A DNA stretch of 64,000 nt, from assembly GCF_900119795.1 (NCBI RefSeq), contig NZ_LT634361.1, positions 186,001 to 250,000 of the forward strand, written 5' to 3'. Source of the DNA: Tenacibaculum maritimum NCIMB 2154 (GTDB lineage Bacteria; Bacteroidota; Bacteroidia; Flavobacteriales; Flavobacteriaceae). Each line of letters begins with the position of its first letter. Within the stretch, counting starts at the first letter, position 1. Below, piece by piece: positions 1 through 64,000 of this stretch. Below the pieces are notes generated by a model, which did not search any database, was not told where the DNA came from, and saw only the letters and a list, made by a program, of their open reading frames with translations. The translations under genes and the position numbers were made by a program.

Positions 1-245
<245 letters not shown>

Positions 246-268
246 AAAAGAGAAAGAAGTAATATAAA

Positions 269-306
269 AAGTTAAGGGTAGGTTCGTTCTACTCTTGACT
301 TTTTTG
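269..306 (+). terminator. Rho-independent terminator after hppD
   Basis: AAGTTAAGGGTAG (269-281) pairs with CTACTCTTGACTT (289-301) through G-T wobbles and is followed by a T run. It separates hppD from the tryptophan dioxygenase gene. Confidence 0.75.
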
Positions 307-414
307 CATATTTTGCGGGCGAATTGTAAAAAAAATAAATCGCCATTCTTACCTAAAATAAATCTCTTTTGTTTAGTATTGAGATTCAAAAGAATGCCTT
401 TTAAATGAAATAAA

Positions 415-1332
415 ATGAATAAAGAAGAGCTTTTAAAGGCAATTGAAGAAAAATATGATAAGTTAGGGATCCCTGTAGAAACTATGCTAGAGGGTTTGTT
501 GTGGAGTAAGCCAATTACTTATTGGGATTATATTCAAACGGATGCCCTTTTGGGCTTGCAGATACCTAGATCTACGCAACCAGATGAAATGGTATTTATT
601 ATGTATCATCAGGTAAATGAATTGCTGTTTAAAATGGTGTTGTGGGAAATAGATCAGGTCGCAAAATCTATAGAGATTACCGCAAAAAAGATTTCAAAAC
701 ATTTGAAGAGAATAACGAGATACTTTGATATGCTATGCAATTCGTTTTCTGTGATGACAGATGGGATGGATGTAGATCAGTATTTGAAGTTTAGGAATGC
801 GCTTACGCCAGCAAGTGGTTTTCAAAGTGCGCAGTATCGAAAAATTGAGTTTGCATCTACTGAGCTAATAAATTTAATAGATGCTCGTTTTAGAGATAAG
901 ATTGATAGAAATTCTTCTTTTAAAAATGCATATGATCATTTGTATTGGCAAGCCGCTGGTAAAAACTATACAACAGGTCAAAAAACAACTTTATTAGAGC
1001 TGTTTGATAAGAAATATATAGCTGATTTTATGGATTTCATGGAGGATTATAATGATTGTAATCTTTCAAAAAAGTTTAAGCAATTGTCAAAGGAAATGCA
1101 AGGAGATAAAGAGCTGGTGGAAGCAATGAGAAACTATGATTATACTGTAAATATAAAGTGGGTGATGGCACATTATAATGCAGCAAGTAAATATTTAGGA
1201 GGAGAAGATAAAGATTTAGAAGCTACAGGAGGTAGTAATTGGAGAAGGTATATGCACCCTAAATATCAAAAAAGAATTTTCTTTCCATATCTATGGAGTG
1301 AGGAAGAATTGAAAAACTGGGGAACTTTCTAA
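415..1332 (+). CDS. kynA: Tryptophan 2,3-dioxygenase
   Basis: Cytosolic haem enzyme that opens the indole ring of L-tryptophan to N-formylkynurenine, the first step of the kynurenine pathway. The 305-residue protein is all-helical. The PDEMVFIMYHQVNELLFK segment contains His65, equivalent to the distal substrate-contacting His of bacterial TDOs. WVMAHYNAASKYLGG holds His253, the expected proximal haem ligand, and a TGGSNWRRYM segment follows, as in the family. The ATG at 415 is the only sensible start, with no Shine-Dalgarno. It is flanked by terminators on both sides and is probably monocistronic. Its position next to hppD is functionally coherent. Confidence 0.95.
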   Translation: MNKEELLKAIEEKYDKLGIPVETMLEGLLWSKPITYWDYIQTDALLGLQIPRSTQPDEMVFIMYHQVNELLFKMVLWEIDQVAKSIEITAKKISKHLKRITRYFDMLCNSFSVMTDGMDVDQYLKFRNALTPASGFQSAQYRKIEFASTELINLIDARFRDKIDRNSSFKNAYDHLYWQAAGKNYTTGQKTTLLELFDKKYIADFMDFMEDYNDCNLSKKFKQLSKEMQGDKELVEAMRNYDYTVNIKWVMAHYNAASKYLGGEDKDLEATGGSNWRRYMHPKYQKRIFFPYLWSEEELKNWGTF

Positions 1333-1341
1333 GAGATGTAC

Positions 1342-1384
1342 AAAAAAAAAAGATGTTTAACATTAAGTTGAGCATCTTTTTTTA
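1342..1384 (+). terminator. Terminator after tryptophan dioxygenase gene
   Basis: An A-rich strand plus AGATG pairs with CATCT followed by a long T run, with additional pairing of TTTAAC to GTTGA inside the loop. It begins shortly after the stop at 1332. Confidence 0.75.
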
Positions 1385-1428
1385 TTTTGGAACAATAATT
1401 GCCTAATTATTTAATAAGTTTGGATATC

Positions 1429-2205
1429 ATGAGGAAAAAAGGAATAATTATTTTTATGCTGTTTTTAGTTGTAACTACTTTTAGTCAGGAAAAAATAGTG
1501 CCATTTAAAGATGGAGAGTGGCTCCGCTTTAAAATGAGCTATAGTGGTTTCTTAAAGGCTGGAAATGCTACACTGTCATTGAAAGAAGAAGAGCTAAATG
1601 GTAAAGAAGTGTTTCATGCTAGAGGAAAAGGGTGGACTACAGGAATGATAAAATGGTTTTTTAAGGTAAATGATGATTACCAATCTTATTTTGATAAAAG
1701 GACAGGAACTCCCTATTTGTTTAAAAGAAAAATAGATGAAGGAGGATATAAAAAAAATAAGATAATTACCTTTTATGAAGATCGAAGAAAAGCATATATA
1801 CAAGATTTTATAAAGAAAAAAGATACGATACTTTCAGCGATTAATGTTCAAGATATGATTTCGACTTTTTATTTTTTAAGAAAATATAATACTAAAAACC
1901 TTAAATTAAATGAAGAGATCAATGTAAATATGTTTTTTGATGAAAAAACGCATCCTTTTAAATTAAAATATTTGGGAAGTGAGGTGTTGAAAACAAAATT
2001 TGGAAAAATAAAAACTCAAAAATTTCGTCCCTTAGTACAAGCAGGAAGGGTATTTAAGGCTAAAGAAAGTGTTACGATATGGATTACCGCAGATGATAAT
2101 AAAATTCCTATAAAGATGAAAGCTTCGTTGTCAGTAGGTTCTCTAAGAGCGGAATTAGATGCTTATAAAGGGTTAGCAAATCCTTTTCCTATCATATATG
2201 ACTAA
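1429..2205 (+). CDS. DUF3108 domain-containing exported protein
   Basis: A 258-residue protein when started at the ATG at 1429, which opens a classical signal peptide (MRKKGIIIFMLFLVVTTFSQ). An upstream TTG in frame at 1399 would add ten non-signal residues and is less likely. The mature part is beta-rich, with FKDGEWLRFKMSYSGFLKAG and a later NVQDMISTFYFLRK segment, typical of DUF3108 proteins thought to be periplasmic. No catalytic motif is visible and the function is unknown. An M23 lipoprotein gene follows 96 bases downstream on the same strand, which may hint at an envelope role. Confidence 0.8.
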   Translation: MRKKGIIIFMLFLVVTTFSQEKIVPFKDGEWLRFKMSYSGFLKAGNATLSLKEEELNGKEVFHARGKGWTTGMIKWFFKVNDDYQSYFDKRTGTPYLFKRKIDEGGYKKNKIITFYEDRRKAYIQDFIKKKDTILSAINVQDMISTFYFLRKYNTKNLKLNEEINVNMFFDEKTHPFKLKYLGSEVLKTKFGKIKTQKFRPLVQAGRVFKAKESVTIWITADDNKIPIKMKASLSVGSLRAELDAYKGLANPFPIIYD

Positions 2206-2301
2206 CCTTCCCCTTAATAAGTGAGGGTGTAAAAAAGAAAAACTCAAAATAAGTATTATTATTTGTACTTTTGTCTCCCCAATAAAAAATTAAAATAGTT
2301 C

Positions 2302-3588
2302 TTGAAAAAATATATTCTTCCATTTCTTGTTCTTTTGCTCTTTTTTTCTTGCCAAGAAAAGAAAAAAGATATTCCGAATAAAGTCCAAACACCCAAACCC
2401 AAACCGGTTTTTGCTTATGGCTTTAATCTAAACAACTATAAGGTTATAAGAGATACTATAAAAAGTGGAGAAAGTTTTGGGGTTATTATGGATAGACACC
2501 ATATAATGTATCCTAAAATAAATGAAATAGCAACAAGGATAAAAGATACTTTTGACGTTCGTAGAGTGCGAACAGGGAAAGTATATACTATTTTGGCATC
2601 TAAAGATTCCTTAGAAAAAGCTCAGGTATTTATTTATAAGCATGATAAAGTAAATGCAACCATTATTGATTTTAAAGATTCAATAATAAGCGCATATGAT
2701 TTTAGAAAGCCAGTCAAGATTACTGAAAGAGAAGTTGTTGCAGAAATTAATTCTAATCTTTCTGTAACGATGGATAGCTTGGGGTTAAAGCCTAATTTAA
2801 CGAATGAAGTAGCCGATATTTATGCATGGACTCTTGATTTTTATAGGCTTCAAAAAGGAGATCGATTTAAGATGATTTTTGAAGAAAAGTATATAAATGA
2901 TACTACTTTTGTAGGTTATGGCAAGATAAAAGCAGCTGTTTTTAATCATAAAGGGAAAAATTTATATGCCTATAGATATATAGCCGATAGTGTCAAGAAA
3001 ATAGCGGAGTACTATGACGAAGATGGAAATATGCTCAGAAGCCAGTTTTTAAAATCTCCTATAAAATTTCAGTACAGAATTTCCTCAAGGTATAACTTAA
3101 GAAGAAAAATAGCTTTGTATGGAAGAGTTCGACCACATAAAGGAACTGATTTCGCTGCAAAATATGGAACACCAATTATGACTACAGCAAATGGTACAGT
3201 CATAGAATCAGCTAGGAGAGGAGGAAATGGTAACTATGTGAAAGTTAAGCATAATGGCACCTATACCACCCAATATTTGCATATGAAGAGGAGAAAGGTA
3301 AGAAAAGGAGATTATGTAAAGCAAGGAGATATTATTGGTTGGGTTGGTATGACAGGAAATACCAGTGGTCCACATGTTTGCTATCGCTTTTGGAAAAATG
3401 GAAGGCAAGTAGATCCATTTAAAGAAAAATTACCCTCAGCAGAACCTTTAAAAGAGAATATCAAACCTATATATTTTAATTTTATTGAGCCTTTAAAAAG
3501 GCAGCTGGATGAAATAACGGCTAGTAAAGAAAAACAAATAGACTCAATCCACCAAAAAACAATAACAAATGAGCTTGCCGAATATTAA
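2302..3588 (+). CDS. M23 family peptidoglycan endopeptidase-like lipoprotein
   Basis: Begins with TTG at 2302, which opens a lipoprotein signal with lipobox LFFSC (Cys17), so it is likely anchored in the envelope. Residues about 45-250 form a region like the OapA/NlpD-type N-terminal domains. The M23 domain is C-terminal: HKGTDF gives His280 and Asp284, and SGPHVCYRFWKNG gives His358 with Cys360 where the second His of the usual HxH motif would be. M23 enzymes cut peptide cross-links with Zn(II). The Cys substitution could still bind zinc, or the domain may be a non-catalytic regulator. The gene overlaps the start of pgi by 20 bases, so the two are translationally linked. Confidence 0.88.
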   Translation: MKKYILPFLVLLLFFSCQEKKKDIPNKVQTPKPKPVFAYGFNLNNYKVIRDTIKSGESFGVIMDRHHIMYPKINEIATRIKDTFDVRRVRTGKVYTILASKDSLEKAQVFIYKHDKVNATIIDFKDSIISAYDFRKPVKITEREVVAEINSNLSVTMDSLGLKPNLTNEVADIYAWTLDFYRLQKGDRFKMIFEEKYINDTTFVGYGKIKAAVFNHKGKNLYAYRYIADSVKKIAEYYDEDGNMLRSQFLKSPIKFQYRISSRYNLRRKIALYGRVRPHKGTDFAAKYGTPIMTTANGTVIESARRGGNGNYVKVKHNGTYTTQYLHMKRRKVRKGDYVKQGDIIGWVGMTGNTSGPHVCYRFWKNGRQVDPFKEKLPSAEPLKENIKPIYFNFIEPLKRQLDEITASKEKQIDSIHQKTITNELAEY

Positions 3589-5140
3589 TCCTACAAAAAC
3601 AAAAGCATGGAGTAAGTTATTACGTCATTTTGAAGAAATTGAAGGGCTTCAAATGAAAACATTATTTGCGGAAAACAAGGAGAGAGAAAAAGAGATGTCT
3701 ATTTGTTTCAATGATTTGTTTGTGGATTATTCCAAGAATAGAATCACAGAAGAGACAATTGATTTACTAATTGAGCTGGCAGAAGAAGTAGGTTTAAGCA
3801 ATGCTATTGAAAGTTATTTTTCAGGAGAAAAAATTAACACAACAGAAGGTCGAGCTGTATTACATACTGCATTAAGAAGCAATTCGGAAGAAGTAATTTT
3901 AAATGGTACTAAAAATATAAAGCCAAAGATCCAAACAGCGCTAAGGAAAATAAAAAGTTTCAGTAATAAAGTGATATCAGGAAAATGGAAAGGTTATACT
4001 GATAAACCAATAACTGATATTGTAAATATAGGAGTCGGAGGCTCTCATTTGGGGCCAGATATGGTTGTTGAAGGGTTGAAATATTACAGCAATCACTTAA
4101 GAATGCATTTTGTATCGAACATTGATGGAGATCATGTTTCCGAAGTGTTGAAAAAGATAAATCCAGAAACGACGCTTTTTATTATAGTTTCTAAGACATT
4201 TACAACTCAAGAAACAATTGCAAATGCAAATACAATAAAGAGTTGGTTTTTAAAGTCAGCATCGCAATTTGATATTTCTAAACATTTTGTAGCTGTATCA
4301 GCTAACTTGGAAGCAGTAGATAATTTTGGTATAGATAAAAAAAATGTGTTTCCAATATGGAATTGGGTTGGAGGTCGTTTTTCTTTATGGTCTGCGGTTG
4401 GTTTATCTATTAGCTTGTCTATTGGATTTGATAATTTTAAAGAATTGTTAAATGGGGGAGAAGAAATGGATATACACTTTAGAAATGAAGACTTAAGAGA
4501 TAATATTCCTGTAATTTTAGGATTGTTAAGTGTTTGGTATAATAATTTCTATGGTACGGAAACAGAAGCTATTTTACCATACACACAGTATTTAAGTAAG
4601 TTGCCAGTATATCTTCAACAAGCAATGATGGAGAGTAATGGTAAGAGTGTAGATAGGAATGGCAACGCTATTCATTATCAGACAGGAACTATTGTTTGGG
4701 GGAATACAGGAACTAATATGCAACATGCTTTTATGCAGTTGCTTCATCAAGGAACCAAATTAGTGCCCGCAGATTTTATAGGATATAAGGAGCCTTTATA
4801 CGGGTTAGTAGAGCATCATGAAAAATTGATGGCAAACTATTACGCTCAAATGGATGCTTTGACTTATGGGAAAACAAAAGAAGAGGTTCATTTAGAACTT
4901 AAATTCTCGGGAGAAGCCGAAAAAATAAGCCAATTATTACTTTTTAAGGTTTTCAAAGGTAATAAACCAAGCAATACAATTCTATTTAGAAAGTTAACCC
5001 CTAATTCTTTAGGGAAATTAATAGCAATGTATGAGCATAAAGTTTTTGTTCAGGGTGTTGTTTGGAATATTTGCTCGTACGACCAGTTTGGCGTTGAGCT
5101 AGGTAAAGAATTGGCTAGAAAACGATTTACTAAATGTTAA
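3569..5140 (+). CDS. pgi: Glucose-6-phosphate isomerase
   Basis: Cytosolic enzyme interconverting glucose-6-phosphate and fructose-6-phosphate in glycolysis and gluconeogenesis. The 523-residue length fits the family. Visible signatures are the SIS-domain stretch IVNIGVGGSHLGPDM, the VSKTFTTQET sugar-phosphate loop, the YLQQAMMESNGKSVD motif and the VWGNTGTNMQHAFMQLLHQG signature with the catalytic His. The ATG start lies inside the last codons of the upstream M23 gene. A 194-base gene-free stretch follows before the next receptor gene. Confidence 0.97.
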   Translation: MSLPNINPTKTKAWSKLLRHFEEIEGLQMKTLFAENKEREKEMSICFNDLFVDYSKNRITEETIDLLIELAEEVGLSNAIESYFSGEKINTTEGRAVLHTALRSNSEEVILNGTKNIKPKIQTALRKIKSFSNKVISGKWKGYTDKPITDIVNIGVGGSHLGPDMVVEGLKYYSNHLRMHFVSNIDGDHVSEVLKKINPETTLFIIVSKTFTTQETIANANTIKSWFLKSASQFDISKHFVAVSANLEAVDNFGIDKKNVFPIWNWVGGRFSLWSAVGLSISLSIGFDNFKELLNGGEEMDIHFRNEDLRDNIPVILGLLSVWYNNFYGTETEAILPYTQYLSKLPVYLQQAMMESNGKSVDRNGNAIHYQTGTIVWGNTGTNMQHAFMQLLHQGTKLVPADFIGYKEPLYGLVEHHEKLMANYYAQMDALTYGKTKEEVHLELKFSGEAEKISQLLLFKVFKGNKPSNTILFRKLTPNSLGKLIAMYEHKVFVQGVVWNICSYDQFGVELGKELARKRFTKC

Positions 5141-5334
5141 ATTTCAGCATTTTAAATAGTTTCTTTTTATAGTTGAAAGTTGTTTTTTGTTTTAACTTTT
5201 TGTTATTGAGTTTCTTAGGTGTTTTTTTTTAGTGATTCTAATGTTAATTTTTTATTAAAACTTAACATTAAGTTAATATTAAAACTCCGTAAAAACAGGA
5301 ATTTTGCAGAGCATTTAATAACTAAAATTTAAAA

Positions 5335-7872
5335 ATGAAAAATTTTAAAAATTTATTATTGGTAGTTCTGTTTTTTACAACAGCTATCGTTTTTGGACAA
5401 GCTAAGCTCACGGGTATTGTCGTTGATGAGATGGGTGAACCATTACCTGGGGCAAATGTTATGGAAAAAGGAACGACTAATGGTACGTCTACTGATTTTG
5501 ACGGTAAATTTGTTTTAAAATCAAAATCCAATAAAGGTGCTGTTATTGTTTCTTTTGTAGGGTATAGCAACAAGCAAGTAGCATTTTCTTCATCTAAAGT
5601 AAATTTAGGCAAAATTCAGTTAGAGGCTTCTAATACATTAGATGAAATTGTAGTAACAGCAAACTCTATTGCAATTGATAGAAAAACGCCGGTAGCCGTT
5701 TCGACGATCAAAGCATCGGATATTGCATTAAAGCTAGGAACTCAAGAATTTCCTGAGGTGTTGAAATCTACTCCAGGAGTTTATGCAACTAAAGCAGGAG
5801 GAGGATATGGTGATGGTAGAATTAATTTGCGTGGATTCAATTCTGAAAATGTAGCTGTAATGATTAATGGAGTTCCTGTTAATGATATGGAAAATGGTAG
5901 AGTGTTTTGGTCTAACTGGGCAGGATTAGGGGATGTTACGTCTTCAATGCAAGTACAGAGAGGGTTAGGTGCTTCTAAGGTAGCGGTACCTTCTGTAGGA
6001 GGAACAATCAACATTATTTCTAAAACCACAGATATTGATGAAGGAGGAAATGTAGCTTTTAGCTTGGGTAATGATGGATATAAAAAGTTTGGATTTACAT
6101 ATTCAACAGGATTAAATGATAAAGGTCTAGCAGTAACTGTTTCTGCTGCTAAAACTGATGGAGAAGGATATGTAGATGGTACGCCATTCACAGGGTTTAA
6201 CTACTTTTTAAATGTTTCTAAAGAGTTTAATGATAAGCATAAATTATCTTTGACAGCTTTTGGTTCTAAACAACGTCATGGACAGAGACAAAATAGACAG
6301 TTAATAAAAACGTATAGAGATAGTGAAAGAGGTAGAAAGTATAACTCAGATTGGGGGTATAAGCAAGGGCAGTTAACGAGTTCTGAAGATAACTTCTATC
6401 ACAAACCACAAATATCTTTAAATCATAACTGGACTATTTCTGATAAAACGTTTATATCTACAGCAGCATACGCTTCGTTTGGCTCTGGTGGTGGTGGAGG
6501 TACTGGAGGAGCTAATAAATTTCAATTTGATAGTAAGGATTATAGGTTAGGTCCTTTAGGAACGATAAACTTTGATAAGATTGTTTCTGAAAATATTGCA
6601 AATGGAATAAATGGTTCAGAATCAATATTAAGAGCATCAAGGAATGATCATGAATGGTATGGGGTTTTATCTACTTTGAAAACGGATTTATCTGAAGATT
6701 TGACACTTTTAGGAGGGGTAGATTATAGATATTATAGAGGTTTCCATTTTACAGAGGTAACAGATTTATTAGGAGGTCAGTATTTTATAGATAATGCTAA
6801 TGTAAATAACCCAAATAACAAAGCAAAGGTTGGAGATAAAATTTGGTATGATAATGAAGGAAGAGTAGGATGGCTAGGAGGTTTTGGTCAATTAGAGTAT
6901 GCTAAAGATGCATTGTCTGCATTTTTATCATTTTCGTTGTCTAATACTTCTTATCAAAGAGTTGATTATTTCCAATATTTAGATACGGACCCTTTACAAA
7001 AATCAGGTACTTATAACTTTTTAGGTTATGGAACAAAAGGAGGGGTTAATTATAATATAGATGAAAAGCATGGTGTTTTTGTTAATTTAGGATATTTTGA
7101 AAAAGCACCGTATTTTAACACAATATTCCCTTCTCGTAATAATGTGGATGTTAACGATGAAGCTAAAAACCAGAAGATAACAAGTTATGAGTTAGGTTAT
7201 ACGCTTAGAGGTGAAAAATTATCAGCTAATTTTAATGTTTATAGAACACTTTGGGAAGATAGAACTGAGGTAGCCCGTTTTCAGTCGCAAGATGGTAGTT
7301 TAGCATTTGCAAATATTTTAGGGGTAGGGGCAGTTCATCAAGGAATAGAATTTGACTTTAAATACAAAGCGACTGATAATTTAACGCTTACAGGAATGGC
7401 ATCTCTAGGAGATTGGAGATGGGGTAATAACGTTAAAGATGTGAAAATTTTTAATGAGTCTAATGAGTTGATTCGAACGGTTAATTTATTTATCAAAGGG
7501 TTACACGTAGGAGATGCAGCTCAAACAACAGCCGCATTGGGGCTTAATTATAAGTTAACTCCTGAAACTACATTTACTGTTGATTATAATTATTTTGCAG
7601 ATTTATATGCAGAGTTTGATCCAAGTGATAGACAAAGACCTAATCTTCCAGAAGCATGGAAATTACCAGCGTATCATTTATTTGATACTGCATTGAGACA
7701 TAAATTTGAATTAGGTAGTTTTAAAACAACGCTTACCGCTAGAGTAAATAATGTATTTGATGTTGAATATATATCTGATGCAAATGATAGAGAGAATTCT
7801 ACGGCATCGGAAGCATTGGTATATTATGGAGCAGGAAGAACCTTTAGTGTTGGAGCAAAAATTAATTTTTAA
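5335..7872 (+). CDS. TonB-dependent outer membrane receptor with carboxypeptidase-regulatory-like domain
   Basis: An 845-residue outer-membrane receptor for TonB-driven uptake. It has a signal peptide ending near FGQA (about residue 22), then a carboxypeptidase-regulatory-like beta domain (LTGIVVDEMGEPLPGANV, to about residue 105), a plug domain (about 115-230, including GRINLRGFNSENVAVMINGV) and a 22-strand-type barrel to the C terminus ending in F. A Gly-rich loop (SGGGGGTGG) lies near residue 385. A lipoprotein gene begins 11 bases after the stop, so the two likely form a receptor/surface-lipoprotein pair. The substrate cannot be deduced. The ATG at 5335 is clear. Confidence 0.93.
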   Translation: MKNFKNLLLVVLFFTTAIVFGQAKLTGIVVDEMGEPLPGANVMEKGTTNGTSTDFDGKFVLKSKSNKGAVIVSFVGYSNKQVAFSSSKVNLGKIQLEASNTLDEIVVTANSIAIDRKTPVAVSTIKASDIALKLGTQEFPEVLKSTPGVYATKAGGGYGDGRINLRGFNSENVAVMINGVPVNDMENGRVFWSNWAGLGDVTSSMQVQRGLGASKVAVPSVGGTINIISKTTDIDEGGNVAFSLGNDGYKKFGFTYSTGLNDKGLAVTVSAAKTDGEGYVDGTPFTGFNYFLNVSKEFNDKHKLSLTAFGSKQRHGQRQNRQLIKTYRDSERGRKYNSDWGYKQGQLTSSEDNFYHKPQISLNHNWTISDKTFISTAAYASFGSGGGGGTGGANKFQFDSKDYRLGPLGTINFDKIVSENIANGINGSESILRASRNDHEWYGVLSTLKTDLSEDLTLLGGVDYRYYRGFHFTEVTDLLGGQYFIDNANVNNPNNKAKVGDKIWYDNEGRVGWLGGFGQLEYAKDALSAFLSFSLSNTSYQRVDYFQYLDTDPLQKSGTYNFLGYGTKGGVNYNIDEKHGVFVNLGYFEKAPYFNTIFPSRNNVDVNDEAKNQKITSYELGYTLRGEKLSANFNVYRTLWEDRTEVARFQSQDGSLAFANILGVGAVHQGIEFDFKYKATDNLTLTGMASLGDWRWGNNVKDVKIFNESNELIRTVNLFIKGLHVGDAAQTTAALGLNYKLTPETTFTVDYNYFADLYAEFDPSDRQRPNLPEAWKLPAYHLFDTALRHKFELGSFKTTLTARVNNVFDVEYISDANDRENSTASEALVYYGAGRTFSVGAKINF

Positions 7873-7883
7873 AAACTAAAAAA

Positions 7884-9038
7884 ATGAAAAAAATAACTTA
7901 TTTATTGGCTATTTTGCTTGTTGCTTTTGCAAGCTGTACGCCTCTTGAAGATATTCATAGAGAAATAGATGCATTACCAGAAGATCCTAATATTGGTACT
8001 TTTGAATATGAATTAACAGATGAAGATTATAAGTCGTTAGATTTATCTTTTGGTAACTTTAGCTCAGAAGCAGATGCTAAAGAAGCTTTGCCTGATTTCT
8101 TAGCAGAAAAGTATGCATTATATGGAGGAGGGTCTTCTGTTAATGTAACGTTTAAATTGTATTCGCCAAAATTAAATGAAAAGAGTTTAGCAGTATATGA
8201 GGTTACTAATGCTGATTATACAGCACAAGGGTTGAGGTTTCCTAATTTCTCTAGCTTCTCTCAAATAGAAAAATTTTTAAACACGAAATATCCGAATCCT
8301 GATAATAGATTATTAGTTTCTTTAACTTATGATTATTATAATGGTAGTGTTTCAACTTTGAATAGTGGTTTTATTTATGTAGATGGAAATTGGGAAATGG
8401 CTACAGGGATTACAACGGAAGAATATTCGGCAATGGGAGAAGGGAGACCTCAGTTTTCTAGTGAAAATGAAGCTTTTTCTAAGATCCCAGTATTTATGAA
8501 TGATAAATTCAAGTATGATGCGAAAGAAGCGGGTGATATTGAAGGTATCATGTATAAACTTTATGTTACAGATGAACAAGATATAGATGGAGATGGAAAA
8601 ACCAATGATAAAGCTGTTTATAGTTTTGTGGCATTTTTTATATATGATGGAGTAAATTGGTCAAAATATTCAAATGTTATTAAATCTAGTGTAAAATTTG
8701 GACATGATGGTACTAAATGGGTGCCAGACAATACTATAAGATATACTTTTACAGATGCAGATTATGCTTATATAGGTACTGAATTTGCTAACGAAACAGG
8801 TTATGTTGAAGCAGCAGCTAGCGTACTTAGGTATTCAAATTTTGATAGAAGACCAAAAGGAAGTGCTTATTGGAGTGATGAAATGCTATTGAATGCTGCT
8901 GGGAAGTTATTAGATAATAATGACCCTACGGCTGTTGAAGACCAGCAGTATGTTTTGATCTTTAGTATTTATGATGGAAATAGTGGAGTTGAAGAGCTAA
9001 AACTAATTAAAAAGGCAGGTAAATGGGTTAAAAACTAA
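7884..9038 (+). CDS. Repeat-containing lipoprotein paired with a TonB receptor
   Basis: I do not recognise the family. The 384-residue protein has a lipobox (VAFASC, Cys18), so it is a lipoprotein. Four related units begin with an aromatic-hydrophobic, Thr/Asp-rich motif: YELTDEDY (42-49), YEVTNADY (105-112), ITTEEY (176-181) and YTFTDADY (287-294). Each is followed by F.NF/FSS-like segments and tyrosine-rich strands. DGNW, DGVNW, DGTKW and AGKW motifs alternate with them, and a DIDGDGKTND loop (about 233-242) looks like a calcium site. By analogy with SusC/SusD-type pairs it may bind the ligand of the upstream receptor, which is inference only. A strong terminator follows. Confidence 0.75.
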   Translation: MKKITYLLAILLVAFASCTPLEDIHREIDALPEDPNIGTFEYELTDEDYKSLDLSFGNFSSEADAKEALPDFLAEKYALYGGGSSVNVTFKLYSPKLNEKSLAVYEVTNADYTAQGLRFPNFSSFSQIEKFLNTKYPNPDNRLLVSLTYDYYNGSVSTLNSGFIYVDGNWEMATGITTEEYSAMGEGRPQFSSENEAFSKIPVFMNDKFKYDAKEAGDIEGIMYKLYVTDEQDIDGDGKTNDKAVYSFVAFFIYDGVNWSKYSNVIKSSVKFGHDGTKWVPDNTIRYTFTDADYAYIGTEFANETGYVEAAASVLRYSNFDRRPKGSAYWSDEMLLNAAGKLLDNNDPTAVEDQQYVLIFSIYDGNSGVEELKLIKKAGKWVKN

Positions 9039-9058
9039 TTCATTTTGATATAACTTTT

Positions 9059-9088
9059 AAAACCACCTCTGCTGAGGTGGTTTTTTTA
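9059..9088 (+). terminator. Strong terminator after the receptor/lipoprotein operon
   Basis: AAAACCACCTC and GAGGTGGTTTT form an 11-bp perfect stem with a TGCT loop, followed by more Ts. It closes the two-gene operon. Confidence 0.9.
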
Positions 9089-9134
9089 TGCGTAAAAATC
9101 TGTACATTTACGGTGACTAAAAACGTAACAAAAA

Positions 9135-9563
9135 ATGATAAAAAACGTACACTCTTACTGGGCATATATTGTTGTAGCAATATTAGCTTATGCGGTAATT
9201 AATGCAATTATAGGCCTTGTTCAAAAAAAAGAATTCACTCAAAAGGATTTTAGAATAGGTTTATTTACTTTGATAGCTGCTCATATTCAATTGTTAATAG
9301 GGTTGTCATGGTACTTTATGAGTCCTTGGTATAAGTTCCTAAAGGCTAATGGAGGTGAAGTGATGAAGGATAGTACAGCTAGACTATTGGCTATAGAGCA
9401 CCCTATAATGATGGTGGTTGCAATTATTTTGATAACTATAGGTTGGTCTAAGCATAAAAAACAAACATCTAATATAGCTAAGTTCAAGACTTTTGCCATT
9501 TTTTATGGATTGGCATTATTGTTAGTTTTAGCGAGAATTCCTTGGAGTCTTTGGCTTAACTAA
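9135..9563 (+). CDS. Small cytochrome b-like integral membrane protein
   Basis: A 142-residue protein with four predicted membrane helices and conserved-looking histidines at the helix ends: NVHSYW near the N terminus, AAHIQL before helix 2 and IEHPIM in helix 3. This pattern matches a Bacteroidota family often labelled cytochrome B, so haem binding is possible but unproven. There is no signal peptide, and the ATG at 9135 starts just before the first helix. It is bracketed by terminators and is probably transcribed alone. Confidence 0.65.
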   Translation: MIKNVHSYWAYIVVAILAYAVINAIIGLVQKKEFTQKDFRIGLFTLIAAHIQLLIGLSWYFMSPWYKFLKANGGEVMKDSTARLLAIEHPIMMVVAIILITIGWSKHKKQTSNIAKFKTFAIFYGLALLLVLARIPWSLWLN

Positions 9564-9576
9564 AATGTAAAAATAG

Positions 9577-9600
9577 ATCCCGCTTCAGTGGGATTTTTTT
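9577..9600 (+). terminator. Terminator after the cytochrome b-like gene
   Basis: ATCCCGC pairs with GTGGGAT (one G-T wobble) around a TTCA loop and runs into eight Ts. Confidence 0.8.
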
Positions 9601-9608
9601 TACATTTG
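9601..9608 (+). promoter_or_regulatory. Candidate -7 promoter element upstream of plsC
   Basis: TACATTTG fits the Bacteroidota TAnnTTTG consensus and lies 18 bases before the ATG at 9627. I see no good -33 TTG at the usual spacing. Confidence 0.4.
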
Positions 9609-9626
9609 TTTTAAATAAAATTATAC

Positions 9627-10355
9627 ATGAAAATATTAAGCTACTTACTATCAGCAATTTTTGCATTTGTTTTTTTTACTTTGTTATTGATTTTTCACCC
9701 TTTACAGTGGATAGGATTGAAAGTTTTTGGCCAAAATGGACATCAAAAAGTGGTGGATGTAATGAACTGGTTCTTAATAAAATCATTGCTTATTTTAGGC
9801 GTATCTGTTCGTGTAAAAAATGAACAGGAAATACCTGAAAATAAAACAATTATTTTTATATCTAATCACCAGAGTATGTTCGATATTCCACCTATTATCT
9901 GGTATTTTAGAAAACATTTTCCAAAGTTTGTGTCTAAAAAAGAACTAGGAAGGGGTATTCCAAGTATTTCTTTTAATTTACGATATGGAGGGGCAGCTTT
10001 AATCGACCGGAAAGATGGAAAAAAGGCATTGATGGAACTCGCAGATTTTTCAAAACGTATTCATAAAAATACATGGTCTGCCGTTATATTCCCTGAAGGA
10101 ACGCGTAGTAGGAATGGGAAACCTAAGCCATTCGCTGTAAATGGTTTAAAAATGATTGTAAAGTATAATCCGGAAGCAATTATAGTTCCTTTAACAATCA
10201 ATAACTCATGGAAGGTGTTTAAGTATGGAAAATTCCCATTAGGCCTTTTTAGCCCAATAAAAATTCATACACATCAGCCAATAGAGGTAGGAACATTACC
10301 TTTTGAAGAGTTAGTAGAAAATGTAGAGAAAACAATTAAAAGATCTGTTTTCTAG
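9627..10355 (+). CDS. plsC: 1-acyl-sn-glycerol-3-phosphate acyltransferase
   Basis: Inner-membrane enzyme that acylates lysophosphatidic acid to phosphatidic acid in phospholipid synthesis. The 242-residue protein has an N-terminal membrane helix. The catalytic NHQSMFD motif (HX4D) gives His81 and Asp86, and the glycerol-phosphate-binding FPEGTRS contains Glu157. A third conserved block, IIVPLTINNSW, lies near residue 190. An acyl-ACP desaturase gene follows on the same strand, so the pair fits membrane lipid synthesis and tuning. Confidence 0.93.
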   Translation: MKILSYLLSAIFAFVFFTLLLIFHPLQWIGLKVFGQNGHQKVVDVMNWFLIKSLLILGVSVRVKNEQEIPENKTIIFISNHQSMFDIPPIIWYFRKHFPKFVSKKELGRGIPSISFNLRYGGAALIDRKDGKKALMELADFSKRIHKNTWSAVIFPEGTRSRNGKPKPFAVNGLKMIVKYNPEAIIVPLTINNSWKVFKYGKFPLGLFSPIKIHTHQPIEVGTLPFEELVENVEKTIKRSVF

Positions 10356-10476
10356 TGTATTATATAAGCCATGATATTGCGGTTACTGAAAAAAAGAAGA
10401 ACAAGAAGATGTTTTTACTAGGGTAATTTTAATTTGTAAATGGCATTCTATAAAAGAAACAAACAACAGTAAATAT

Positions 10477-11457
10477 ATGTCAATACAAAATATTCGAAAA
10501 GAAGTGATGAAAACTCTCGAGAAAAATATCGATAGTTTCGTAGATAAATTTTTGGTACCTATTGAAAAAATATGGCAACCAACAGATTTTCTTCCTAATT
10601 CACAAACAGACTCTTTTATAGATGAGGTAAAAGAAATTCAAGAAATATCTAAAGAGTTGGAAGATGATTTCTGGGTAGTATTGGTCGGAGATACGATTAC
10701 AGAAGAAGCATTACCAACTTATGAATCATGGTTACTAGATTTAGAAGGAGTAACTCAGCAGCCAGATAATGGTTGGGCAAAGTGGATACGTGCATGGACT
10801 GCAGAGGAAAACCGCCATGGAGATGTTTTGAATAAGTACCTGTATTTATCTGGAAGGGTGAATATGAGAGAGGTAGAGGTTTCAACGCAGCATTTAATAG
10901 CTGATGGATTTGATATTGGAACAGCAACAGATCCTTATAAAAATTTTATATATACAAGCTTTCAAGAACTAGCTACCTATATATCTCATAATAATGTAGC
11001 TAAAATAGCGCGAAAAAAAGGGCATAAAGCATTAGCAAAAATGTCAAAGATTATAGCGGGTGACGAAATGAGGCACCATTTAGCTTATGCTGAGTTTGTA
11101 AAAGAAATATTTAAAATAGATCCTTCTGAAATGATGCTTGCCTTTCAGCATATGATGAAACATAAAATAGTAATGCCAGCAATGCACTTAAGAGAATCAT
11201 TAGGGAGTAAAGGTAGTCTTTTTGAAGATTTTTCTGTAGTAGCGCAACGAATAGGAGTATATACAGGGTTTGACTATGTAGAGATTATTAAAAAACTTAA
11301 TAAAGCATGGGAAATAGATAAAATATCTGAATTAACTCCAGAGGCAGAAAAAGCGCGTGATTACTTGATGAAACTCCCAGATAGGATGTATCGTATAACG
11401 GAGAGAATGGTAGTACCCGATACGAAATTTAATTTCAAATGGATGATTCCGTCTTAA
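10477..11457 (+). CDS. Acyl-ACP desaturase (soluble ferritin-like di-iron enzyme)
   Basis: A 326-residue soluble desaturase of the plant stearoyl-ACP type, which introduces a cis double bond into ACP-bound fatty acid using a di-iron centre. Two carboxylate/His motifs are visible: EENRHGD (residues 110-116) and DEMRHH (196-201), the EX2H pairs of the ferritin fold. There are no membrane helices. Start at ATG 10477; an internal ATG at 10507 is possible, but the longer start keeps a typical N terminus. It follows plsC and probably adjusts membrane fluidity. Electron donor genes are not adjacent. Confidence 0.92.
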   Translation: MSIQNIRKEVMKTLEKNIDSFVDKFLVPIEKIWQPTDFLPNSQTDSFIDEVKEIQEISKELEDDFWVVLVGDTITEEALPTYESWLLDLEGVTQQPDNGWAKWIRAWTAEENRHGDVLNKYLYLSGRVNMREVEVSTQHLIADGFDIGTATDPYKNFIYTSFQELATYISHNNVAKIARKKGHKALAKMSKIIAGDEMRHHLAYAEFVKEIFKIDPSEMMLAFQHMMKHKIVMPAMHLRESLGSKGSLFEDFSVVAQRIGVYTGFDYVEIIKKLNKAWEIDKISELTPEAEKARDYLMKLPDRMYRITERMVVPDTKFNFKWMIPS

Positions 11458-11531
11458 AAAAAGCTGTTTAAAAAGAAGGTTTTTGCTGTTTTTTTATTGA
11501 AAACCTTTCTGAAGCACGAGTTAACATCTAC

Positions 11532-11565
11532 AAAACCGCAGCGTAATTTAAAAACTGCGGTTTTT
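11532..11565. terminator. Bidirectional terminator between desaturase and aminopeptidase genes
   Basis: AAAACCGCAG (11532-11541) pairs with CTGCGGTTTT (11555-11564), with T runs on both strands. A second, longer imperfect hairpin (about 11473-11515, AGAAGGTTTT with AAAACCTTTCT) lies closer to the desaturase stop. The two convergent genes can share this region. Confidence 0.75.
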
Positions 11566-11631
11566 AGCTTGTTTGTAATTTTATTTTTGATTTTACTTTT
11601 TAGTAAAATCGGAATGGAATAGACAGCTTAA

Positions 11632-12927
11632 TTATTGTTCGTTCATTAGTGTTTCTATTTCATCAGCTTCAATAGGGATGTTTCTCATTAAATTAAAAGG
11701 GGCGCCTTTTTCTTGAATGACAACGTCATCTTCTAAGCGAATTCCAAAGCCTTCTTCAGGAATGTATATACCTGGTTCTACAGTAAATACCATATTTGCT
11801 TGCATAGGTTCGTGTAGCAAACCATAATCGTGAGTATCTAGCCCCATATGGTGAGAAGTTCCATGCATGAAATATTTTTTATAAGCAGGCCAATTAGGAT
11901 CTTCATTTTGGATATCTGCTTTATCTATCAGACCTAAGCCTAGCAATTCAGAGGTCATTAATTTGCCAACTTCTATATGGTATTGAGTCCAGTCAGTACC
12001 TGGGATTAGCATTTTAGTAGCTTCGTCTTTTACTCGGTTAACTGCATTGTAAACTTGCTTTTGCCTATCAGAAAAACGACCAGAAACAGGAATTGTGCGT
12101 GTCATATCTGATGAATAATTAGCGTACTCAGCTCCCACATCTAATAAAATTAAATCGCCTGCTTTACATTGTTGATTGTTTTCGATATAATGAAGTACGT
12201 TTGCATTATTACCAGAGGCGATGATAGGGGTATAAGCGAATTTTTTTGAACGGTTTCTTAAAAATTCATGCATAAATTCAGCTTCAATTTCAAATTCCCA
12301 AACATTAGGTTTTACAAAGTTTAAGATTCTACGAAATCCTTTTTCAGTGATATTACAGGCTTGTTGGATTAGCTCAATTTCAATTGGACTTTTAACAGAA
12401 CGTAAACGCTGAAGAATAGGGTTGCTTTTTGCCACGGAATGGGCAGGGTATTTAGCTACTAACCATTTTGTAAAGCGATCTTCTCTAGTTTGTGTTTCCA
12501 CATTAGCACGGTAATGTTCGTTGGTGTTGATGTAAATAGTATCTGCAAGAGCCATCATCTCAGCAAATACCTTTTCCAGATCGCTTAGCCAAAAAACGGT
12601 TTTAATACCGCTTGTTTCAAAAGCTTTTTCTTTAGTTAATTTTTCACCTTCCCAAATAGCGATATGTTCATTCGTTTCTTTTAAAAATAATACTTCTCGG
12701 TACTGTTTTTTAGGACAATCAGGAAATAAAACTAAAATACTTTCTTCTTGATCTACACCAGATAGGTAAAAAATATCCCTATGCTGCTCAAAAGGCATTG
12801 TGCTATCTGCACTGATAGGGTAAATATCATTTGAATTAAAAACTGCTAAACTATTTGCTTTCATTTTTGCAGTAAAATTCTTGCGATTTTCTATAAACAA
12901 CTTGTTATTTATTGGATGGTACTTCAT
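11632..12927 (-). CDS. pepP: Aminopeptidase P family protein (Xaa-Pro aminopeptidase)
   Basis: Cytosolic M24B metallopeptidase removing N-terminal residues before proline. The 431-residue protein has the aminopeptidase P N-terminal domain (about 1-140) followed by the pita-bread fold. Metal ligands are recognisable in order: LLDVGAEYANYSSDMTRT (two Asp), GTSHHMGLDTHD (His), VFTVEPGIYI (Glu) and GIRLEDDVVI (Glu). It has no signal peptide. It is followed downstream on the minus strand by the shared terminator region, and a DEAD-box helicase gene lies upstream in the same orientation, 93 bases away. Confidence 0.95.
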   Translation of the reverse strand: MKYHPINNKLFIENRKNFTAKMKANSLAVFNSNDIYPISADSTMPFEQHRDIFYLSGVDQEESILVLFPDCPKKQYREVLFLKETNEHIAIWEGEKLTKEKAFETSGIKTVFWLSDLEKVFAEMMALADTIYINTNEHYRANVETQTREDRFTKWLVAKYPAHSVAKSNPILQRLRSVKSPIEIELIQQACNITEKGFRRILNFVKPNVWEFEIEAEFMHEFLRNRSKKFAYTPIIASGNNANVLHYIENNQQCKAGDLILLDVGAEYANYSSDMTRTIPVSGRFSDRQKQVYNAVNRVKDEATKMLIPGTDWTQYHIEVGKLMTSELLGLGLIDKADIQNEDPNWPAYKKYFMHGTSHHMGLDTHDYGLLHEPMQANMVFTVEPGIYIPEEGFGIRLEDDVVIQEKGAPFNLMRNIPIEADEIETLMNEQ

Positions 12928-13020
12928 GTTTAATTTATAGTTTAATATGTTGAATTCGGATTGTTTTTCTTGAAATTTTTGGTGTGTTTATTGCTGTTGT
13001 TCCATTTCTTCTTGGAGCTA

Positions 13021-14316
13021 TTACTTTTCTTTCTTTTTAGGAAAAGGTGTGTCTTCTTGCCTAGATTTTTTTGTAGGCTTGGTTGTGCTTTTAGTGGCTC
13101 TTTTAGGAGAAGAATTGCTTTTTGAGTTGTTATGTTTTTTAGCTTTGAAGCTTTTTTCTTTAGGAATCTTTTTAGTTTCTAATTCATTGATATCGAAGTT
13201 TTTTAATTTGCTTATATCTAATTTTTTACCTAGTAGTTTTTCAATATTTTTAGCATATTCTAGTTCTTCGTCAGAAACTAAAGAAATAGCCTCTCCGCTA
13301 GCGCCAGCTCTTCCTGTTCTTCCTATTCGGTGTACATAATCTTCAGCTATATTAGGTAGTTCATAATTAATAACGTGAGGTAGTAAAGGAATGTCTAAAC
13401 CACGTGCTGCAATATCAGTGGCTACCAATACGCGAATGCTATTTTCTTTAAAGCCTTTCAAGGCTTTTGTTCTAGCTCCTTGACTTTTATTTCCATGTAT
13501 TGCAGCAGCGGAAATATTTTTTTTAAGAAGCTTTTCTGTGAGTTTATTAGCACCATGCTTTGTTCTTGTAAAAATTAAAACTTGGTTCCAATTCCCCTCA
13601 GAGATAAGTTGTGATACCATGGCTGCTTTCTTACTTTTAGGAACTCTATAAATTTTTTGAATTACCATTTCGGCAGCGGTGTTTTCAGGAGCAGCTTCAA
13701 CAAGTACAGGGGCCTTTAAAATGCTTTTTGCTAATTCTTTAATTTCTTTAGAAAAGGTAGCAGAGAATAATAGATTTTGTCGCTTTTTAGGTAAGAAATT
13801 GATGACTTTTTTTATATCTCTAATAAATCCCATGTCTAGCATTCTATCGGCTTCATCCAAAATTAAAATATCAACTCTTTTGAGTGATAGTGCCTTTTGA
13901 TTATGTAAATCGATTAACCTTCCAGGGGTGGCTACTAATATATCTATCCCTCCTTTTAAAGTAGCTATTTGAGACTTAGGCTTTACGCCTCCAAATATTG
14001 CAGTAGATTTGATGTTAAGATATTTACTATAGTCTCTGACATTATCATAAATTTGAGCAGCTAATTCTCTAGTAGGTGTTAAAATTAAGGCTTTTATAGG
14101 CCTATATTTAGGGTTTTTAGTTTCAGTTATGATTTGTAATATTGGCAAAGTAAAGCCAGCAGTTTTGCCCGTTCCTGTTTGCGCGGAAGCTAATACGTCT
14201 TTTCTATCTAATATTATTGGAATTGCTTTTCCTTGTATCGGAGATGGAGTTGTATATCCTTTTTCTTTAACTGCTTTTAGTAGCTCTTCTGTTAAGCCTA
14301 ATGATTTGAACGTCAT
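13021..14316 (-). CDS. rhlE: DEAD-box ATP-dependent RNA helicase, RhlE-like
   Basis: A 431-residue RNA helicase involved in RNA remodelling, probably ribosome assembly or decay. All core motifs are present in order: the Q motif ([12 protein letters not shown]), AQTGTGKT (Walker A), PTRELA, TPGRL, DEAD, SAT, ARGLD and [10 protein letters not shown]. The last 60 residues are rich in Lys, Ser and Thr, a basic tail typical of RhlE-type enzymes. A -7-like TACCTTTG on the minus strand lies 47-55 bases before the start. The subfamily name rests on the tail and overall resemblance. Confidence 0.93.
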
Positions 14317-14363
14317 ATATGTTTTTTAAGAAATAAGTTAAAATTTCTATTTCTATTAAGATA

Positions 14364-14371
14364 CAAAGGTA
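14364..14371 (-). promoter_or_regulatory. Candidate -7 promoter element for the RNA helicase gene
   Basis: The minus strand reads TACCTTTG, an exact TAnnTTTG match, about 50 bases before the ATG at 14316. I see no clear -33 TTG. Confidence 0.4.
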
Positions 14372-14431
14372 CGGCTATTTCTACTTAAGAAACGTTTTCT
14401 AAGGGAAATTCAAAATGATGCATTAAATTAA

Positions 14432-14472
14432 AAAGAACAAAGAGTACGTTTTTAGCATACTCTTTGTTCTTT
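14432..14472 (-). terminator. Strong terminator after dsbD
   Basis: A 15-bp perfect stem (14432-14446 with 14458-14472, AAAGAACAAAGAGTA arm) with an 11-base loop begins two bases after the dsbD stop codon on the minus strand. Confidence 0.88.
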
Positions 14473-14474
14473 CA

Positions 14475-16445
14475 TTATTTAAAATTGGATATTCCTTTTT
14501 GTAACCAGGAATAATATTCATTTGCATCTGGCATATAGCCTACGGGAGTAGTTATATTTTCTTCGTTATGATTTATTAGTACGTAAAATGGTTGTGAATT
14601 TGCTTTGTATTTGATAGCTTGGAATTCGCTCCATTTCTGTCCAATATATTTTAGTTTTTTACCAGGTCTTAATTTTGAATCTGTAATTTCATTTTCTTTT
14701 AAAGGACGTTTGTCATCTACATATAAAGAAATGAGAACTACATCGTTTTTAAGAATATTTAAAACATTGGGTTGGACCCAAACATTTTGCTCCATTTTAC
14801 GGCAATTGACACATGCATGCCCTGTAAAATCAATTAATATAGGTTTTCCTACTTTTTTAGCATAGGTAATTCCTTTGTCATAATCGTTAAAAGCAATAAT
14901 ATCATGAGGAGGCATTAAGTGAGCTCCTTCAGGAATTTTTTCTTGATGTTTTTCTGATTTTTCATGAGTATTAGAAATGTTTACATTATTACTTAATTTA
15001 GAATACCCAACTCCATAAGGAGCTTCGCTATAGTGTTGTGGAGGAGGAAATGCACTTATTAAATTTAAAGGAGCTCCCCATAATCCTGGGATCATATATA
15101 TAGTGAATGATAATGTTACGAGTCCCAAGCTTAATCTTCCTACAGAAATATGACTTAAAGGACTGTCATGTGGCAATTGAATTTTTCCAAACAGATAAAA
15201 AGAAAGTACCCCAAAAATGGCAATCCAAATAGCAATGAATACTTCTCTCTCTAGCCAATGTAATTGCAATACTAAATCAGCATTTGATAAAAATTTAAAA
15301 GCTAAAGCCAGTTCTAAAAAACCTAGTACTACTTTTACTGTATTGAGCCACCCTCCTGATTTGGGAAGAGAGTTTAGCCAGCCAGGGAAAGCCGCAAATA
15401 AAGCAAAAGGAATGGCAATTGCTAGTGAAAATCCAAGCATTCCTATCACAGGAGCAAATCCGCCTTTCGAAGCAGCTTCAACTAATAAAGTTCCAACAAT
15501 AGGACCTGTACAAGAAAAAGAAACAATGGCCAAAGCGAGTGCCATAAAAAACATACCAATTAGACCACCTCGATCAGCTTGAGAATCTACTTTCGTAGCC
15601 CATGAACTAGGTAATGTAATTTCGAAAGCTCCTAAGAAAGAAATAGCAAAAATAAGTAGTAGCAAGAAGAAGATAAGATTAAACCAAACATTTGTAGATA
15701 AGGCATTTAAAGCGTCTGCTCCAAATATGGCAGTGACTACAGAGCCCAAAAGCACATAAATAGCGATAATCGATATTCCGTAAATAATAGCATTTTTAAT
15801 TCCGATGGCTTTGTTTTTACTTTGCTTGGTGAAAAAACTTACAGTCATAGGAATCATAGGGAAGACACAAGGTGTTAATAATGCTGCAAATCCAGATAAG
15901 AACGCTAATAAAAAGATACTTAGGACTCCTTTATCTTTATAGGTGTTTTTTGAGGTTGTTGCTTTAGTTTCTAGTTCTTTTTTTTTTACAGGGATGCTTA
16001 AAGTAAGGTCAAAAACCAAATCTTCATAGGAAGGAGGGAGGCAACTTACATTATTGCAGGCTAAAAACTCTACCTCTCCAGTTATTTTTTGAGAGCTATC
16101 CTTTACTTTTATACGTTGTTTAAAAATGGCTTTATTTTCGAAATATTTTATTTTTTTATTAAAAACAGGATCGTGAACTACGTGTCCTTTTCCTTCGCTA
16201 GTATTACCTACTAATTCAAAAGGATTATTTTTTTTAAAAGTGAAAATAGTTCCAATAGGTAAATCTTTAGGAACATTTTGTGAGTACAAATGCCACCCTT
16301 TTTCAATAGTTGATTTGATAACTAGATTATACTCAGTTTTCGAAATTTTTTCAACTGAAGTACTCCATTTTACAGGGGTGTGAATTTGTGATACAGCAAA
16401 AAAGCTTGTCAATAAAAAGCTTAAAAAGAATAGTTTATTTTTCAT
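14475..16445 (-). CDS. dsbD: Thiol:disulfide interchange protein DsbD-like (protein-disulfide reductase)
   Basis: A 656-residue inner-membrane protein that carries electrons from cytosolic thioredoxin to periplasmic substrates. It has a signal peptide (to about SQI), an N-terminal periplasmic domain with a Cys pair ([11 protein letters not shown]), and a DsbD membrane domain of eight or so helices with [10 protein letters not shown] and [11 protein letters not shown] Cys motifs. A C-terminal thioredoxin domain has [10 protein letters not shown] (Cys545, Cys548). Three thiol centres are therefore intact. It is monocistronic, with a strong terminator immediately after and a candidate -7 element upstream. 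Confidence 0.94.
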
Positions 16446-16476
16446 CTAAAGGATTCTATTATTAATAAATAAAGTC

Positions 16477-16484
16477 CAAATATA
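16477..16484 (-). promoter_or_regulatory. Candidate -7 promoter element for dsbD
   Basis: The minus strand reads TATATTTG, an exact TAnnTTTG match about 32 bases before the dsbD ATG. No obvious -33 TTG. Confidence 0.4.
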
Positions 16485-16609
16485 TTATTTTAATTGAGGA
16501 TATGATGTTAACATAAAAGTTAAATAGAACAATTAGTTCTTGTTTACGACGACGCAGAGACAATACAAAAGGAAATGGCTTTTTTTAGAACAAATGTATC
16601 ACTTTTGAA

Positions 16610-16617
16610 TACCTTTG
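16610..16617 (+). promoter_or_regulatory. -7 promoter element of folB
   Basis: TACCTTTG ends five bases before the ATG at 16623, so transcription would start at or near the start codon. The element overlaps the longer open frame that begins at 16575, which argues against that earlier start. Confidence 0.5.
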
Positions 16618-16622
16618 CAATT

Positions 16623-16985
16623 ATGGGAACTATAAAAGTAAATAACATAAAACTATATGCTTATCATGGCTGTTTGGATGAAGAAGCTAAAATTGGTAGT
16701 GAATATAGAGTTGATCTTAAGGTAAACGCAAATTTACAGAAGTCATCAGAAACAGACGATTTAGCTGATACGGTAGATTATGTGCATTTGAACCATATTG
16801 TGAAAGAAGAAATGGCTATTAGATCCAAGTTGCTAGAGGAGGTAGCAGCAAGAATTTTAGTTCGAATTCTTAAAGAAATACAACTGGTAAAAAAGGTACG
16901 CATAAGCGTAGCAAAAATAAACCCACCAATAGGAGGAAATGTAGAGGAAGTAGCAATTGTTTTAAGAAAAAAACGAAAAGATTAA
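16623..16985 (+). CDS. folB: Dihydroneopterin aldolase
   Basis: Folate pathway enzyme splitting dihydroneopterin into 6-hydroxymethyl-dihydropterin and glycolaldehyde. The 120-residue length fits FolB. It has the N-terminal IKVNNIKLYAYHGCLDEEAK (family LxLxaxHG..xxE) and, at the C terminus, KVRISVAKINPPIGGNVEEV with the catalytic Lys region. I chose the ATG at 16623 over 16575: residues added by the longer frame do not fit the family and overlap a -7 element. The very short leader suggests leaderless or near-leaderless mRNA. tRNA genes follow. Confidence 0.93.
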   Translation: MGTIKVNNIKLYAYHGCLDEEAKIGSEYRVDLKVNANLQKSSETDDLADTVDYVHLNHIVKEEMAIRSKLLEEVAARILVRILKEIQLVKKVRISVAKINPPIGGNVEEVAIVLRKKRKD

Positions 16986-16993
16986 AAAAAGGC

Positions 16994-17023
16994 TTGCTAG
17001 ATGTATAAAAAGTTGTAAATTTG
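16994..17023 (+). promoter_or_regulatory. Promoter of the tRNA-Cys/tRNA-Asn unit
   Basis: TTG (16994-16996), 19 bases, then TAAATTTG (17016-17023): both parts of the Bacteroidota -33/-7 consensus at the usual spacing. The tRNA-Cys gene starts 14 bases later. Confidence 0.7.
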
Positions 17024-17037
17024 CAGTCCTTGAATTA

Positions 17038-17108
17038 GGTGTCGTGGCCGAGTGGCTAGGCAGTGGTCTGCAACACCATCTACAGCGGTTCGAATCCGCT
17101 CGACACCT
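17038..17108 (+). tRNA. tRNA-Cys (GCA)
   Basis: A 71-nt cloverleaf. Acceptor GGTGTCG (17038-17044) pairs with CGACACC (17101-17107), discriminator T. The anticodon loop CTGCAAC carries GCA between TGGT and ACCA arms, and the T arm is AGCGG-TTCGAAT-CCGCT. CCA is not encoded. Confidence 0.96.
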
Positions 17109-17180
17109 CAAGATTCTTTACCATATCAATAGTAAAGAAGTTTATAAAAACTAGGAAAAGAAGTTTACTTCTGTCCAAAC

Positions 17181-17254
17181 TCCTCCTTAGCTCAGTTGGT
17201 TAGAGCATCTGACTGTTAATCAGAGGGTCCTTGGTTCGAGTCCAAGAGGGGGAG
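17181..17254 (+). tRNA. tRNA-Asn (GTT)
   Basis: A 74-nt cloverleaf. Acceptor TCCTCCT pairs with AGGGGGA (17247-17253, one wobble), discriminator G. The anticodon stem is TCTGA/TCAGA around CTGTTAA (GTT), and the T arm is CTTGG-TTCGAGT-CCAAG. CCA is not encoded. It is likely co-transcribed with tRNA-Cys, 72 bases upstream. Confidence 0.96.
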
Positions 17255-17255
17255 C

Positions 17256-17301
17256 AAAATTAAGATCGTATGAAGATTAATCTTCATACGATCTTAATTT
17301 T
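17256..17301 (+). terminator. Long perfect palindrome/terminator after the tRNA genes
   Basis: A 46-base perfect palindrome (23-base arms centred between 17278 and 17279) starts two bases after the tRNA-Asn discriminator and is followed by Ts. As RNA it would fold into one long uninterrupted hairpin ending the tRNA transcript. Confidence 0.85.
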
Positions 17302-17479
17302 TTTATAGAAAACAGATTGTTTTGAGCGTTGTAAGATTGAGTTTTCTTTTTTTTTAGTTTTTCTAAAAACGAGCTGACTAAAAAAAGCAAGGTATGTAAT
17401 TGGTAAAGATGGAAGTATGATAAAACCTTTTGTATTCTTTAACAAAAAATATCATTAAAATTCTGCATCTTTGTAAACT

Positions 17480-18325
17480 ATGAGAATTTATCCAATAGAA
17501 ACAGGTAATTTAAAATTAGATGGAGGCGCTATGTTTGGTGTCGTTCCTAAGTCTATTTGGCAAAAAACAAATCCGGCTGATAATAATAATATGATCGATC
17601 TGGGCATGCGTAGTATGCTTATCGAAGATGAGGATCGCTTGATCTTAGTTGATACAGGAATGGGATCAAAACAATCGGATAAGTTTTTTGGGTACTATTA
17701 TTTATTTGGTAATTTCTCGCTTGACAGTTCTTTAGCAAAGTATGGCTTTCACAGAGATGATATAACAGATGTTTTTTTAACTCACTTGCATTTTGATCAT
17801 TGTGGAGGAGCTATACAATGGAATAAAGAAAGAACAGGTTATGAACCTGCCTTTAAAAATGCTAAATTTTGGTCAAATGAGCGTCATTGGGATTGGGCAG
17901 TAGCTCCGAACCCTAGAGAAAAAGCTTCTTTTTTAAAAGAAAATATTTTGCCTATTGAAGAAAGTGGTCAATTGAATTTTATTCATCGAAATGCAAAAGA
18001 TCAAATAGGTTTTGACGTACTTTTTATGGATGGTCATACAGAAAAACAAATGTTGCCAAAAATTAAGTACAAAGAAAAAACTATTGTTTTTATGGCAGAT
18101 TTGTTACCAACAATAGGGCATATTCCACTTCCTTATGTTATGGGATATGACACTCGTCCATTATTAACAATTAAAGAAAAATCCGATTTTTTAAACGAAG
18201 CTGCAACTAACGGGTATTATTTATTTCTTGAGCATGATGCTCATAATGAATTATGCACTGTAAAACATACCGAAAAAGGAGTTCGTTTAGAGGAAAACTA
18301 TAAATTTACAGATATTTTTAATTAA
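17480..18325 (+). CDS. MBL-fold metallo-hydrolase
   Basis: A 281-residue cytosolic metallo-beta-lactamase-fold protein. The zinc motif HLHFDH gives His102, His104, Asp106 and His107. Downstream ligands are likely MDGHTEKQM (His), MADLLPTIGH (Asp) and EHDAH (His). The arrangement resembles quorum-quenching lactonases and other small-molecule hydrolases, but the substrate cannot be read from sequence. Start at ATG 17480, where a near-consensus CATCTTTG lies seven bases upstream. An S8 protease gene begins ten bases after the stop, so co-transcription is likely. Confidence 0.88.
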   Translation: MRIYPIETGNLKLDGGAMFGVVPKSIWQKTNPADNNNMIDLGMRSMLIEDEDRLILVDTGMGSKQSDKFFGYYYLFGNFSLDSSLAKYGFHRDDITDVFLTHLHFDHCGGAIQWNKERTGYEPAFKNAKFWSNERHWDWAVAPNPREKASFLKENILPIEESGQLNFIHRNAKDQIGFDVLFMDGHTEKQMLPKIKYKEKTIVFMADLLPTIGHIPLPYVMGYDTRPLLTIKEKSDFLNEAATNGYYLFLEHDAHNELCTVKHTEKGVRLEENYKFTDIFN

Positions 18326-18334
18326 AATTAAATT

Positions 18335-19978
18335 ATGAGAATTTTAAAACCAGTATTTTATACAGCAATAGCAACATTTGCTTTAGCTAGTTGTAAATCT
18401 GTTAATAAGATTGCTGTGCCAGCAGGTTCAAATACAGCAATAAACTTACCAGCTAAAAAATCTCCTTTAACGGAAGAACAAAAAAAAGGATGGCAGCATT
18501 TGGATTTAGTTACTGATACAATTCCAGGAATGAGTGTTGATAAGGCATATAAATTCTTGGAAGGGAAAAAAGGAATAGAGGTTATTGTAGGTGTAGTAGA
18601 TAGTGGAACTGACTTGAAACATGAAGACTTAGTAGATGTAGCTTGGGTGAATGAAAAAGAAGTTGTTGGAAATGGAGTTGATGATGATAAAAATGGATAC
18701 GTAGATGATATTAATGGATGGAATTTTCTAGGGAAATCATACAAAGAACACTTAGAATATGAACGTATCTTAATGAATCCATCTATTGCAGACGCTGAAA
18801 CTCTAGCGGAAGTAAAAGCTTACCAGCAAGAAAAAGTCAATAAAGCAAAAGAAAATAAGCAACGTTTTAGTGGAATACTAGAGGGGGTAAAGGCCTCTGA
18901 TAGCGCGTTGACTAAATATTTTGGAAAAGAAGATTATACTAAAGAAGAAGTTCAAGTAATTAATACTAGTGATTCAGAATTATTAAAAGCTGTAGAAACT
19001 GCTAAAGGAATATATGGTTTTGGATTTTCTTCTTTAGGAGAAGCTAAAAAGCAATTGGTTAAATTGGTTGAAGGAGCAACGAAAACAATAAAAGGAGATA
19101 ATTTAAAAATAGATTATCGTATTGTTGTTGGTGATAATGCATATGATATTAAAGATAAGCCTGGTTATGGAGATGCTAACTCGGGGCACTCTGAAAAAGG
19201 AGAAGCACACGGTTCTCATGTGTCAGGTATCATTGGAGCTACTAGAAATAATGGCAAAGGAATGAATGGAGTTGCTAATAATGTGAAAATTATGGCAGTT
19301 CGTTCAGTTTCAGATGGAGATGAATATGATAAAGATGTTGCCTTAGGCTTACGTTACGCTGTTGATAATGGGGCTAAAGTAATTAATACAAGTTTTGGTA
19401 AAGCTTTTTCACCTAACAAGAACTGGGTGTATGATGCTATTAAATATGCCGCCGATAAAGATGTGTTAATTGTGAATGCAGCAGGAAATGATGGTAAAAA
19501 TATTGACGTAGAAAAAACGTATCCAAATGATGCTCCTGATTTAGTAAATGAAATCTCTGATAATTTCTTAACGGTAGGAGCTATGAGTGCTAATTATAAT
19601 GAAAATTTACCAGCGAGTTTTTCTAACTATGGAAAGAAAAATGTAGATGTATTTGCGCCTGGAGTTCAAATTTATTCTACAACGCCAGATGGTGAATACA
19701 AGAAATTTAGTGGAACTTCAATGGCTTCTCCATCTACGGCAGGAGTTGCTGCACTAATAAGATCTTACTATCCACAACTAAGTGCTAGTCAGGTAAAGCA
19801 TATTTTGATGAATTCAGGAACCAAAATTGATTTTGAAGTAATTCAACCAGGATCAGCATCGAGGGCAAACCCTGAAGGTAAGAAGGTGCCTTTTTCTGAG
19901 TTATCAGTGTCTGGACGTGTTGTAAATGCATACAATGCTTTACGTATGGCAGATAGAATGGTGAATGGAAAGAAATAA
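18335..19978 (+). CDS. S8 family (subtilisin-like) serine protease lipoprotein
   Basis: A 547-residue protease with lipobox TFALASC (Cys20), so probably membrane-anchored outside the cytoplasm. The catalytic triad is Asp89 (VVDSGTD), His292 (HGSHVSG) and Ser462 (GTSMASP), with the oxyanion Asn in NAAGND. The Asp-to-His spacing of about 200 residues is much larger than in subtilisin and includes a DDDKNGYVDD calcium-like loop and a Lys/Glu-rich helical insert. No T9SS C-terminal sorting domain is visible. It is probably co-transcribed with the upstream hydrolase gene and ends at a clear terminator. Confidence 0.92.
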   Translation: MRILKPVFYTAIATFALASCKSVNKIAVPAGSNTAINLPAKKSPLTEEQKKGWQHLDLVTDTIPGMSVDKAYKFLEGKKGIEVIVGVVDSGTDLKHEDLVDVAWVNEKEVVGNGVDDDKNGYVDDINGWNFLGKSYKEHLEYERILMNPSIADAETLAEVKAYQQEKVNKAKENKQRFSGILEGVKASDSALTKYFGKEDYTKEEVQVINTSDSELLKAVETAKGIYGFGFSSLGEAKKQLVKLVEGATKTIKGDNLKIDYRIVVGDNAYDIKDKPGYGDANSGHSEKGEAHGSHVSGIIGATRNNGKGMNGVANNVKIMAVRSVSDGDEYDKDVALGLRYAVDNGAKVINTSFGKAFSPNKNWVYDAIKYAADKDVLIVNAAGNDGKNIDVEKTYPNDAPDLVNEISDNFLTVGAMSANYNENLPASFSNYGKKNVDVFAPGVQIYSTTPDGEYKKFSGTSMASPSTAGVAALIRSYYPQLSASQVKHILMNSGTKIDFEVIQPGSASRANPEGKKVPFSELSVSGRVVNAYNALRMADRMVNGKK

Positions 19979-20002
19979 TCGTTCGATTATACAGATAATA
20001 AC

Positions 20003-20035
20003 AAAAAGAGCATTATTAATTTGATGCTCTTTTTT
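20003..20035 (+). terminator. Terminator after the S8 protease gene
   Basis: AAAAAGAGCAT (20003-20013) pairs with ATGCTCTTTTT (20024-20034) around a 10-base AT-rich loop and ends in Ts. Confidence 0.85.
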
Positions 20036-20056
20036 AATTTAAAATAATTAATAGAT

Positions 20057-21883
20057 ATGAAGAAAATAATTTTTTTTGGCTTTCTTTTGTTTGTGATAAA
20101 GTTCTATGGGAGAGTACCTCAAAATAAGAAGTTTATAAGTAATGGATATTGGCAGCAACATGTGGATTATACAATGGATATCGATATGGATGTTGAAACA
20201 TTTCGGTATCAAGGAAAACAAACGTTAATATATACCAATAACTCTCCAGATGTATTGAAAAAGGTATATTATCACTTGTACTTTAATGCATTTCAGCCGA
20301 ATTCGCAAATGGACATACGCTCTAGGAATATTAAAGATCCAGATGGTAGGGTGAAGGATAGAATTAGCAAATTATTACCTTCTGAGGTAGGTTATATCAA
20401 AGTAAAATCATTAAAGCAAAATGGAATCAACGTAAGAAAAGAAGTCGTAGGTACTATTTTGGAAGTAACTTTAAATAAGCCAATAAAATCAGGAGAACAA
20501 GCAACTTTTGAGATGTTATTTGAAGCTCAAGTACCCAAGCAAATACGTCGCTCAGGTCGTAATAACTCAGAAGGAGTAGCGTTGTCAATGACGCAATGGT
20601 ACCCAAAGATGGCAGAGTATGATTTCCAAGGATGGCACACTCCCCCGTATTTAGGTAGGGAGTTTCACGGGGTTTGGGGAAATTTTGATGTAACTCTTCA
20701 TATAGATAAAAATTATGTAGTAGGAGGAAGTGGATATGTTCAAAACCCTCAAGAAGTTGGACATGGTTATGAAAATAAAAATGAAAAACTACGTATTCCA
20801 AGAGGAAAAAAGTTAACATGGAAATTCAAAGCTCCGAATGTACATGATTTTACTTGGGCAGCAGATCCAGAATATACTCATGATGTATTTAAAATGAATA
20901 ATGGAATTGATCTTCATTTCTTGTATAAGAAAACACTGGATCGATCTTTTAAAGAAAACTGGAAGAAATTACAACCTAAAACAGCGGAGTTGATAAACTA
21001 TTTTAGTAAAAATATTGGGCAATATCCATATAAACAATATTCTGTAATTCAAGGAGGAGATGGAGGAATGGAATATGCTATGTGCACGTTAATTACAGGA
21101 AAGAGAAAGTGGAGAAGTTTATTTGGAGTAACAGCGCATGAAATAGCACATACTTGGTTTCAATTTTTGTTAGCAACTAATGAGAGCTTACATCCATGGA
21201 TGGATGAAGGGTTTACTACATATGTGTCTAATAAAGCGGAAAATGAAATATTGAGAGGAGGAGCAAATAACCCTCATGAAGGCTCATACAGAGGGTATCA
21301 CTATGTAGTAAGAACAGGAACTGAAGAACCTTTATCTACACATGCTGATAGATATGATACGAACAGAGCTTATGGAATTGCTAGTTATTCTAAAGGAAAT
21401 ATTTTCTTATCTCAATTAGAATATATTATAGGGGAAGAAAATGTCAGAAAAACATTAAAGAAGTATTTTGATGATTTTGCGTTTAAGCATCCTACTCCTA
21501 ATGATATTCAGCGAACGGCAGAGAAAGTTTCAGGGATACATTTAGGATGGTATTTGAATGAATGGACGCAAACTACACATACGATTGATTATGGTATAAG
21601 ATCAGTAGAAGGAAATAAAATAATACTAGAAAGAATAGGTAAAATGCCAATGCCTATTGATGTGGAAGTAGTTTACAAGGATGGAACGAAAGAAATGTTT
21701 AACATTCCACTAAGGATGATGAGGGGAGAGAAACCGACATCGGCAACCATTCTTGAAGATTGGACGTTTGCTCATCCAACATATACATTTGCAACAAGAA
21801 AAGCAGTGAAATCAGTTACAATAGATCCATCTCAGTTGATGGCGGATATAGAATTAAACAATAATACTTTTTATCTGAACTAA
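20057..21883 (+). CDS. M1 family metallopeptidase
   Basis: A 608-residue zinc aminopeptidase-like protein. HEIAHTWF gives His361, Glu362 and His365, and WMDEGFTTY gives the third ligand Glu384, with the canonical 18-residue spacing. The GGMEYA motif (family GxMEN) lies upstream at about residue 340. The first 18 residues (IIFFGFLLFVIKFYG) are a hydrophobic export or anchor segment. The C-terminal ERAP/APN helical domain is missing and a short beta domain replaces it, as in many Bacteroidota M1 proteins. Specificity is unknown. Confidence 0.92.
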   Translation: MKKIIFFGFLLFVIKFYGRVPQNKKFISNGYWQQHVDYTMDIDMDVETFRYQGKQTLIYTNNSPDVLKKVYYHLYFNAFQPNSQMDIRSRNIKDPDGRVKDRISKLLPSEVGYIKVKSLKQNGINVRKEVVGTILEVTLNKPIKSGEQATFEMLFEAQVPKQIRRSGRNNSEGVALSMTQWYPKMAEYDFQGWHTPPYLGREFHGVWGNFDVTLHIDKNYVVGGSGYVQNPQEVGHGYENKNEKLRIPRGKKLTWKFKAPNVHDFTWAADPEYTHDVFKMNNGIDLHFLYKKTLDRSFKENWKKLQPKTAELINYFSKNIGQYPYKQYSVIQGGDGGMEYAMCTLITGKRKWRSLFGVTAHEIAHTWFQFLLATNESLHPWMDEGFTTYVSNKAENEILRGGANNPHEGSYRGYHYVVRTGTEEPLSTHADRYDTNRAYGIASYSKGNIFLSQLEYIIGEENVRKTLKKYFDDFAFKHPTPNDIQRTAEKVSGIHLGWYLNEWTQTTHTIDYGIRSVEGNKIILERIGKMPMPIDVEVVYKDGTKEMFNIPLRMMRGEKPTSATILEDWTFAHPTYTFATRKAVKSVTIDPSQLMADIELNNNTFYLN

Positions 21884-21905
21884 AAGAGGTAATTAAAGTA
21901 CTTTT

Positions 21906-21943
21906 AAAAGTGGTGAAATCCTATGTGTTTCACTGCTTTTTTT
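21906..21943 (+). terminator. Terminator after the M1 peptidase gene
   Basis: AAAAGTGGTGAAA pairs with TTTCACTGCTTTT using two G-T wobbles, then Ts. Confidence 0.75.
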
Positions 21944-21958
21944 ATTTGTGAAAATAGT

Positions 21959-21966
21959 TATTTTTG
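21959..21966 (+). promoter_or_regulatory. -7 promoter element of glnS
   Basis: TATTTTTG matches TAnnTTTG and lies 25 bases before the glnS ATG. A -33 TTG is not visible at the normal spacing. Confidence 0.45.
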
Positions 21967-21991
21967 TAGTTGAATAAACGAGTCATATATT

Positions 21992-23680
21992 ATGTCAGAA
22001 GAAAAAAAATCATTGAATTTTTTAGAGCAAATTATAGAAGAAGATTTAGCAAGCGGAATGCCAAAGGAAAAGCTACGTTTTCGTTTTCCGCCAGAGCCTA
22101 ACGGATATTTACATATTGGTCATACAAAAGCGATTGGAATTAGTTTTGGTTTGGGGGAGAAATATAATGCTCCTGTAAACCTTCGTTTTGATGATACAAA
22201 TCCAGCGAAAGAAGAGCAAGAGTATGTAGATGCTATTAAGAAAGATATCTCATGGTTGGGGTATCATTGGGAAAATGAATTGTATTCGTCAGATTATTTT
22301 CAGCAGTTATATGATTGGGCAATTCAATTAATAAAGGATGGAAAGGCGTATGTTGATAGCCAAACATCAGAAGAAATGGCAGCGCAAAAAGGAACACCTA
22401 CAAAAGCGGGTACGAATAGTCCGTATAGAAATAGATCTGTAGAAGAAAACTTAGAGCTATTTGAAAGAATGAAAAATGGTGATTTTGAGGAAGGGGAGCA
22501 TATTTTAAGGGCTAAGATAGATATGAGTTCTCCAAATATGTTACTGCGTGACCCTATAATGTATCGCATTTTATATAAAGAACACCATCGAACAGGAAAT
22601 GACTGGAACATTTATCCAATGTATGATTGGACACATGGAGAAAGCGATTATTTAGAACAGGTATCTCATTCATTGTGCTCTTTAGAATTTAAGCCACATA
22701 GAGATTTATACAATTGGTTTAGAGATCACATATATGAATATGGGAAATCAACCTATCCATTAGCACCTAAGCAACGTGAATTTTCACGTTTAAATTTGAG
22801 TTATACGATTATGAGTAAGCGTAAACTCTTAAAACTAGTAGAAGAAGGTATTGTAAAAGGTTGGGATGATCCAAGAATGCCAACGATTTCAGGATTAAGA
22901 CGTAGAGGATACACGCCAGCATCTATAAGAAATTTTATAGAAACAGTTGGGGTTTCTAAGAGAGAAAATGTTATTGATGTAGCTTTATTAGAGTTTAAAA
23001 TTCGTGAAGACTTGAATAAAACTGCAAATAGGGTTATGGGAGTTTTAGATCCTGTGAAAGTTGTGATTACAAATTACCCAGAGGGAGAAAAAGAAATGTT
23101 AATAGCAGAAAATAATCCTGAAGATGAAAATTCAGGAACGAGAGAAGTTCCTTTTTCTAGAGAGATTTACATAGAAAAAGAAGATTTTAGAGAAGAGGCT
23201 AATAAAAAGTTTTTCCGACTGAAGCTTGGCAAGGAGGTTCGTTTAAAAAATGCCTATATTATTAAAGCGGAAAGCTGTATCAAAGATGCGCAAGGAAATG
23301 TTACCGAAATTCACTGCACTTATGATCCTTTAACTAGATCAGGAAGCGGTACTGAAGAAAGTAAGAGAAAGGTAAAAGGAACCTTACACTGGGTTTCTAT
23401 AGAAGATGCAGTGCAAGCAGAGGTTAGAGTTTATGATAGATTATTTTTAGATGAAGCTCCTGATGGGCATAAAGATAAAGAGTTTATGGAATTTTTAAAT
23501 CCTAGCTCCTTAAAAATAATTAATGCATTTGTTGAGCCAAGTTTACAGACAGCTGCAATAGGTGATAGGTTTCAATTTCAACGCCTAGGTTATTTTAATG
23601 TAGATGATGAGACTACAGCAGAGAAGCTGGTTTTTAATAAAACAGTTGGTTTGAGAGATAACTGGGCTAAAAAAAATTAA
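21992..23680 (+). CDS. glnS: Glutaminyl-tRNA synthetase
   Basis: A 562-residue class I synthetase charging tRNA-Gln directly. FPPEPNGYLHIGHTKA carries the HIGH motif, IMSKRKL corresponds to KMSKS, and the C-terminal half is the two-barrel anticodon-binding domain specific to GlnRS. Start at ATG 21992. The gene ends at 23680, immediately adjacent to the stop codon of the convergent lipoprotein gene, with no spacer and no terminator hairpin between them. Confidence 0.97.
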   Translation: MSEEKKSLNFLEQIIEEDLASGMPKEKLRFRFPPEPNGYLHIGHTKAIGISFGLGEKYNAPVNLRFDDTNPAKEEQEYVDAIKKDISWLGYHWENELYSSDYFQQLYDWAIQLIKDGKAYVDSQTSEEMAAQKGTPTKAGTNSPYRNRSVEENLELFERMKNGDFEEGEHILRAKIDMSSPNMLLRDPIMYRILYKEHHRTGNDWNIYPMYDWTHGESDYLEQVSHSLCSLEFKPHRDLYNWFRDHIYEYGKSTYPLAPKQREFSRLNLSYTIMSKRKLLKLVEEGIVKGWDDPRMPTISGLRRRGYTPASIRNFIETVGVSKRENVIDVALLEFKIREDLNKTANRVMGVLDPVKVVITNYPEGEKEMLIAENNPEDENSGTREVPFSREIYIEKEDFREEANKKFFRLKLGKEVRLKNAYIIKAESCIKDAQGNVTEIHCTYDPLTRSGSGTEESKRKVKGTLHWVSIEDAVQAEVRVYDRLFLDEAPDGHKDKEFMEFLNPSSLKIINAFVEPSLQTAAIGDRFQFQRLGYFNVDDETTAEKLVFNKTVGLRDNWAKKN

Positions 23681-25285
23681 TTACTCTACAATAAAAACTT
23701 CATTTATATTCCAATTCGCTCTTAATTTAAGAGCGGTTGGGAAATAAATTACTTTTTCTGGTTGTTCTCTTAACAAGAAGTTACCGGTATCCCAAACATT
23801 ATTTTTATTAGTATCAATAATAGCTCTAATGGTGTATTCTGCTGGTTCGAGTAGTTTGAAATCGATTTTTTGAGAAGCGCTAATACTTTTTGAGTTTACG
23901 ATGGCGTTTCCTTTTCCAAGCAATTGAATAAGCACTGTTTTATTCGTGTTGTTTCTAATATCTAATGTAATGCTACCATAATCTTCTATAGTTTTTGTTC
24001 TAAAATTATAAACTAAAGTATCTTTATTAGAAGTTTGATATAAGTCGGTAATAGCCTTAGGAAACAAAGTCAAACGATAATTTGTTTTTGGTGTTTCATC
24101 AAACAAGACAGCTAATTTGTTAAATTCTTTTTTGTACAATTTATAGTTTATCTTAATAGAATCTTTTTGTACAAGGTGGAATTTTGTGGAGTCTATTTTG
24201 GTGATGGGATTATTTGTTGTTAAAAATAATGTGTCATTTAGTTTTAAGTTTGCATTTACCGTTGAAGAAATCAGTAAAGAGTCTATTTTTTTCTTTCGAA
24301 GCATAACAGTAGTCTCGTCTATAGAGTTACCGTTGCTAACATTAAAATGTAAAGAATCTGCTTGAAAAGGAGTGTACCAATAATGGAGGGTATCTTTTCC
24401 TTTTTCAAACTGAGAGAAATTTTTGAAACTAGCAGGAGTTGTAGTAGTTAAGTTAAGTTTCAGGTGTTTTCTTTTTCCTGTAAACCCAAAAATAATATGG
24501 CCTTTTGAAACTTCTTTTCCTCTTTTGAAATGAAAGGGTTGTACCTCTTTAAAGAGCTTTAAAGGGTTTTTGATAACACTATCTTTAGGTAATTGAATGG
24601 TATCTTTATAAAAAGCGATCTTATCTTCTTTTGGATTAAATAAATAATTCCCACTAATTTCTTTTAAAGCGACAAGTAAATATTTTCCCTTCTTCAGGTT
24701 AGTAAGATTAAAGTTTGTCGTATCTAAGGTACTTGTAACATAATTAGGTTTTTCTTTATATATGATAGAGTCGTTATACAAAGAATCTATTTTATAGAGA
24801 AGTACGCTGGTATTTTTAGGTGCTTTTTCTTTAAAAGCATCCATAACGAATCCTTTTAAGTATAAAGAATCAATATGCTTTCCTGTTGAGAAAATATATT
24901 TAAAACTTTCTAGCTTATTGTTCTCATTATTATCTTGAACAGCGTTACCAAAGTTAAAAGTATAAGTGGTGTTAGGAGCTAAGGTATCAAGAATTTTAAT
25001 AGAAATGTACTTACTAGGAGTTCCTTGAGGAGTAATTATAGGTGCATTTTTCATTGGAGGGGAAATGACCAACTGTTTTTGTAGATCTTTTAAAACTATA
25101 TATTCATCAAAATAAATTTTAATGTTTTTTTTATCAAAGTTAACCGTTTTGTAAGGAGGGTTTGCAGTAACCATTATAGGAGCTTTTTCGTCTTTAGGAC
25201 CACCTTCAGGACGTCCTTTTCTGGCACAATTTGTTAGGAAGTAAATAACAATAAAAAATGATAAGAATAAAAAAAGCCTTTTCAC
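23681..25285 (-). CDS. Ig-like (Big_5 type) domain lipoprotein
   Basis: A 534-residue lipoprotein with lipobox FLTNC (Cys20) followed by a Gly/Lys-rich linker (RKGRPEGGPKDEKAP). Residues about 37-140 form a bacterial Ig-like domain (TANPPYKTVNFDKKNIKIYF ... TLAPNTTYTFNFGNAV) of the kind annotated Big_5. The remainder is beta-rich with repeated Lys/Thr-rich strands and no catalytic motif. The N terminus recalls a conserved Bacteroidota family of unknown function. A comF gene is 63 bases upstream on the same strand. Confidence 0.8.
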   Translation of the reverse strand: MKRLFLFLSFFIVIYFLTNCARKGRPEGGPKDEKAPIMVTANPPYKTVNFDKKNIKIYFDEYIVLKDLQKQLVISPPMKNAPIITPQGTPSKYISIKILDTLAPNTTYTFNFGNAVQDNNENNKLESFKYIFSTGKHIDSLYLKGFVMDAFKEKAPKNTSVLLYKIDSLYNDSIIYKEKPNYVTSTLDTTNFNLTNLKKGKYLLVALKEISGNYLFNPKEDKIAFYKDTIQLPKDSVIKNPLKLFKEVQPFHFKRGKEVSKGHIIFGFTGKRKHLKLNLTTTTPASFKNFSQFEKGKDTLHYWYTPFQADSLHFNVSNGNSIDETTVMLRKKKIDSLLISSTVNANLKLNDTLFLTTNNPITKIDSTKFHLVQKDSIKINYKLYKKEFNKLAVLFDETPKTNYRLTLFPKAITDLYQTSNKDTLVYNFRTKTIEDYGSITLDIRNNTNKTVLIQLLGKGNAIVNSKSISASQKIDFKLLEPAEYTIRAIIDTNKNNVWDTGNFLLREQPEKVIYFPTALKLRANWNINEVFIVE

Positions 25286-25348
25286 AAAAAGAGATTTACA
25301 AATTAAAAGTCAAAAGTAGTAAAACTATGCAGTATTTTTTTACAAAAT

Positions 25349-26041
25349 CTAGTACATTTCAGTATAAGCCATAGTTGCTATGCTAATAGTGATGTTGGGC
25401 ACCTTTAAAAGCTCATTGCAACAAGCTTCAATAGTAGCACCAGTAGTAATAACATCATCAATGAGTAAAATGTGCTTATTCGCTAAAACAGTAGGAGTAT
25501 TTAAAGAAAAGGATGTACTCGTGTTTGAAAATCTATTAAGACGGTGTTTTAAAGTTTGGGTATGGGTCATAGATTTTTTAATAAGGAGGTTAGGATTATA
25601 GGTGATATTTAGTATCCTACTTAAAGATTCTCCAAATAGTGTTAGCTGGTTATAGCCTCTTTTTTTTAATTTTTTAGGATGAAGTGGCACAGGAATGATA
25701 TAATCAATATTGTTGAATTCATTAGATTCCTTTAGCTGGTAACCAAGCCAATTACCAATAAAAGCGCCTATTTTTTGATTGTTTTTGTATTTTAACTCTT
25801 GAATTAAACGTTGCGTAATTCCTTGTTTTTGATAATAAAAGAAAGAAACAGCTTTGTTTATAGGAACTCTTCCATAGAAAGAAGTTACTATTTTATTGTT
25901 AGTATAATCGTTATAAGAAATTATAGGTAGTTTATGCCGGCATTGTATGCATAAAATCAATTCATTTTGTAACAGAGCTTTGCTACAAGTTGCACATGAG
26001 TTTGGGAAAAATAAATAGAATATGTCTTTTAAAAGTTGCAT
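25349..26041 (-). CDS. comF: ComF family protein (phosphoribosyltransferase-like)
   Basis: A 230-residue homologue of ComF, linked to DNA uptake and natural transformation in several bacteria. It has the N-terminal zinc-finger-like CATCSKALLQNELILCIQC and a type I phosphoribosyltransferase domain with DYIIPVPLHPKKLKKRGYNQ and the PRPP loop LLIDDVITTGAT. The start codon ATG at 26041 is 54 bases from the divergent methyltransferase gene. No other competence genes are adjacent, so its role here is inferred from the family. Confidence 0.93.
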   Translation of the reverse strand: MQLLKDIFYLFFPNSCATCSKALLQNELILCIQCRHKLPIISYNDYTNNKIVTSFYGRVPINKAVSFFYYQKQGITQRLIQELKYKNNQKIGAFIGNWLGYQLKESNEFNNIDYIIPVPLHPKKLKKRGYNQLTLFGESLSRILNITYNPNLLIKKSMTHTQTLKHRLNRFSNTSTSFSLNTPTVLANKHILLIDDVITTGATIEACCNELLKVPNITISIATMAYTEMY

Positions 26042-26095
26042 CTTTACAGCATGTTTTTTGAGTATAAAAGTACAAAAACATTATAAATCAGTATT

Positions 26096-26656
26096 TTGAG
26101 TAAGAAATTTAACTTTTTTAGAGAAGCAATTAAAAACTATAAAACATCAGGAACCGTTGTTCCTAGTTCGCGTTATCTCGCAGAAAAAATGTTAAAAAAT
26201 GTTAATTTTGAAGAAGCCAATGTAATTGTTGAATTAGGACCTGGTAATGGAGCTATCACCAATCATATCTTGAAAAAAATTAATAAAGATGCAACCCTAA
26301 TCTGTTTTGAGATTAATGACATTTTTTATGAAGAATTATTGAAAATAAAGCACAAGCAGTTGATTGTGTTAAAAGCATCTGCTGAAAATGTTGATAAAGA
26401 GTTAGAAAAACTAGGCTTTTCTGAAGCAAATCACATTATATCTAGTTTGCCCTTAACCATTATTCCTAAAGAGATTTCTAAAGAAATTTTGAAGAGAAGC
26501 AAGGAAGTGTTATCTACAAACGGACTCTTTATACAATATCAATATAGCCTGTCGTATTATAAGAAACTAAAGCGGATTTTTGGCAGCAATATTTCCTTAG
26601 ATTTTGAGCCTTTAAATTTTCCTCCTGCATTTGTTTATAAATGTGCTAAAAAATAG
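26096..26656 (+). CDS. SAM-dependent methyltransferase, phospholipid N-methyltransferase-like
   Basis: A 186-residue class I methyltransferase. SAM-binding motif I is VELGPGNGAIT, followed by an acidic LICFEIND strand and the SSLPLTIIPKE motif IV. The N terminus (FFREAIKNYKTSGTVVPSS) and overall length match PmtA/rRNA-dimethylase-like lipid methyltransferases. The start is TTG at 26096. That TTG lies within a TATTTTG sequence that could be a promoter element, but no later start keeps the conserved N terminus, so I retain it. The substrate is not certain. Confidence 0.8.
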   Translation: MSKKFNFFREAIKNYKTSGTVVPSSRYLAEKMLKNVNFEEANVIVELGPGNGAITNHILKKINKDATLICFEINDIFYEELLKIKHKQLIVLKASAENVDKELEKLGFSEANHIISSLPLTIIPKEISKEILKRSKEVLSTNGLFIQYQYSLSYYKKLKRIFGSNISLDFEPLNFPPAFVYKCAKK

Positions 26657-26708
26657 TATTTTAGCATAAAACAGATATAAAATCTGTCTGTAAAATTCCC
26701 CTTAATAA

Positions 26709-27608
26709 ATGACAACAGACAAAAAAAACATAGGCTTAATTGCGTTTTTACTGATGCTAATTGTAGCAATTGGGTACCTGTCCTATCAAAATGCAAAAGA
26801 TTATTCTGAGTTGAAAAATGCTTTTGAACTTGAGAAGATCGAGCTTGAATTAGAGTTAGATGATGTTATTAGAGATTATGATAACGCAATATCGAGAAAA
26901 GAAAACATATCAAAGAAATTAAAAGACCAACTATATAAGATAGTACGATTAAGGGATACTATTAAAAGTTTAAAATCATATAATTATGGTTTAATTAGAA
27001 AATATAGGAGAAGAATAGCACGCCTAGAGAGTCAAAACAAAAAGTTGTTTGTTCAAGTAGATTCTTTAAATAATTTGAACAATGAGTTGTTAGCAGAAAA
27101 TGTAACTGTTAAAGAAGAGCTAGGAGAAAAAGAAGAGCTGAATACAAGTTTAGTACGTAAAAATAAATTGCTTTTCAATAGGAAGAAGAACTTAGAAGAA
27201 AAAGTAGCTAAAGCAAAAATTATTAGAACTTCTCAAATTATTGCAATAGCTATGAAAGAAAGTAGCAATGGAAAACTTTCGAGTACTTCAAAATTGAATG
27301 ATATAGGTTTTTTTAAAGTGAGTTTTGATTTGTTAGAAAATAAGTTTGCAGGGAAAGGATTAAAATCTATTTGTATTCAAATTTTAGATGAGAATAGAAA
27401 TATAGTTTCAAGAAAGGGAATCACAGTAATAAGAAATAAATCAAAAATTATATATAGTGACCTTTTTGTGGCAGACTACAGAAATAAAGAAACTGGTTTA
27501 GTTTCCTTAATAAAAGTAGATAGAGAAAATATTCAGCGAGGAGTATATACTATTAAGGTTTTTGTTGAAGGGATCTATTCAGGAGAAACCATTGTAAAAC
27601 TTCGTTAA
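26709..27608 (+). CDS. Membrane-anchored coiled-coil protein, paralogue 1
   Basis: I do not recognise a named family. The 299-residue protein has one N-terminal membrane helix (about 8-26), then roughly 140 residues of heptad-rich coiled coil with a basic RKYRRRIARLE patch. A beta-rich C-terminal domain (about 180-299) holds FDLLENKF, ICIQILDENRNIV and GVYTIKVFVEG. The topology suggests the coiled coil and the beta domain lie outside the cytoplasm. A second gene of exactly the same length and layout begins 36 bases downstream, so this is a tandem duplication. Both lie just before glyS. Confidence 0.8.
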   Translation: MTTDKKNIGLIAFLLMLIVAIGYLSYQNAKDYSELKNAFELEKIELELELDDVIRDYDNAISRKENISKKLKDQLYKIVRLRDTIKSLKSYNYGLIRKYRRRIARLESQNKKLFVQVDSLNNLNNELLAENVTVKEELGEKEELNTSLVRKNKLLFNRKKNLEEKVAKAKIIRTSQIIAIAMKESSNGKLSSTSKLNDIGFFKVSFDLLENKFAGKGLKSICIQILDENRNIVSRKGITVIRNKSKIIYSDLFVADYRNKETGLVSLIKVDRENIQRGVYTIKVFVEGIYSGETIVKLR

Positions 27609-27644
27609 TAATGTAAATTTAATGACGCTTAACCCCCCTATAAG

Positions 27645-28544
27645 ATGACTTATAACAAGAAAAAAAATATAACAGTTATTGTATTATCATTGCTAGTTTT
27701 GTTCTTATTGTTTTACTCTTTAAAAAAAACAAGAGATTATTCTAATCTAGATACGATATTTCAGGAAGAAAAAAATGAGTTAAAAAATGAGTTAAGCGAA
27801 ATTATCAAAGATTATACAGATGTTGTTGTAAGGAAAAAGAATTTATCTAAAAGACTTAGAATAGAGCTTAAAAAAATGATAGATTTAAGAGATTCTGTGA
27901 AAAATATAAATGTTAAAAACTATAAGCTAATAGGAAAATATAGAAGGAAAATTATCACATTGGAGCGTCAGAATAGAAATTTATTTGCAAAAGTAGATTC
28001 GTTAAATGTCTTAAATGATGATTTGAAGCAGGAAAATATAGTAGTAAAGGAGGTTTTAAACCAAAAGAAATCAATTAACGAGACTCTCAAAAAAGAAAAT
28101 AGGTTACTCGAAGAAAAACAACGAATATTACAAGCTAAAGTGGCTGGCGCGGGTATTTTGAAAACAGGGTCTATAAAAGTAGCAGCAGTAAAAGAAAGAA
28201 GTAGTGGAAAATTAACTATCACTTCGAAATCTAGAAGAACAGACGCTTTTAAAATTAATTTTGACCTATTAGAAAACCCGTTTTCTGAAGCAGGAAGTAA
28301 ACATGTCTATATTCAAATTAAAGATGAGGATAAAAATGTTGTAGCGCCAAAAGGAAAGATGAAGCTGAAAAATGGAAGCAATGTAGTTTATAGCGATTCT
28401 ATTATCGTAAATTATACAAACCATAAGTTGAGCTTATTGTCTTTAGTTTTAGTAAATAGGGATAATATAAATAAAGGTAAATATACTGTTAGTACATTTG
28501 TAGATGGTGCTTTTTCAGGAAATACAACATTGAAGCTAAAGTAA
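27645..28544 (+). CDS. Membrane-anchored coiled-coil protein, paralogue 2
   Basis: A 299-residue sister of the gene before it. It has the same order of N-terminal membrane helix, coiled coil (GKYRRKIITLERQNRNLF matches the partner closely) and beta domain (FDLLENPF, VYIQIKDEDKNVV, GKYTVSTFVDG). The two proteins share motifs throughout but have diverged widely in the coiled coil, so the duplication is not recent. Function is unknown, and possible hetero-oligomer formation is inference. A strong terminator follows the stop codon. Confidence 0.8.
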   Translation: MTYNKKKNITVIVLSLLVLFLLFYSLKKTRDYSNLDTIFQEEKNELKNELSEIIKDYTDVVVRKKNLSKRLRIELKKMIDLRDSVKNINVKNYKLIGKYRRKIITLERQNRNLFAKVDSLNVLNDDLKQENIVVKEVLNQKKSINETLKKENRLLEEKQRILQAKVAGAGILKTGSIKVAAVKERSSGKLTITSKSRRTDAFKINFDLLENPFSEAGSKHVYIQIKDEDKNVVAPKGKMKLKNGSNVVYSDSIIVNYTNHKLSLLSLVLVNRDNINKGKYTVSTFVDGAFSGNTTLKLK

Positions 28545-28563
28545 CCGTAAAAAAAGCTGTTTT

Positions 28564-28599
28564 AAAGTGAATAATACGTAGTTATTCACTTTTTTTTTT
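28564..28599 (+). terminator. Terminator after the coiled-coil gene pair
   Basis: AAAGTGAATAA (28564-28574) pairs perfectly with TTATTCACTTT (28582-28592), then a run of Ts. Confidence 0.88.
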
Positions 28600-28629
28600 G
28601 ATTCTAGTTAAAAAGTTAAATCCTTATTT

Positions 28630-28637
28630 TATTTTTG
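28630..28637 (+). promoter_or_regulatory. -7 promoter element of glyS
   Basis: TATTTTTG matches TAnnTTTG and ends four bases before the glyS ATG, implying a very short or absent leader. Confidence 0.45.
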
Positions 28638-28641
28638 CGTT

Positions 28642-30189
28642 ATGGCAAAACAAGAAGATCAATTTAAGAAAGTGCTATCACATGCAAAAGAGTATGGATA
28701 TGTATTTCAGTCAAGTGAAATTTATGATGGACTAAGTGCGGTTTATGACTATGCTCAAAATGGAGTAGAGTTGAAAAAAAATATTAGAGATTATTGGTGG
28801 AAAGCAATGGTGCAAATGCATGAAAATATTGTAGGTATAGATGCCTCTATTTTAATGCATCCTACTACTTGGAAAGCTTCAGGGCATGTTGATGCTTTTA
28901 ATGATCCTTTAATAGATAATAAAGATTCTAAGAAAAGGTATAGGGCAGATGTTTTAATTGAAGATTATTGTGCTAAGATTGAAGGGAAAATAGAAAAAGA
29001 GGTTAAAAAAGCAGCGAAGCGATTTGGAGATTCTTTTAATAAAGAAGAGTTTCTTACTACAAATGGGAGAGTTTTAGGATATCAAGAAAAAATAAATACA
29101 ATTTTATCAAGAATGGGCAAATCTTTAGAAAATGAAGATTTAGCTGATGTAAAAGCACTGATAGAAGAATTAGAAATTGCAGATCCGCTAACAGGTTCTA
29201 AAAACTGGACAGATGTAAAACAATTTAACTTGATGTTTGGTACTAAATTAGGAGCTTCTGCGGAAGGGGCAATGGATTTGTATTTACGACCAGAAACGGC
29301 ACAAGGTATTTTTGTGAATTTTGTAAATGTTCAGAAAACAGGTCGTATGAAAATACCTTTTGGAATTGCTCAAACAGGAAAAGCTTTCCGTAATGAAATT
29401 GTTGCACGTCAGTTTATATTTAGAATGCGTGAATTTGAGCAAATGGAAATGCAGTTTTTTGTAAAGCCAGGAACTCAAAAAGAATGGTATGAAAAATGGA
29501 AAGAAACTCGTTTGAAATGGCATTTGTCATTAGGAATGGGTAGTGATAATTATCGTTTTCATGATCATGAAAAATTAGCGCATTATGCTGATGCAGCAGC
29601 AGATATAGAATTTAAATTCCCTTTTGGATTTAAAGAATTGGAAGGAATTCATTCTCGTACTGATTTTGATTTAAAAGCTCATGAGCAATATTCTGGTAAG
29701 AAATTGCAATATTTTGATCATGAAGAAAATAAAAGTTATGTGCCATATGTAGTGGAAACTTCTATTGGTTTAGATAGAATGTTTTTAGCGGTGTTTTCTA
29801 AAGCTTTAGAAGAAGAGACATTGGAAAACGGTACTACTAGAACTGTTCTAAAATTACCTGCAGTATTGGCGCCTGTAAAAGCAGCGATTTTACCTTTAGT
29901 AAAAAAAGATGGTTTGCCTGAGATTGCACGTAAAATTGTAGATGATTTGAAATGGGATTTTAACGTGTCTTATGATGAAAAGGATGCCGTAGGTCGTCGT
30001 TATAGACGTCAAGACGCAAATGGAACTCCTTTTTGTATCACTGTAGATCATGATACCTTGGAAAATAATACGGTTACCATTCGTCATAGAGACTCAATGG
30101 AGCAGAAAAGGGTGAACATAGAAGAAGTAAGAGAAATTATAAAACAAGAGGTGGATATGCGTTCTTGGTTGATGAAAATGGAGAGATAA
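28642..30189 (+). CDS. glyS: Glycyl-tRNA synthetase (alpha2 type)
   Basis: A 515-residue class II synthetase charging tRNA-Gly. It is the single-chain form also found in eukaryotes and archaea rather than the bacterial alpha/beta heterotetramer. Visible are LYLRPETAQGIFVNF, AFRNEIVARQFIFRMREFEQ (motif 2), ETSIGLDRMFLAVF (motif 3) and a C-terminal anticodon-binding domain. Start at ATG 28642. It is a single gene, followed by a long AT-rich hairpin. Confidence 0.96.
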   Translation: MAKQEDQFKKVLSHAKEYGYVFQSSEIYDGLSAVYDYAQNGVELKKNIRDYWWKAMVQMHENIVGIDASILMHPTTWKASGHVDAFNDPLIDNKDSKKRYRADVLIEDYCAKIEGKIEKEVKKAAKRFGDSFNKEEFLTTNGRVLGYQEKINTILSRMGKSLENEDLADVKALIEELEIADPLTGSKNWTDVKQFNLMFGTKLGASAEGAMDLYLRPETAQGIFVNFVNVQKTGRMKIPFGIAQTGKAFRNEIVARQFIFRMREFEQMEMQFFVKPGTQKEWYEKWKETRLKWHLSLGMGSDNYRFHDHEKLAHYADAAADIEFKFPFGFKELEGIHSRTDFDLKAHEQYSGKKLQYFDHEENKSYVPYVVETSIGLDRMFLAVFSKALEEETLENGTTRTVLKLPAVLAPVKAAILPLVKKDGLPEIARKIVDDLKWDFNVSYDEKDAVGRRYRRQDANGTPFCITVDHDTLENNTVTIRHRDSMEQKRVNIEEVREIIKQEVDMRSWLMKMER

Positions 30190-30190
30190 C

Positions 30191-30230
30191 AATTTAAATA
30201 CCATCAAATTTTTGATGGTATTTAAATTTT
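30191..30230 (+). terminator. Hairpin terminator after glyS
   Basis: AATTTAAATACCATCAAA pairs with TTTGATGGTATTTAAATT (18-base arms) almost directly after the stop at 30189, followed by Ts. Confidence 0.8.
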
Positions 30231-30244
30231 AAAACCTATTTGAA

Positions 30245-30469
30245 ATGAAAATAATTATAAAAATTCTATTTATAATTTTTATTTTATGGATGGCTTTGGG
30301 AGGATACCTCTTGAATGTTGAGCATCCTAAAGGGCAAATTATAATGGGGTTAGGAGTTTTGTATATGGCTTTTATTTTAATGCCTATATTTATTTATTAT
30401 AGATATAAAGACGGTAAATATAAGAAGTACATACTAAATGATAAGAAAATTAAGGAATGGATGAAATAA
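30245..30469 (+). CDS. Small two-helix membrane protein, hypothetical
   Basis: A 74-residue protein with two hydrophobic segments (about 4-22 and 31-52), a Gly-rich turn, and a short very basic tail (YRYKDGKYKKYILNDKK). Start at ATG 30245; an ATG-to-stop frame with clear membrane character and its own terminator supports a real gene. I do not recognise the family. The basic tail predicts a cytoplasmic C terminus by the positive-inside rule. Confidence 0.65.
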   Translation: MKIIIKILFIIFILWMALGGYLLNVEHPKGQIIMGLGVLYMAFILMPIFIYYRYKDGKYKKYILNDKKIKEWMK

Positions 30470-30501
30470 AAAAAGACTGCCAATTTTGGCAGCCTTTTTT
30501 T
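30470..30501. terminator. Bidirectional terminator
   Basis: CTGCCA and TGGCAG around an ATTT-type loop, with A and T runs on either side. It can end both the small membrane protein gene and the convergent SGNH lipoprotein gene. Confidence 0.82.
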
Positions 30502-30521
30502 ATAATATTGTTTCCTCTTTT

Positions 30522-32165
30522 CTACTTTAAAGTAGGGGAGTAATTTGTTGGGTAATCATCTGCTTTTGCTAAGCCATCTGTAGCTTCCTTAAAGTTAGAG
30601 CCATATTGGTTGTCAATAGCTTCTAGCATCTTATTGGCCATTAGTGCATATCCTCTAGCAGTTAAATGCACCCCATCTAAGCTAATTAAACCACCAAGAA
30701 CGAACTCTGTAGTTAAAATATAGTTATCAAATGCGATCCCATTAGTTGCTGCTTGTTTTAACAAAGCATTGAAATCAACAAAAGCTAATTCTTTAGCTTC
30801 AGAAACGTTTTTAATCGTTTCATTATAGTTATCAGTAGCTTGTTTTACAATTTCTGCTTCCTCTTTTGTTAGCACCCATTTATCAGCTAAAGGTAACGTA
30901 ATTCCTTCGGTAGAAAATTGATTAGCTAATGCTTCTGTAATAAGAGGATTTACATTCATCAGGGCTTCAGCTGCATCTTTATTAACTGTTCCAATAATAC
31001 TGCTACTCGGTAATACTAATAAGTCTTCAGGAGTAGCTGGTCTAGCTTGTCCGTATTGTTGACCTAAAAGCTGAGCTACCAATGGAGCCGCTTGAGCAGG
31101 TAAGCCTAAAGATTGAATGAACCCAATAAAAGCAGTATTGTTAGGATTTCCTAAAACACTACTAATGGTAGCAGATAAGTCAGCTAAATTTTTGTCTTTA
31201 ATCACAACAGGACTTGCTTTTTTAGTCGAAAACTGAACAATTCTGTTCGGTTGATTTATTGCAGGATCTGCGTAAATTTGATTCAATGCTCCATAAACGA
31301 CATTCAGCGTTGGAATTTGTGATGCAAATTCCAGATTTGTAGGGTCAAGAGGAGCGTGAGGAACTGTAGTAAAATAGGGAAATGATGTTACATATGGTAA
31401 ATTTGCTACAACTCCTTTTGCATTAGGAACTTGCGTTAGTGTATTTACAATTGCATTAAAGGCGGTATCAAAGGTAGTTTTAGGAGTAATAGCAGTGGGA
31501 TCTATCCCTCCTGCAATAGCATAGTCGAGCAAATCATTTCCTCCAATCTCAGATAAAGAGAAAAAAGTAGGTTGTTTAGATGCTATTTCAGCAATTAATG
31601 TAGGTTGTGTCGGATTCATTCTTACAAAATACGGGTTTGCTGTTCTCGGTACTGTAGCTAGTCCAGCAGGATTGCCATATCCAGGAGCTAAGAAATGAAT
31701 ACTTTTTGCACCAGGAATTCCATAGTTTTTAAAATTAGGAGCATTTTCTGCAGGAACTCCCACTATTGTACTAGGTAGTTTGTTTAATAAGGTTGGTACT
31801 TTTCCATTAAAATAAAATCTAGGATTAAGGACTACTTGCCCGTTGCTAGACATTCCTCCTGTATTATCGTTCATTAGAGGTTGCGTAAAAGCTTCTCCAT
31901 TCGCCATTGCGAATTTTGAAGACATAATATTAGGAAAAGAATTTTTCTGCCCTGCTTTAAATAAAGCGCCATCAGTAAAACCAGCAGAAAAAGAAGCGCC
32001 TACCGCGATGTAGTTTGAGAAGTCTGCAGAACCTGCTGTTAGAACAACTCTAGGTGGTGCAGGGGTATTATCTAAAATTGGATCTAAATCATTATTTATA
32101 TCACAGGCAACCAATCCAGTAAAAAGGATTGGTAACCAACTGTATTTGAATTTCATTTTTTTCAT
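30522..32165 (-). CDS. SGNH/GDSL-type hydrolase lipoprotein paired with a TonB receptor
   Basis: A 547-residue lipoprotein (lipobox GLVAC, Cys21) with the SGNH hydrolase fold. Block I reads VGASFSAG, with the nucleophile Ser58 in a GAS rather than GDS context. Block III is GGNDLL, and block V is LDGVHLTARGY with Asp497 and His500. The triad and oxyanion residues appear intact, so esterase activity is plausible. A long insertion with many Pro/Asn loops separates the blocks. It lies three bases after the receptor gene in the same operon, so it probably processes or binds the receptor's ligand at the cell surface (inference). Confidence 0.85.
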   Translation of the reverse strand: MKKMKFKYSWLPILFTGLVACDINNDLDPILDNTPAPPRVVLTAGSADFSNYIAVGASFSAGFTDGALFKAGQKNSFPNIMSSKFAMANGEAFTQPLMNDNTGGMSSNGQVVLNPRFYFNGKVPTLLNKLPSTIVGVPAENAPNFKNYGIPGAKSIHFLAPGYGNPAGLATVPRTANPYFVRMNPTQPTLIAEIASKQPTFFSLSEIGGNDLLDYAIAGGIDPTAITPKTTFDTAFNAIVNTLTQVPNAKGVVANLPYVTSFPYFTTVPHAPLDPTNLEFASQIPTLNVVYGALNQIYADPAINQPNRIVQFSTKKASPVVIKDKNLADLSATISSVLGNPNNTAFIGFIQSLGLPAQAAPLVAQLLGQQYGQARPATPEDLLVLPSSSIIGTVNKDAAEALMNVNPLITEALANQFSTEGITLPLADKWVLTKEEAEIVKQATDNYNETIKNVSEAKELAFVDFNALLKQAATNGIAFDNYILTTEFVLGGLISLDGVHLTARGYALMANKMLEAIDNQYGSNFKEATDGLAKADDYPTNYSPTLK

Positions 32166-32168
32166 TTT

Positions 32169-34976
32169 TTAGTTATTAATTGTCCAAGAAATAAAGAATT
32201 GAGAGCCTATTGCTCCAATACCAGGGGCACTGAAGTATTCTTTTCCTGTTAAGTTAGCGCCACCTAATTTGAACACTGATTTCCAAGTAGGAACTCTATA
32301 ATTTATTTGCGCATCTAATACGGTTCTAGCATCTATTGTTCCTTCTAAAAAAGAAGATTCCCAATAGAAATCATTTTGCCATCTAGCACTAATGTTGAAG
32401 CCAAAATTTTTAAATAAATCGTTTTTACCAAACTGTAATTTTACTTTATGTTCAGGAGTGTTAAATCCAGCATCAAAATCAGGGTCAGTAGCCTGGTTAA
32501 AATCAAATTTAGACCATGTATAGTTAAAACCTAGATTAAAACCATTGAAAACTTTAGTACTTAACCCTAAGCCCACCCCATAGGAAGTAATGTCAGCAGC
32601 AGAGTTTGTTCTAAGAGCAACACCTTCGAAGTCACCATTTTGTAGAGCTAGTAAAGCTAATTGACCTTGGGTTATGTTAGGAATATTACTAGGAGCAGTA
32701 CTACCTACAACTCCATAGAAAGGAGTAACTACGTTTTTAACAGCAATGAAATCTCTATAGTCGTTGAAGTATGCACTGAAATCAATTCCTAATTTGTTTT
32801 CAAAGATGTTAATAGCACCGCGATAACCAACTTCATAAGAAGTTACTTTTTCAGGTTTTACTAAATTGAAATTAGATTTCTGGAATGTTCCATTGTTTAC
32901 AGAGCTTTCAGAGAAAGAATTGGTAAAAGCGTCTCTACCAGTATAGGTAGTCGTAGCTCCTAAACCAGATAGTGATTGACCTATAGGACTAACACTAACA
33001 GGCAAAGAAGTAAAACGGTCTAAATTTTCATCAGTAGTACCAATTAAAGTACCAGCACCTGTAGCCAAACCTATATATTGATCTTGAGTGGTAGGGTTTC
33101 TAAAGCCTGTTTGAAAAGAAGCTCTAAAGTTATGGTTTTTAGTTTCTCCACCAGCATAAGCTAAAGATATACGAGGAGATACATTTCCTTTGAAGTTTTT
33201 AGATTTGTCATAACGCCCTGAAGCTGTAAATTTTAATCTGTCTTCTGCGAATTTTTTCTGTAATTGTGTATATACACCATATTCGTCGTACTTTATTTTT
33301 CCATCGTAATCCGTAAAAATAGTTCCGAATGAGTTCAAAGCAAATTGCCTGTATGATCCTCCTACTTGAATTTCAGCCCAATCAATGTAGTCACGAAGAT
33401 TTAGATTTGCATCGATATGATATAAGCTTGTTTGATCTTGGAATTTAGCTCCAGTCGCTAAGTTAGGGTCATTGATAACTTTATTGAATGCTGCTTGAAA
33501 CTCTGGAGTTCCAGGAATCAAACGCCCAGTATCTGCTGCAACTCTAGCTTTTGCATGAGCTGAAGAAGTCGTAATCGTTGGATTTGAAAGAACTTCAGCA
33601 GCATAGGCTTCGATATAATCTTTAAACCAATCTTCATCAGATTTCCAAGCTCTATTAACATTTATTGCGGCAAATCGAGTATCGTAAGAATCTCCTGCAT
33701 CTTCGCCAGTATAATAACCCCTTACAAAGAAATTTTTCCCTTTAAATTCTAATTTATGTTGTTCCATAAAAAAGTTAGCAATATTGTATCTGTTTTGGCC
33801 TTGGTAAATGGTATTACCTGTACCATATTTAGAGTTCCATATGATTTCTAAACGATCATTTCCCCAAGGGCGATAGTGTAAAGATCCTCCAAATTTGATG
33901 CTTTTTGCCTCATTACTCATTAAATCTACTTCATTATATCCTGTTCTGCTAACTCTCACATTTGGTATTATTCCTAGTCCAGATGCGGTTCTTATGTTGG
34001 TAGCAACTTCATCACCATAAACATTTAAACCATCAAAATCCAATGTAGAGTTTCTGTCGCCAGGAGCGTGAACGCCACCTACTCCAGTGGTATTTCTATA
34101 ATCAGTTGCATGCCATTCTTCTCCTTTTAAGAAAGAGAGGGTTGCCTTTGCTGCAAACTTATTATCAAAAGCATGAGCCATACGAATGCTCGTGTCATAA
34201 AAAGGATTATCCCCAGAAGCTTGTTGACTTGTATATCCTGTTTTATAAACAAAGCTAATTCCTTGGTCATCAAAAGGGTTTTTACTAGTCATTAACATAA
34301 TACCATTGAAAGCATTTGCACCATAAAGTGCAGAAGCAGCTCCTGGTAATATCTCAACAGTTTTTACATCTAATTCAGACATTCCTAATAAATTTCCTAA
34401 GGCAAAATTTAAAGCAGGAGATGAGTTATCCATTCCGTCAACTAGCTGAACAAAACGTTCATTTGCAAAAGAAGCAAATCCACGAGTGTTTACAGATTTA
34501 AAGGTTAAGCCACTTGCATTGATATCCACTCCCTTTAAATTTTCTAATCCATCATAAAAAGAAGGAGAAGCAGTATTTTTGATTGCTCTAGAATCAAAGC
34601 GTTCAATGGTTACAGGAGATTCCATTACGCGTTCTGGAGTTCTAGAAGCAGAAACAACAACTTCGTCCAAGGACGTTGCATTTTCCGTTAAACTAACTGT
34701 AACTTTTTGGTTTTTTTTGGTAATTTTAACTGTTTTTGTTTGATAACCTAGAGAAGAAATTTCAATAGAAAAAGGAGGTGTATCAGTTACTTTTAACGTA
34801 AAATTCCCATCGAAATCAGTGGAAGTACCCACAGCCTTTCTGGAAACTTTAATGTTAGCTCCTGGTAAGGGGCCTCCCATAGAAGCATCGTTTACCGTAC
34901 CGGTAACCGTAGTTTGTGCAAACATAATAGCACTACCAAAGAGTGCAAATGTAGCAAGCAATAGTCTTTTTATCAT
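32169..34976 (-). CDS. TonB-dependent outer membrane receptor with carboxypeptidase-regulatory-like domain
   Basis: A 935-residue receptor with a signal peptide (to AQ, about residue 21), a carboxypeptidase-regulatory-like domain (to about 105, VTGTVNDASMGGPLPGANIK), a plug (about 117-230, including VNTRGFASFANERFVQLVDG) and a C-terminal beta barrel. It has the Bacteroidota receptor architecture. The SGNH lipoprotein gene follows with only a three-base gap, defining a receptor/lipoprotein operon. The ligand is not deducible. TATTTTG on the minus strand (35003-35009) is a near-consensus promoter element. Confidence 0.93.
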   Translation of the reverse strand: MIKRLLLATFALFGSAIMFAQTTVTGTVNDASMGGPLPGANIKVSRKAVGTSTDFDGNFTLKVTDTPPFSIEISSLGYQTKTVKITKKNQKVTVSLTENATSLDEVVVSASRTPERVMESPVTIERFDSRAIKNTASPSFYDGLENLKGVDINASGLTFKSVNTRGFASFANERFVQLVDGMDNSSPALNFALGNLLGMSELDVKTVEILPGAASALYGANAFNGIMLMTSKNPFDDQGISFVYKTGYTSQQASGDNPFYDTSIRMAHAFDNKFAAKATLSFLKGEEWHATDYRNTTGVGGVHAPGDRNSTLDFDGLNVYGDEVATNIRTASGLGIIPNVRVSRTGYNEVDLMSNEAKSIKFGGSLHYRPWGNDRLEIIWNSKYGTGNTIYQGQNRYNIANFFMEQHKLEFKGKNFFVRGYYTGEDAGDSYDTRFAAINVNRAWKSDEDWFKDYIEAYAAEVLSNPTITTSSAHAKARVAADTGRLIPGTPEFQAAFNKVINDPNLATGAKFQDQTSLYHIDANLNLRDYIDWAEIQVGGSYRQFALNSFGTIFTDYDGKIKYDEYGVYTQLQKKFAEDRLKFTASGRYDKSKNFKGNVSPRISLAYAGGETKNHNFRASFQTGFRNPTTQDQYIGLATGAGTLIGTTDENLDRFTSLPVSVSPIGQSLSGLGATTTYTGRDAFTNSFSESSVNNGTFQKSNFNLVKPEKVTSYEVGYRGAINIFENKLGIDFSAYFNDYRDFIAVKNVVTPFYGVVGSTAPSNIPNITQGQLALLALQNGDFEGVALRTNSAADITSYGVGLGLSTKVFNGFNLGFNYTWSKFDFNQATDPDFDAGFNTPEHKVKLQFGKNDLFKNFGFNISARWQNDFYWESSFLEGTIDARTVLDAQINYRVPTWKSVFKLGGANLTGKEYFSAPGIGAIGSQFFISWTINN

Positions 34977-35113
34977 AATATATAAAATTTGTTAACTAGT
35001 TGCAAAATACAATTTTTTTTTATTTGTAAAATAATTAACATTAATTTTTGTGATTTTAACATACTTAATGGTTTTTTTTTATTAAAGTAATAATCTTTGT
35101 CAATTAAATTTTC

Positions 35114-35143
35114 TTTGCTAAAAAAATAGAAAATGTACCTTTG
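35114..35143 (+). promoter_or_regulatory. Promoter of ribF
   Basis: TTTG (35114-35117), 18 bases, TACCTTTG (35136-35143). Both elements of the Bacteroidota consensus are present. The upstream TTG at 35141 lies inside the -7 element and so cannot be the translational start. Confidence 0.7.
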
Positions 35144-35161
35144 CGAAAAAACTTTTCAGCG

Positions 35162-36106
35162 TTGGAAATTATCCATTCACTTTCTAATTATAGCGGAAAC
35201 GAAGAAACCGTTGTAACCATAGGTACCTTTGATGGCGTTCATATAGGTCATCAGCAAATTATCAAACGTTTAGTCGATACGGCTAAAAAAGCGAATAAAA
35301 AATCTATTTTACTGACCTTTTTTCCGCATCCGAGGATGGTATTACAAAAAGAAGCTTCAATAGCATTAATAAATACCATTGATGAAAGGGCTTATTTTTT
35401 GCAGAAGACAGGGTTAGATTATTTAATTATTCATCCTTTTAACAAAGAGTTTTCTAGGCTAACAGCATTAGATTTTGTGAGAAACATATTAGTAAATCAG
35501 TTAAATACAACAACGTTGATTATCGGATACGATCATCATTTCGGTAAAAATAGAGAAGGAAACATAGAGCAACTTAGAGAGTATAGTTATTTGTATGATT
35601 TTGAGATAGAAGAAATTTCTGCACAAGATATTGATGATGTAGCGGTTAGTTCTACGAAAATTAGAAAAGCATTGATTTCAGGAGAATTAAAAACGGCAAA
35701 TCAATATTTAGGATATTGTTTTCCAATACAAGGAAAAGTAGTGAAAGGAAGACAATTAGGAACTAAAATAGGTTTCCCAACAGCAAATATTGAAGTAAAA
35801 GAAAAGTATAAATTGATACCAAGATTAGGGGTATATACAGTCAAGTCTATCATAGACGGCGAAGAGCTTTTTGGGATGATGAATATAGGAGATAGACCTA
35901 CTGTTAATGGAGAGAAACAAACTATTGAAGTTCATTATTTTAACTTTGATAAAGATTTATATGGGAAGGATATAACTGTAGAATTACTTTACTTTTTGAG
36001 GGATGAACAAAAGTTCGATTCGATAGAAGCTCTTATTGAGCAGTTGAGAATAGACGAAGCAGCTTCAAAAACCTATATAAAGGTGTTTTTAGAAGCAAAA
36101 AACTAA
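35162..36106 (+). CDS. ribF: Bifunctional riboflavin kinase / FAD synthetase
   Basis: Makes FMN and FAD from riboflavin in two ATP-dependent steps. With the TTG at 35162 the protein is 314 residues. The N-terminal FAD synthetase domain has GTFDGVHIGHQQ and the SSTKIRKALISGEL motif; the C-terminal riboflavin kinase domain has KGRQLGTKIGFPTANI and YGVY/MNIGDRPT-type elements. The longer frame from TTG 35141 is unlikely because that codon overlaps the -7 promoter box. The product then starts MEIIHSL, matching the family N terminus well. Confidence 0.93.
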   Translation: MEIIHSLSNYSGNEETVVTIGTFDGVHIGHQQIIKRLVDTAKKANKKSILLTFFPHPRMVLQKEASIALINTIDERAYFLQKTGLDYLIIHPFNKEFSRLTALDFVRNILVNQLNTTTLIIGYDHHFGKNREGNIEQLREYSYLYDFEIEEISAQDIDDVAVSSTKIRKALISGELKTANQYLGYCFPIQGKVVKGRQLGTKIGFPTANIEVKEKYKLIPRLGVYTVKSIIDGEELFGMMNIGDRPTVNGEKQTIEVHYFNFDKDLYGKDITVELLYFLRDEQKFDSIEALIEQLRIDEAASKTYIKVFLEAKN

Positions 36107-36489
36107 TTGTCGAACACAAATTTCATCATTAAAATGAAAAATAATTTATTATCGGAATAATTTTATCATTAATACTTCGTTATTAAACGATATAAGTACG
36201 TTAGTAATCCCAAATATAATGTTATATAGAAATGAGTTCTGTTAATTAAAAGTTAAAGGGCTAGTTAGTTTTTATCTACATACTTTTTATATAGTAAAAG
36301 TAAGTTGTAACTCAAAAAAGTTACGCCTAGAGCTATTTATTTCTTTACAGTTTGTCCCCCGAGACGTAATAAATAATAAATAGAGCTAAAAGACGTAACT
36401 CGACCACAAAAGTAACGGTTTAAAAAAAGAGATTAATGACTTACTTGTGATTATAGAGTCAATATGTTTTTTCTATTTTGTGTTAAAAC
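36107..36489. other. Gene-free 383-base stretch with short inverted and direct repeats
   Basis: No gene. GTAAC or its complement GTTAC occurs at 36307, 36320, 36395 and 36412, and AGACGTAA occurs twice (36362-36369 and 36391-36398). GTTACG (36320-36325) and CGTAAC (36394-36399) bracket an imperfect 80-base stem-loop whose arms also share ATTTATT/AATAAAT. The first half is AT-rich, without clear signals. The stretch ends just before a small XRE regulator gene. Confidence 0.55.
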
Positions 36490-36720
36490 ATGGGGATGCT
36501 TTTAAGGGATGAAATTTTATTAAAAAAAATAGCACTTTGCATTAAAAAACTACGATATGAACATAGAGTCACATTGAGTGATTTCTATATAGATACGGGA
36601 ATTCATTTAGCAAGAATAGAGCAAGGTAAAACGAACTTAACGATTTTCACTCTCCAGAAAATATGTGATTATTTCAATATAACTTTTATAGATTTTTTTA
36701 AAATGCTGGAAGAAATTTGA
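36490..36720 (+). CDS. Small XRE-family helix-turn-helix regulator
   Basis: A 76-residue DNA-binding protein consisting of one XRE-type HTH (residues about 10-70): IALCIKKLRYEHRVTLSDF, then TGIHLARIEQGKTNLTIFTL as the recognition-helix region. No sensor or oligomerisation domain is present. Start ATG 36490; a second ATG at 36496 is equally possible. It sits alone between ribF and serS, downstream of a repeat-rich intergenic region that could hold its operator. Such small regulators are often found in mobile elements, but no mobile genes are nearby. Confidence 0.85.
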   Translation: MGMLLRDEILLKKIALCIKKLRYEHRVTLSDFYIDTGIHLARIEQGKTNLTIFTLQKICDYFNITFIDFFKMLEEI

Positions 36721-36735
36721 GCTACTAAAAACAAA

Positions 36736-36766
36736 TTGTTTAAGTCTTCCATATCCTGTATCTTTG
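36736..36766 (+). promoter_or_regulatory. Promoter of serS
   Basis: TTG (36736-36738), 20 bases, TATCTTTG (36759-36766). The apparent earlier start of the serS frame at 36736 is this -33 TTG, so translation most likely begins at the ATG at 36787. Confidence 0.68.
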
Positions 36767-36786
36767 CATTCTTAAAAAATAAAAAT

Positions 36787-38061
36787 ATGTTACAGGTTCC
36801 GTTTATTAGAGAGAACAAGCAAATTGTTTTAGAAGGATTAGCTAAGCGTAATTTTGCAGATTCAGAAGCAATAGTTGAAAAAGTTTTAAATACTGATGAA
36901 ACACGTAGGTCAACGCAAGTTTTACTAGATGAAATATTAGCGGAATCTAATAAGCTATCTAAGGAAATTGGAAGCCTTTTTAAATCTGGTGAAGTTCAAA
37001 AAGCAAATTTGTTAAAAGAGAGAACAAGTTTATTAAAAGAGAAGGCTACTGCAACTAAAGAAATGTTGAATGAAGTTACAATAAAGCTTCAAGAATTACT
37101 ATATCAAATTCCAAATATTCCTCATCCTTCTGTAAAAGCGGGAAAGAGTGAAGAAGATAACGAAGAGATTTTTAGAGAGGGAGTAATCCCTAATTTAGGA
37201 GAAAACGCTTTGCCTCATTGGGAGTTGGCAAAAAAATATGATATTATAGATTTCGATTTAGGAGCGAAAATATCAGGAGCGGGTTTCCCTGTATATAAAG
37301 GGAAAGGAGCTAGGTTGCAACGTGCGTTAATCAATTATTTTTTAGATAAAAATATAGCTGCGGGTTATAAAGAAGTTCAAGTGCCTCATTTGATTAATGA
37401 AGCATCGGGTTATGGTACCGGCCAATTGCCAGATAAGGAAGGTCAAATGTATCATATAACTGAAGATAATTTGTATTTAATTCCAACAGCGGAAGTTCCA
37501 ATTACCAATATGTTTAGAGGTAATTTGCTAAAGGAAAATGAACTCCCTCTATTATGTACAGGATATACGCCTTGTTTTCGTCGTGAAGCAGGAAGTTATG
37601 GAGCACATGTAAGAGGTTTGAACAGGTTGCATCAATTTGATAAGGTTGAAATTGTACGTGTGGAGCACCCTGATAATTCATATAAAGCACTAGATGGAAT
37701 GGTAACGCATATTAAAGATATTTTAAGAGAGTTAAAGCTTCCTTATCGCATTCTGAGATTATGTGGTGGAGATACAGGATTTACCTCGGCTTTAACTTTT
37801 GATTTTGAATTGTTTTCAACAGCGCAAGATCGTTGGCTAGAAATTAGTTCTGCTTCTAATTTTGAAACATTTCAAGCAAACAGGCTAAAATTGCGTTTTA
37901 AAAATAAAGAAGGAAAAAGTGAGTATGCTCATACGCTAAATGGAAGTTCTTTAGCACTACCTAGGGTTTTAGCAGGTATTTTAGAAAACTATCAGGAAGA
38001 AGGGGGAATAAGAATTCCAGAAGTCTTAGTTCCTTATTGTGGTTTTGAAATGATAGACTAG
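36787..38061 (+). CDS. serS: Seryl-tRNA synthetase
   Basis: A class II synthetase of 424 residues charging tRNA-Ser (and tRNA-Sec where present). It has an N-terminal long antiparallel coiled coil (about 30-100) that grips the tRNA variable arm, then the catalytic domain with TPCFRREAGSYGAHVRGLNR (motif 2) and LNGSSLALPRVLAGILENYQ (motif 3). The start ATG at 36787 (MLQVPFIREN) fits the family; an in-frame TTG at 36736 falls on the promoter. A terminator follows the stop. Confidence 0.97.
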   Translation: MLQVPFIRENKQIVLEGLAKRNFADSEAIVEKVLNTDETRRSTQVLLDEILAESNKLSKEIGSLFKSGEVQKANLLKERTSLLKEKATATKEMLNEVTIKLQELLYQIPNIPHPSVKAGKSEEDNEEIFREGVIPNLGENALPHWELAKKYDIIDFDLGAKISGAGFPVYKGKGARLQRALINYFLDKNIAAGYKEVQVPHLINEASGYGTGQLPDKEGQMYHITEDNLYLIPTAEVPITNMFRGNLLKENELPLLCTGYTPCFRREAGSYGAHVRGLNRLHQFDKVEIVRVEHPDNSYKALDGMVTHIKDILRELKLPYRILRLCGGDTGFTSALTFDFELFSTAQDRWLEISSASNFETFQANRLKLRFKNKEGKSEYAHTLNGSSLALPRVLAGILENYQEEGGIRIPEVLVPYCGFEMID

Positions 38062-38071
38062 AAAGAAATTA

Positions 38072-38104
38072 AAAATCCGAGTTACGTAATGTAGCTCGGA
38101 TTTT
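38072..38104 (+). terminator. Terminator after serS
   Basis: AAAATCCGAG (38072-38081) pairs with CTCGGATTTT (38095-38104) around a 13-base loop. Confidence 0.85.
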
Positions 38105-38159
38105 CGTGTTTAATTCAATCCCCTTAATTGAAAAAAAAGTATTATCTAAATTGTATTGA

Positions 38160-38303
38160 TTAATTTGCAATAACAGCAACCATTAATCTTTTGTATCTAT
38201 TCATTTCTAAAAGAGCCTCGAAATAAGCATTTATTTGACCAGCTTTCATAAATTCTATAGCGTTTTCTTTCGCGGACTCATATTGTTTCATTAAGTTTCT
38301 CAT
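38160..38303 (-). CDS. Small protein of 47 residues, hypothetical
   Basis: A short minus-strand frame (MRNLMKQYESAKENAIEFMK and on, ending in MVAVIAN). It is strongly helical and amphipathic, with alternating charged and hydrophobic residues and a Tyr/Arg/Lys-rich middle (NRYKRL). It fills the gap between the serS terminator and the TPR gene. I believe similar short proteins occur in other Flavobacteriaceae, but cannot verify this here. No function can be proposed. The ATG start is at 38303 with no Shine-Dalgarno. Confidence 0.6.
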   Translation of the reverse strand: MRNLMKQYESAKENAIEFMKAGQINAYFEALLEMNRYKRLMVAVIAN

Positions 38304-38484
38304 AATAATAACTTGTTAGTTGTTTTAGATATAAGTCAAAATTCATGCCAAAGAATTACAAAAAGGAATAGGAGATAGGATGATTTAATAAAACATTAAC
38401 AAAAGACAATAGCTTTCTTTTAGGTATAAAATTTGTATTTTGCTAAAAGAAAGAGTATTAAACTTGTTTAACTATACTTTAAAA

Positions 38485-40254
38485 ATGAAGAAAATACTAT
38501 TCGTAACTTTTTTAATCTTTAGCAACGTTATTATTGCACAGAATGATTATCTAATAGCAGAAAACTATTACCGTCAAGGAGCATATGAAAAGGCCACACA
38601 GTTTTATTTAAAATTATACGGTAAGAATAAATATAATACTACTTACTTACGAAAGCTGATTTCTTGTTACCAAGAAACAGGTAACTTTTTACAGGCAGAT
38701 AAGCTATTAAGAGAAAGAATAAAACAGCAACCTAGCCAAATTTATTTGAATATTTTTTTAGGGTATAATTATGAACGTCAGCAAAAAAATGAAAAAGCAA
38801 AGGAGTTTTATAGTAAAACGCTTCAATTACTAGAAAAAGATGCTAATTATGGAGGCGTTGTAGGGCGTGCTTTTAGAGAATATAATTTGCTGGATTATGC
38901 AATAAAAGCTTATGAAAAAGCAATGCTAAAACAACCGAAAGCAAATTTTTCATTTCAGATAGCACAAATCTATGGAGAGCAAGGTAATGTAGAAAAGATG
39001 TTTCAATCGTATATAAATATGATTGATAAAAATGCAAACTATTTAAAAAATGTAAAACGTTATATAAGCAGATATATAACTGATGATAATGAAGATCAAA
39101 ATAATATTCTATTAAAAAAGACATTATTAAAAAAATCTATCAGTAATCCTAAAAATGCGTGGAATCAATTATTGAGTTGGCTGTTCATACAGCAAAAAGA
39201 TTTTGGAAAAGCATTTATTCAAGAAAAAGCATTATACGCAAGAGAGGATAAATTTTTATCGAGAATGAAGAAGTTGGGCGAAATTTCCTTTGAAAATAAA
39301 GACTACGAAATAGCTCAAAAGAGTTTTGACTTCTTTATATTGAAGACAAGGTATCCACAAGAGAAAATAGATGGAATTTATCATAAGATTCAAATAGCAA
39401 TTTTACAAAAAAAGTTAGGGGTCGAGGAAAAAATACAAGCTATTTTTGAAGAATATGGAAAAAATAAAACAACTTTACCTATTCAAATAGCTTATGCAGA
39501 CTATTTAACTTTTCAAAAAAATCAACCTGAAAAAGCAAAACAAGTTTTAGAAGAAGCAATGTTGTTTACAACATCAAAATTTCAGGAAGCACAGTTAAAA
39601 ATAAAATTAGGAGATATATTAGTTTTTACCGAGCAATTTAATAAAGCATTGCTTTATTTTACACAGGTTCAAACGAAATTAAAAGGGCATACATTGGCGC
39701 AAGAAGCTCGTTTTAAGGTGGCGCAAACATCCTATTTTAAAAATGATTTTAAATGGGCAATGGCGCAGCTGAAAGTGCTAAAGAGCTCGTCATCTCAGCT
39801 AATTGCTAATGATGCTACAGAATTATTTTTGATAATATCAGATAATCAATCTAAAGACAGTATTCCTTCAGGATTAAAAAGGTATGCGAAAGCAGATTTA
39901 TTGGCTTTTCAAAATAAAAATGAAGATGCAATTATTGTTTTAAATGATGTCATTATAGCATTTAAAGGGCAGCCAATTGAAGATGAAGCGTTATTTAAGC
40001 AAGCAAAATTATTTATAGAAGAAGCAAAATTTGACAGTGCAATCGCCAATTTAGAAAATATAATACGGTTAAAAGTTGATGGTATTTTAGTAGATGATAG
40101 TTTATATGAATTGGCCGAATTGTACCGTACAAAATTAAATCAGCCTGAAAAAGCTTCAGAATATTATCAAAAGATTATTTTTGACCACCAATCAAGTATT
40201 TATTTAGTTGATGCCCGTAAAAAGTATAGGAAATTACGCGGAGAAGAAATTTAA
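38485..40254 (+). CDS. Tetratricopeptide repeat protein, exported
   Basis: A 589-residue protein with a signal peptide (MKKILFVTFLIFSNVIIAQ) followed by many TPR-type helical hairpins over almost the full length (for example YRQGAYEKATQFYLKLYGKN and LVDDSLYELAELYRTKLNQP). TPR arrays mediate protein-protein contacts; the partner is unknown. I start at ATG 38485; the frame extends upstream to TTG 38440, but that codon lies inside a TATTTTG promoter-like element. DUF4286, rsmA and mgtE genes follow closely, so it may head that operon. Confidence 0.85.
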   Translation: MKKILFVTFLIFSNVIIAQNDYLIAENYYRQGAYEKATQFYLKLYGKNKYNTTYLRKLISCYQETGNFLQADKLLRERIKQQPSQIYLNIFLGYNYERQQKNEKAKEFYSKTLQLLEKDANYGGVVGRAFREYNLLDYAIKAYEKAMLKQPKANFSFQIAQIYGEQGNVEKMFQSYINMIDKNANYLKNVKRYISRYITDDNEDQNNILLKKTLLKKSISNPKNAWNQLLSWLFIQQKDFGKAFIQEKALYAREDKFLSRMKKLGEISFENKDYEIAQKSFDFFILKTRYPQEKIDGIYHKIQIAILQKKLGVEEKIQAIFEEYGKNKTTLPIQIAYADYLTFQKNQPEKAKQVLEEAMLFTTSKFQEAQLKIKLGDILVFTEQFNKALLYFTQVQTKLKGHTLAQEARFKVAQTSYFKNDFKWAMAQLKVLKSSSSQLIANDATELFLIISDNQSKDSIPSGLKRYAKADLLAFQNKNEDAIIVLNDVIIAFKGQPIEDEALFKQAKLFIEEAKFDSAIANLENIIRLKVDGILVDDSLYELAELYRTKLNQPEKASEYYQKIIFDHQSSIYLVDARKKYRKLRGEEI

Positions 40255-40267
40255 AAATATTTAGTAA

Positions 40268-40597
40268 ATGTATATATATAACGTAACAGTAAACGTTGAA
40301 CAGGGTGTTCATGCAGAGTGGTTAACATGGATTGAATCACATATACCGGAAGTATTAAATACAGGGAAATTTATTAGTGCTAAAATGACTGAGGTTTTAG
40401 TAGAAGAGGAAATGGGAAGTAGAACTTATTCTATTCAATATACAGCAAAGAGTCGTGAGGATTTAGATGAGTATTATGAAAAACATGCAAGTGAATTGCG
40501 TTCTAATGGTGTAAAAAAGTTTGCAGATAAGGTATTGGCTTTTCGTACAGAATTAAAAATAATTAATGAGTTTTATCCAACTGCAGTAAATAATTAA
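40268..40597 (+). CDS. DUF4286 family protein
   Basis: A 109-residue cytosolic protein with a ferredoxin-like alpha/beta pattern: [20 protein letters not shown], then ILVEEE-type strands and a FYPTAVNN tail. It resembles DUF4286, found in many Bacteroidota without known function. It lies 13 bases after the TPR gene and one base before rsmA, so it is clearly co-transcribed. Conserved proximity to rsmA would be worth checking. Confidence 0.85.
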
Positions 40598-40598
40598 T

Positions 40599-41402
40599 AT
40601 GTCTGTAAGAGCTAAGAAACATTTAGGGCAACATTTTTTAAAAGATGAGAATATTGCAAGAAAGATAGGAGACTCCTTAACAGAGAAAGGATATAATCAT
40701 GTTTTAGAAATAGGTCCAGGAATGGGGGTTCTGACAAAATACTTACTAGAAAAAGAGCCAAAGGTTACTGTAATGGAATTAGATACAGAATCAGTGGTGT
40801 ATTTAAGAGAAACGTTTCCTGTAGCTCATTTTAAGTTGAATACCTCTCCAGAGAAATTTACGATTATTGAAGGTGATTTTTTAAAAAAATCGCTACAAGA
40901 TATTTTTAAAGGGGAACAAGTAGCTATTATAGGAAACTTTCCATACAATATTTCTAGTCAAATTGTATTTAAAGCGATAGAAAATAGAGATTATGTTCCT
41001 GAATTTTCAGGAATGTTTCAGAAAGAAGTAGCCCAAAGAATTGCAGAAAAAGAAGGCTCAAAGATATACGGAATACTTTCTGTGTTAACTCAGGCTTTTT
41101 ACAATGTAGAGTATCTTTTTACAGTGCCTCCTAGTGTATTTAACCCTCCTCCAAAAGTTGATTCAGGAGTAGTTAGGCTTATTAGAAAAGAGAATTATAG
41201 CTTGCCTGTCGATGAAAGATTATTTTTCAATGTAGTAAAAACAGCATTTAACCAACGAAGAAAAATGCTTAGAAGTAGCTTAAAATCTTTTAGACTTTCG
41301 GAAACTTTGAAAGAAGACCCTATCTTTGCGAAGCGTCCCGAACAATTGTCGGTACAAAGCTTTATAGAACTGACAGATAAAATCGCAAAAAATGGCATTT
41401 AA
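40599..41402 (+). CDS. rsmA: 16S rRNA (adenine1518/1519-N6)-dimethyltransferase
   Basis: Dimethylates two adjacent adenines in helix 45 of 16S rRNA during 30S maturation (KsgA). The 267-residue protein has [19 protein letters not shown] motif I ([10 protein letters not shown]), the catalytic [10 protein letters not shown] (family NLPY) and a C-terminal helical domain. It begins one base after the DUF4286 stop and overlaps the mgtE start by 11 bases, so the three genes are translationally coupled. Confidence 0.96.
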
Positions 41403-42741
41403 GATTACTGAAACTCTTTTAAAAGATGTAGCATTATATATTAATACTAAAAATAATGCAGCGCTTTCTGAACGCTTCAAAGAAATGCATCATGCAGATA
41501 TTGCAGAGGTGTTGAATGAATTATCGTTTGATGAAGCGTTGTATATTATACGTTTATTGGATAGTGAAACAACATCGGAGGTTTTAATGGATGTTGATGA
41601 CGATGTTAGAGAGAAGGTGTTGAAACAGCTTTCAGCGAAAGAGATTGCAGAAGAGATAGATGAATTAGATACTGATGACGCTGCTGATATAATTGCAGAA
41701 CTTCCTGAAAAGAGAAAGCAGGAGGTAATGCAAAGAATAGAAGATGAAGTGCATGCCAAGGAAATTGTGGAGTTGCTGAGATATGATGAGAATTCTGCAG
41801 GAGGGTTAATGGCAAAGGAATTAGTAAAGGTCAATGTAAATTGGACTATTTTGCGTTGCGTCAAAGAAATGCGAATCCAAGCAGAGGAAGTAACAAGAGT
41901 ACATTCTATATATGTTGTTGATGATAGTGGAAAATTGAAAGGAAGATTATCGTTAAAAGATTTATTAATGGCATCTACTAAGGCTAAAATTGCTGATGTA
42001 TATATTCCTAAAGTAGATTTTGTGAATGTGACAGATGAAGCAGAAGAAGTTGCAAATGTAATGCGTAAGTATGATCTAGAGGCAATTCCTGTCGTTGACG
42101 AACTAGGTGTTTTAGTAGGAAGAATTACTATTGATGATATTGTAGATGTAATAAAAGAAGAAGCAGAAAAAGATTATCAACTTGCAGCAGGTATTACACA
42201 AGATGTTGAAGCGAGTGATACTATTTGGCAACTTACTAGAGCTCGACTGCCTTGGCTTTTTTTGGGGCTGCTAGGAGGAATAGGCGCTTTTTTAATTATG
42301 GAAAACTTTAAAGAAACTTTTAGTGAAAATGCAGTACTATTCTTTTTTACGCCATTAATAGCAGCTATGGCAGGGAATGTAGGAGTGCAATCATCAGCAA
42401 TTATTGTGCAAGGGCTGGCTAATGATGACGTAAAAGGTAGTGTAAATAATAGACTTGTTAAAGAAATGCTACTAGCAGCATTTAATGGAGTGATGCTAGC
42501 GTTATTTTTATTTGGTTTTATTTGGCTGTATGATGGAGGATTTCAAAAAGCATTTGCAATTTCAGTATCCTTAATTGTTGTAATTATTGTAGCGGGTTTA
42601 ATAGGTACGTTTATTCCATTATTTTTGAATAAAAGAGGAATAGATCCTGCAATAGCTACAGGACCTTTTATTACAACAAGTAATGATATTTTTGGGATTC
42701 TAATTTACTTTTGGATAGCAAAAATGATTATTGGCTTTTAG
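41392..42741 (+). CDS. mgtE: Magnesium transporter MgtE
   Basis: A 449-residue Mg2+ channel of the inner membrane. The N-terminal MgtE helical superhelix (about 1-130), paired CBS domains (about 135-250) and five C-terminal membrane helices are present, including [18 protein letters not shown] and [14 protein letters not shown], the conserved pore segments. Mg2+ binding between the N and CBS domains is known to gate the family. It starts within rsmA (11-base overlap) and its 3' end overlaps the convergent LysE-type gene by 14 bases. Confidence 0.95.
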
Positions 42742-43414
42742 TAGTCTGTTCTACTTTTTCAAATAGGTTATCAATTTGATCTTTAGGAATAAAGCTCTTA
42801 AGCATAATAATAGCTCCAAATACAATTAACATAATGCCCATACCTCGTTTTATTCTGTAAATAACTAACGGAGTTAATTTACTTTTTAATTGCTTTGCTA
42901 ATAGTATTTTACCTAAGTCAGTAAGAGCGTAGCCGAAAATAACCACAACAAAATACCAAAAAATGGAAGTCGGATCCATATTTAATGTTGGACCAACAAC
43001 AACGACAATTCCTAACCAACCTGCCAAAACACCAACATTAATAAAGTTTAAAGCAAAGCCTTTTAATAGCAACTTTAGATAGTTATTACTTTCAGGAATT
43101 TCAACTTCAGGAACTTTGAGCTCTTTTTTATTGTTCTTATCTAAGTAAGTTATTAAACCGTAAACAATAAGAATGAGTCCACCTATTAAAAATAATCTTG
43201 GATCATCTTTTATCTCCTCTAATAAGCTTCTACTACCAAAATAAGCAATAAGTATGAAAAAGATATCCCCTAAAATAACTCCGATATCAAAAGCAATAGC
43301 GGCACGTGCTCCTTTTAATATGCTGGTTTTAATGAGCATAAAAAAAACAGGTCCTATCATAAAGGACATTGCAAAACCTATAAAAAAAGCATTTTTAAAA
43401 TTATATAAATCCAT
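42728..43414 (-). CDS. LysE family translocator
   Basis: A 228-residue inner-membrane exporter of the LysE/RhtB superfamily, which exports amino acids or related metabolites. Six predicted membrane helices and the family start signature (GFAMSFMIGPVFFMLIKTSI, a conserved G-x-x-P near the N terminus) are visible. A long charged loop (DKNNKKELKVPEVEIPESNN) lies between helices 3 and 4. Its last 14 bases overlap the end of mgtE on the other strand. The substrate is unknown. Confidence 0.88.
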   Translation of the reverse strand: MDLYNFKNAFFIGFAMSFMIGPVFFMLIKTSILKGARAAIAFDIGVILGDIFFILIAYFGSRSLLEEIKDDPRLFLIGGLILIVYGLITYLDKNNKKELKVPEVEIPESNNYLKLLLKGFALNFINVGVLAGWLGIVVVVGPTLNMDPTSIFWYFVVVIFGYALTDLGKILLAKQLKSKLTPLVIYRIKRGMGIMLIVFGAIIMLKSFIPKDQIDNLFEKVEQTTKSQ

Positions 43415-43434
43415 ATTCTTAGCTAGCGATTTTT

Positions 43435-44487
43435 TTAAACATCATCAAAGTCAACTGTAATTTTAGAAGTGGCAGGGTGCGCTTGACAAGTTAAAATAAA
43501 GCCTTCTTCTAATTCTGCTTCTGTTAAAATAGCATTTTTACTCATTACCGCTTTTCCTTCAGTAACTTTAGCAATACAACTTGAACAAACTCCTCCTTGG
43601 CAAGAATATGGAGCATCTAACTTATTACGTAAGCTAGCAGCTAAAATATCATCGGAAGCATCCATTGTAAATGTTGTTTTTTCGTCATCTAAAAGCACGG
43701 TAATTTCTGATTTTCCATCAGAAATAGTCATGTCATTTTTGTGTTCAGTAGTGCTGCTAGAGGTAAAAAGTTCGAAATGAATAGCTTCTTTGTTAAATCC
43801 GTTTTCTTGAAGAGTATTAGAAACTACTTGGATCATTTCTTCCGGTCCGCATAGGAAAGCACTATGAAAATGAAGTTTTTTATACGTATTTTTAATAAAA
43901 TGATTAATATGTCCTTGATCTATTCTACCAAATTTATTATGGGTAGTGGCTTCCTGGCTAAAAACATAATGCAGATTGAATTGGGTAGGGTATTGATGAT
44001 TCAGAGCATTTAATTCTGAATAAAAAATAGTGCTTTCTACTGTTTTATTCCCGTAAATCAGAGTAAAAGTTGAAGAAGGTTCATTTTCTAATACAGCTTT
44101 TATCATTGATAAAATAGGAGTAATACCACTACCTGCAGCAAAGGCAATGTAATTTTTGTTTTTGGAAGGTTGTAAGATGAATTTACCTTCTGGACTTGAA
44201 ACTTCTATAGGATCACCTACTTTTAATTTTGAGGTAGCATAGTTGGAAAAGATTCCATTAGTTATTGCTTTTATTGCAACTTTTAGTTCGTTGCTTTTTG
44301 GAGAACTACAAATAGAGTAAGCTCTACGAAGCACTTTGTTTTCTATTTCCTTTTTTATAGTAATATATTGTCCTGCAATAAAATTGTAATCTTTTTGAAG
44401 TTCACTAGGAACATCAAATACAATAGAAACCGCGTCAGCTGTTTCTTTTATCACTTCTTTAATTGTTAGTTTGTGAAATGTTGACAT
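43435..44487 (-). CDS. FAD-dependent oxidoreductase with plant-type 2Fe-2S domain (PaaE-like)
   Basis: A 350-residue NAD(P)H oxidoreductase of the ferredoxin-NADP reductase family. An FAD domain (RRAYSICSSP motif, about 1-105) and an NAD domain (FAAGSGITPILSMIKA) are followed by a C-terminal ferredoxin domain with CQGGVCSSC and a fourth Cys in LTCQAHP. The layout equals PaaE, the reductase of phenylacetyl-CoA epoxidase, but no paaABC genes are nearby, so the partner oxygenase is unknown. A -7-like TATTTTTG lies 20 bases before the start. Confidence 0.88.
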   Translation of the reverse strand: MSTFHKLTIKEVIKETADAVSIVFDVPSELQKDYNFIAGQYITIKKEIENKVLRRAYSICSSPKSNELKVAIKAITNGIFSNYATSKLKVGDPIEVSSPEGKFILQPSKNKNYIAFAAGSGITPILSMIKAVLENEPSSTFTLIYGNKTVESTIFYSELNALNHQYPTQFNLHYVFSQEATTHNKFGRIDQGHINHFIKNTYKKLHFHSAFLCGPEEMIQVVSNTLQENGFNKEAIHFELFTSSSTTEHKNDMTISDGKSEITVLLDDEKTTFTMDASDDILAASLRNKLDAPYSCQGGVCSSCIAKVTEGKAVMSKNAILTEAELEEGFILTCQAHPATSKITVDFDDV

Positions 44488-44506
44488 TGATATGAATTAT
44501 GAGTTA

Positions 44507-44514
44507 CAAAAATA
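44507..44514 (-). promoter_or_regulatory. Candidate -7 promoter element of the PaaE-like reductase gene
   Basis: The minus strand reads TATTTTTG, matching TAnnTTTG, 19 bases upstream of the ATG at 44487. Confidence 0.42.
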
Positions 44515-44569
44515 CGGAACTTAACTGATATCTATTGTTAGGGCTTTGGTAAAATAATACCTATAATAG

Positions 44570-44599
44570 TTATGCATAAATAAATTATGTATATATTTG
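44570..44599 (+). promoter_or_regulatory. Promoter and possible operator of the padR gene
   Basis: The palindrome TTATGCATAA (44570-44579) lies just before the -7 element TATATTTG (44592-44599), itself 20 bases before the padR ATG. The palindrome position between -33 and -7 would suit repression by PadR or another regulator. No -33 TTG is visible. Confidence 0.45.
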
Positions 44600-44619
44600 A
44601 AATGATTTAAATTATACGA

Positions 44620-44955
44620 ATGGCAAATCAAAAGCTATACAAAGGTTCTTTACAAACCATCATATTAAAATTATTGGCAGAGAATACTAAAATGTATGGA
44701 TATGAGATTACACAGAAGGTAAAAAAAATAACAGAAGGAGAATTAAAGATAACAGAAGGAGCATTGTATCCTGCATTGCATAAGCTTGAAGAGGAGGGGC
44801 TCCTAGAAGTTGAAGTAACCAAAGTAGGGAATAGGCTTCGTAAATATTATAAATTAACAGAAAGTGGTATTGAAGAAACGGAAAATAAATTGCTGGAAAT
44901 GCAAGAGTTTTTACGTATGATGGAGCGATTAATAAGTCCTAAATTCAATTTGTAA
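44620..44955 (+). CDS. PadR family transcriptional regulator
   Basis: A 111-residue winged-helix protein. The PadR core has LKLLAENTKMYGYEITQKV, then EGALYPALHKLEEEGLLEVE and the wing, ending in a short dimerisation helix (NKLLEMQEFLRMMERLI). PadR regulators usually repress a neighbouring membrane or export gene. The next gene, 26 bases downstream, is a membrane protein with a HAAS-like N terminus, which fits that pattern. A palindrome in its own promoter suggests autoregulation (inference). Confidence 0.92.
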   Translation: MANQKLYKGSLQTIILKLLAENTKMYGYEITQKVKKITEGELKITEGALYPALHKLEEEGLLEVEVTKVGNRLRKYYKLTESGIEETENKLLEMQEFLRMMERLISPKFNL

Positions 44956-44981
44956 AAGAAATAATGTAAAAAGAAAGCATA

Positions 44982-45674
44982 ATGAAACTGACAAACAATG
45001 AAATAAAAGCGTTGTACAAATTTACTCAAGAGCACTATGTAGCGTATTATGATGTTCAAGTAGAATTGGTAGATCATTTGGCAAATGATATTGAAAGAAT
45101 ATGGGAAGGAAGCCCAAGTTTATCCTTCGAAAAGGCAAGAGAACGAGCTTTCAAAAAGTTTGGAGTATTTGGTTTCTTGGATATAGTAGAAGAAAAACGA
45201 AAGCAAGTAGGAAAAAAATATAGGAGGATTCTTTGGAAATTTATAGAAGAATGGTTCAAATTGCCTAAAATAGTATGGACCATTATGATTTTTTTGTTTT
45301 TTTACAGTTTGACGCAATTTAAAATCAGTGCTTATGTATTTTCTTTTATCTTATTTAGTATTGGGATTATTGATATATTCTTATGTTTCAAATTAAAGCG
45401 GAACTCAAATAAAAGATTTAAAAAACAAGGAAAAAAATGGATGCTAGAAGAAATGATTTTCAATGTAGCTTCCTTTAATGGAATTTTTTTAAGTTCAAAT
45501 ATTGTCGGAATACACACAAAACTTGTTGAAGAAGTACCTTCGTTTAATTTTTCTATTTTGATTTCAATAATTGCTACTGTTGCGATGCTGTATTCTTACA
45601 TATCACTAATTTTGATTCCGAATAAAGCAGACAAGTTGTTATTAGAAGCGTATCCAGAATATGGACTGATCTAG
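44982..45674 (+). CDS. Membrane protein partner of PadR (HAAS-like N terminus)
   Basis: A 230-residue protein. The first 70 residues are a helical cytosolic domain (KLTNNEIKALYKF ... DHLANDIERIWEG), recalling the HAAS/DUF1700 class that accompanies PadR genes. Four predicted membrane helices follow from about residue 95 (IVWTIMIFLFFYSL onward). No transport motif or enzyme signature is visible. Co-transcription with padR is likely because of the 26-base gap. The function of such pairs in Flavobacteriaceae is unknown to me; a role in envelope stress is only speculation. Confidence 0.75.
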   Translation: MKLTNNEIKALYKFTQEHYVAYYDVQVELVDHLANDIERIWEGSPSLSFEKARERAFKKFGVFGFLDIVEEKRKQVGKKYRRILWKFIEEWFKLPKIVWTIMIFLFFYSLTQFKISAYVFSFILFSIGIIDIFLCFKLKRNSNKRFKKQGKKWMLEEMIFNVASFNGIFLSSNIVGIHTKLVEEVPSFNFSILISIIATVAMLYSYISLILIPNKADKLLLEAYPEYGLI

Positions 45675-45764
45675 ATTGGAGAGTAGGTTTTGGTAATGGT
45701 AAATTCATTTATTAGTTTTTTTGTTTTTACGAACTAATATCTCATAAAGGTTAAATCTATATTG

Positions 45765-45772
45765 TACTTTTG
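45765..45772 (+). promoter_or_regulatory. -7 promoter element of dxs
   Basis: TACTTTTG ends four bases before the ATG at 45777. It overlaps the longer frame starting at TTG 45762, which argues for the downstream ATG and a leaderless or near-leaderless transcript. Confidence 0.5.
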
Positions 45773-45776
45773 TAAT

Positions 45777-47546
45777 ATGCAAAATAGGTTACTTGATCGT
45801 GTTTTATATCCTTCGGATCTTCGCAAATTATCTAAAAAGGAGCTCCCACAACTAGCTAAAGAATTGAGAGCTTTTATTATAGATATAGTTGCTACCAAAG
45901 AAGGGCATTTAGGAGCTAGTTTAGGAGTAGTGGAGCTAACGATAGCGTTGCATTATGTTTTGGATACTCCTAATGATATTTTAATATGGGATGTAGGACA
46001 TCAAGCTTATGGGCATAAAATCTTAACAGGAAGAAAGGATGTATTTCATACCAATCGTCAATTGGGAGGTATTTCTGGTTTTCCGAAAAGGAGCGAAAGT
46101 ATTTATGACGCTTTTGGGGTAGGACACTCTTCAACATCAATTTCAGCAGCTTTAGGAATGGCAATAGCAGCTAAAATTCAAAAAGTAGAAAAGCAGCATG
46201 TCGTAGTTATTGGTGATGCTTCTATAGCAAGCGGGATGGCATTTGAAGCATTAAACCATGCAGGAGATACTAATGCTAATTTATTGGTGATTTTAAATGA
46301 TAATGCAATAGGTATAGACCCTTCTGTTGGCGCATTAAAGGATTATTTGACTCGAATTAAATCAACGCGATCAGATATAGAGCAGCATAATATTTTTGAA
46401 GCATTGAATTTTGATTACTCGGGTCCAATTGATGGGCATAATTTTGAAGAACTTCTCTTAGAATTACATAGGCTTAAAACCGTTCAAGGCCCCAAATTTC
46501 TTCATATCATCACAACAAAAGGAAAAGGATTGAGACAAGCTGAAGAAGACCAAGTAAAATACCATGCTCCAGGTAAATTTGATAAGGTTTCAGGAGAGGT
46601 ATTGCCTAAAGAAAAAAATCAATATGCAAAATATCAAGATGTTTTTGGTGAAACAATTGTTGAATTAGCAAGAAAGAATGAGAAAATAGTAGGAATTACT
46701 CCAGCCATGTTAACAGGAAGTTCTCTAAAATTAATGTTAGATGTGTTTCCAGAACGTACGTTTGATGTAGGAATTGCGGAGCAGCATGCAGTAACTTTAG
46801 CAGCAGGAATGGCTATTGAAAATTTGATTCCATTTTGTAATATATATTCCACTTTCTTACAAAGGTCATACGATCAAATAATTCATGATGTAGCATTACA
46901 AAATGTGCCTGTTATTTTTTGTTTGGATAGAGCTGGATTAGTAGGGGAAGATGGAGCAACACATCATGGGGTTTTTGATTTAGCATATTTAAGATGCATT
47001 CCAAACTTGATTATTTTTGCACCTAGAAACGAAATAGAACTAAGAAATATATTATATACTGCACAACTTGGTCTCAATCATCCTATAGCAATCAGATACC
47101 CTAGAGGAAGAGGTAAAATAAAAGATTGGAAGCGTCCTTTTAAAAAGGTAGAAATTGGTAAAGGAGAGCTTCTAAAAGAAGGAAATAAAATAGCAATACT
47201 ATCAGTGGGAAGTATAGCAGAAAATGTGTTTAAGGCTATAAAATCATTAACAAGAGATAGCCACATAGCTCATTATGATATGCGTTTTATAAAACCGTTG
47301 GATACTACTTTACTTAAAGAAATTTTTAGCAGATTTACTAGCATCATTACTATTGAAGATGGAACGATAACTGGAGGTTTTGGAAGTGCAATATTAGAGG
47401 CGGCGGCAGAAAATAATTTTAAAGGGAAAATAAAAACTCTTGGAATTCCCGATAAGTTCATACATCATGGTACCACAGAAGCGTTGCACCGCATTTGTAA
47501 AATTGATAGCAACGCTATTAAGCTAGTGATAGAAAGTATTGAATAA
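45777..47546 (+). CDS. dxs: 1-deoxy-D-xylulose-5-phosphate synthase
   Basis: Thiamine-diphosphate enzyme joining pyruvate and glyceraldehyde-3-phosphate, the first step of the MEP isoprenoid pathway. With the ATG at 45777 it has 589 residues. The conserved N terminus has EGHLGASLGVVELTIALHYV, the GDG-type TPP/Mg motif reads GDASIASGMAFEALN, and the transketolase pyrimidine domain (DVGIAEQHAVTLAAGMA) and C-terminal domain follow. The start choice is set by the promoter element described upstream. A long gene-free stretch follows. Confidence 0.96.
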   Translation: MQNRLLDRVLYPSDLRKLSKKELPQLAKELRAFIIDIVATKEGHLGASLGVVELTIALHYVLDTPNDILIWDVGHQAYGHKILTGRKDVFHTNRQLGGISGFPKRSESIYDAFGVGHSSTSISAALGMAIAAKIQKVEKQHVVVIGDASIASGMAFEALNHAGDTNANLLVILNDNAIGIDPSVGALKDYLTRIKSTRSDIEQHNIFEALNFDYSGPIDGHNFEELLLELHRLKTVQGPKFLHIITTKGKGLRQAEEDQVKYHAPGKFDKVSGEVLPKEKNQYAKYQDVFGETIVELARKNEKIVGITPAMLTGSSLKLMLDVFPERTFDVGIAEQHAVTLAAGMAIENLIPFCNIYSTFLQRSYDQIIHDVALQNVPVIFCLDRAGLVGEDGATHHGVFDLAYLRCIPNLIIFAPRNEIELRNILYTAQLGLNHPIAIRYPRGRGKIKDWKRPFKKVEIGKGELLKEGNKIAILSVGSIAENVFKAIKSLTRDSHIAHYDMRFIKPLDTTLLKEIFSRFTSIITIEDGTITGGFGSAILEAAAENNFKGKIKTLGIPDKFIHHGTTEALHRICKIDSNAIKLVIESIE

Positions 47547-47910
47547 ATAAAAATTTTTTGCGAATAAAATGTAACTTTGTTCATTGTAAAACACGGTTTG
47601 TTATTTGGAATTGCCGAAATAGAAAATCTTTTTCTTTTAAGTTAATTTCAACTTGTAACATATCACATAATTTTAACCCCTTCTAAAATAGCTTTTACAG
47701 AAAATGAATAATCGACATACATAATACTTCTATTTAGAATAATCATACTACACAAAAGTCGGTTTTAGATTTTGAATATAACAAACTAAGACTATAGAGA
47801 AAAGGAGGGGATCCTATTCCTTTAGATTTTATTGTCCAAAATTACATGCTTTCACATCTAAATTGGATCTTTAGTTCTAAAGTAAAAATGTAAACAATTA
47901 CTTTAACACT
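47547..47910. other. Gene-free 364-base stretch before the cytochrome c peroxidase gene
   Basis: No frame of useful length on either strand. TAACTTTG (47572-47579) is an exact TAnnTTTG match about 330 bases ahead of the peroxidase ATG, so a long leader is possible. Downstream are a short GAGGGGATCC-type element (47815 region) and AT-rich sequence. I do not recognise a known riboswitch fold. Confidence 0.5.
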
Positions 47911-49248
47911 ATGAATAAACTATTATTTATCACATCGCTTACTACGACCTTACTGTCCTGTAGTAAAGAAGAACATTATGATCCAATTTCTAAAATTGAT
48001 GCGAAGCTAGAATCGTTATTATCTGAAAGATCCGGAGGCTTAGGGAAATACTACTATGTTTTACCTAAGAGCAATGAATATTCAAAAATACCTCAAGACC
48101 CTAGAAACCCTATTACAAAAGCAAAAGTTAATTTAGGTAAAATGCTCTTTCATGAAACAGGTTTAGGTCAAAAACCAAAAAAAGAGGAAGGTAGAGGCAC
48201 GTATTCTTGCGCTAGTTGCCATCATGCTAAAGGAGGGTTTCAAGCTACTTTAAGGCAAGGTATTGGAGATGGAGGAATAGGGTTTGGGCTTACAGGAGAA
48301 TCAAGAACTAAAAGTGCTAATTATACTAATGAATTGGTAGATGTACAGCCAATAAAATCGCCCTCTGCTTTGAATGGAGCCTATCAAAAGGTTACGCTTT
48401 GGAATGGCCAATTTGGTGCTACAGGTATGAATGCTAATACGCAAAGTCAGTGGATAGATGGAACACCTAAAGAAACAAATAAGCTAGGATATGAAGGATT
48501 GGAAACTCAAGCTATCGCAGGATTAAAAGTTCATAGATTTCTAGTAAACAAACCTTTAATGGATGCATTGGGCTATACACCTTTTTTTGATAAAGCTTTT
48601 CCTGATATAGAGGAGAGTAAAAGATATAGTTTTGAGATAGCAGGTTTAGCAATAGCTGCTTATGAAAGAACAATTTTAGCAAATGAAGCGCCGTTTCAAA
48701 AATGGTTAAGAGGAGATGTAAATAGTATGTCTGAGAAAGAGAAAAAAGGAGCTGTTTTATTTTTTGAAAAAGCAAAGTGTTATGAATGTCATAACGGTTC
48801 AGCGTTAAATTCTATGAGCTTTATGGCGCTTGGTATGAAAGACTTAATGGGAGTGGGTATTTTGGGAAAACCAGTAGATGAAGCAACGAAGAAGGGTAGA
48901 GGAGGTTTTACAAAAAATGCAGAAGATGATTATAAATTCAAAGTACCTCAGCTATATAGCATTGTATATAATGGTTTTTATGGGCATGGTTCTTCGTTTA
49001 GTTCAGTGAAAGAGGTTATTGAATATAAGAATAAAGCGGTAAAAGAGAATATAGAAGTTCCTGATAATAAATTAGATGCAAGATTTAAGCCACTTAATTT
49101 ATCAGAAGAAGAAATAGATTTGTTAACGTTATTTATTGAAAAGAGTTTGAACGATAGTGATCTGGATCGTTATGTTCCAGAAAGAGTTTTATCAAATAAC
49201 TGTATTCCTAATAATGATGTAAAATCGCAACAGGAAATTTGTAATTAA
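47911..49248 (+). CDS. Di-haem cytochrome c peroxidase lipoprotein
   Basis: A 445-residue MauG/CcpA-type peroxidase that reduces hydrogen peroxide, or oxidises a partner, with two c-type haems. The N terminus carries a lipobox (TTLLSC, Cys17), so it is a lipoprotein. Two CXXCH motifs are visible: CASCHH (about residue 103) and CYECHN (about 290). The family second-haem region QLYSIVYNGFYGHGSSFSSV follows. Start ATG 47911. It is single, with a long upstream gap and a strong terminator. Confidence 0.93.
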   Translation: MNKLLFITSLTTTLLSCSKEEHYDPISKIDAKLESLLSERSGGLGKYYYVLPKSNEYSKIPQDPRNPITKAKVNLGKMLFHETGLGQKPKKEEGRGTYSCASCHHAKGGFQATLRQGIGDGGIGFGLTGESRTKSANYTNELVDVQPIKSPSALNGAYQKVTLWNGQFGATGMNANTQSQWIDGTPKETNKLGYEGLETQAIAGLKVHRFLVNKPLMDALGYTPFFDKAFPDIEESKRYSFEIAGLAIAAYERTILANEAPFQKWLRGDVNSMSEKEKKGAVLFFEKAKCYECHNGSALNSMSFMALGMKDLMGVGILGKPVDEATKKGRGGFTKNAEDDYKFKVPQLYSIVYNGFYGHGSSFSSVKEVIEYKNKAVKENIEVPDNKLDARFKPLNLSEEEIDLLTLFIEKSLNDSDLDRYVPERVLSNNCIPNNDVKSQQEICN

Positions 49249-49254
49249 AAAATA

Positions 49255-49288
49255 AAAAAATAGCACTTAACTAAAGTGCTATTTTTTT
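49255..49288 (+). terminator. Terminator after the cytochrome c peroxidase gene
   Basis: AAAATAGCACTT pairs with AAGTGCTATTTT around AACTA, then Ts. Confidence 0.88.
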
Positions 49289-49333
49289 GTTTTATATTTT
49301 CGTATAAATTTTTTAATAAAAAGTCCCCTTAAT

Positions 49334-49825
49334 TTATTCAACATTGAATGTAATAGGAAGCGTATAACCAACTCTTACGGCCTTACCTTTTTGCTTTCCA
49401 GGAATCATTGGAGGAATTAATTTAGCAACTCTAATTGCTTCCGCCTTTAATTTAGGGTGAGGAGCTCTGGCAACGATATCTTCAACATTTCCTGTTTTTC
49501 CTATTTTGAATTGAAGATAAATTCTTTTTTTACCAGGGGGTAAAATAGATACACATTGTTCTTCTTCTTTTTTAGTTTTCTCATTATAAACCATCTCTTT
49601 TTTTAAGCAATTGGCTATAGCAACGTCAAAATGTTTTCGAATATGTCTTGTCATCCCTAGATTTAAGCATCGTTTTTTTTCTTTATTGTTTAGAAGTGAG
49701 TCACATCCATAGAAGGTAGGAGCTTCATCAATAATTGAAAAAGGTACATCTTTTATAGGCTCATTAGTTTGAGCTTGCGCGAATGATAAAATGAATGAAG
49801 TAAATAATAATAATAGCTTTTTCAT
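49334..49825 (-). CDS. TonB C-terminal domain protein, exported
   Basis: A 163-residue protein starting at ATG 49825 (MKKLLLLFTSFILSFAQAQ), which opens a cleavable signal peptide. Upstream residues in the frame are not signal-like. The C-terminal 80 residues fit the TonB C-terminal fold: KRIYLQFKIGKTGNVEDIVA and then RVGYTLPITFNVE. It lacks the N-terminal membrane helix and proline-rich spacer of an energy transducer, so it is probably a periplasmic TonB-like protein rather than TonB itself. Confidence 0.82.
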   Translation of the reverse strand: MKKLLLLFTSFILSFAQAQTNEPIKDVPFSIIDEAPTFYGCDSLLNNKEKKRCLNLGMTRHIRKHFDVAIANCLKKEMVYNEKTKKEEEQCVSILPPGKKRIYLQFKIGKTGNVEDIVARAPHPKLKAEAIRVAKLIPPMIPGKQKGKAVRVGYTLPITFNVE

Positions 49826-49852
49826 AGAATATAAATTGATTTGTTTAATGAA

Positions 49853-49880
49853 AAAGGTGAATCTAGAGAGATTCACCTTT
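49853..49880 (-). terminator. Terminator of the ATP synthase operon
   Basis: AAAGGTGAATCT (49853-49864) pairs perfectly with AGATTCACCTTT (49869-49880). Read on the minus strand it follows the atpG stop and ends in Ts. Confidence 0.88.
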
Positions 49881-49900
49881 ATGATATATGTAAAATTATA

Positions 49901-50761
49901 TTAATTGTTCAGAGCTTCTGCACCGCCAACAATTTCTAAGATCTCATTAGTAATTGCAGCTTGACGAGCTTTGTTATAAGTTAATAGCAGCTCATCACGT
50001 AATTCGGTAGCATTATCAGTTGCTTTATGCATTGCAGTCATACGTGCACCATGCTCAGAAGCAAAACTATCTCTAATGGCTTTATAAAGCTGTGTTTTTA
50101 GAGATTTAGGTATTAAAGCAAGTACAATTTCTTCTTTAGAAGGGTCAAAAATATAATCTAAGTTAGTGTTCTTATCACTTTGTACAGGTTCAATAGGCAA
50201 GAATTGTTCTACTTGAGGTATTTGAGTAGCAGCATTCTTAAATTGGTTATAAACAACCTCTATTTTATCATAGCTTCCGTCAACATACAAATTCATTAGC
50301 TTTTCTGCTATTTCAGAAACATTTTCGAAAGTTAAGTCGTCAAAAATATCGTTTTTATTTTCAATGACATTATATTGCTTTGATAAAATATCATTTCCTT
50401 TTTTACCAATAGTAAGAAGATCTACAGAAACATTAGAATAATTATTTTCGATAGTTTTAATAGTCTCCTTTATGATGGATGAGTTAAAACCACCACACAA
50501 TCCTCTATTAGAAGTTACCACAACTATTAGTACTTTGCTTACTTCTCTTGTTGTTGAATATGCGCTACTAGCATCGCTATCTAATGTAGCACTTAAACTT
50601 TGTAATAACTCTGTAAGCTTAGACGAATAAGGGCGCATTGCTGTAATTGCATCTTGGGCTTTTTTCAACTTTGCAGCAGATACCATTTTCATGGCTGATG
50701 TAATTTGCATTGTTGATTTTATAGAAGTAATTCTGTTACGTATCTCTTTTAAGTTTGCCAT
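49901..50761 (-). CDS. atpG: ATP synthase subunit gamma
   Basis: Central rotor stalk of the F1 motor, 286 residues from ATG 50761 (MANLKEIRNRITSIKSTMQI). The frame extends further upstream to 50779 but the added residues do not fit the family. The conserved N-terminal helix, the GLCGGFNSSI signature and the C-terminal helix (MHKATDNATELRDELLLTYN) are present. Last gene of the operon. Between it and atpA lies a strong inverted repeat. Confidence 0.96.
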   Translation of the reverse strand: MANLKEIRNRITSIKSTMQITSAMKMVSAAKLKKAQDAITAMRPYSSKLTELLQSLSATLDSDASSAYSTTREVSKVLIVVVTSNRGLCGGFNSSIIKETIKTIENNYSNVSVDLLTIGKKGNDILSKQYNVIENKNDIFDDLTFENVSEIAEKLMNLYVDGSYDKIEVVYNQFKNAATQIPQVEQFLPIEPVQSDKNTNLDYIFDPSKEEIVLALIPKSLKTQLYKAIRDSFASEHGARMTAMHKATDNATELRDELLLTYNKARQAAITNEILEIVGGAEALNN

Positions 50762-50781
50762 ACAAATTGTGTTTAGCATTG

Positions 50782-50822
50782 AGTATTGAGTATTGAGAAC
50801 TTACCGCTCAATACTCAATACT
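50782..50822 (-). repeat. Inverted repeat between atpA and atpG
   Basis: Two perfect 16-base arms (50782-50797 and 50807-50822), each made of tandem GTATTGA units, flank a 9-base spacer. The RNA would form a stable stem-loop in the intercistronic region of the operon. Confidence 0.85.
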
Positions 50823-50834
50823 AAAAATCTTTTA

Positions 50835-52415
50835 TTAAGCTGAAAATTTAGCTGAAATTTCTTTAGCAGCAGCAGTTAAGGTATTGGTAGCCTCGTCAGT
50901 TAATTTACCTGCTTTTAAAGTGTCTAAAGTATCTCTATGCTTTGCATTTAAATACTCTAAATAATCTCTTTCGAACTCTTTTACTTTATTTACAGGAACA
51001 TCTTTTAACAAGTTTTTAGATCCTGCGTAAATAATAGCGATTTGATCTTCTACCGTATAAGGATCATTTTGAGCTTGCTTCAATATTTCAACATTACGTT
51101 GACCTTTTGAAATTACGTTCATTGTAGCGGCATCTAAATCAGAACCAAATTTAGCAAAAGCTTCTAATTCACGGAATTGAGCTTGATCTAATTTTAAAGT
51201 ACCAGATACTTTTTTCATCGATTTAATTTGTGCATTACCCCCAACACGAGATACAGAAATACCTACGTTAATTGCCGGGCGAACACCTGAGTTAAATAAA
51301 TCTGATTCTAAGAAAATTTGTCCATCAGTAATTGAAATTACGTTTGTTGGAATATATGCCGAAACGTCTCCTGCTTGGGTTTCAATAATAGGCAATGCCG
51401 TTAAAGAACCTCCTCCTTTTACCTTATTCTTTAAAGAGCTAGGTAAATCGTTCATTTCTTTAGCGATAGCATCATCATTAATCACTTTTGCAGCACGTTC
51501 TAATAACCTTGAGTGTAAGTAAAATACATCTCCAGGATATGCCTCACGTCCTGGTGGTCTTCTTAATAATAAAGATACCTCACGATAAGCTACCGCTTGC
51601 TTTGATAAGTCATCATAAATAATTAATGCTGGTCTTCCTGTATCACGGAAGTACTCTCCAATAGCAGCCCCTGCAAATGGTGCATATACTTGCATTGGTG
51701 CAGGATCAGATGCATTTGCAGCAACGATAGTTGTATAAGCCAAGGCTCCTTTTTCTTCTAGTGTGTTAGCAATAGCCGCAACTGTAGAAGCCTTTTGACC
51801 GATAGCTACATAGATACAATAAACAGGCTGTCCTGCATCATAAAATTCTTTTTGATTTAAGATAGTATCAATAGCAACAGTTGATTTACCTGTTTGACGG
51901 TCACCAATGATTAGCTCACGTTGACCACGACCTACAGGAATCATTGCATCAATAGATTTGATACCAGTTTGCATTGGCTCTGTTACAGGCTCTCTATAAA
52001 TAACTCCAGGAGCTTTACGCTCTAGAGGCATTTCAAAAGTTTCTCCTTCAATAGGACCTTTACCATCAATAGGTTGCCCAAGAGTATTTACTACACGTCC
52101 TACAATTCCTTCTCCAGCTTTTAAAGAAGCAATACGCTCAGTACGTTTTACTGTAGATCCTTCTCTTACTGATGTTGAAGCTCCTAATAGTACAACACCC
52201 GCATTATCTTCTTCTAAGTTTAATACGATTCCCTCTAATCCGTTTTCGAACTCTACTAACTCTCCATATTGTACATTAGATAAACCATAAACACGAGCAA
52301 TACCATCACCTACTTGTAATACTGTACCTACTTCGTTTAATGTAGCTTTTGCTTCGAAATTTGTTAATTGTTCCTTTAAAATTGCTGATACTTCAGCTGG
52401 TTTAATTGCTGCCAT
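50835..52415 (-). CDS. atpA: ATP synthase subunit alpha
   Basis: Non-catalytic F1 subunit, 526 residues. N-terminal beta domain, then the nucleotide-binding domain with Walker [10 protein letters not shown] and the [16 protein letters not shown] stretch, and the C-terminal helical domain. The arginine-finger signature [14 protein letters not shown] is present. Start at ATG 52415. The catalytic beta subunit gene (atpD) and atpC are not in this operon. Confidence 0.97.
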
Positions 52416-52436
52416 CTTTTCTAATTTGATGTATAA

Positions 52437-52994
52437 TTAAATTTTTGGAATGTAATGACTGTTGTCAAATTCTCTTCTCAATTCATTAAAATGGTTAGAT
52501 ATACTTGCATCGTATTGCACGTCTCCAACACGTAATATAAACCCTCCTAAAATAGATGGGTTTACAATATTTTCTATACTAGCGCTATTTCCTGTAAGAG
52601 TTACAATTTTAGCGTGTATTTTTTCTTCTAATTCTTTAGTTAAAGGTACTGCTGTAGTAACTTTAGCTACCTGTATATTTTTATGATAATCGTAAATAAC
52701 ACCGTATTGCTTAGCAATAGACGCTAACATAACCATACGTTTGTTGTCTTCTAACAATCCAAACAAACCTTTAACTACATTATTTACTTTATCTCCGAAA
52801 AGAGCGTTTAAAACTCTTTTTTTATCGGCTGCTTTTATTACAGGGCTTTTTAGCATTGCATCTAAATCAGCGTTTTCAGAGATAGTACTTACAATTAAGT
52901 TAAAATTGTCATTTACTTCAGTTGCTACTCCTGAATCTTTAGCTAAATTTAAGATAGCTTTTGCATAACGTAATGCTGGTCTTGCTCCTTTCAT
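52437..52994 (-). CDS. atpH: ATP synthase subunit delta
   Basis: Peripheral-stalk subunit that joins F1 to the b dimer. 185 residues, with the N-terminal six-helix bundle start (RYAKAILNLAKDSGV) and the C-terminal signature region (NPSILGGFILRVGDVQYDAS). It lies 21 bases before atpA and 7 bases after atpF in transcription order. Confidence 0.95.
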   Translation of the reverse strand: MKGARPALRYAKAILNLAKDSGVATEVNDNFNLIVSTISENADLDAMLKSPVIKAADKKRVLNALFGDKVNNVVKGLFGLLEDNKRMVMLASIAKQYGVIYDYHKNIQVAKVTTAVPLTKELEEKIHAKIVTLTGNSASIENIVNPSILGGFILRVGDVQYDASISNHFNELRREFDNSHYIPKI

Positions 52995-53001
52995 AAAATG
53001 A

Positions 53002-53499
53002 TTAGTTTAAAGTAACCTCTTCTAACATACCTTCAACCAATTTTGCTTGTTCAGTTGGTGAAGCTAATTCTTTTTTCACTATTGTTTCCGCAATTCCTAT
53101 AGATAAATCAGCTACTTGCTTCTTTAAATGAGCCATTGCAGCTTGTTGCTCTTGTTGGATAGCTGTTTTTGCACTTTCAATCATTTTTGAAGCTTCAACA
53201 CCCGCTTCTTCTTTAGCATCAGAAATCATCTTTTCTTTAATTTCTCTAGCTTCTTTCATCATGGCATCTCTTTCAGCGCGTGCTTCTTTTAATAAACGAT
53301 CATTATCAGCTTGCAAATTTTGCATTTCTTTTTTTGCATTTTCTGCTTGATCTAATGCATTTTGAATTCCTTCTTCTCTCTCTGTTAAAGCTGCCATGAT
53401 TGGTTTCCAAGCAAATTTAATCATTAAGAAGATTAAGATTAACAAAATAACTGCTTGCATGATAAACAGTCCCGGTGAAAAATCGTCTAATAAATTCAT
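53002..53499 (-). CDS. atpF: ATP synthase subunit b
   Basis: Stator stalk of Fo, 165 residues. One N-terminal membrane helix (about 10-30, LFIMQAVILLILIFLMI), then a long charged helix rich in Glu, Lys and Ala that forms the coiled-coil stalk. Its position between atpE and atpH is canonical. Confidence 0.96.
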   Translation of the reverse strand: MNLLDDFSPGLFIMQAVILLILIFLMIKFAWKPIMAALTEREEGIQNALDQAENAKKEMQNLQADNDRLLKEARAERDAMMKEAREIKEKMISDAKEEAGVEASKMIESAKTAIQQEQQAAMAHLKKQVADLSIGIAETIVKKELASPTEQAKLVEGMLEEVTLN

Positions 53500-53602
53500 T
53501 TCTTTATTTATATAAAATTTTAATTCTTTTGTTTAATTTTTGAAATACATCCTGCAACCAACCGTTGCAGGAATATGTATTTCTCTTTGTTTTCTATGGA
53601 GA

Positions 53603-53803
<201 letters not shown>

Positions 53804-53837
53804 TTATATTAAATTAAACAAATTCTTAGTTACTAAA

Positions 53838-54956
53838 TTAATGATGGTCATGTTCTTCAACAGCCATTCCGATAAATAACGATGATAACATCGTAAAAAT
53901 AAATGCTTGTAAAAACGCTACTAAAATCTCAATAACAGAAATAAATAACGCTAATGCTAATGAAATACCTGTTGAACCAACAGCTCCAAACTGTGATTTT
54001 AGAGTAATCATCAAAGCGATTAAGCTCATTACTACAAAGTGCCCCGCAGTCATATTTGCAAACAAACGAATGAGTAATGAAAACGGTTTGGTAAGCATTC
54101 CTAATACTTCGATTGGAGCTAAAATAATTTTCATAGGAACAGGTACTCCTGGCATCCAGAAAATATGCTTCCAGTAATCTTTATTTCCACTAAACTGAAC
54201 GATAAAGAAGGTAAATAATGCCAAACATACTGTAACTGCAATTTGACCTGTTACATTAAAACCTATGGGCGTTAAACCTAGTAAGTTTAATATCCAGATA
54301 AAGAAAAATACAGTTAATAAAAAGCCCATGAATTTTCTGTAGTGCTTTTCTCCAATATTGGGCCTAGCTATTTCATCTCTCACATACAAAACTAAAGGTT
54401 CTAATACGCGTCCAAAACCTGTAGGAATTGCTCCTTTTTTATAACTTTTAGCTAAAGAGCCAAACCCTAACAATATTAAGATCCCCGCTAATAACATACC
54501 AAATACACTTTTAGTGATAGAAAAGTCTAATACCTTATGCGCATTTGTGGCATGATGAGTTTCGTCAAAGCTAACTTCAGAAGCACCATCATTTAGCTCG
54601 TATATTTTACTATGAATTTTAGTCAGTTTAACACCTCCCTTTTCTACAATCACATGACCATTGTCATTATGATGAAAAGCAGAAGACATAAAAGTCCTTA
54701 AGCCCTTGCTCGTCCAAACGATAACGGGTAAAGGAAAGCCAACATGCTTGCGCTTGCCTTCGTTACTTGTGTAAGAAAACAAAGCAAAGTCGTGAGAATC
54801 TGCTAAGTGATGCTTGATGTAGTTGTTAATGTCTTTTGGTGTATTAATTTGTCCTCCTTTTTCAGAAGAATTGCCTCCGCCAGCGAATGCTGTAAATGAA
54901 GTAAATACTATTGCTAATAATGCTAAAAACTTGATAGATTTTTTTGCTATCGCCAT
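53838..54956 (-). CDS. atpB: ATP synthase subunit a with long N-terminal exported extension
   Basis: Proton channel half of Fo, 372 residues from ATG 54956 (MAIAKKSIKFLALLAIVFTSFTAFAG), which looks like a signal peptide. An extended non-membrane region follows to about residue 140 before the usual helices. The essential Arg lies in the SLLIRLFANMTAGHFVV helix. The frame continues upstream to 55001, but the added residues lack signal character. N-terminal extensions of this kind occur in Bacteroidota AtpB. Confidence 0.95.
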   Translation of the reverse strand: MAIAKKSIKFLALLAIVFTSFTAFAGGGNSSEKGGQINTPKDINNYIKHHLADSHDFALFSYTSNEGKRKHVGFPLPVIVWTSKGLRTFMSSAFHHNDNGHVIVEKGGVKLTKIHSKIYELNDGASEVSFDETHHATNAHKVLDFSITKSVFGMLLAGILILLGFGSLAKSYKKGAIPTGFGRVLEPLVLYVRDEIARPNIGEKHYRKFMGFLLTVFFFIWILNLLGLTPIGFNVTGQIAVTVCLALFTFFIVQFSGNKDYWKHIFWMPGVPVPMKIILAPIEVLGMLTKPFSLLIRLFANMTAGHFVVMSLIALMITLKSQFGAVGSTGISLALALFISVIEILVAFLQAFIFTMLSSLFIGMAVEEHDHH

Positions 54957-55093
54957 ACCTTTTATAAATATAGAATTTATGCTCTCTGAATTTCCGTGCA
55001 AAGGTACACAATAAATTAAAACTACAAACGGTTTTTTAACTTAGTTTTTAAAGTAGCTAAATAGAAGCTTAAAACAAAGGAAGTAAAATAAAA

Positions 55094-55474
55094 CTATTTG
55101 TTATTCAATAGCTTTGATACGCCAATGGCTTCGATGATTAGAAAAAGGAACAGCGGAATGACCAAGGAAAATCGTTCTATTTTAGTTAAAGAGTCGTTGG
55201 CAAAGACAGATGCTTTGAACAAGAGAACAAAGAAACCGATTTTTAAAAAAATGGAAGCTAAGTAAGCATAGCCTGCTTGGTTGGGTAGTTTTTCGGAAAT
55301 TAAAACAACGATGCTGTAAATGAGTACTGCTGAAAATGCATGAAAAACATATAAGCTTAATAAAGAGAAAGATAGGAGGTTGTTGTTAGAAGTTACCATA
55401 TACTCATGAGAAAAATAGCTAATAACAAAAAACAATACAATTGTTATTAGAAAACGAAATATGTTCTTAATCAT
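55094..55474 (-). CDS. DUF6168-like small membrane protein in the atp operon
   Basis: A 126-residue protein with four predicted membrane helices, occupying the usual AtpI position. It resembles DUF6168 proteins found just before atpB in Flavobacteriia, a match I recall rather than can check. A role in ATP synthase assembly is possible but unproven. It overlaps the atpZ gene by eight bases. Confidence 0.72.
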   Translation of the reverse strand: MIKNIFRFLITIVLFFVISYFSHEYMVTSNNNLLSFSLLSLYVFHAFSAVLIYSIVVLISEKLPNQAGYAYLASIFLKIGFFVLLFKASVFANDSLTKIERFSLVIPLFLFLIIEAIGVSKLLNNK

Positions 55475-55697
55475 TTTCTTGAGAAATTTTAGTAACCTGC
55501 CTTATCACAGAAAACATAGCGGCAAAAACCGCTATTAGTGTGCAAATTTTAGTGTATAGTTGATTTTCGTTTGGATATTTGTTGTCTAGCCATTCGCCCA
55601 ATAAACTTCCTGCGTAAATAGTAATTCCTATTTGGAAGGCTATTCCTGTAAATCGTATGTATTTACTAAGCGGTTTTCTCTTGGAGTTTTCGCTCAT
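55467..55697 (-). CDS. atpZ: AtpZ/AtpI family protein
   Basis: A 76-residue protein with two membrane helices and a conserved GSLLGEWLDNKYPNE loop between them. Family members assist Fo assembly or divalent cation handling. It overlaps bactofilin by 31 bases at its 5' end and the DUF6168 gene by eight at its 3' end, so all are co-translated. Confidence 0.88.
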   Translation of the reverse strand: MSENSKRKPLSKYIRFTGIAFQIGITIYAGSLLGEWLDNKYPNENQLYTKICTLIAVFAAMFSVIRQVTKISQEND

Positions 55698-56073
55698 CCT
55701 TTTTTAGTTCTTTGATGCCTCCTTTCATACTACATGTAGCATTGAACGTTGCACCCGGTTCTACAGAAAGTTTACTGATAACTACATCTCCTGTAATATT
55801 AGCATTTGATTTGATGCTAAGGGTATTGGAAACTATTAATTCTCCAGAGAATTTTCCTTCAATATCGGCATTTGCACACTCTACTTTTCCTTTGATATAA
55901 CCATCATTTCCTATGATTACTCTACCGTCTGTTTTAATGGTTCCTTCTAAAGTTCCATCTAGTCTAAAATCACCTTCAGAAATGATATCTCCGATAATTT
56001 TAGTGTTTTTTCCTATAATATTTCTTTCTACGATTTTTTTGTCACCTGGTTTTTTAGTTTCTTTACTAAACAT
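55666..56073 (-). CDS. Bactofilin family protein
   Basis: A 135-residue polymer-forming cytoskeletal protein. The middle is a right-handed beta helix with regularly spaced hydrophobic residues (ERNIIGKNTKIIGDIISEGD, then repeated ADIEGKFSGELIV-type turns), with disordered charged tails at both ends. Bactofilins form filaments linked to cell shape and envelope organisation. It lies 18 bases after sprE and its end overlaps atpZ, an arrangement also reported in other Flavobacteriia. Confidence 0.92.
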   Translation of the reverse strand: MFSKETKKPGDKKIVERNIIGKNTKIIGDIISEGDFRLDGTLEGTIKTDGRVIIGNDGYIKGKVECANADIEGKFSGELIVSNTLSIKSNANITGDVVISKLSVEPGATFNATCSMKGGIKELKKDERKLQEKTA

Positions 56074-56091
56074 TTTATTAGGATTTGGGAG

Positions 56092-58308
56092 TTATTTTTT
56101 GTTTAAACGTTCAATAATTTCTTGTGCTTTTTTACCCTCTTCTGTGTTAGCGTAACTTAAAGCAACAAAGTTCAAAGCCTTTTTATAGGTCTCCTTATCT
56201 TTATATTTACCTATAGAGAGTGCTTTTAACAGAGCTAATTTAGGAATTAAATTTGAGTTATTACTAGTTGTTGATAAATTCTCTATGCCATTAACAACTT
56301 CTTCGAATTTATTTTCTTTGTATAGGTAATATAATTCTTTGTATTTTTTAGTTATTTCTGTAGCATCCTTTTGATTTCCAGTGACTTTTTTGTTAGGAAA
56401 TTGTATGATTTGAGCGAATGTTGTTTCGGGATATTTTTTTAGAATAATATTCCTAGCAGCATCTGCTTTTTCGGTGAGCCCTTTTTCTAAATATATTTGG
56501 TATAAATGATAAGTAATAGGAAGCTCTAAATTCTTATCAGTGCTAATATCATTTAGTTTTTCTAAATTTTGAATAGCTAATTCTGCATTTTTGAACTGTT
56601 CTTTGTATATTAATCCTAATTGATATAAAGCGTCATTTCTTTCTGAAATCAGATTGTTAATTTCTTTTTGATCTTTAGGTATTTTTTCTAAATATGTTGA
56701 GACGTCGTACTTTTTCTGGTTTTCATTGGTCGCGTCAATTTGTTCTCGATCACTATTAATTGTAGCTTTTTCAGACCAACGCCAGTTGTCTTCTAGAGGG
56801 CGGTTTCCCCAGGTCTTTTTAAACTCCACAGAACCAAAAGCTTTTGTTTGTGAGCTGTAAAAATACCATTTTCCAGCATTGTTGTTACTTATGGAACTCG
56901 CTCCTCCAAATGCATTTCCAAAGTTTTGAGAATTTAGGAGTTGCTGTTGTCGTTCTTTATCAGCTAATTTTAATTTTTCAATATAAGATTCAAAATAACG
57001 AATTCGTTCGTCTTCGGATAAAGATACTATTTGAAGAATACTATCATTGTTTTTAACGATATCTTCATATTTTTTCAGGGTAGTTAATCCTCGGTTTTTT
57101 CGTGCAATTCTTCGAATACGTTTTTCATTAAGGAATTCTTTAGGTGTTACTTTTAAAACACTGTCATAATAAGCACCTGCCTTTAAGTAAGCTCCTTTAT
57201 CAAAAGAAATGTTCCCTAGTTTTTCATAAGCAAATGTTTTTTGGTAATCGTTATTGTTTTTAGCAGCAAGTGATTTTTGATAATACTTGATAGCCCTGCT
57301 CATGCTGTCTCTATTTTCTTCCAAAGTAGCAATTTGATAATATAACTCATGAAGAAACTTTCTATTATCTATATTTTGTATAAGTCCTTCAAGTCGCCTT
57401 ATTAAGGGGGTAGAAGAAGTTTTTTGATCGAAATTTTTAACGAGTTCAATATTCGCATGAATACGATATTTACGAGGGGCTTTTTTGAAGTCCGCTAATT
57501 TTTTAAAAACCATTCTGGAAGAATCTTTTCGGTCTAATTGGCTATAAATTTGACCTAGTACAAACAAATTCCTAGCTGCTTGTTCTTTGTTTTTTCTAGT
57601 TCTAGTGGCTTTGGTTAAGTGTTTTATAACTTTCTGAATGGTATCTGTTTTTTCATAGGCCATTGCCATTGCTGTATGTGCTTCTTCTTTTATAGCATCA
57701 GGAAGCTCTTTTTCATTTTTATCAACATGAATTAAAAGCTTTAATGATTCAATGGCGAGCTTTTCATTGTCTAACCTAATATTTGTTTTAGCTCTCCATA
57801 TTTTAGTTTGGTTGATAAGATTGGCATTTGGGTAATTTGAAATAATATAATTAAAGGCTTCAATAGCAGGAATAAAACGTTGTGTGTAGTAACGTGATTT
57901 ACCTAATAAAAAATAAGCATCGTCTATTTGACGGTTTTTTTCATAGCCATTGATGTTCATGGAGTGTTTTTGAACAGCTTTGACGGCTTTTTCTTCGGCC
58001 TTTTCAAAAGGAGTAGGTGCTTTATTTTCGTTATCATCGTCATCATCGGCATTGAAAACAGGCGCTGCGATTTCCTTTTCGTTAAAGGTAATAGGTTCAA
58101 TTTGTAAACGTTTCCAATAATTATCTTGGTGCTTATCATTGACTTCTTTTAACCCTTGTAAATATGCTTGTTCTCCATTGAACAGCACATTGTATTTGGT
58201 AGTTAGAGCATGAAAGTTTCGATTGATAAAAGTGTCTTTTCTTGTGCCACATGAATAAACAACAACAAAGAGAAGTGCTAAAACAAATATTTTAAGTAGT
58301 TTTTTCAT
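56092..58308 (-). CDS. sprE: Gliding motility / type IX secretion lipoprotein SprE (PorW)
   Basis: A 738-residue lipoprotein (lipobox VVVYSC, Cys20) with many TPR-like repeats. The N terminus (FINRNFHALTTKYNVLFNGE ... DNYWKRLQIEPI) matches SprE/PorW proteins, which are needed for T9SS function and gliding in Flavobacterium and are thought to link PorK/N complexes to the inner-membrane motor. It heads the bactofilin-atpZ-atp gene string on the minus strand. The name rests on the N-terminal similarity and gene order. Confidence 0.9.
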   Translation of the reverse strand: MKKLLKIFVLALLFVVVYSCGTRKDTFINRNFHALTTKYNVLFNGEQAYLQGLKEVNDKHQDNYWKRLQIEPITFNEKEIAAPVFNADDDDDNENKAPTPFEKAEEKAVKAVQKHSMNINGYEKNRQIDDAYFLLGKSRYYTQRFIPAIEAFNYIISNYPNANLINQTKIWRAKTNIRLDNEKLAIESLKLLIHVDKNEKELPDAIKEEAHTAMAMAYEKTDTIQKVIKHLTKATRTRKNKEQAARNLFVLGQIYSQLDRKDSSRMVFKKLADFKKAPRKYRIHANIELVKNFDQKTSSTPLIRRLEGLIQNIDNRKFLHELYYQIATLEENRDSMSRAIKYYQKSLAAKNNNDYQKTFAYEKLGNISFDKGAYLKAGAYYDSVLKVTPKEFLNEKRIRRIARKNRGLTTLKKYEDIVKNNDSILQIVSLSEDERIRYFESYIEKLKLADKERQQQLLNSQNFGNAFGGASSISNNNAGKWYFYSSQTKAFGSVEFKKTWGNRPLEDNWRWSEKATINSDREQIDATNENQKKYDVSTYLEKIPKDQKEINNLISERNDALYQLGLIYKEQFKNAELAIQNLEKLNDISTDKNLELPITYHLYQIYLEKGLTEKADAARNIILKKYPETTFAQIIQFPNKKVTGNQKDATEITKKYKELYYLYKENKFEEVVNGIENLSTTSNNSNLIPKLALLKALSIGKYKDKETYKKALNFVALSYANTEEGKKAQEIIERLNKK

Positions 58309-58613
58309 AAAAAATACGTTTTTACATTACAAACAACAAGCATAAATACCAGTTATTGTATGTAAAAGCGTAAAAATAAGAATAATTCATGAAAGTTTAG
58401 TGTTTATACAACTTACCATTTGAAATAACCAAAGCAAAAAAGAGTATTAATTTTAAGTTAGCTTTAAAAGGTAACTGGAGATATTGTTATTATGTAGTAC
58501 CCTTGAAGTGGAAAGGCAGAAAAGTAGAATTTAGAGAATCTCTTTACGGAAAATAAAAAAAAGCGCCTAAAACTTTTTGTTTTAGACGCTTTTTTTTATG
58601 TAACAAATTTATA
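58309..58613. other. Gene-free 305-base stretch with an orphan open frame
   Basis: No gene with a normal start. On the plus strand, codons are open from 58401 to a TAA at 58554-58556 (51 residues, including WRYCYYVVPLKWKGRKVEF) but there is no ATG, GTG or early TTG. The frame ends two bases before a hairpin shared with the convergent operon. Confidence 0.5.
58555..58597. terminator. Bidirectional terminator after the DUF4837 gene
   Basis: An A-run/AAAGCGCCTAAAAC arm pairs with GTTTTAGACGCTTT with one mismatch; Ts lie on both strands. It ends the xth operon on the minus strand and could end any plus-strand transcript from 58.4 kb. Confidence 0.82.
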
Positions 58614-59603
58614 TTATTTGATATGCATAGATTTAGCGATAGCTTCTAATTCAAATAAAAATTCCCTTTTATTAATCGATGGTGCATACGTAAACCCTTC
58701 AAAAATAATTAGACGATTGTTTTTTTTATCAATTACAGTATAATTTAAAAAAGGACCGGCCATAAAATCATTTTTAACCTCCCATTTACCTCTTGTTTCA
58801 TAAGCCTTTTTGTTATCAATCATAGTGTCATAGGTAAAAGGAGTATATGCTTGTTCAGTAATCATATACATCCCTTCTTTGCTTCCAGGAATATGTTTTT
58901 CTCCGATACTATCTCTAGTAGCCGTAATGGCATCGGCTATTTTTTTTCCATTCTTAAGAGGAACTGAATATACAAGTATATTGTTACTTCCATCACCTCT
59001 TGCAATACCACTTTTTAAATGTTGACGTAGCCATAAAAAATTGCCAGTATCGTCAACTTTATTGTATCTATCAGGAATATCTAATGTGATGTTTAAGTTT
59101 TGCAATGTTTTAAAAGAAGTGTCATCTAACCGTTCTTTCTTAAATATATTTTGAATGAATTTGATATCTTCATCTTTAAAAATTTTAATGATTTCTTTCC
59201 CTCTATTTCTAATTAGGTTAATAAGACCTTCGTTATCCTTTGCTGTTACATACACCAATATTTGAGGAGCTGCATACTGATTTTTTTTAATTATAATTCC
59301 TTCTTGTTCTCCTTTTTGAACGAATAGGATTGCCTTTCCGTTTCGTATAAATTTTATAAAACCTGATGGATCTATTTGACTAACGGATAGTAATGTTTCT
59401 GGTTGAGGAAGTCCAACCTGATGCTCACCAAATACAGTTCTTATTTCATCACCTATTTTTCCTAGCCATTCGTTCCCTTTTATGACTACCATGATTTTAT
59501 TGGTGTTTCCAGTAGATGTTGGTAATATTAATTCACCTTTACCTTGTTTACAGGATGTTAATAAGAAAGGTATTGCAATAATAAATAATAATAGTCTTTT
59601 CAT
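58614..59603 (-). CDS. DUF4837 family lipoprotein
   Basis: A 329-residue lipoprotein (lipobox LLTSC, Cys18). The mature part starts with the conserved GNTNKIMVVIKGNEWLGKIG segment and contains two similar alpha/beta halves, typical of DUF4837. It is encoded last in the xth operon, three bases after the transglycosylase gene. No enzyme motif is visible. A role in envelope maintenance is only suggested by its neighbour. Confidence 0.87.
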   Translation of the reverse strand: MKRLLLFIIAIPFLLTSCKQGKGELILPTSTGNTNKIMVVIKGNEWLGKIGDEIRTVFGEHQVGLPQPETLLSVSQIDPSGFIKFIRNGKAILFVQKGEQEGIIIKKNQYAAPQILVYVTAKDNEGLINLIRNRGKEIIKIFKDEDIKFIQNIFKKERLDDTSFKTLQNLNITLDIPDRYNKVDDTGNFLWLRQHLKSGIARGDGSNNILVYSVPLKNGKKIADAITATRDSIGEKHIPGSKEGMYMITEQAYTPFTYDTMIDNKKAYETRGKWEVKNDFMAGPFLNYTVIDKKNNRLIIFEGFTYAPSINKREFLFELEAIAKSMHIK

Positions 59604-59606
59604 GTT

Positions 59607-61094
59607 TTAACCTTTAAATATTTTAAGTTTTGTACCTGGCTTTAATTTTTTAACACTCCAAATATTGTTCCATTTTTTGATTTGCTCAACAGAAACTTCG
59701 GGGTATTTCCTTGAAATAATCCAAAGGGAGTCTCCTTCTTTGATGGTGTATAACTCATAACTACCTTTAGGAAGTGTAGTTTTTTTACGTTTGGAATCCA
59801 ATTTAACAGTACTTAATTTTTTAGAATGAATACTTAATCGTTGTCCTATTTTTAATCGGTTGCTACGTAAATTGTTCCATCGTTTGATATCTTTAACTCT
59901 TACTCCGAATTTAAGAGCTATTTTCCCTAAGAAATCACCGCTTCGTACTCGGTAGCGTACCGCCTTGTCCATTTCAAAAAACTTAGGCAAAGGTTTTTCT
60001 CTGTTAGCATCATCTGCATCGGCTAAGGCGTATAACTCTTCTTCTTTATTTAAGAAGTCTATCATGTTTTTCCTAGGAAGCCTTACTGCATAATTTTTTC
60101 CTTTAACATGAGGAATGATATTTAATTTATATTCAGGATTCAAAAAAGCCAATAAATCTTCATCCAATTTTATTTTTTCTACAATTTGATCAAAAGAAAC
60201 AGTTCTTTTAATATGAATAGTATCTGTTTGAAAATTAAATATTTGAGGAGGGTCAGGATATATGTTGTGTTCAGAAGCATATTGGAAAATGTACATTGTA
60301 GCGTAGAAAGCAGGAACATAGCCTGCCGTTTCTGTTGGTAAAAAAGGACGAATATTCCAGTAGTTTTTGTAACCGCCTGAACGCTTTATAGCTTTTAAGA
60401 CATTCCCAGGGCCTGAGTTATAAGCTGCTAAAGCTAAATTCCAATCTCCAAAAGTTTTGTATAGTTGGCTTAAGTATTTGCAAGCGGCTATAGTCGATTT
60501 TATAGGATCTTGCCTTTCATCAATGTAAGAGTTAACATTCAAGTCAAATTGCTTTCCAGTATTGTACATAAACTGCCATAGTCCAGTTGCTCCAGCTCTT
60601 GATCTAGCTTTAGGGTTTAAGGTAGATTCAACAATTGCTAAATACTTCATCTCTAAGGGAATGTTGTATTGATCTAGGTGCTTTTCAAACATAGGGAAAT
60701 AATACTGTGCATTTCCCATTAAAGCAGGGTAGTATTTGCTTCTATATTTTAAATAATTATGAATTACTTTTTCTAAAGCAGGATTATAGTTTAAGTTAAA
60801 CGGAGTCGTTTTATTTAATTTATGAAGTCTTTTTTTTAGTAATTCACTAGATAATAAAGGCTTCATTTCTCCAATAATATCTTTATCGTTAATGACATAT
60901 TGGATGCTGTCATATAAGGTAGATTCAAATTTTGCATCCACTAATAAGCTATCAATTAACTTAATGTCGTCATCTGAAAAGGGAGTTTGGGAAGCTGTTT
61001 TTTTAGCATTGAGAATAGTGCCTTCAGGAATAGAATCATTTTGAGAAAAAATTCCAGAAGAAAATAAGAGTAGTAGTATATATAGTTTGTTCAT
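59607..61094 (-). CDS. Lytic transglycosylase with two LysM domains (MltD-like)
   Basis: A 495-residue exported enzyme that cuts the glycan chain of peptidoglycan, forming 1,6-anhydro ends. It has a signal peptide (to about FSQ) and an SLT domain with catalytic Glu156 (LAIVESTLNPKARS), then the GLWQFM and AAYNSGPG motifs. Two LysM domains at the C terminus (YRVRSGDFLGKIALKFGV and YTIKEGDSLWIISRKY) bind the glycan. Its start is directly adjacent to the xth stop. The domain order equals MltD. Confidence 0.93.
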   Translation of the reverse strand: MNKLYILLLLFSSGIFSQNDSIPEGTILNAKKTASQTPFSDDDIKLIDSLLVDAKFESTLYDSIQYVINDKDIIGEMKPLLSSELLKKRLHKLNKTTPFNLNYNPALEKVIHNYLKYRSKYYPALMGNAQYYFPMFEKHLDQYNIPLEMKYLAIVESTLNPKARSRAGATGLWQFMYNTGKQFDLNVNSYIDERQDPIKSTIAACKYLSQLYKTFGDWNLALAAYNSGPGNVLKAIKRSGGYKNYWNIRPFLPTETAGYVPAFYATMYIFQYASEHNIYPDPPQIFNFQTDTIHIKRTVSFDQIVEKIKLDEDLLAFLNPEYKLNIIPHVKGKNYAVRLPRKNMIDFLNKEEELYALADADDANREKPLPKFFEMDKAVRYRVRSGDFLGKIALKFGVRVKDIKRWNNLRSNRLKIGQRLSIHSKKLSTVKLDSKRKKTTLPKGSYELYTIKEGDSLWIISRKYPEVSVEQIKKWNNIWSVKKLKPGTKLKIFKG

Positions 61095-61856
61095 TTATAA
61101 ATCGAGTTCAACGGCTATTGGACAATGATCTGAGTGTTTGGCTTCAGGTAAAATATAAGCTCTTGTAATTTTATCTTCTAAAGATTGAGCAACCATAGCG
61201 TAGTCTAAACGCCAACCTTTGTTGTTTGCTCTAGAATTAGCTCTATAGCTCCACCAAGAATATTGTTGAATATCTTTATTTAGATATCGGAAGCTATCTA
61301 TAAAGCCATTGTTGATGAAATTACCAATCCATTCGCGTTCTTCTGGTAAAAAACCAGAAACTCCTTTCATTTTTGGATTGTGAATATCTATAGCTTCATG
61401 ACAAATATTATAATCTCCGCAGATTACTAAATTCGGAATGTCATTTTTTAGCTCATTAATATATTCTTGAAATTGATCCATATAGCTAAATTTAAAATCG
61501 AGTCTTTCGGAATTAGTTCCAGAAGGAAGATATAAACTCATGATAGAAACATCATCAAAATCAACACGAAGATTTCTTCCTTCAAAATCCATAGCTTCTA
61601 TTCCTGTACCGTATTCAACATGATTAGGCTTTTCTTTACAAAAAATGGCTACTGACGAATATCCTTTTTTTTGCGCAGAAAACCAATATTGATAAGGATA
61701 TCCTGCATTTTCAAATTCAGTTAAATCTAGTTGCTCTTTATGAGCTTTGGTTTCTTGGATGCAAATTACATCAGGGCTAGCTGATTGCAGCCAGTTTATA
61801 AACCCTTTTTTTAAAGCAGCTCTAATGCCATTTACGTTATACGATATTATTTTCAC
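61095..61856 (-). CDS. xth: Exodeoxyribonuclease III
   Basis: A 253-residue AP endonuclease/3' exonuclease in base excision repair. The conserved metal and active-site motifs are visible: ISYNVNGIRA, IQETK, GDYNICHE and SDHCPI. The start codon is GTG at 61856. It heads a three-gene operon with the transglycosylase and DUF4837, a linkage that probably reflects convenience of transcription rather than shared function. Confidence 0.95.
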   Translation of the reverse strand: MKIISYNVNGIRAALKKGFINWLQSASPDVICIQETKAHKEQLDLTEFENAGYPYQYWFSAQKKGYSSVAIFCKEKPNHVEYGTGIEAMDFEGRNLRVDFDDVSIMSLYLPSGTNSERLDFKFSYMDQFQEYINELKNDIPNLVICGDYNICHEAIDIHNPKMKGVSGFLPEEREWIGNFINNGFIDSFRYLNKDIQQYSWWSYRANSRANNKGWRLDYAMVAQSLEDKITRAYILPEAKHSDHCPIAVELDL

Positions 61857-61945
61857 AAGTTTACTGTTTTTGTAAGAAAAATCCTTTAAATAAGATCCCC
61901 AAAATGGTAGGAATCTTATTAAATTTTTGTTGATTTATGACTAGT

Positions 61946-62599
61946 TTATAGGTGCATTTCAGGAATTTCTCCATTGATGATCAAGGTTCCTTCCGTAGCA
62001 TTTTGTATTTCCTGAATAGTAACACCGGGAGCTCTTTCTAGCAAGTGAAATGCATTGTCTTTTACTTCTAGAACAGCTAGGTTGGTAACAACTTTAGTAA
62101 CACACCCTACACCTGTTAGCGGTAAAGAGCATCTTTTTAGTATTTTTGATTCTCCTCGTTTATTTGTATGCATCATTGCAACAATGATGTTTTCGGCAGA
62201 AGCAACTAAATCCATAGCTCCCCCCATGCCTTTTACCATTTTTCCAGGAATTTTCCAATTCGCAATATCACCATTTTCAGCAACTTCCATTGCTCCTAAA
62301 ATAGTTAAATCAACATGTTTTCCACGGATCATAGAAAAGCTTGTAGCAGAATCAAAGAAACTAGCGCCAGGCATTGTGGTAATAGTTTGTTTTCCTGCAT
62401 TGATGATATCAGCATCTTCGTCTCCTTCGAAAGGAAAAGGCCCCATTCCTAATACTCCGTTTTCACTTTGGAACTCTACTTCAATATCATTACGGACATA
62501 ATTAGCAACTAGCGTTGGAATACCAATTCCTAGATTTACATAATAGCCGTCTTGAACTTCTTTAGCGATTCGCTTTGCGATTCCTACTTTGTCTAACAT
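61946..62599 (-). CDS. scoB: 3-oxoacid CoA-transferase subunit B
   Basis: A 217-residue beta subunit of a two-chain CoA-transferase that moves CoA from succinyl-CoA to acetoacetate or a related acid. The catalytic Glu46 lies in the FQSENGVLGMGP motif, and GIGIPTLVANYV is the conserved N-terminal loop. The partner gene (subunit A) lies upstream on the same strand, but with a 289-base gap. Substrate specificity is inferred from the family. Confidence 0.93.
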   Translation of the reverse strand: MLDKVGIAKRIAKEVQDGYYVNLGIGIPTLVANYVRNDIEVEFQSENGVLGMGPFPFEGDEDADIINAGKQTITTMPGASFFDSATSFSMIRGKHVDLTILGAMEVAENGDIANWKIPGKMVKGMGGAMDLVASAENIIVAMMHTNKRGESKILKRCSLPLTGVGCVTKVVTNLAVLEVKDNAFHLLERAPGVTIQEIQNATEGTLIINGEIPEMHL

Positions 62600-62888
62600 T
62601 TTTAATTTGAGAATTTTATGATTTGAAAAAACAAAAGCTATTTACTGAATGAAGAGGCTTTTAATGTTTTAGGTTCAAATCTGTTAGTATTTTTTATTTG
62701 AATAACACTACACTAGTATTTATTATTATGCATAAGAGTAGCTCCATTCTGATTTTCTAGTTTTTAAAACTGAAATATTTTTTTGATAGCTTTTCAATAG
62801 GAAAAATCACCTATTTTAAGCGTTATTATTTGAAAAATTAAGAGCACTTAAAAGATGTTTCTCAAGCACTCGAAGTGAATCAAGAAAA

Positions 62889-63590
62889 CTAATTTCGTTG
62901 ACGGACAGTACGTTGCTCTATTCTTTTTTCGTATTGATCTCCTTGAAAAATTCGTTGCACAAAAATTCCTGGTATATGAATATGGTTTGGGTCTAATTCT
63001 CCGACAGGAACAAGCTCTTCAACTTCTGCAACAGTTATAGTAGCCGCTCCGCACATATTAGGATTGAAGTTTCTAGCGGTTCCTTTAAAAATTAAATTTC
63101 CTGCGGTATCTCCTTTCCAAGCTTTTACAAAGGCAAAATCTGCTTTAAAAGCAGGTTCTAAAACATACATTTTTCCATCAAATTCACGTGTTTCTTTTCC
63201 TTCGGCCACCTCTGTACCGTAGCCAGCAGGGGTATAAAAAGCAGGAAAGCCAGCTTGCGCTGCTCTACATTTCTCTGCTAAAGTTCCTTGAGGGGTTAGT
63301 TCAACTTCTAGTTCTCCAGATAACATTTGGCGTTCAAATTCATCATTTTCACCTACATAAGAAGAAATCATTTTTTTTATTTGTTTCCCTTGTAGCAATA
63401 AACCTAGTCCAAAATCATCTACTCCTGCATTATTAGAAATACAGGTAAGGTTTTTAATATTTAATTTTACCAACTCGGCAATAGCATTTTCTGGAATGCC
63501 ACATAAACCGAAGCCTCCAAGCATTAAGGTCATTCCGTCCTTTACACCAGCAGTTGCTTCTTGTACATTGTTTACTTTTTTATGAATCAT
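62889..63590 (-). CDS. scoA: 3-oxoacid CoA-transferase subunit A
   Basis: A 233-residue alpha subunit with the [18 protein letters not shown] oxyanion-hole region near the N terminus and a conserved [12 protein letters not shown] motif. It precedes subunit B in transcription order. A PBP gene lies 29 bases upstream on the same strand. Together with hppD it fits breakdown of amino acids to acetoacetate, though the two loci are at opposite ends of the window. Confidence 0.93.
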
Positions 63591-63619
63591 TATTTAGCTG
63601 TGTTTATGTTTTTAATGAG

Positions 63620-64000
63620 TTAAAAATCGATTTCTTCATTCTGTTTATTTTCTTCCCCTGTTTTACCATCTCCTTCTGAAGGTTCTTCCCCAGAGCAATC
63701 TATATTGATAGAGAGGTTGGAAGGTTTTTCAAAATCATCTTTGCTAATATTTAGAGATTTATCTGCGTAACATTTTTGCATAAATAAAGCCCATGAAGGT
63801 AACGACATGGTAGCTCCTTGGCCTTTAGAAATACCAGCAAAGTGGGTAGCTCTTTCTTCTCCACCTGTCCAGACTCCGGTAGCTAGGTTAGGGACAATTC
63901 CCATAAACCAACCATCTGATTGGTTTTGAGTAGTTCCTGTTTTTCCTGCAATAGGATTGGTAAATTTATAAGGGAAGCCAGTTACGACTTTAGGCAAGGT
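63620..64000 (-). CDS. Class A penicillin-binding protein, C-terminal part (5' end outside window)
   Basis: The last 126 or so residues of a transpeptidase domain. The KTGTT active-site motif is at about residue 20 of the visible part, followed by DGWFMGIVPNLATGVWTGG, typical of bifunctional PBP1a. The tail is acidic (PSEGDGKTGEENKQNEEIDF), as in Bacteroidota PBPs. The frame stays open to the window edge, so the glycosyltransferase domain cannot be seen. The stop codon is 29 bases before the CoA-transferase A gene. Confidence 0.88.
   Translation of the reverse strand, partial: TLPKVVTGFPYKFTNPIAGKTGTTQNQSDGWFMGIVPNLATGVWTGGEERATHFAGISKGQGATMSLPSWALFMQKCYADKSLNISKDDFEKPSNLSINIDCSGEEPSEGDGKTGEENKQNEEIDF

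Follow-up and report, generated by a model that had tools for sequence, protein, structure and literature searches.

A tandem pair of predicted periplasmic coiled-coil stalk proteins from a widespread, unnamed Bacteroidota family

Two adjacent genes of Tenacibaculum maritimum NCIMB 2154, here called A and B, are best read as members of a widespread, undescribed and unnamed family of Bacteroidota proteins. They lie in a stretch of 64,000 nucleotides (contig NZ_LT634361.1, positions 186,001 to 250,000), which we refer to as the window and by which all positions are numbered (Table 1). The reading towards which we lean is that A and B are tandem duplicates that form periplasmic coiled-coil stalks, anchored in the inner membrane and topped by an Ig-like head, and that they act as a tether or adaptor. 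The parts of this reading differ in strength. The membrane anchor, the constraint on heptad register and the periplasmic head are well supported, while the role as tether or adaptor is a weaker suggestion, drawn from the predicted geometry and from the OmpA and TonB contexts of relatives.

The gene pair and its family

A preliminary description, made from the letters of the DNA, had pointed to two adjacent genes of equal length 36 bases apart, to the order of membrane helix, coiled coil and beta domain in both products, and to the shared motifs FDLLEN and IQI.DE. All of this is borne out. Both open reading frames encode 299 amino acids on the plus strand with 36 bases between them, FDLLEN occurs in A and B, and the second motif is represented by IQILDE in A and by IQIKDE in B. 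AlphaFold2 predicts the same layout of membrane helix, coiled coil and beta head for the two proteins, with helices at residues 6-63, 69-86 and 93-169 in A (pLDDT 85.1) and at 3-63, 69-86 and 90-169 in B (pLDDT 84.6), and strands at 178-298 in each. BLASTP aligns A and B without gaps at 124 of 271 identical residues (46%, E 1e-76), so their homology is beyond chance. The two have indeed diverged, although the earlier wording of 'strong' divergence was overstated at 46% identity. A genome search identified A and B as the only copies in the window's genome; two further matches to the head (E 0.08 and 0.3) were taken as chance.

Table 1. Features of the A/B locus (positions in the window; residue limits marked ~ are approximate)
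Feature	Position	Strand	Description and basis
Methyltransferase, upstream	26096..26656	+	Related to ornithine-lipid/phospholipid N-methyltransferases; NCBIfam OlsG 99.7 bits, below cut-off 350; synteny
Gene A	26709..27608	+	299 aa; faster-evolving tandem copy
A membrane helix	26730..26786	+	~Residues 8-26; hydrophobic window from residue 8; helix in model
A coiled-coil stalk	26790..27215	+	~Residues 28-169; breaks near 64-68 and 87-92; model, heptad phase, core layers
A extra-heptad site (approximate)	27180..27200	+	Residues ~158-164; present or absent among relatives; alignment and spans
A Ig-like head (predicted)	27216..27605	+	Residues 170-299; model and fold comparison of homologous B head
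Gene B	27645..28544	+	299 aa; more conserved copy
B membrane helix	27666..27722	+	~Residues 8-26; model and hydrophobic window
B coiled-coil stalk	27726..28151	+	~Residues 28-169; Leu at d, Asn at many a positions (110, 124, 131, 145, 152)
B extra-heptad site (approximate)	28116..28136	+	Alignment and spans
B Ig-like beta-sandwich head (predicted)	28152..28541	+	Model and fold comparison
Terminator-like hairpin between B and glyS	28564..28599	+	12 pairs, run of ten T
glyS, downstream neighbour	28642..30189	+	Class II core and anticodon-binding domains; synteny

Neither A nor B scores above the curated cut-off of any Pfam or NCBIfam family, in agreement with the earlier remark that the family has no name. 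When 28 family members were compared with the same collections, only weak matches were obtained, mostly to coiled-coil models (best 4.4e-05 in Pfam and 8.9e-05 in NCBIfam among the families shown, with cut-offs shown for the first member only). We rejected a named-family identity for A and B, since these matches are weak and mostly at the level of the coil. A sequence search of solved structures returned coiled coils, among them a designed protein and the zippers of Max and MafB, and no clear relative of the head. Phage records yielded no homologue, plasmid records two distant ones (Prevotella and Parabacteroides) and a scan of genome contigs one, in Chitinophagaceae. The plasmid homologue from Parabacteroides distasonis (WP_005861467.1, annotated 'hypothetical protein', NZ_OY725771.1 103-1008) lies near TolC, HlyD and ABC transporter genes, and two other loci (L130 and L134) have neighbours that look alike by eye. 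Rfam gave nothing at the gathering score for positions 23000-31000. Our literature searches found no description of such a family, which does not itself prove that none is in print; a paper on the lipocone superfamily matched the search terms, in the excerpt available.

By predicted-structure comparison, residues 170-299 of B resemble Ig-like sandwiches, mostly in GH2 enzymes (best Z 11.1, rmsd 2.2, 97 residues aligned; top rows Z 10-11.1 with 97-103 residues aligned). The aligned GH2 regions are the Ig-like domains of those enzymes. The head of A and B is thus predicted to be an Ig-like beta-sandwich by fold class, a generic fold that many unrelated proteins share and that names neither a function nor a family.

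A profile search detected the family in 270 of 299 genomes and 185 of 203 genera of the window's taxonomic family, and in 30 of the 96 genomes of its genus. Since about two thirds of the latter (66/96) lack it, the family is dispensable in the window's genus. In a phylum-wide draw, 112 of 392 genomes matched, including 50 of the 51 drawn from other orders of the class and none of eight in the sole other family of the same order; 20 weak matches lay elsewhere and, where coordinates were shown, covered the profile in part, mostly in the coil. A search with the head was positive in 66 of 70 sampled genomes of the taxonomic family, once in 34 of them and twice or more in 32.

Pair length and heptad register

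The preliminary description had also taken the exactly equal length of the two proteins as the mark of a pair locked in length by its coiled coil. The genus has 23 intact adjacent pairs, and we examined each of them. A and B agree in total length in only four (G000, G018, G081 and G105), so equality of the whole proteins is not the rule. The coil segment is equal in 15 pairs and differs by 7 or 14 residues in the other eight, and with these mismatches a strict length-lock of A and B was rejected. The part of the claim that stands is the constraint on the coil itself: the span from residue 29 to residue 124 is 95 in 46 of 46 proteins, and the remainder changes by whole heptads, so that lengths in relatives are not freely variable. 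Segment 124-188 measures 64 residues in both A and B in 11 pairs, 57 in both in four, 64 in A and 57 in B in seven, and 50 in A and 64 in B in one. A single loss in B probably underlies the seven 64/57 pairs, and the four pairs that are short in both copies could be due to chance, gene conversion or matching. A and B are often equal in length without having to be, and shared descent accounts for much of this.

The same pattern extends across the family. The span from N124 to K165 equals 34+7k residues in 134 of 138 aligned rows (34 in 84 rows, 41 in 46, 27 in one, 48 in one and 55 in two); the other four rows comprise three short paralogues that lack the N124 anchor (span 23) and one sequence gapped at the K165 anchor (40). 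On a tree of 113 rows from which this region was omitted, at least eight changes of the span are needed, each by a multiple of seven. Register is what is constrained, and coil insertions and deletions come in whole heptads. Heptad-wise length change also has a counterpart in the linkers of phytochrome-linked diguanylate cyclases (PadC), where most length differences are multiples of seven (PMC9587094); those linkers, unlike the A/B coil, belong to cytoplasmic signalling proteins with catalytic output. For the arms of SMC proteins, another study gives length periods longer than a heptad (PMC5344682).

Within the heptads, leucine occupies most d positions and the a positions read mostly I-N-V/I-N-N-L-N-N, where the asparagines of positions 110, 124 and 131 are identical throughout the 23 A and 23 B proteins. 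Leucine at d together with asparagine at a is the pattern expected of a parallel dimer of the leucine-zipper kind. A and B both have this register with leucine at d and polar asparagine at a, and their stalk is probably a parallel dimer, an oligomeric state to which we attach moderate confidence. If straight, an in-register parallel-dimer stalk would reach up to ~21 nm (140 residues at 0.1485 nm). This figure is an upper bound, because the AlphaFold2 prediction interrupts the helix near residues 64-68 and 87-92, with a pTM of 0.52; the stalk may be bent.

Longer coils may also go together with gene duplication. Within the taxonomic family but outside the genus, the extra heptad occurs in six of six rows from loci with a tandem second gene and in none of 55 other rows, as judged for most loci from 1.5 kb of flank. 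At two of the tandem loci, the second gene encodes a chimera with a TonB_C end, described below. The six rows represent two independent lineages, and the window's genus, also duplicated and carrying the extra heptad, would be a third. However, the link is loose within the genus, single-copy loci elsewhere in the class (L124 and L128) show the longer form, and the association could be due to chance.

Duplication and gene neighbourhood

An IQ-TREE phylogeny of 76 rows unites the genus with full support and separates within it a branch of A rows (93/86) from a branch of B-like rows (99/94, starred). The tree of 113 rows, from which residues 128-172 had been removed, likewise has a branch of 20 A rows (97, starred) and one of 32 B-like rows (91), with the 61 rows from other genera outside. 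A single duplication within the genus explains the pair and, since A and B stem from one event, their equal length is mainly common descent. The duplication at L062/L065 is an independent one.

The two copies have fared differently. Among the 30 positive genomes of the genus, 24 have an adjacent pair (in G028 with A frameshifted), four have two copies ~54-64 kb apart, both of which group with B in the tree (G035, G066, G072 and G085), and two have B without A (G008 and G089). Three genomes (G062, G063 and G073) contain a third, shorter paralogue of 247-253 amino acids (L182, L184 and L186, respectively), which lacks part of the coil and likewise groups with B. In 246 of 253 species pairs, A is the less conserved copy (mean identity 49% vs 65%); it has 33 invariant positions over the 23 pairs, against 64 in B. 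For ten close species pairs, dN/dS was 0.05-0.17 in A (eight gave a value, two none) and 0-0.09 in B (all ten); judged by these ratios, both A and B are under purifying selection. In the reading that we prefer, B retains the ancestral role, with A as a faster-changing second copy that is still selected.

Gene order around the pair is conserved in the genus as ComF-type gene, methyltransferase, A, B and glyS. Between B and glyS lies a terminator-like hairpin (z -2.97 for 28545-28640), which a pattern scan did not list; because of this hairpin, A-B and glyS are suggested to be separate transcripts, and the glyS neighbourhood is probably positional. We further inspected 20 loci outside the genus, chosen from hits of the family-wide profile search. 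At 17 of these, glyS follows the family gene on the same strand, at 15 of them directly. Eighteen have a single copy, one has an adjacent pair (L080) and one has a copy beside a TonB chimera, which sits between the family gene and glyS (L092). Adjacent pairs are rare outside the genus, being found at one of these 20 loci, and the head occurs singly in 34 of 66 positive genomes of the family sample; the earlier account had itself named homologues that are usually single copy as an argument against a length-locked pair. At the three loci without glyS the gene adjoins another gene (fumarase by eye), and in at least one of these genomes (G178) a second, more distant copy sits at the glyS locus. 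In four loci fetched for such a second, more distant copy (L219, L220, L222 and L223), that copy is the one upstream of glyS. Neighbours differ in other orders of the class and no partner gene is conserved across families; as the neighbourhood is not conserved beyond the family, we rejected it as a clue to function.

In 30 genomes of the genus that lack A and B, the gene directly before glyS is the methyltransferase in 11 and the ComF-type gene in 16, and the flank contains neither in the remaining three. The upstream methyltransferase was found in 29 of 30 family-positive and 31 of 66 family-negative genomes of the genus (Fisher p 8e-7, kinship ignored). GlyS proteins of the genus (L143-L172) fall into groups of ~90% and ~83% identity to that of the window, with G056 on a long branch, and an exchange of glyS is possible; in G020, glyS reads as two pieces with stops. 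A GlyS tree, used to stand in for the species tree, has few starred branches and implies at least three changes of A/B presence. Losses were not counted from it, because glyS itself may have been exchanged.

Topology, proposed role and alternatives

Several lines of evidence strongly suggest an N-in, C-out topology, in which A and B would be single-pass inner-membrane proteins with a periplasmic stalk and head. The charge asymmetry is weak: in 95 of 138 rows the segment before the membrane helix has more net positive charge than the one behind it, in 29 the two are the same, and 14 rows show the opposite. Domain fusions, few in number, place the stem and head in the periplasm, since relatives join the head to OmpA and lipoprotein-like proteins and the stem to TonB_C. 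In two genomes of one genus (G372, loci L056/L214, and G208, loci L060/L092/L215), the gene beside the family member encodes a homologous stem with a TonB_C end. The stem homology is 39% over 64 residues (E 1e-8) in one case and 31% over 68 (E 8e-7) in another, and TonB_C scores 26.5 bits in one chimera (cut-off 24.6) and 22.6 bits, just below, in the other. Among the matches listed for 149 genomes of the taxonomic family, G208 included, a whole-chimera match occurred in G208 only. The head itself forms the C terminus of a 934-residue PD40-CarboxypepD_reg-OmpA protein in G211 (L198/L217; domains by Pfam, run on this protein only) and of a similar 1024-residue protein in another genus (G130, L216), the two loci having two neighbours in common. 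Both of these OmpA-head genes adjoin an OmpH/Skp-like gene, named by eye. The head also ends a 277-residue lipoprotein-like protein (G137, L199/L218; lipobox by eye).

These contexts invite comparison with known envelope proteins. Like A and B, TonB has a single N-terminal membrane helix, periplasmic reach and a terminal folded domain, and the tandem relative in the two genomes above carries TonB_C on a homologous stem. In contrast to TonB, A and B have an Ig-like head, a predicted beta-sandwich, and Pfam finds no TonB_C match in either at E up to 10. TonB uses a histidine in its N-terminal membrane helix for coupling to ExbB/ExbD, whereas residues 8-26 of A and B contain no histidine by sequence. 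The two OmpA fusions join an A/B-type head to the domain set of PorE-type PD40-CRD-OmpA periplasmic proteins; in PorE, a peptidoglycan fragment sits in the OmpA-like domain (PMC7192894). A and B, unlike PorE, have no PD40, CarboxypepD_reg or OmpA domain, and only this PorE-like head fusion in two genera points to a possible link with type IX secretion or gliding.

Alternative readings concern chiefly the relation between the two copies. A and B could each form homodimers, with A a subfunctionalised or slowly decaying duplicate that has no joint role with B, and we regard this as a serious but less probable alternative to the tethering stalk. It would fit the lower conservation of A in 246 of 253 comparisons, its smaller number of invariant positions (33 vs 64) and the three genomes in which A is lost or broken and B kept. 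However, the dN/dS of A is that of a gene under selection, and the adjacent pair is kept in 24 of 30 positive genomes of the genus, in one with A frameshifted. The hetero-oligomer of the preliminary description, taken as an obligate one with stalks that must match in length, seems unlikely to us: the equal lengths in the window, the equal coils in 15 of 23 pairs (four of them short in both copies), the core pattern common to A and B and purifying selection on both would agree with it, yet the coils are mismatched in eight intact pairs and total length is equal in only four. A g/e charge score is better for A-B than the mean of A-A and B-B in seven of 23 pairs, equal in 15 and worse in one, and neither this score nor the core pattern clearly favours pairing of A with B. 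Furthermore, G008 and G089 have B but no A, the A gene of G028 carries a frameshift, four genomes have two B-side copies ~54-64 kb apart, and adjacent pairs are rare in other genera.

Two other readings would move the proteins out of the periplasm or assign them to translation. A cytoplasmic coil acting on the chromosome or the division machinery could be read from weak matches of the coil to SMC and similar models, but such names follow from coil similarity, and both the positive-inside bias and the TonB_C, OmpA and lipoprotein contexts, which put stem and head in the periplasm, make this location very improbable. Less probable still is a joint function with the neighbouring glyS, despite its position next to the pair in the genus and downstream on the same strand in 17 of the 20 outside loci (15 directly): the terminator-like hairpin precedes glyS, glyS persists beside the methyltransferase or the ComF-type gene in 27 of 30 genomes where A and B are absent, and the gene is sited elsewhere in other families of the class.

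According to the reading that we prefer, an inner-membrane-anchored periplasmic stalk serving as tether or adaptor, the stalk would hold the Ig-like head near the peptidoglycan or the outer membrane, where a putative partner would be bound. A more speculative extension, which we put forward as a long shot, is that the family is a natural, heptad-tuned envelope spacer, in which the stalk would set the height of an Ig-like adaptor above the inner membrane and would be retuned one heptad (~1 nm) at a time, perhaps with lengthening and duplication going together. Lpp (Braun lipoprotein) likewise has a helical spacer that can be altered by whole heptads: in engineered Lpp+14 and Lpp+21, with two and three additional heptads, the periplasm is 3 and 4 nm wider (PMC5736177). 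Lpp differs in being a small, peptidoglycan-linked lipoprotein of the outer membrane, whereas A and B would be inner-membrane proteins with a head, and their length changes are natural.

No Pfam or NCBIfam model is thus reached by A or B, members of a family that occurs in 270 of the 299 genomes sampled from its taxonomic family and in 50 of the 51 sampled across other orders of the class. The OmpA and TonB domain combinations point to where its partner may be sought. If the spacer reading is true, the heads of a pair would stand at the same or at staggered heights; and if the family is a periplasmic spacer, its natural alleles, which differ in length by exact heptads, would make the spacing between membrane, cell wall and outer membrane testable.
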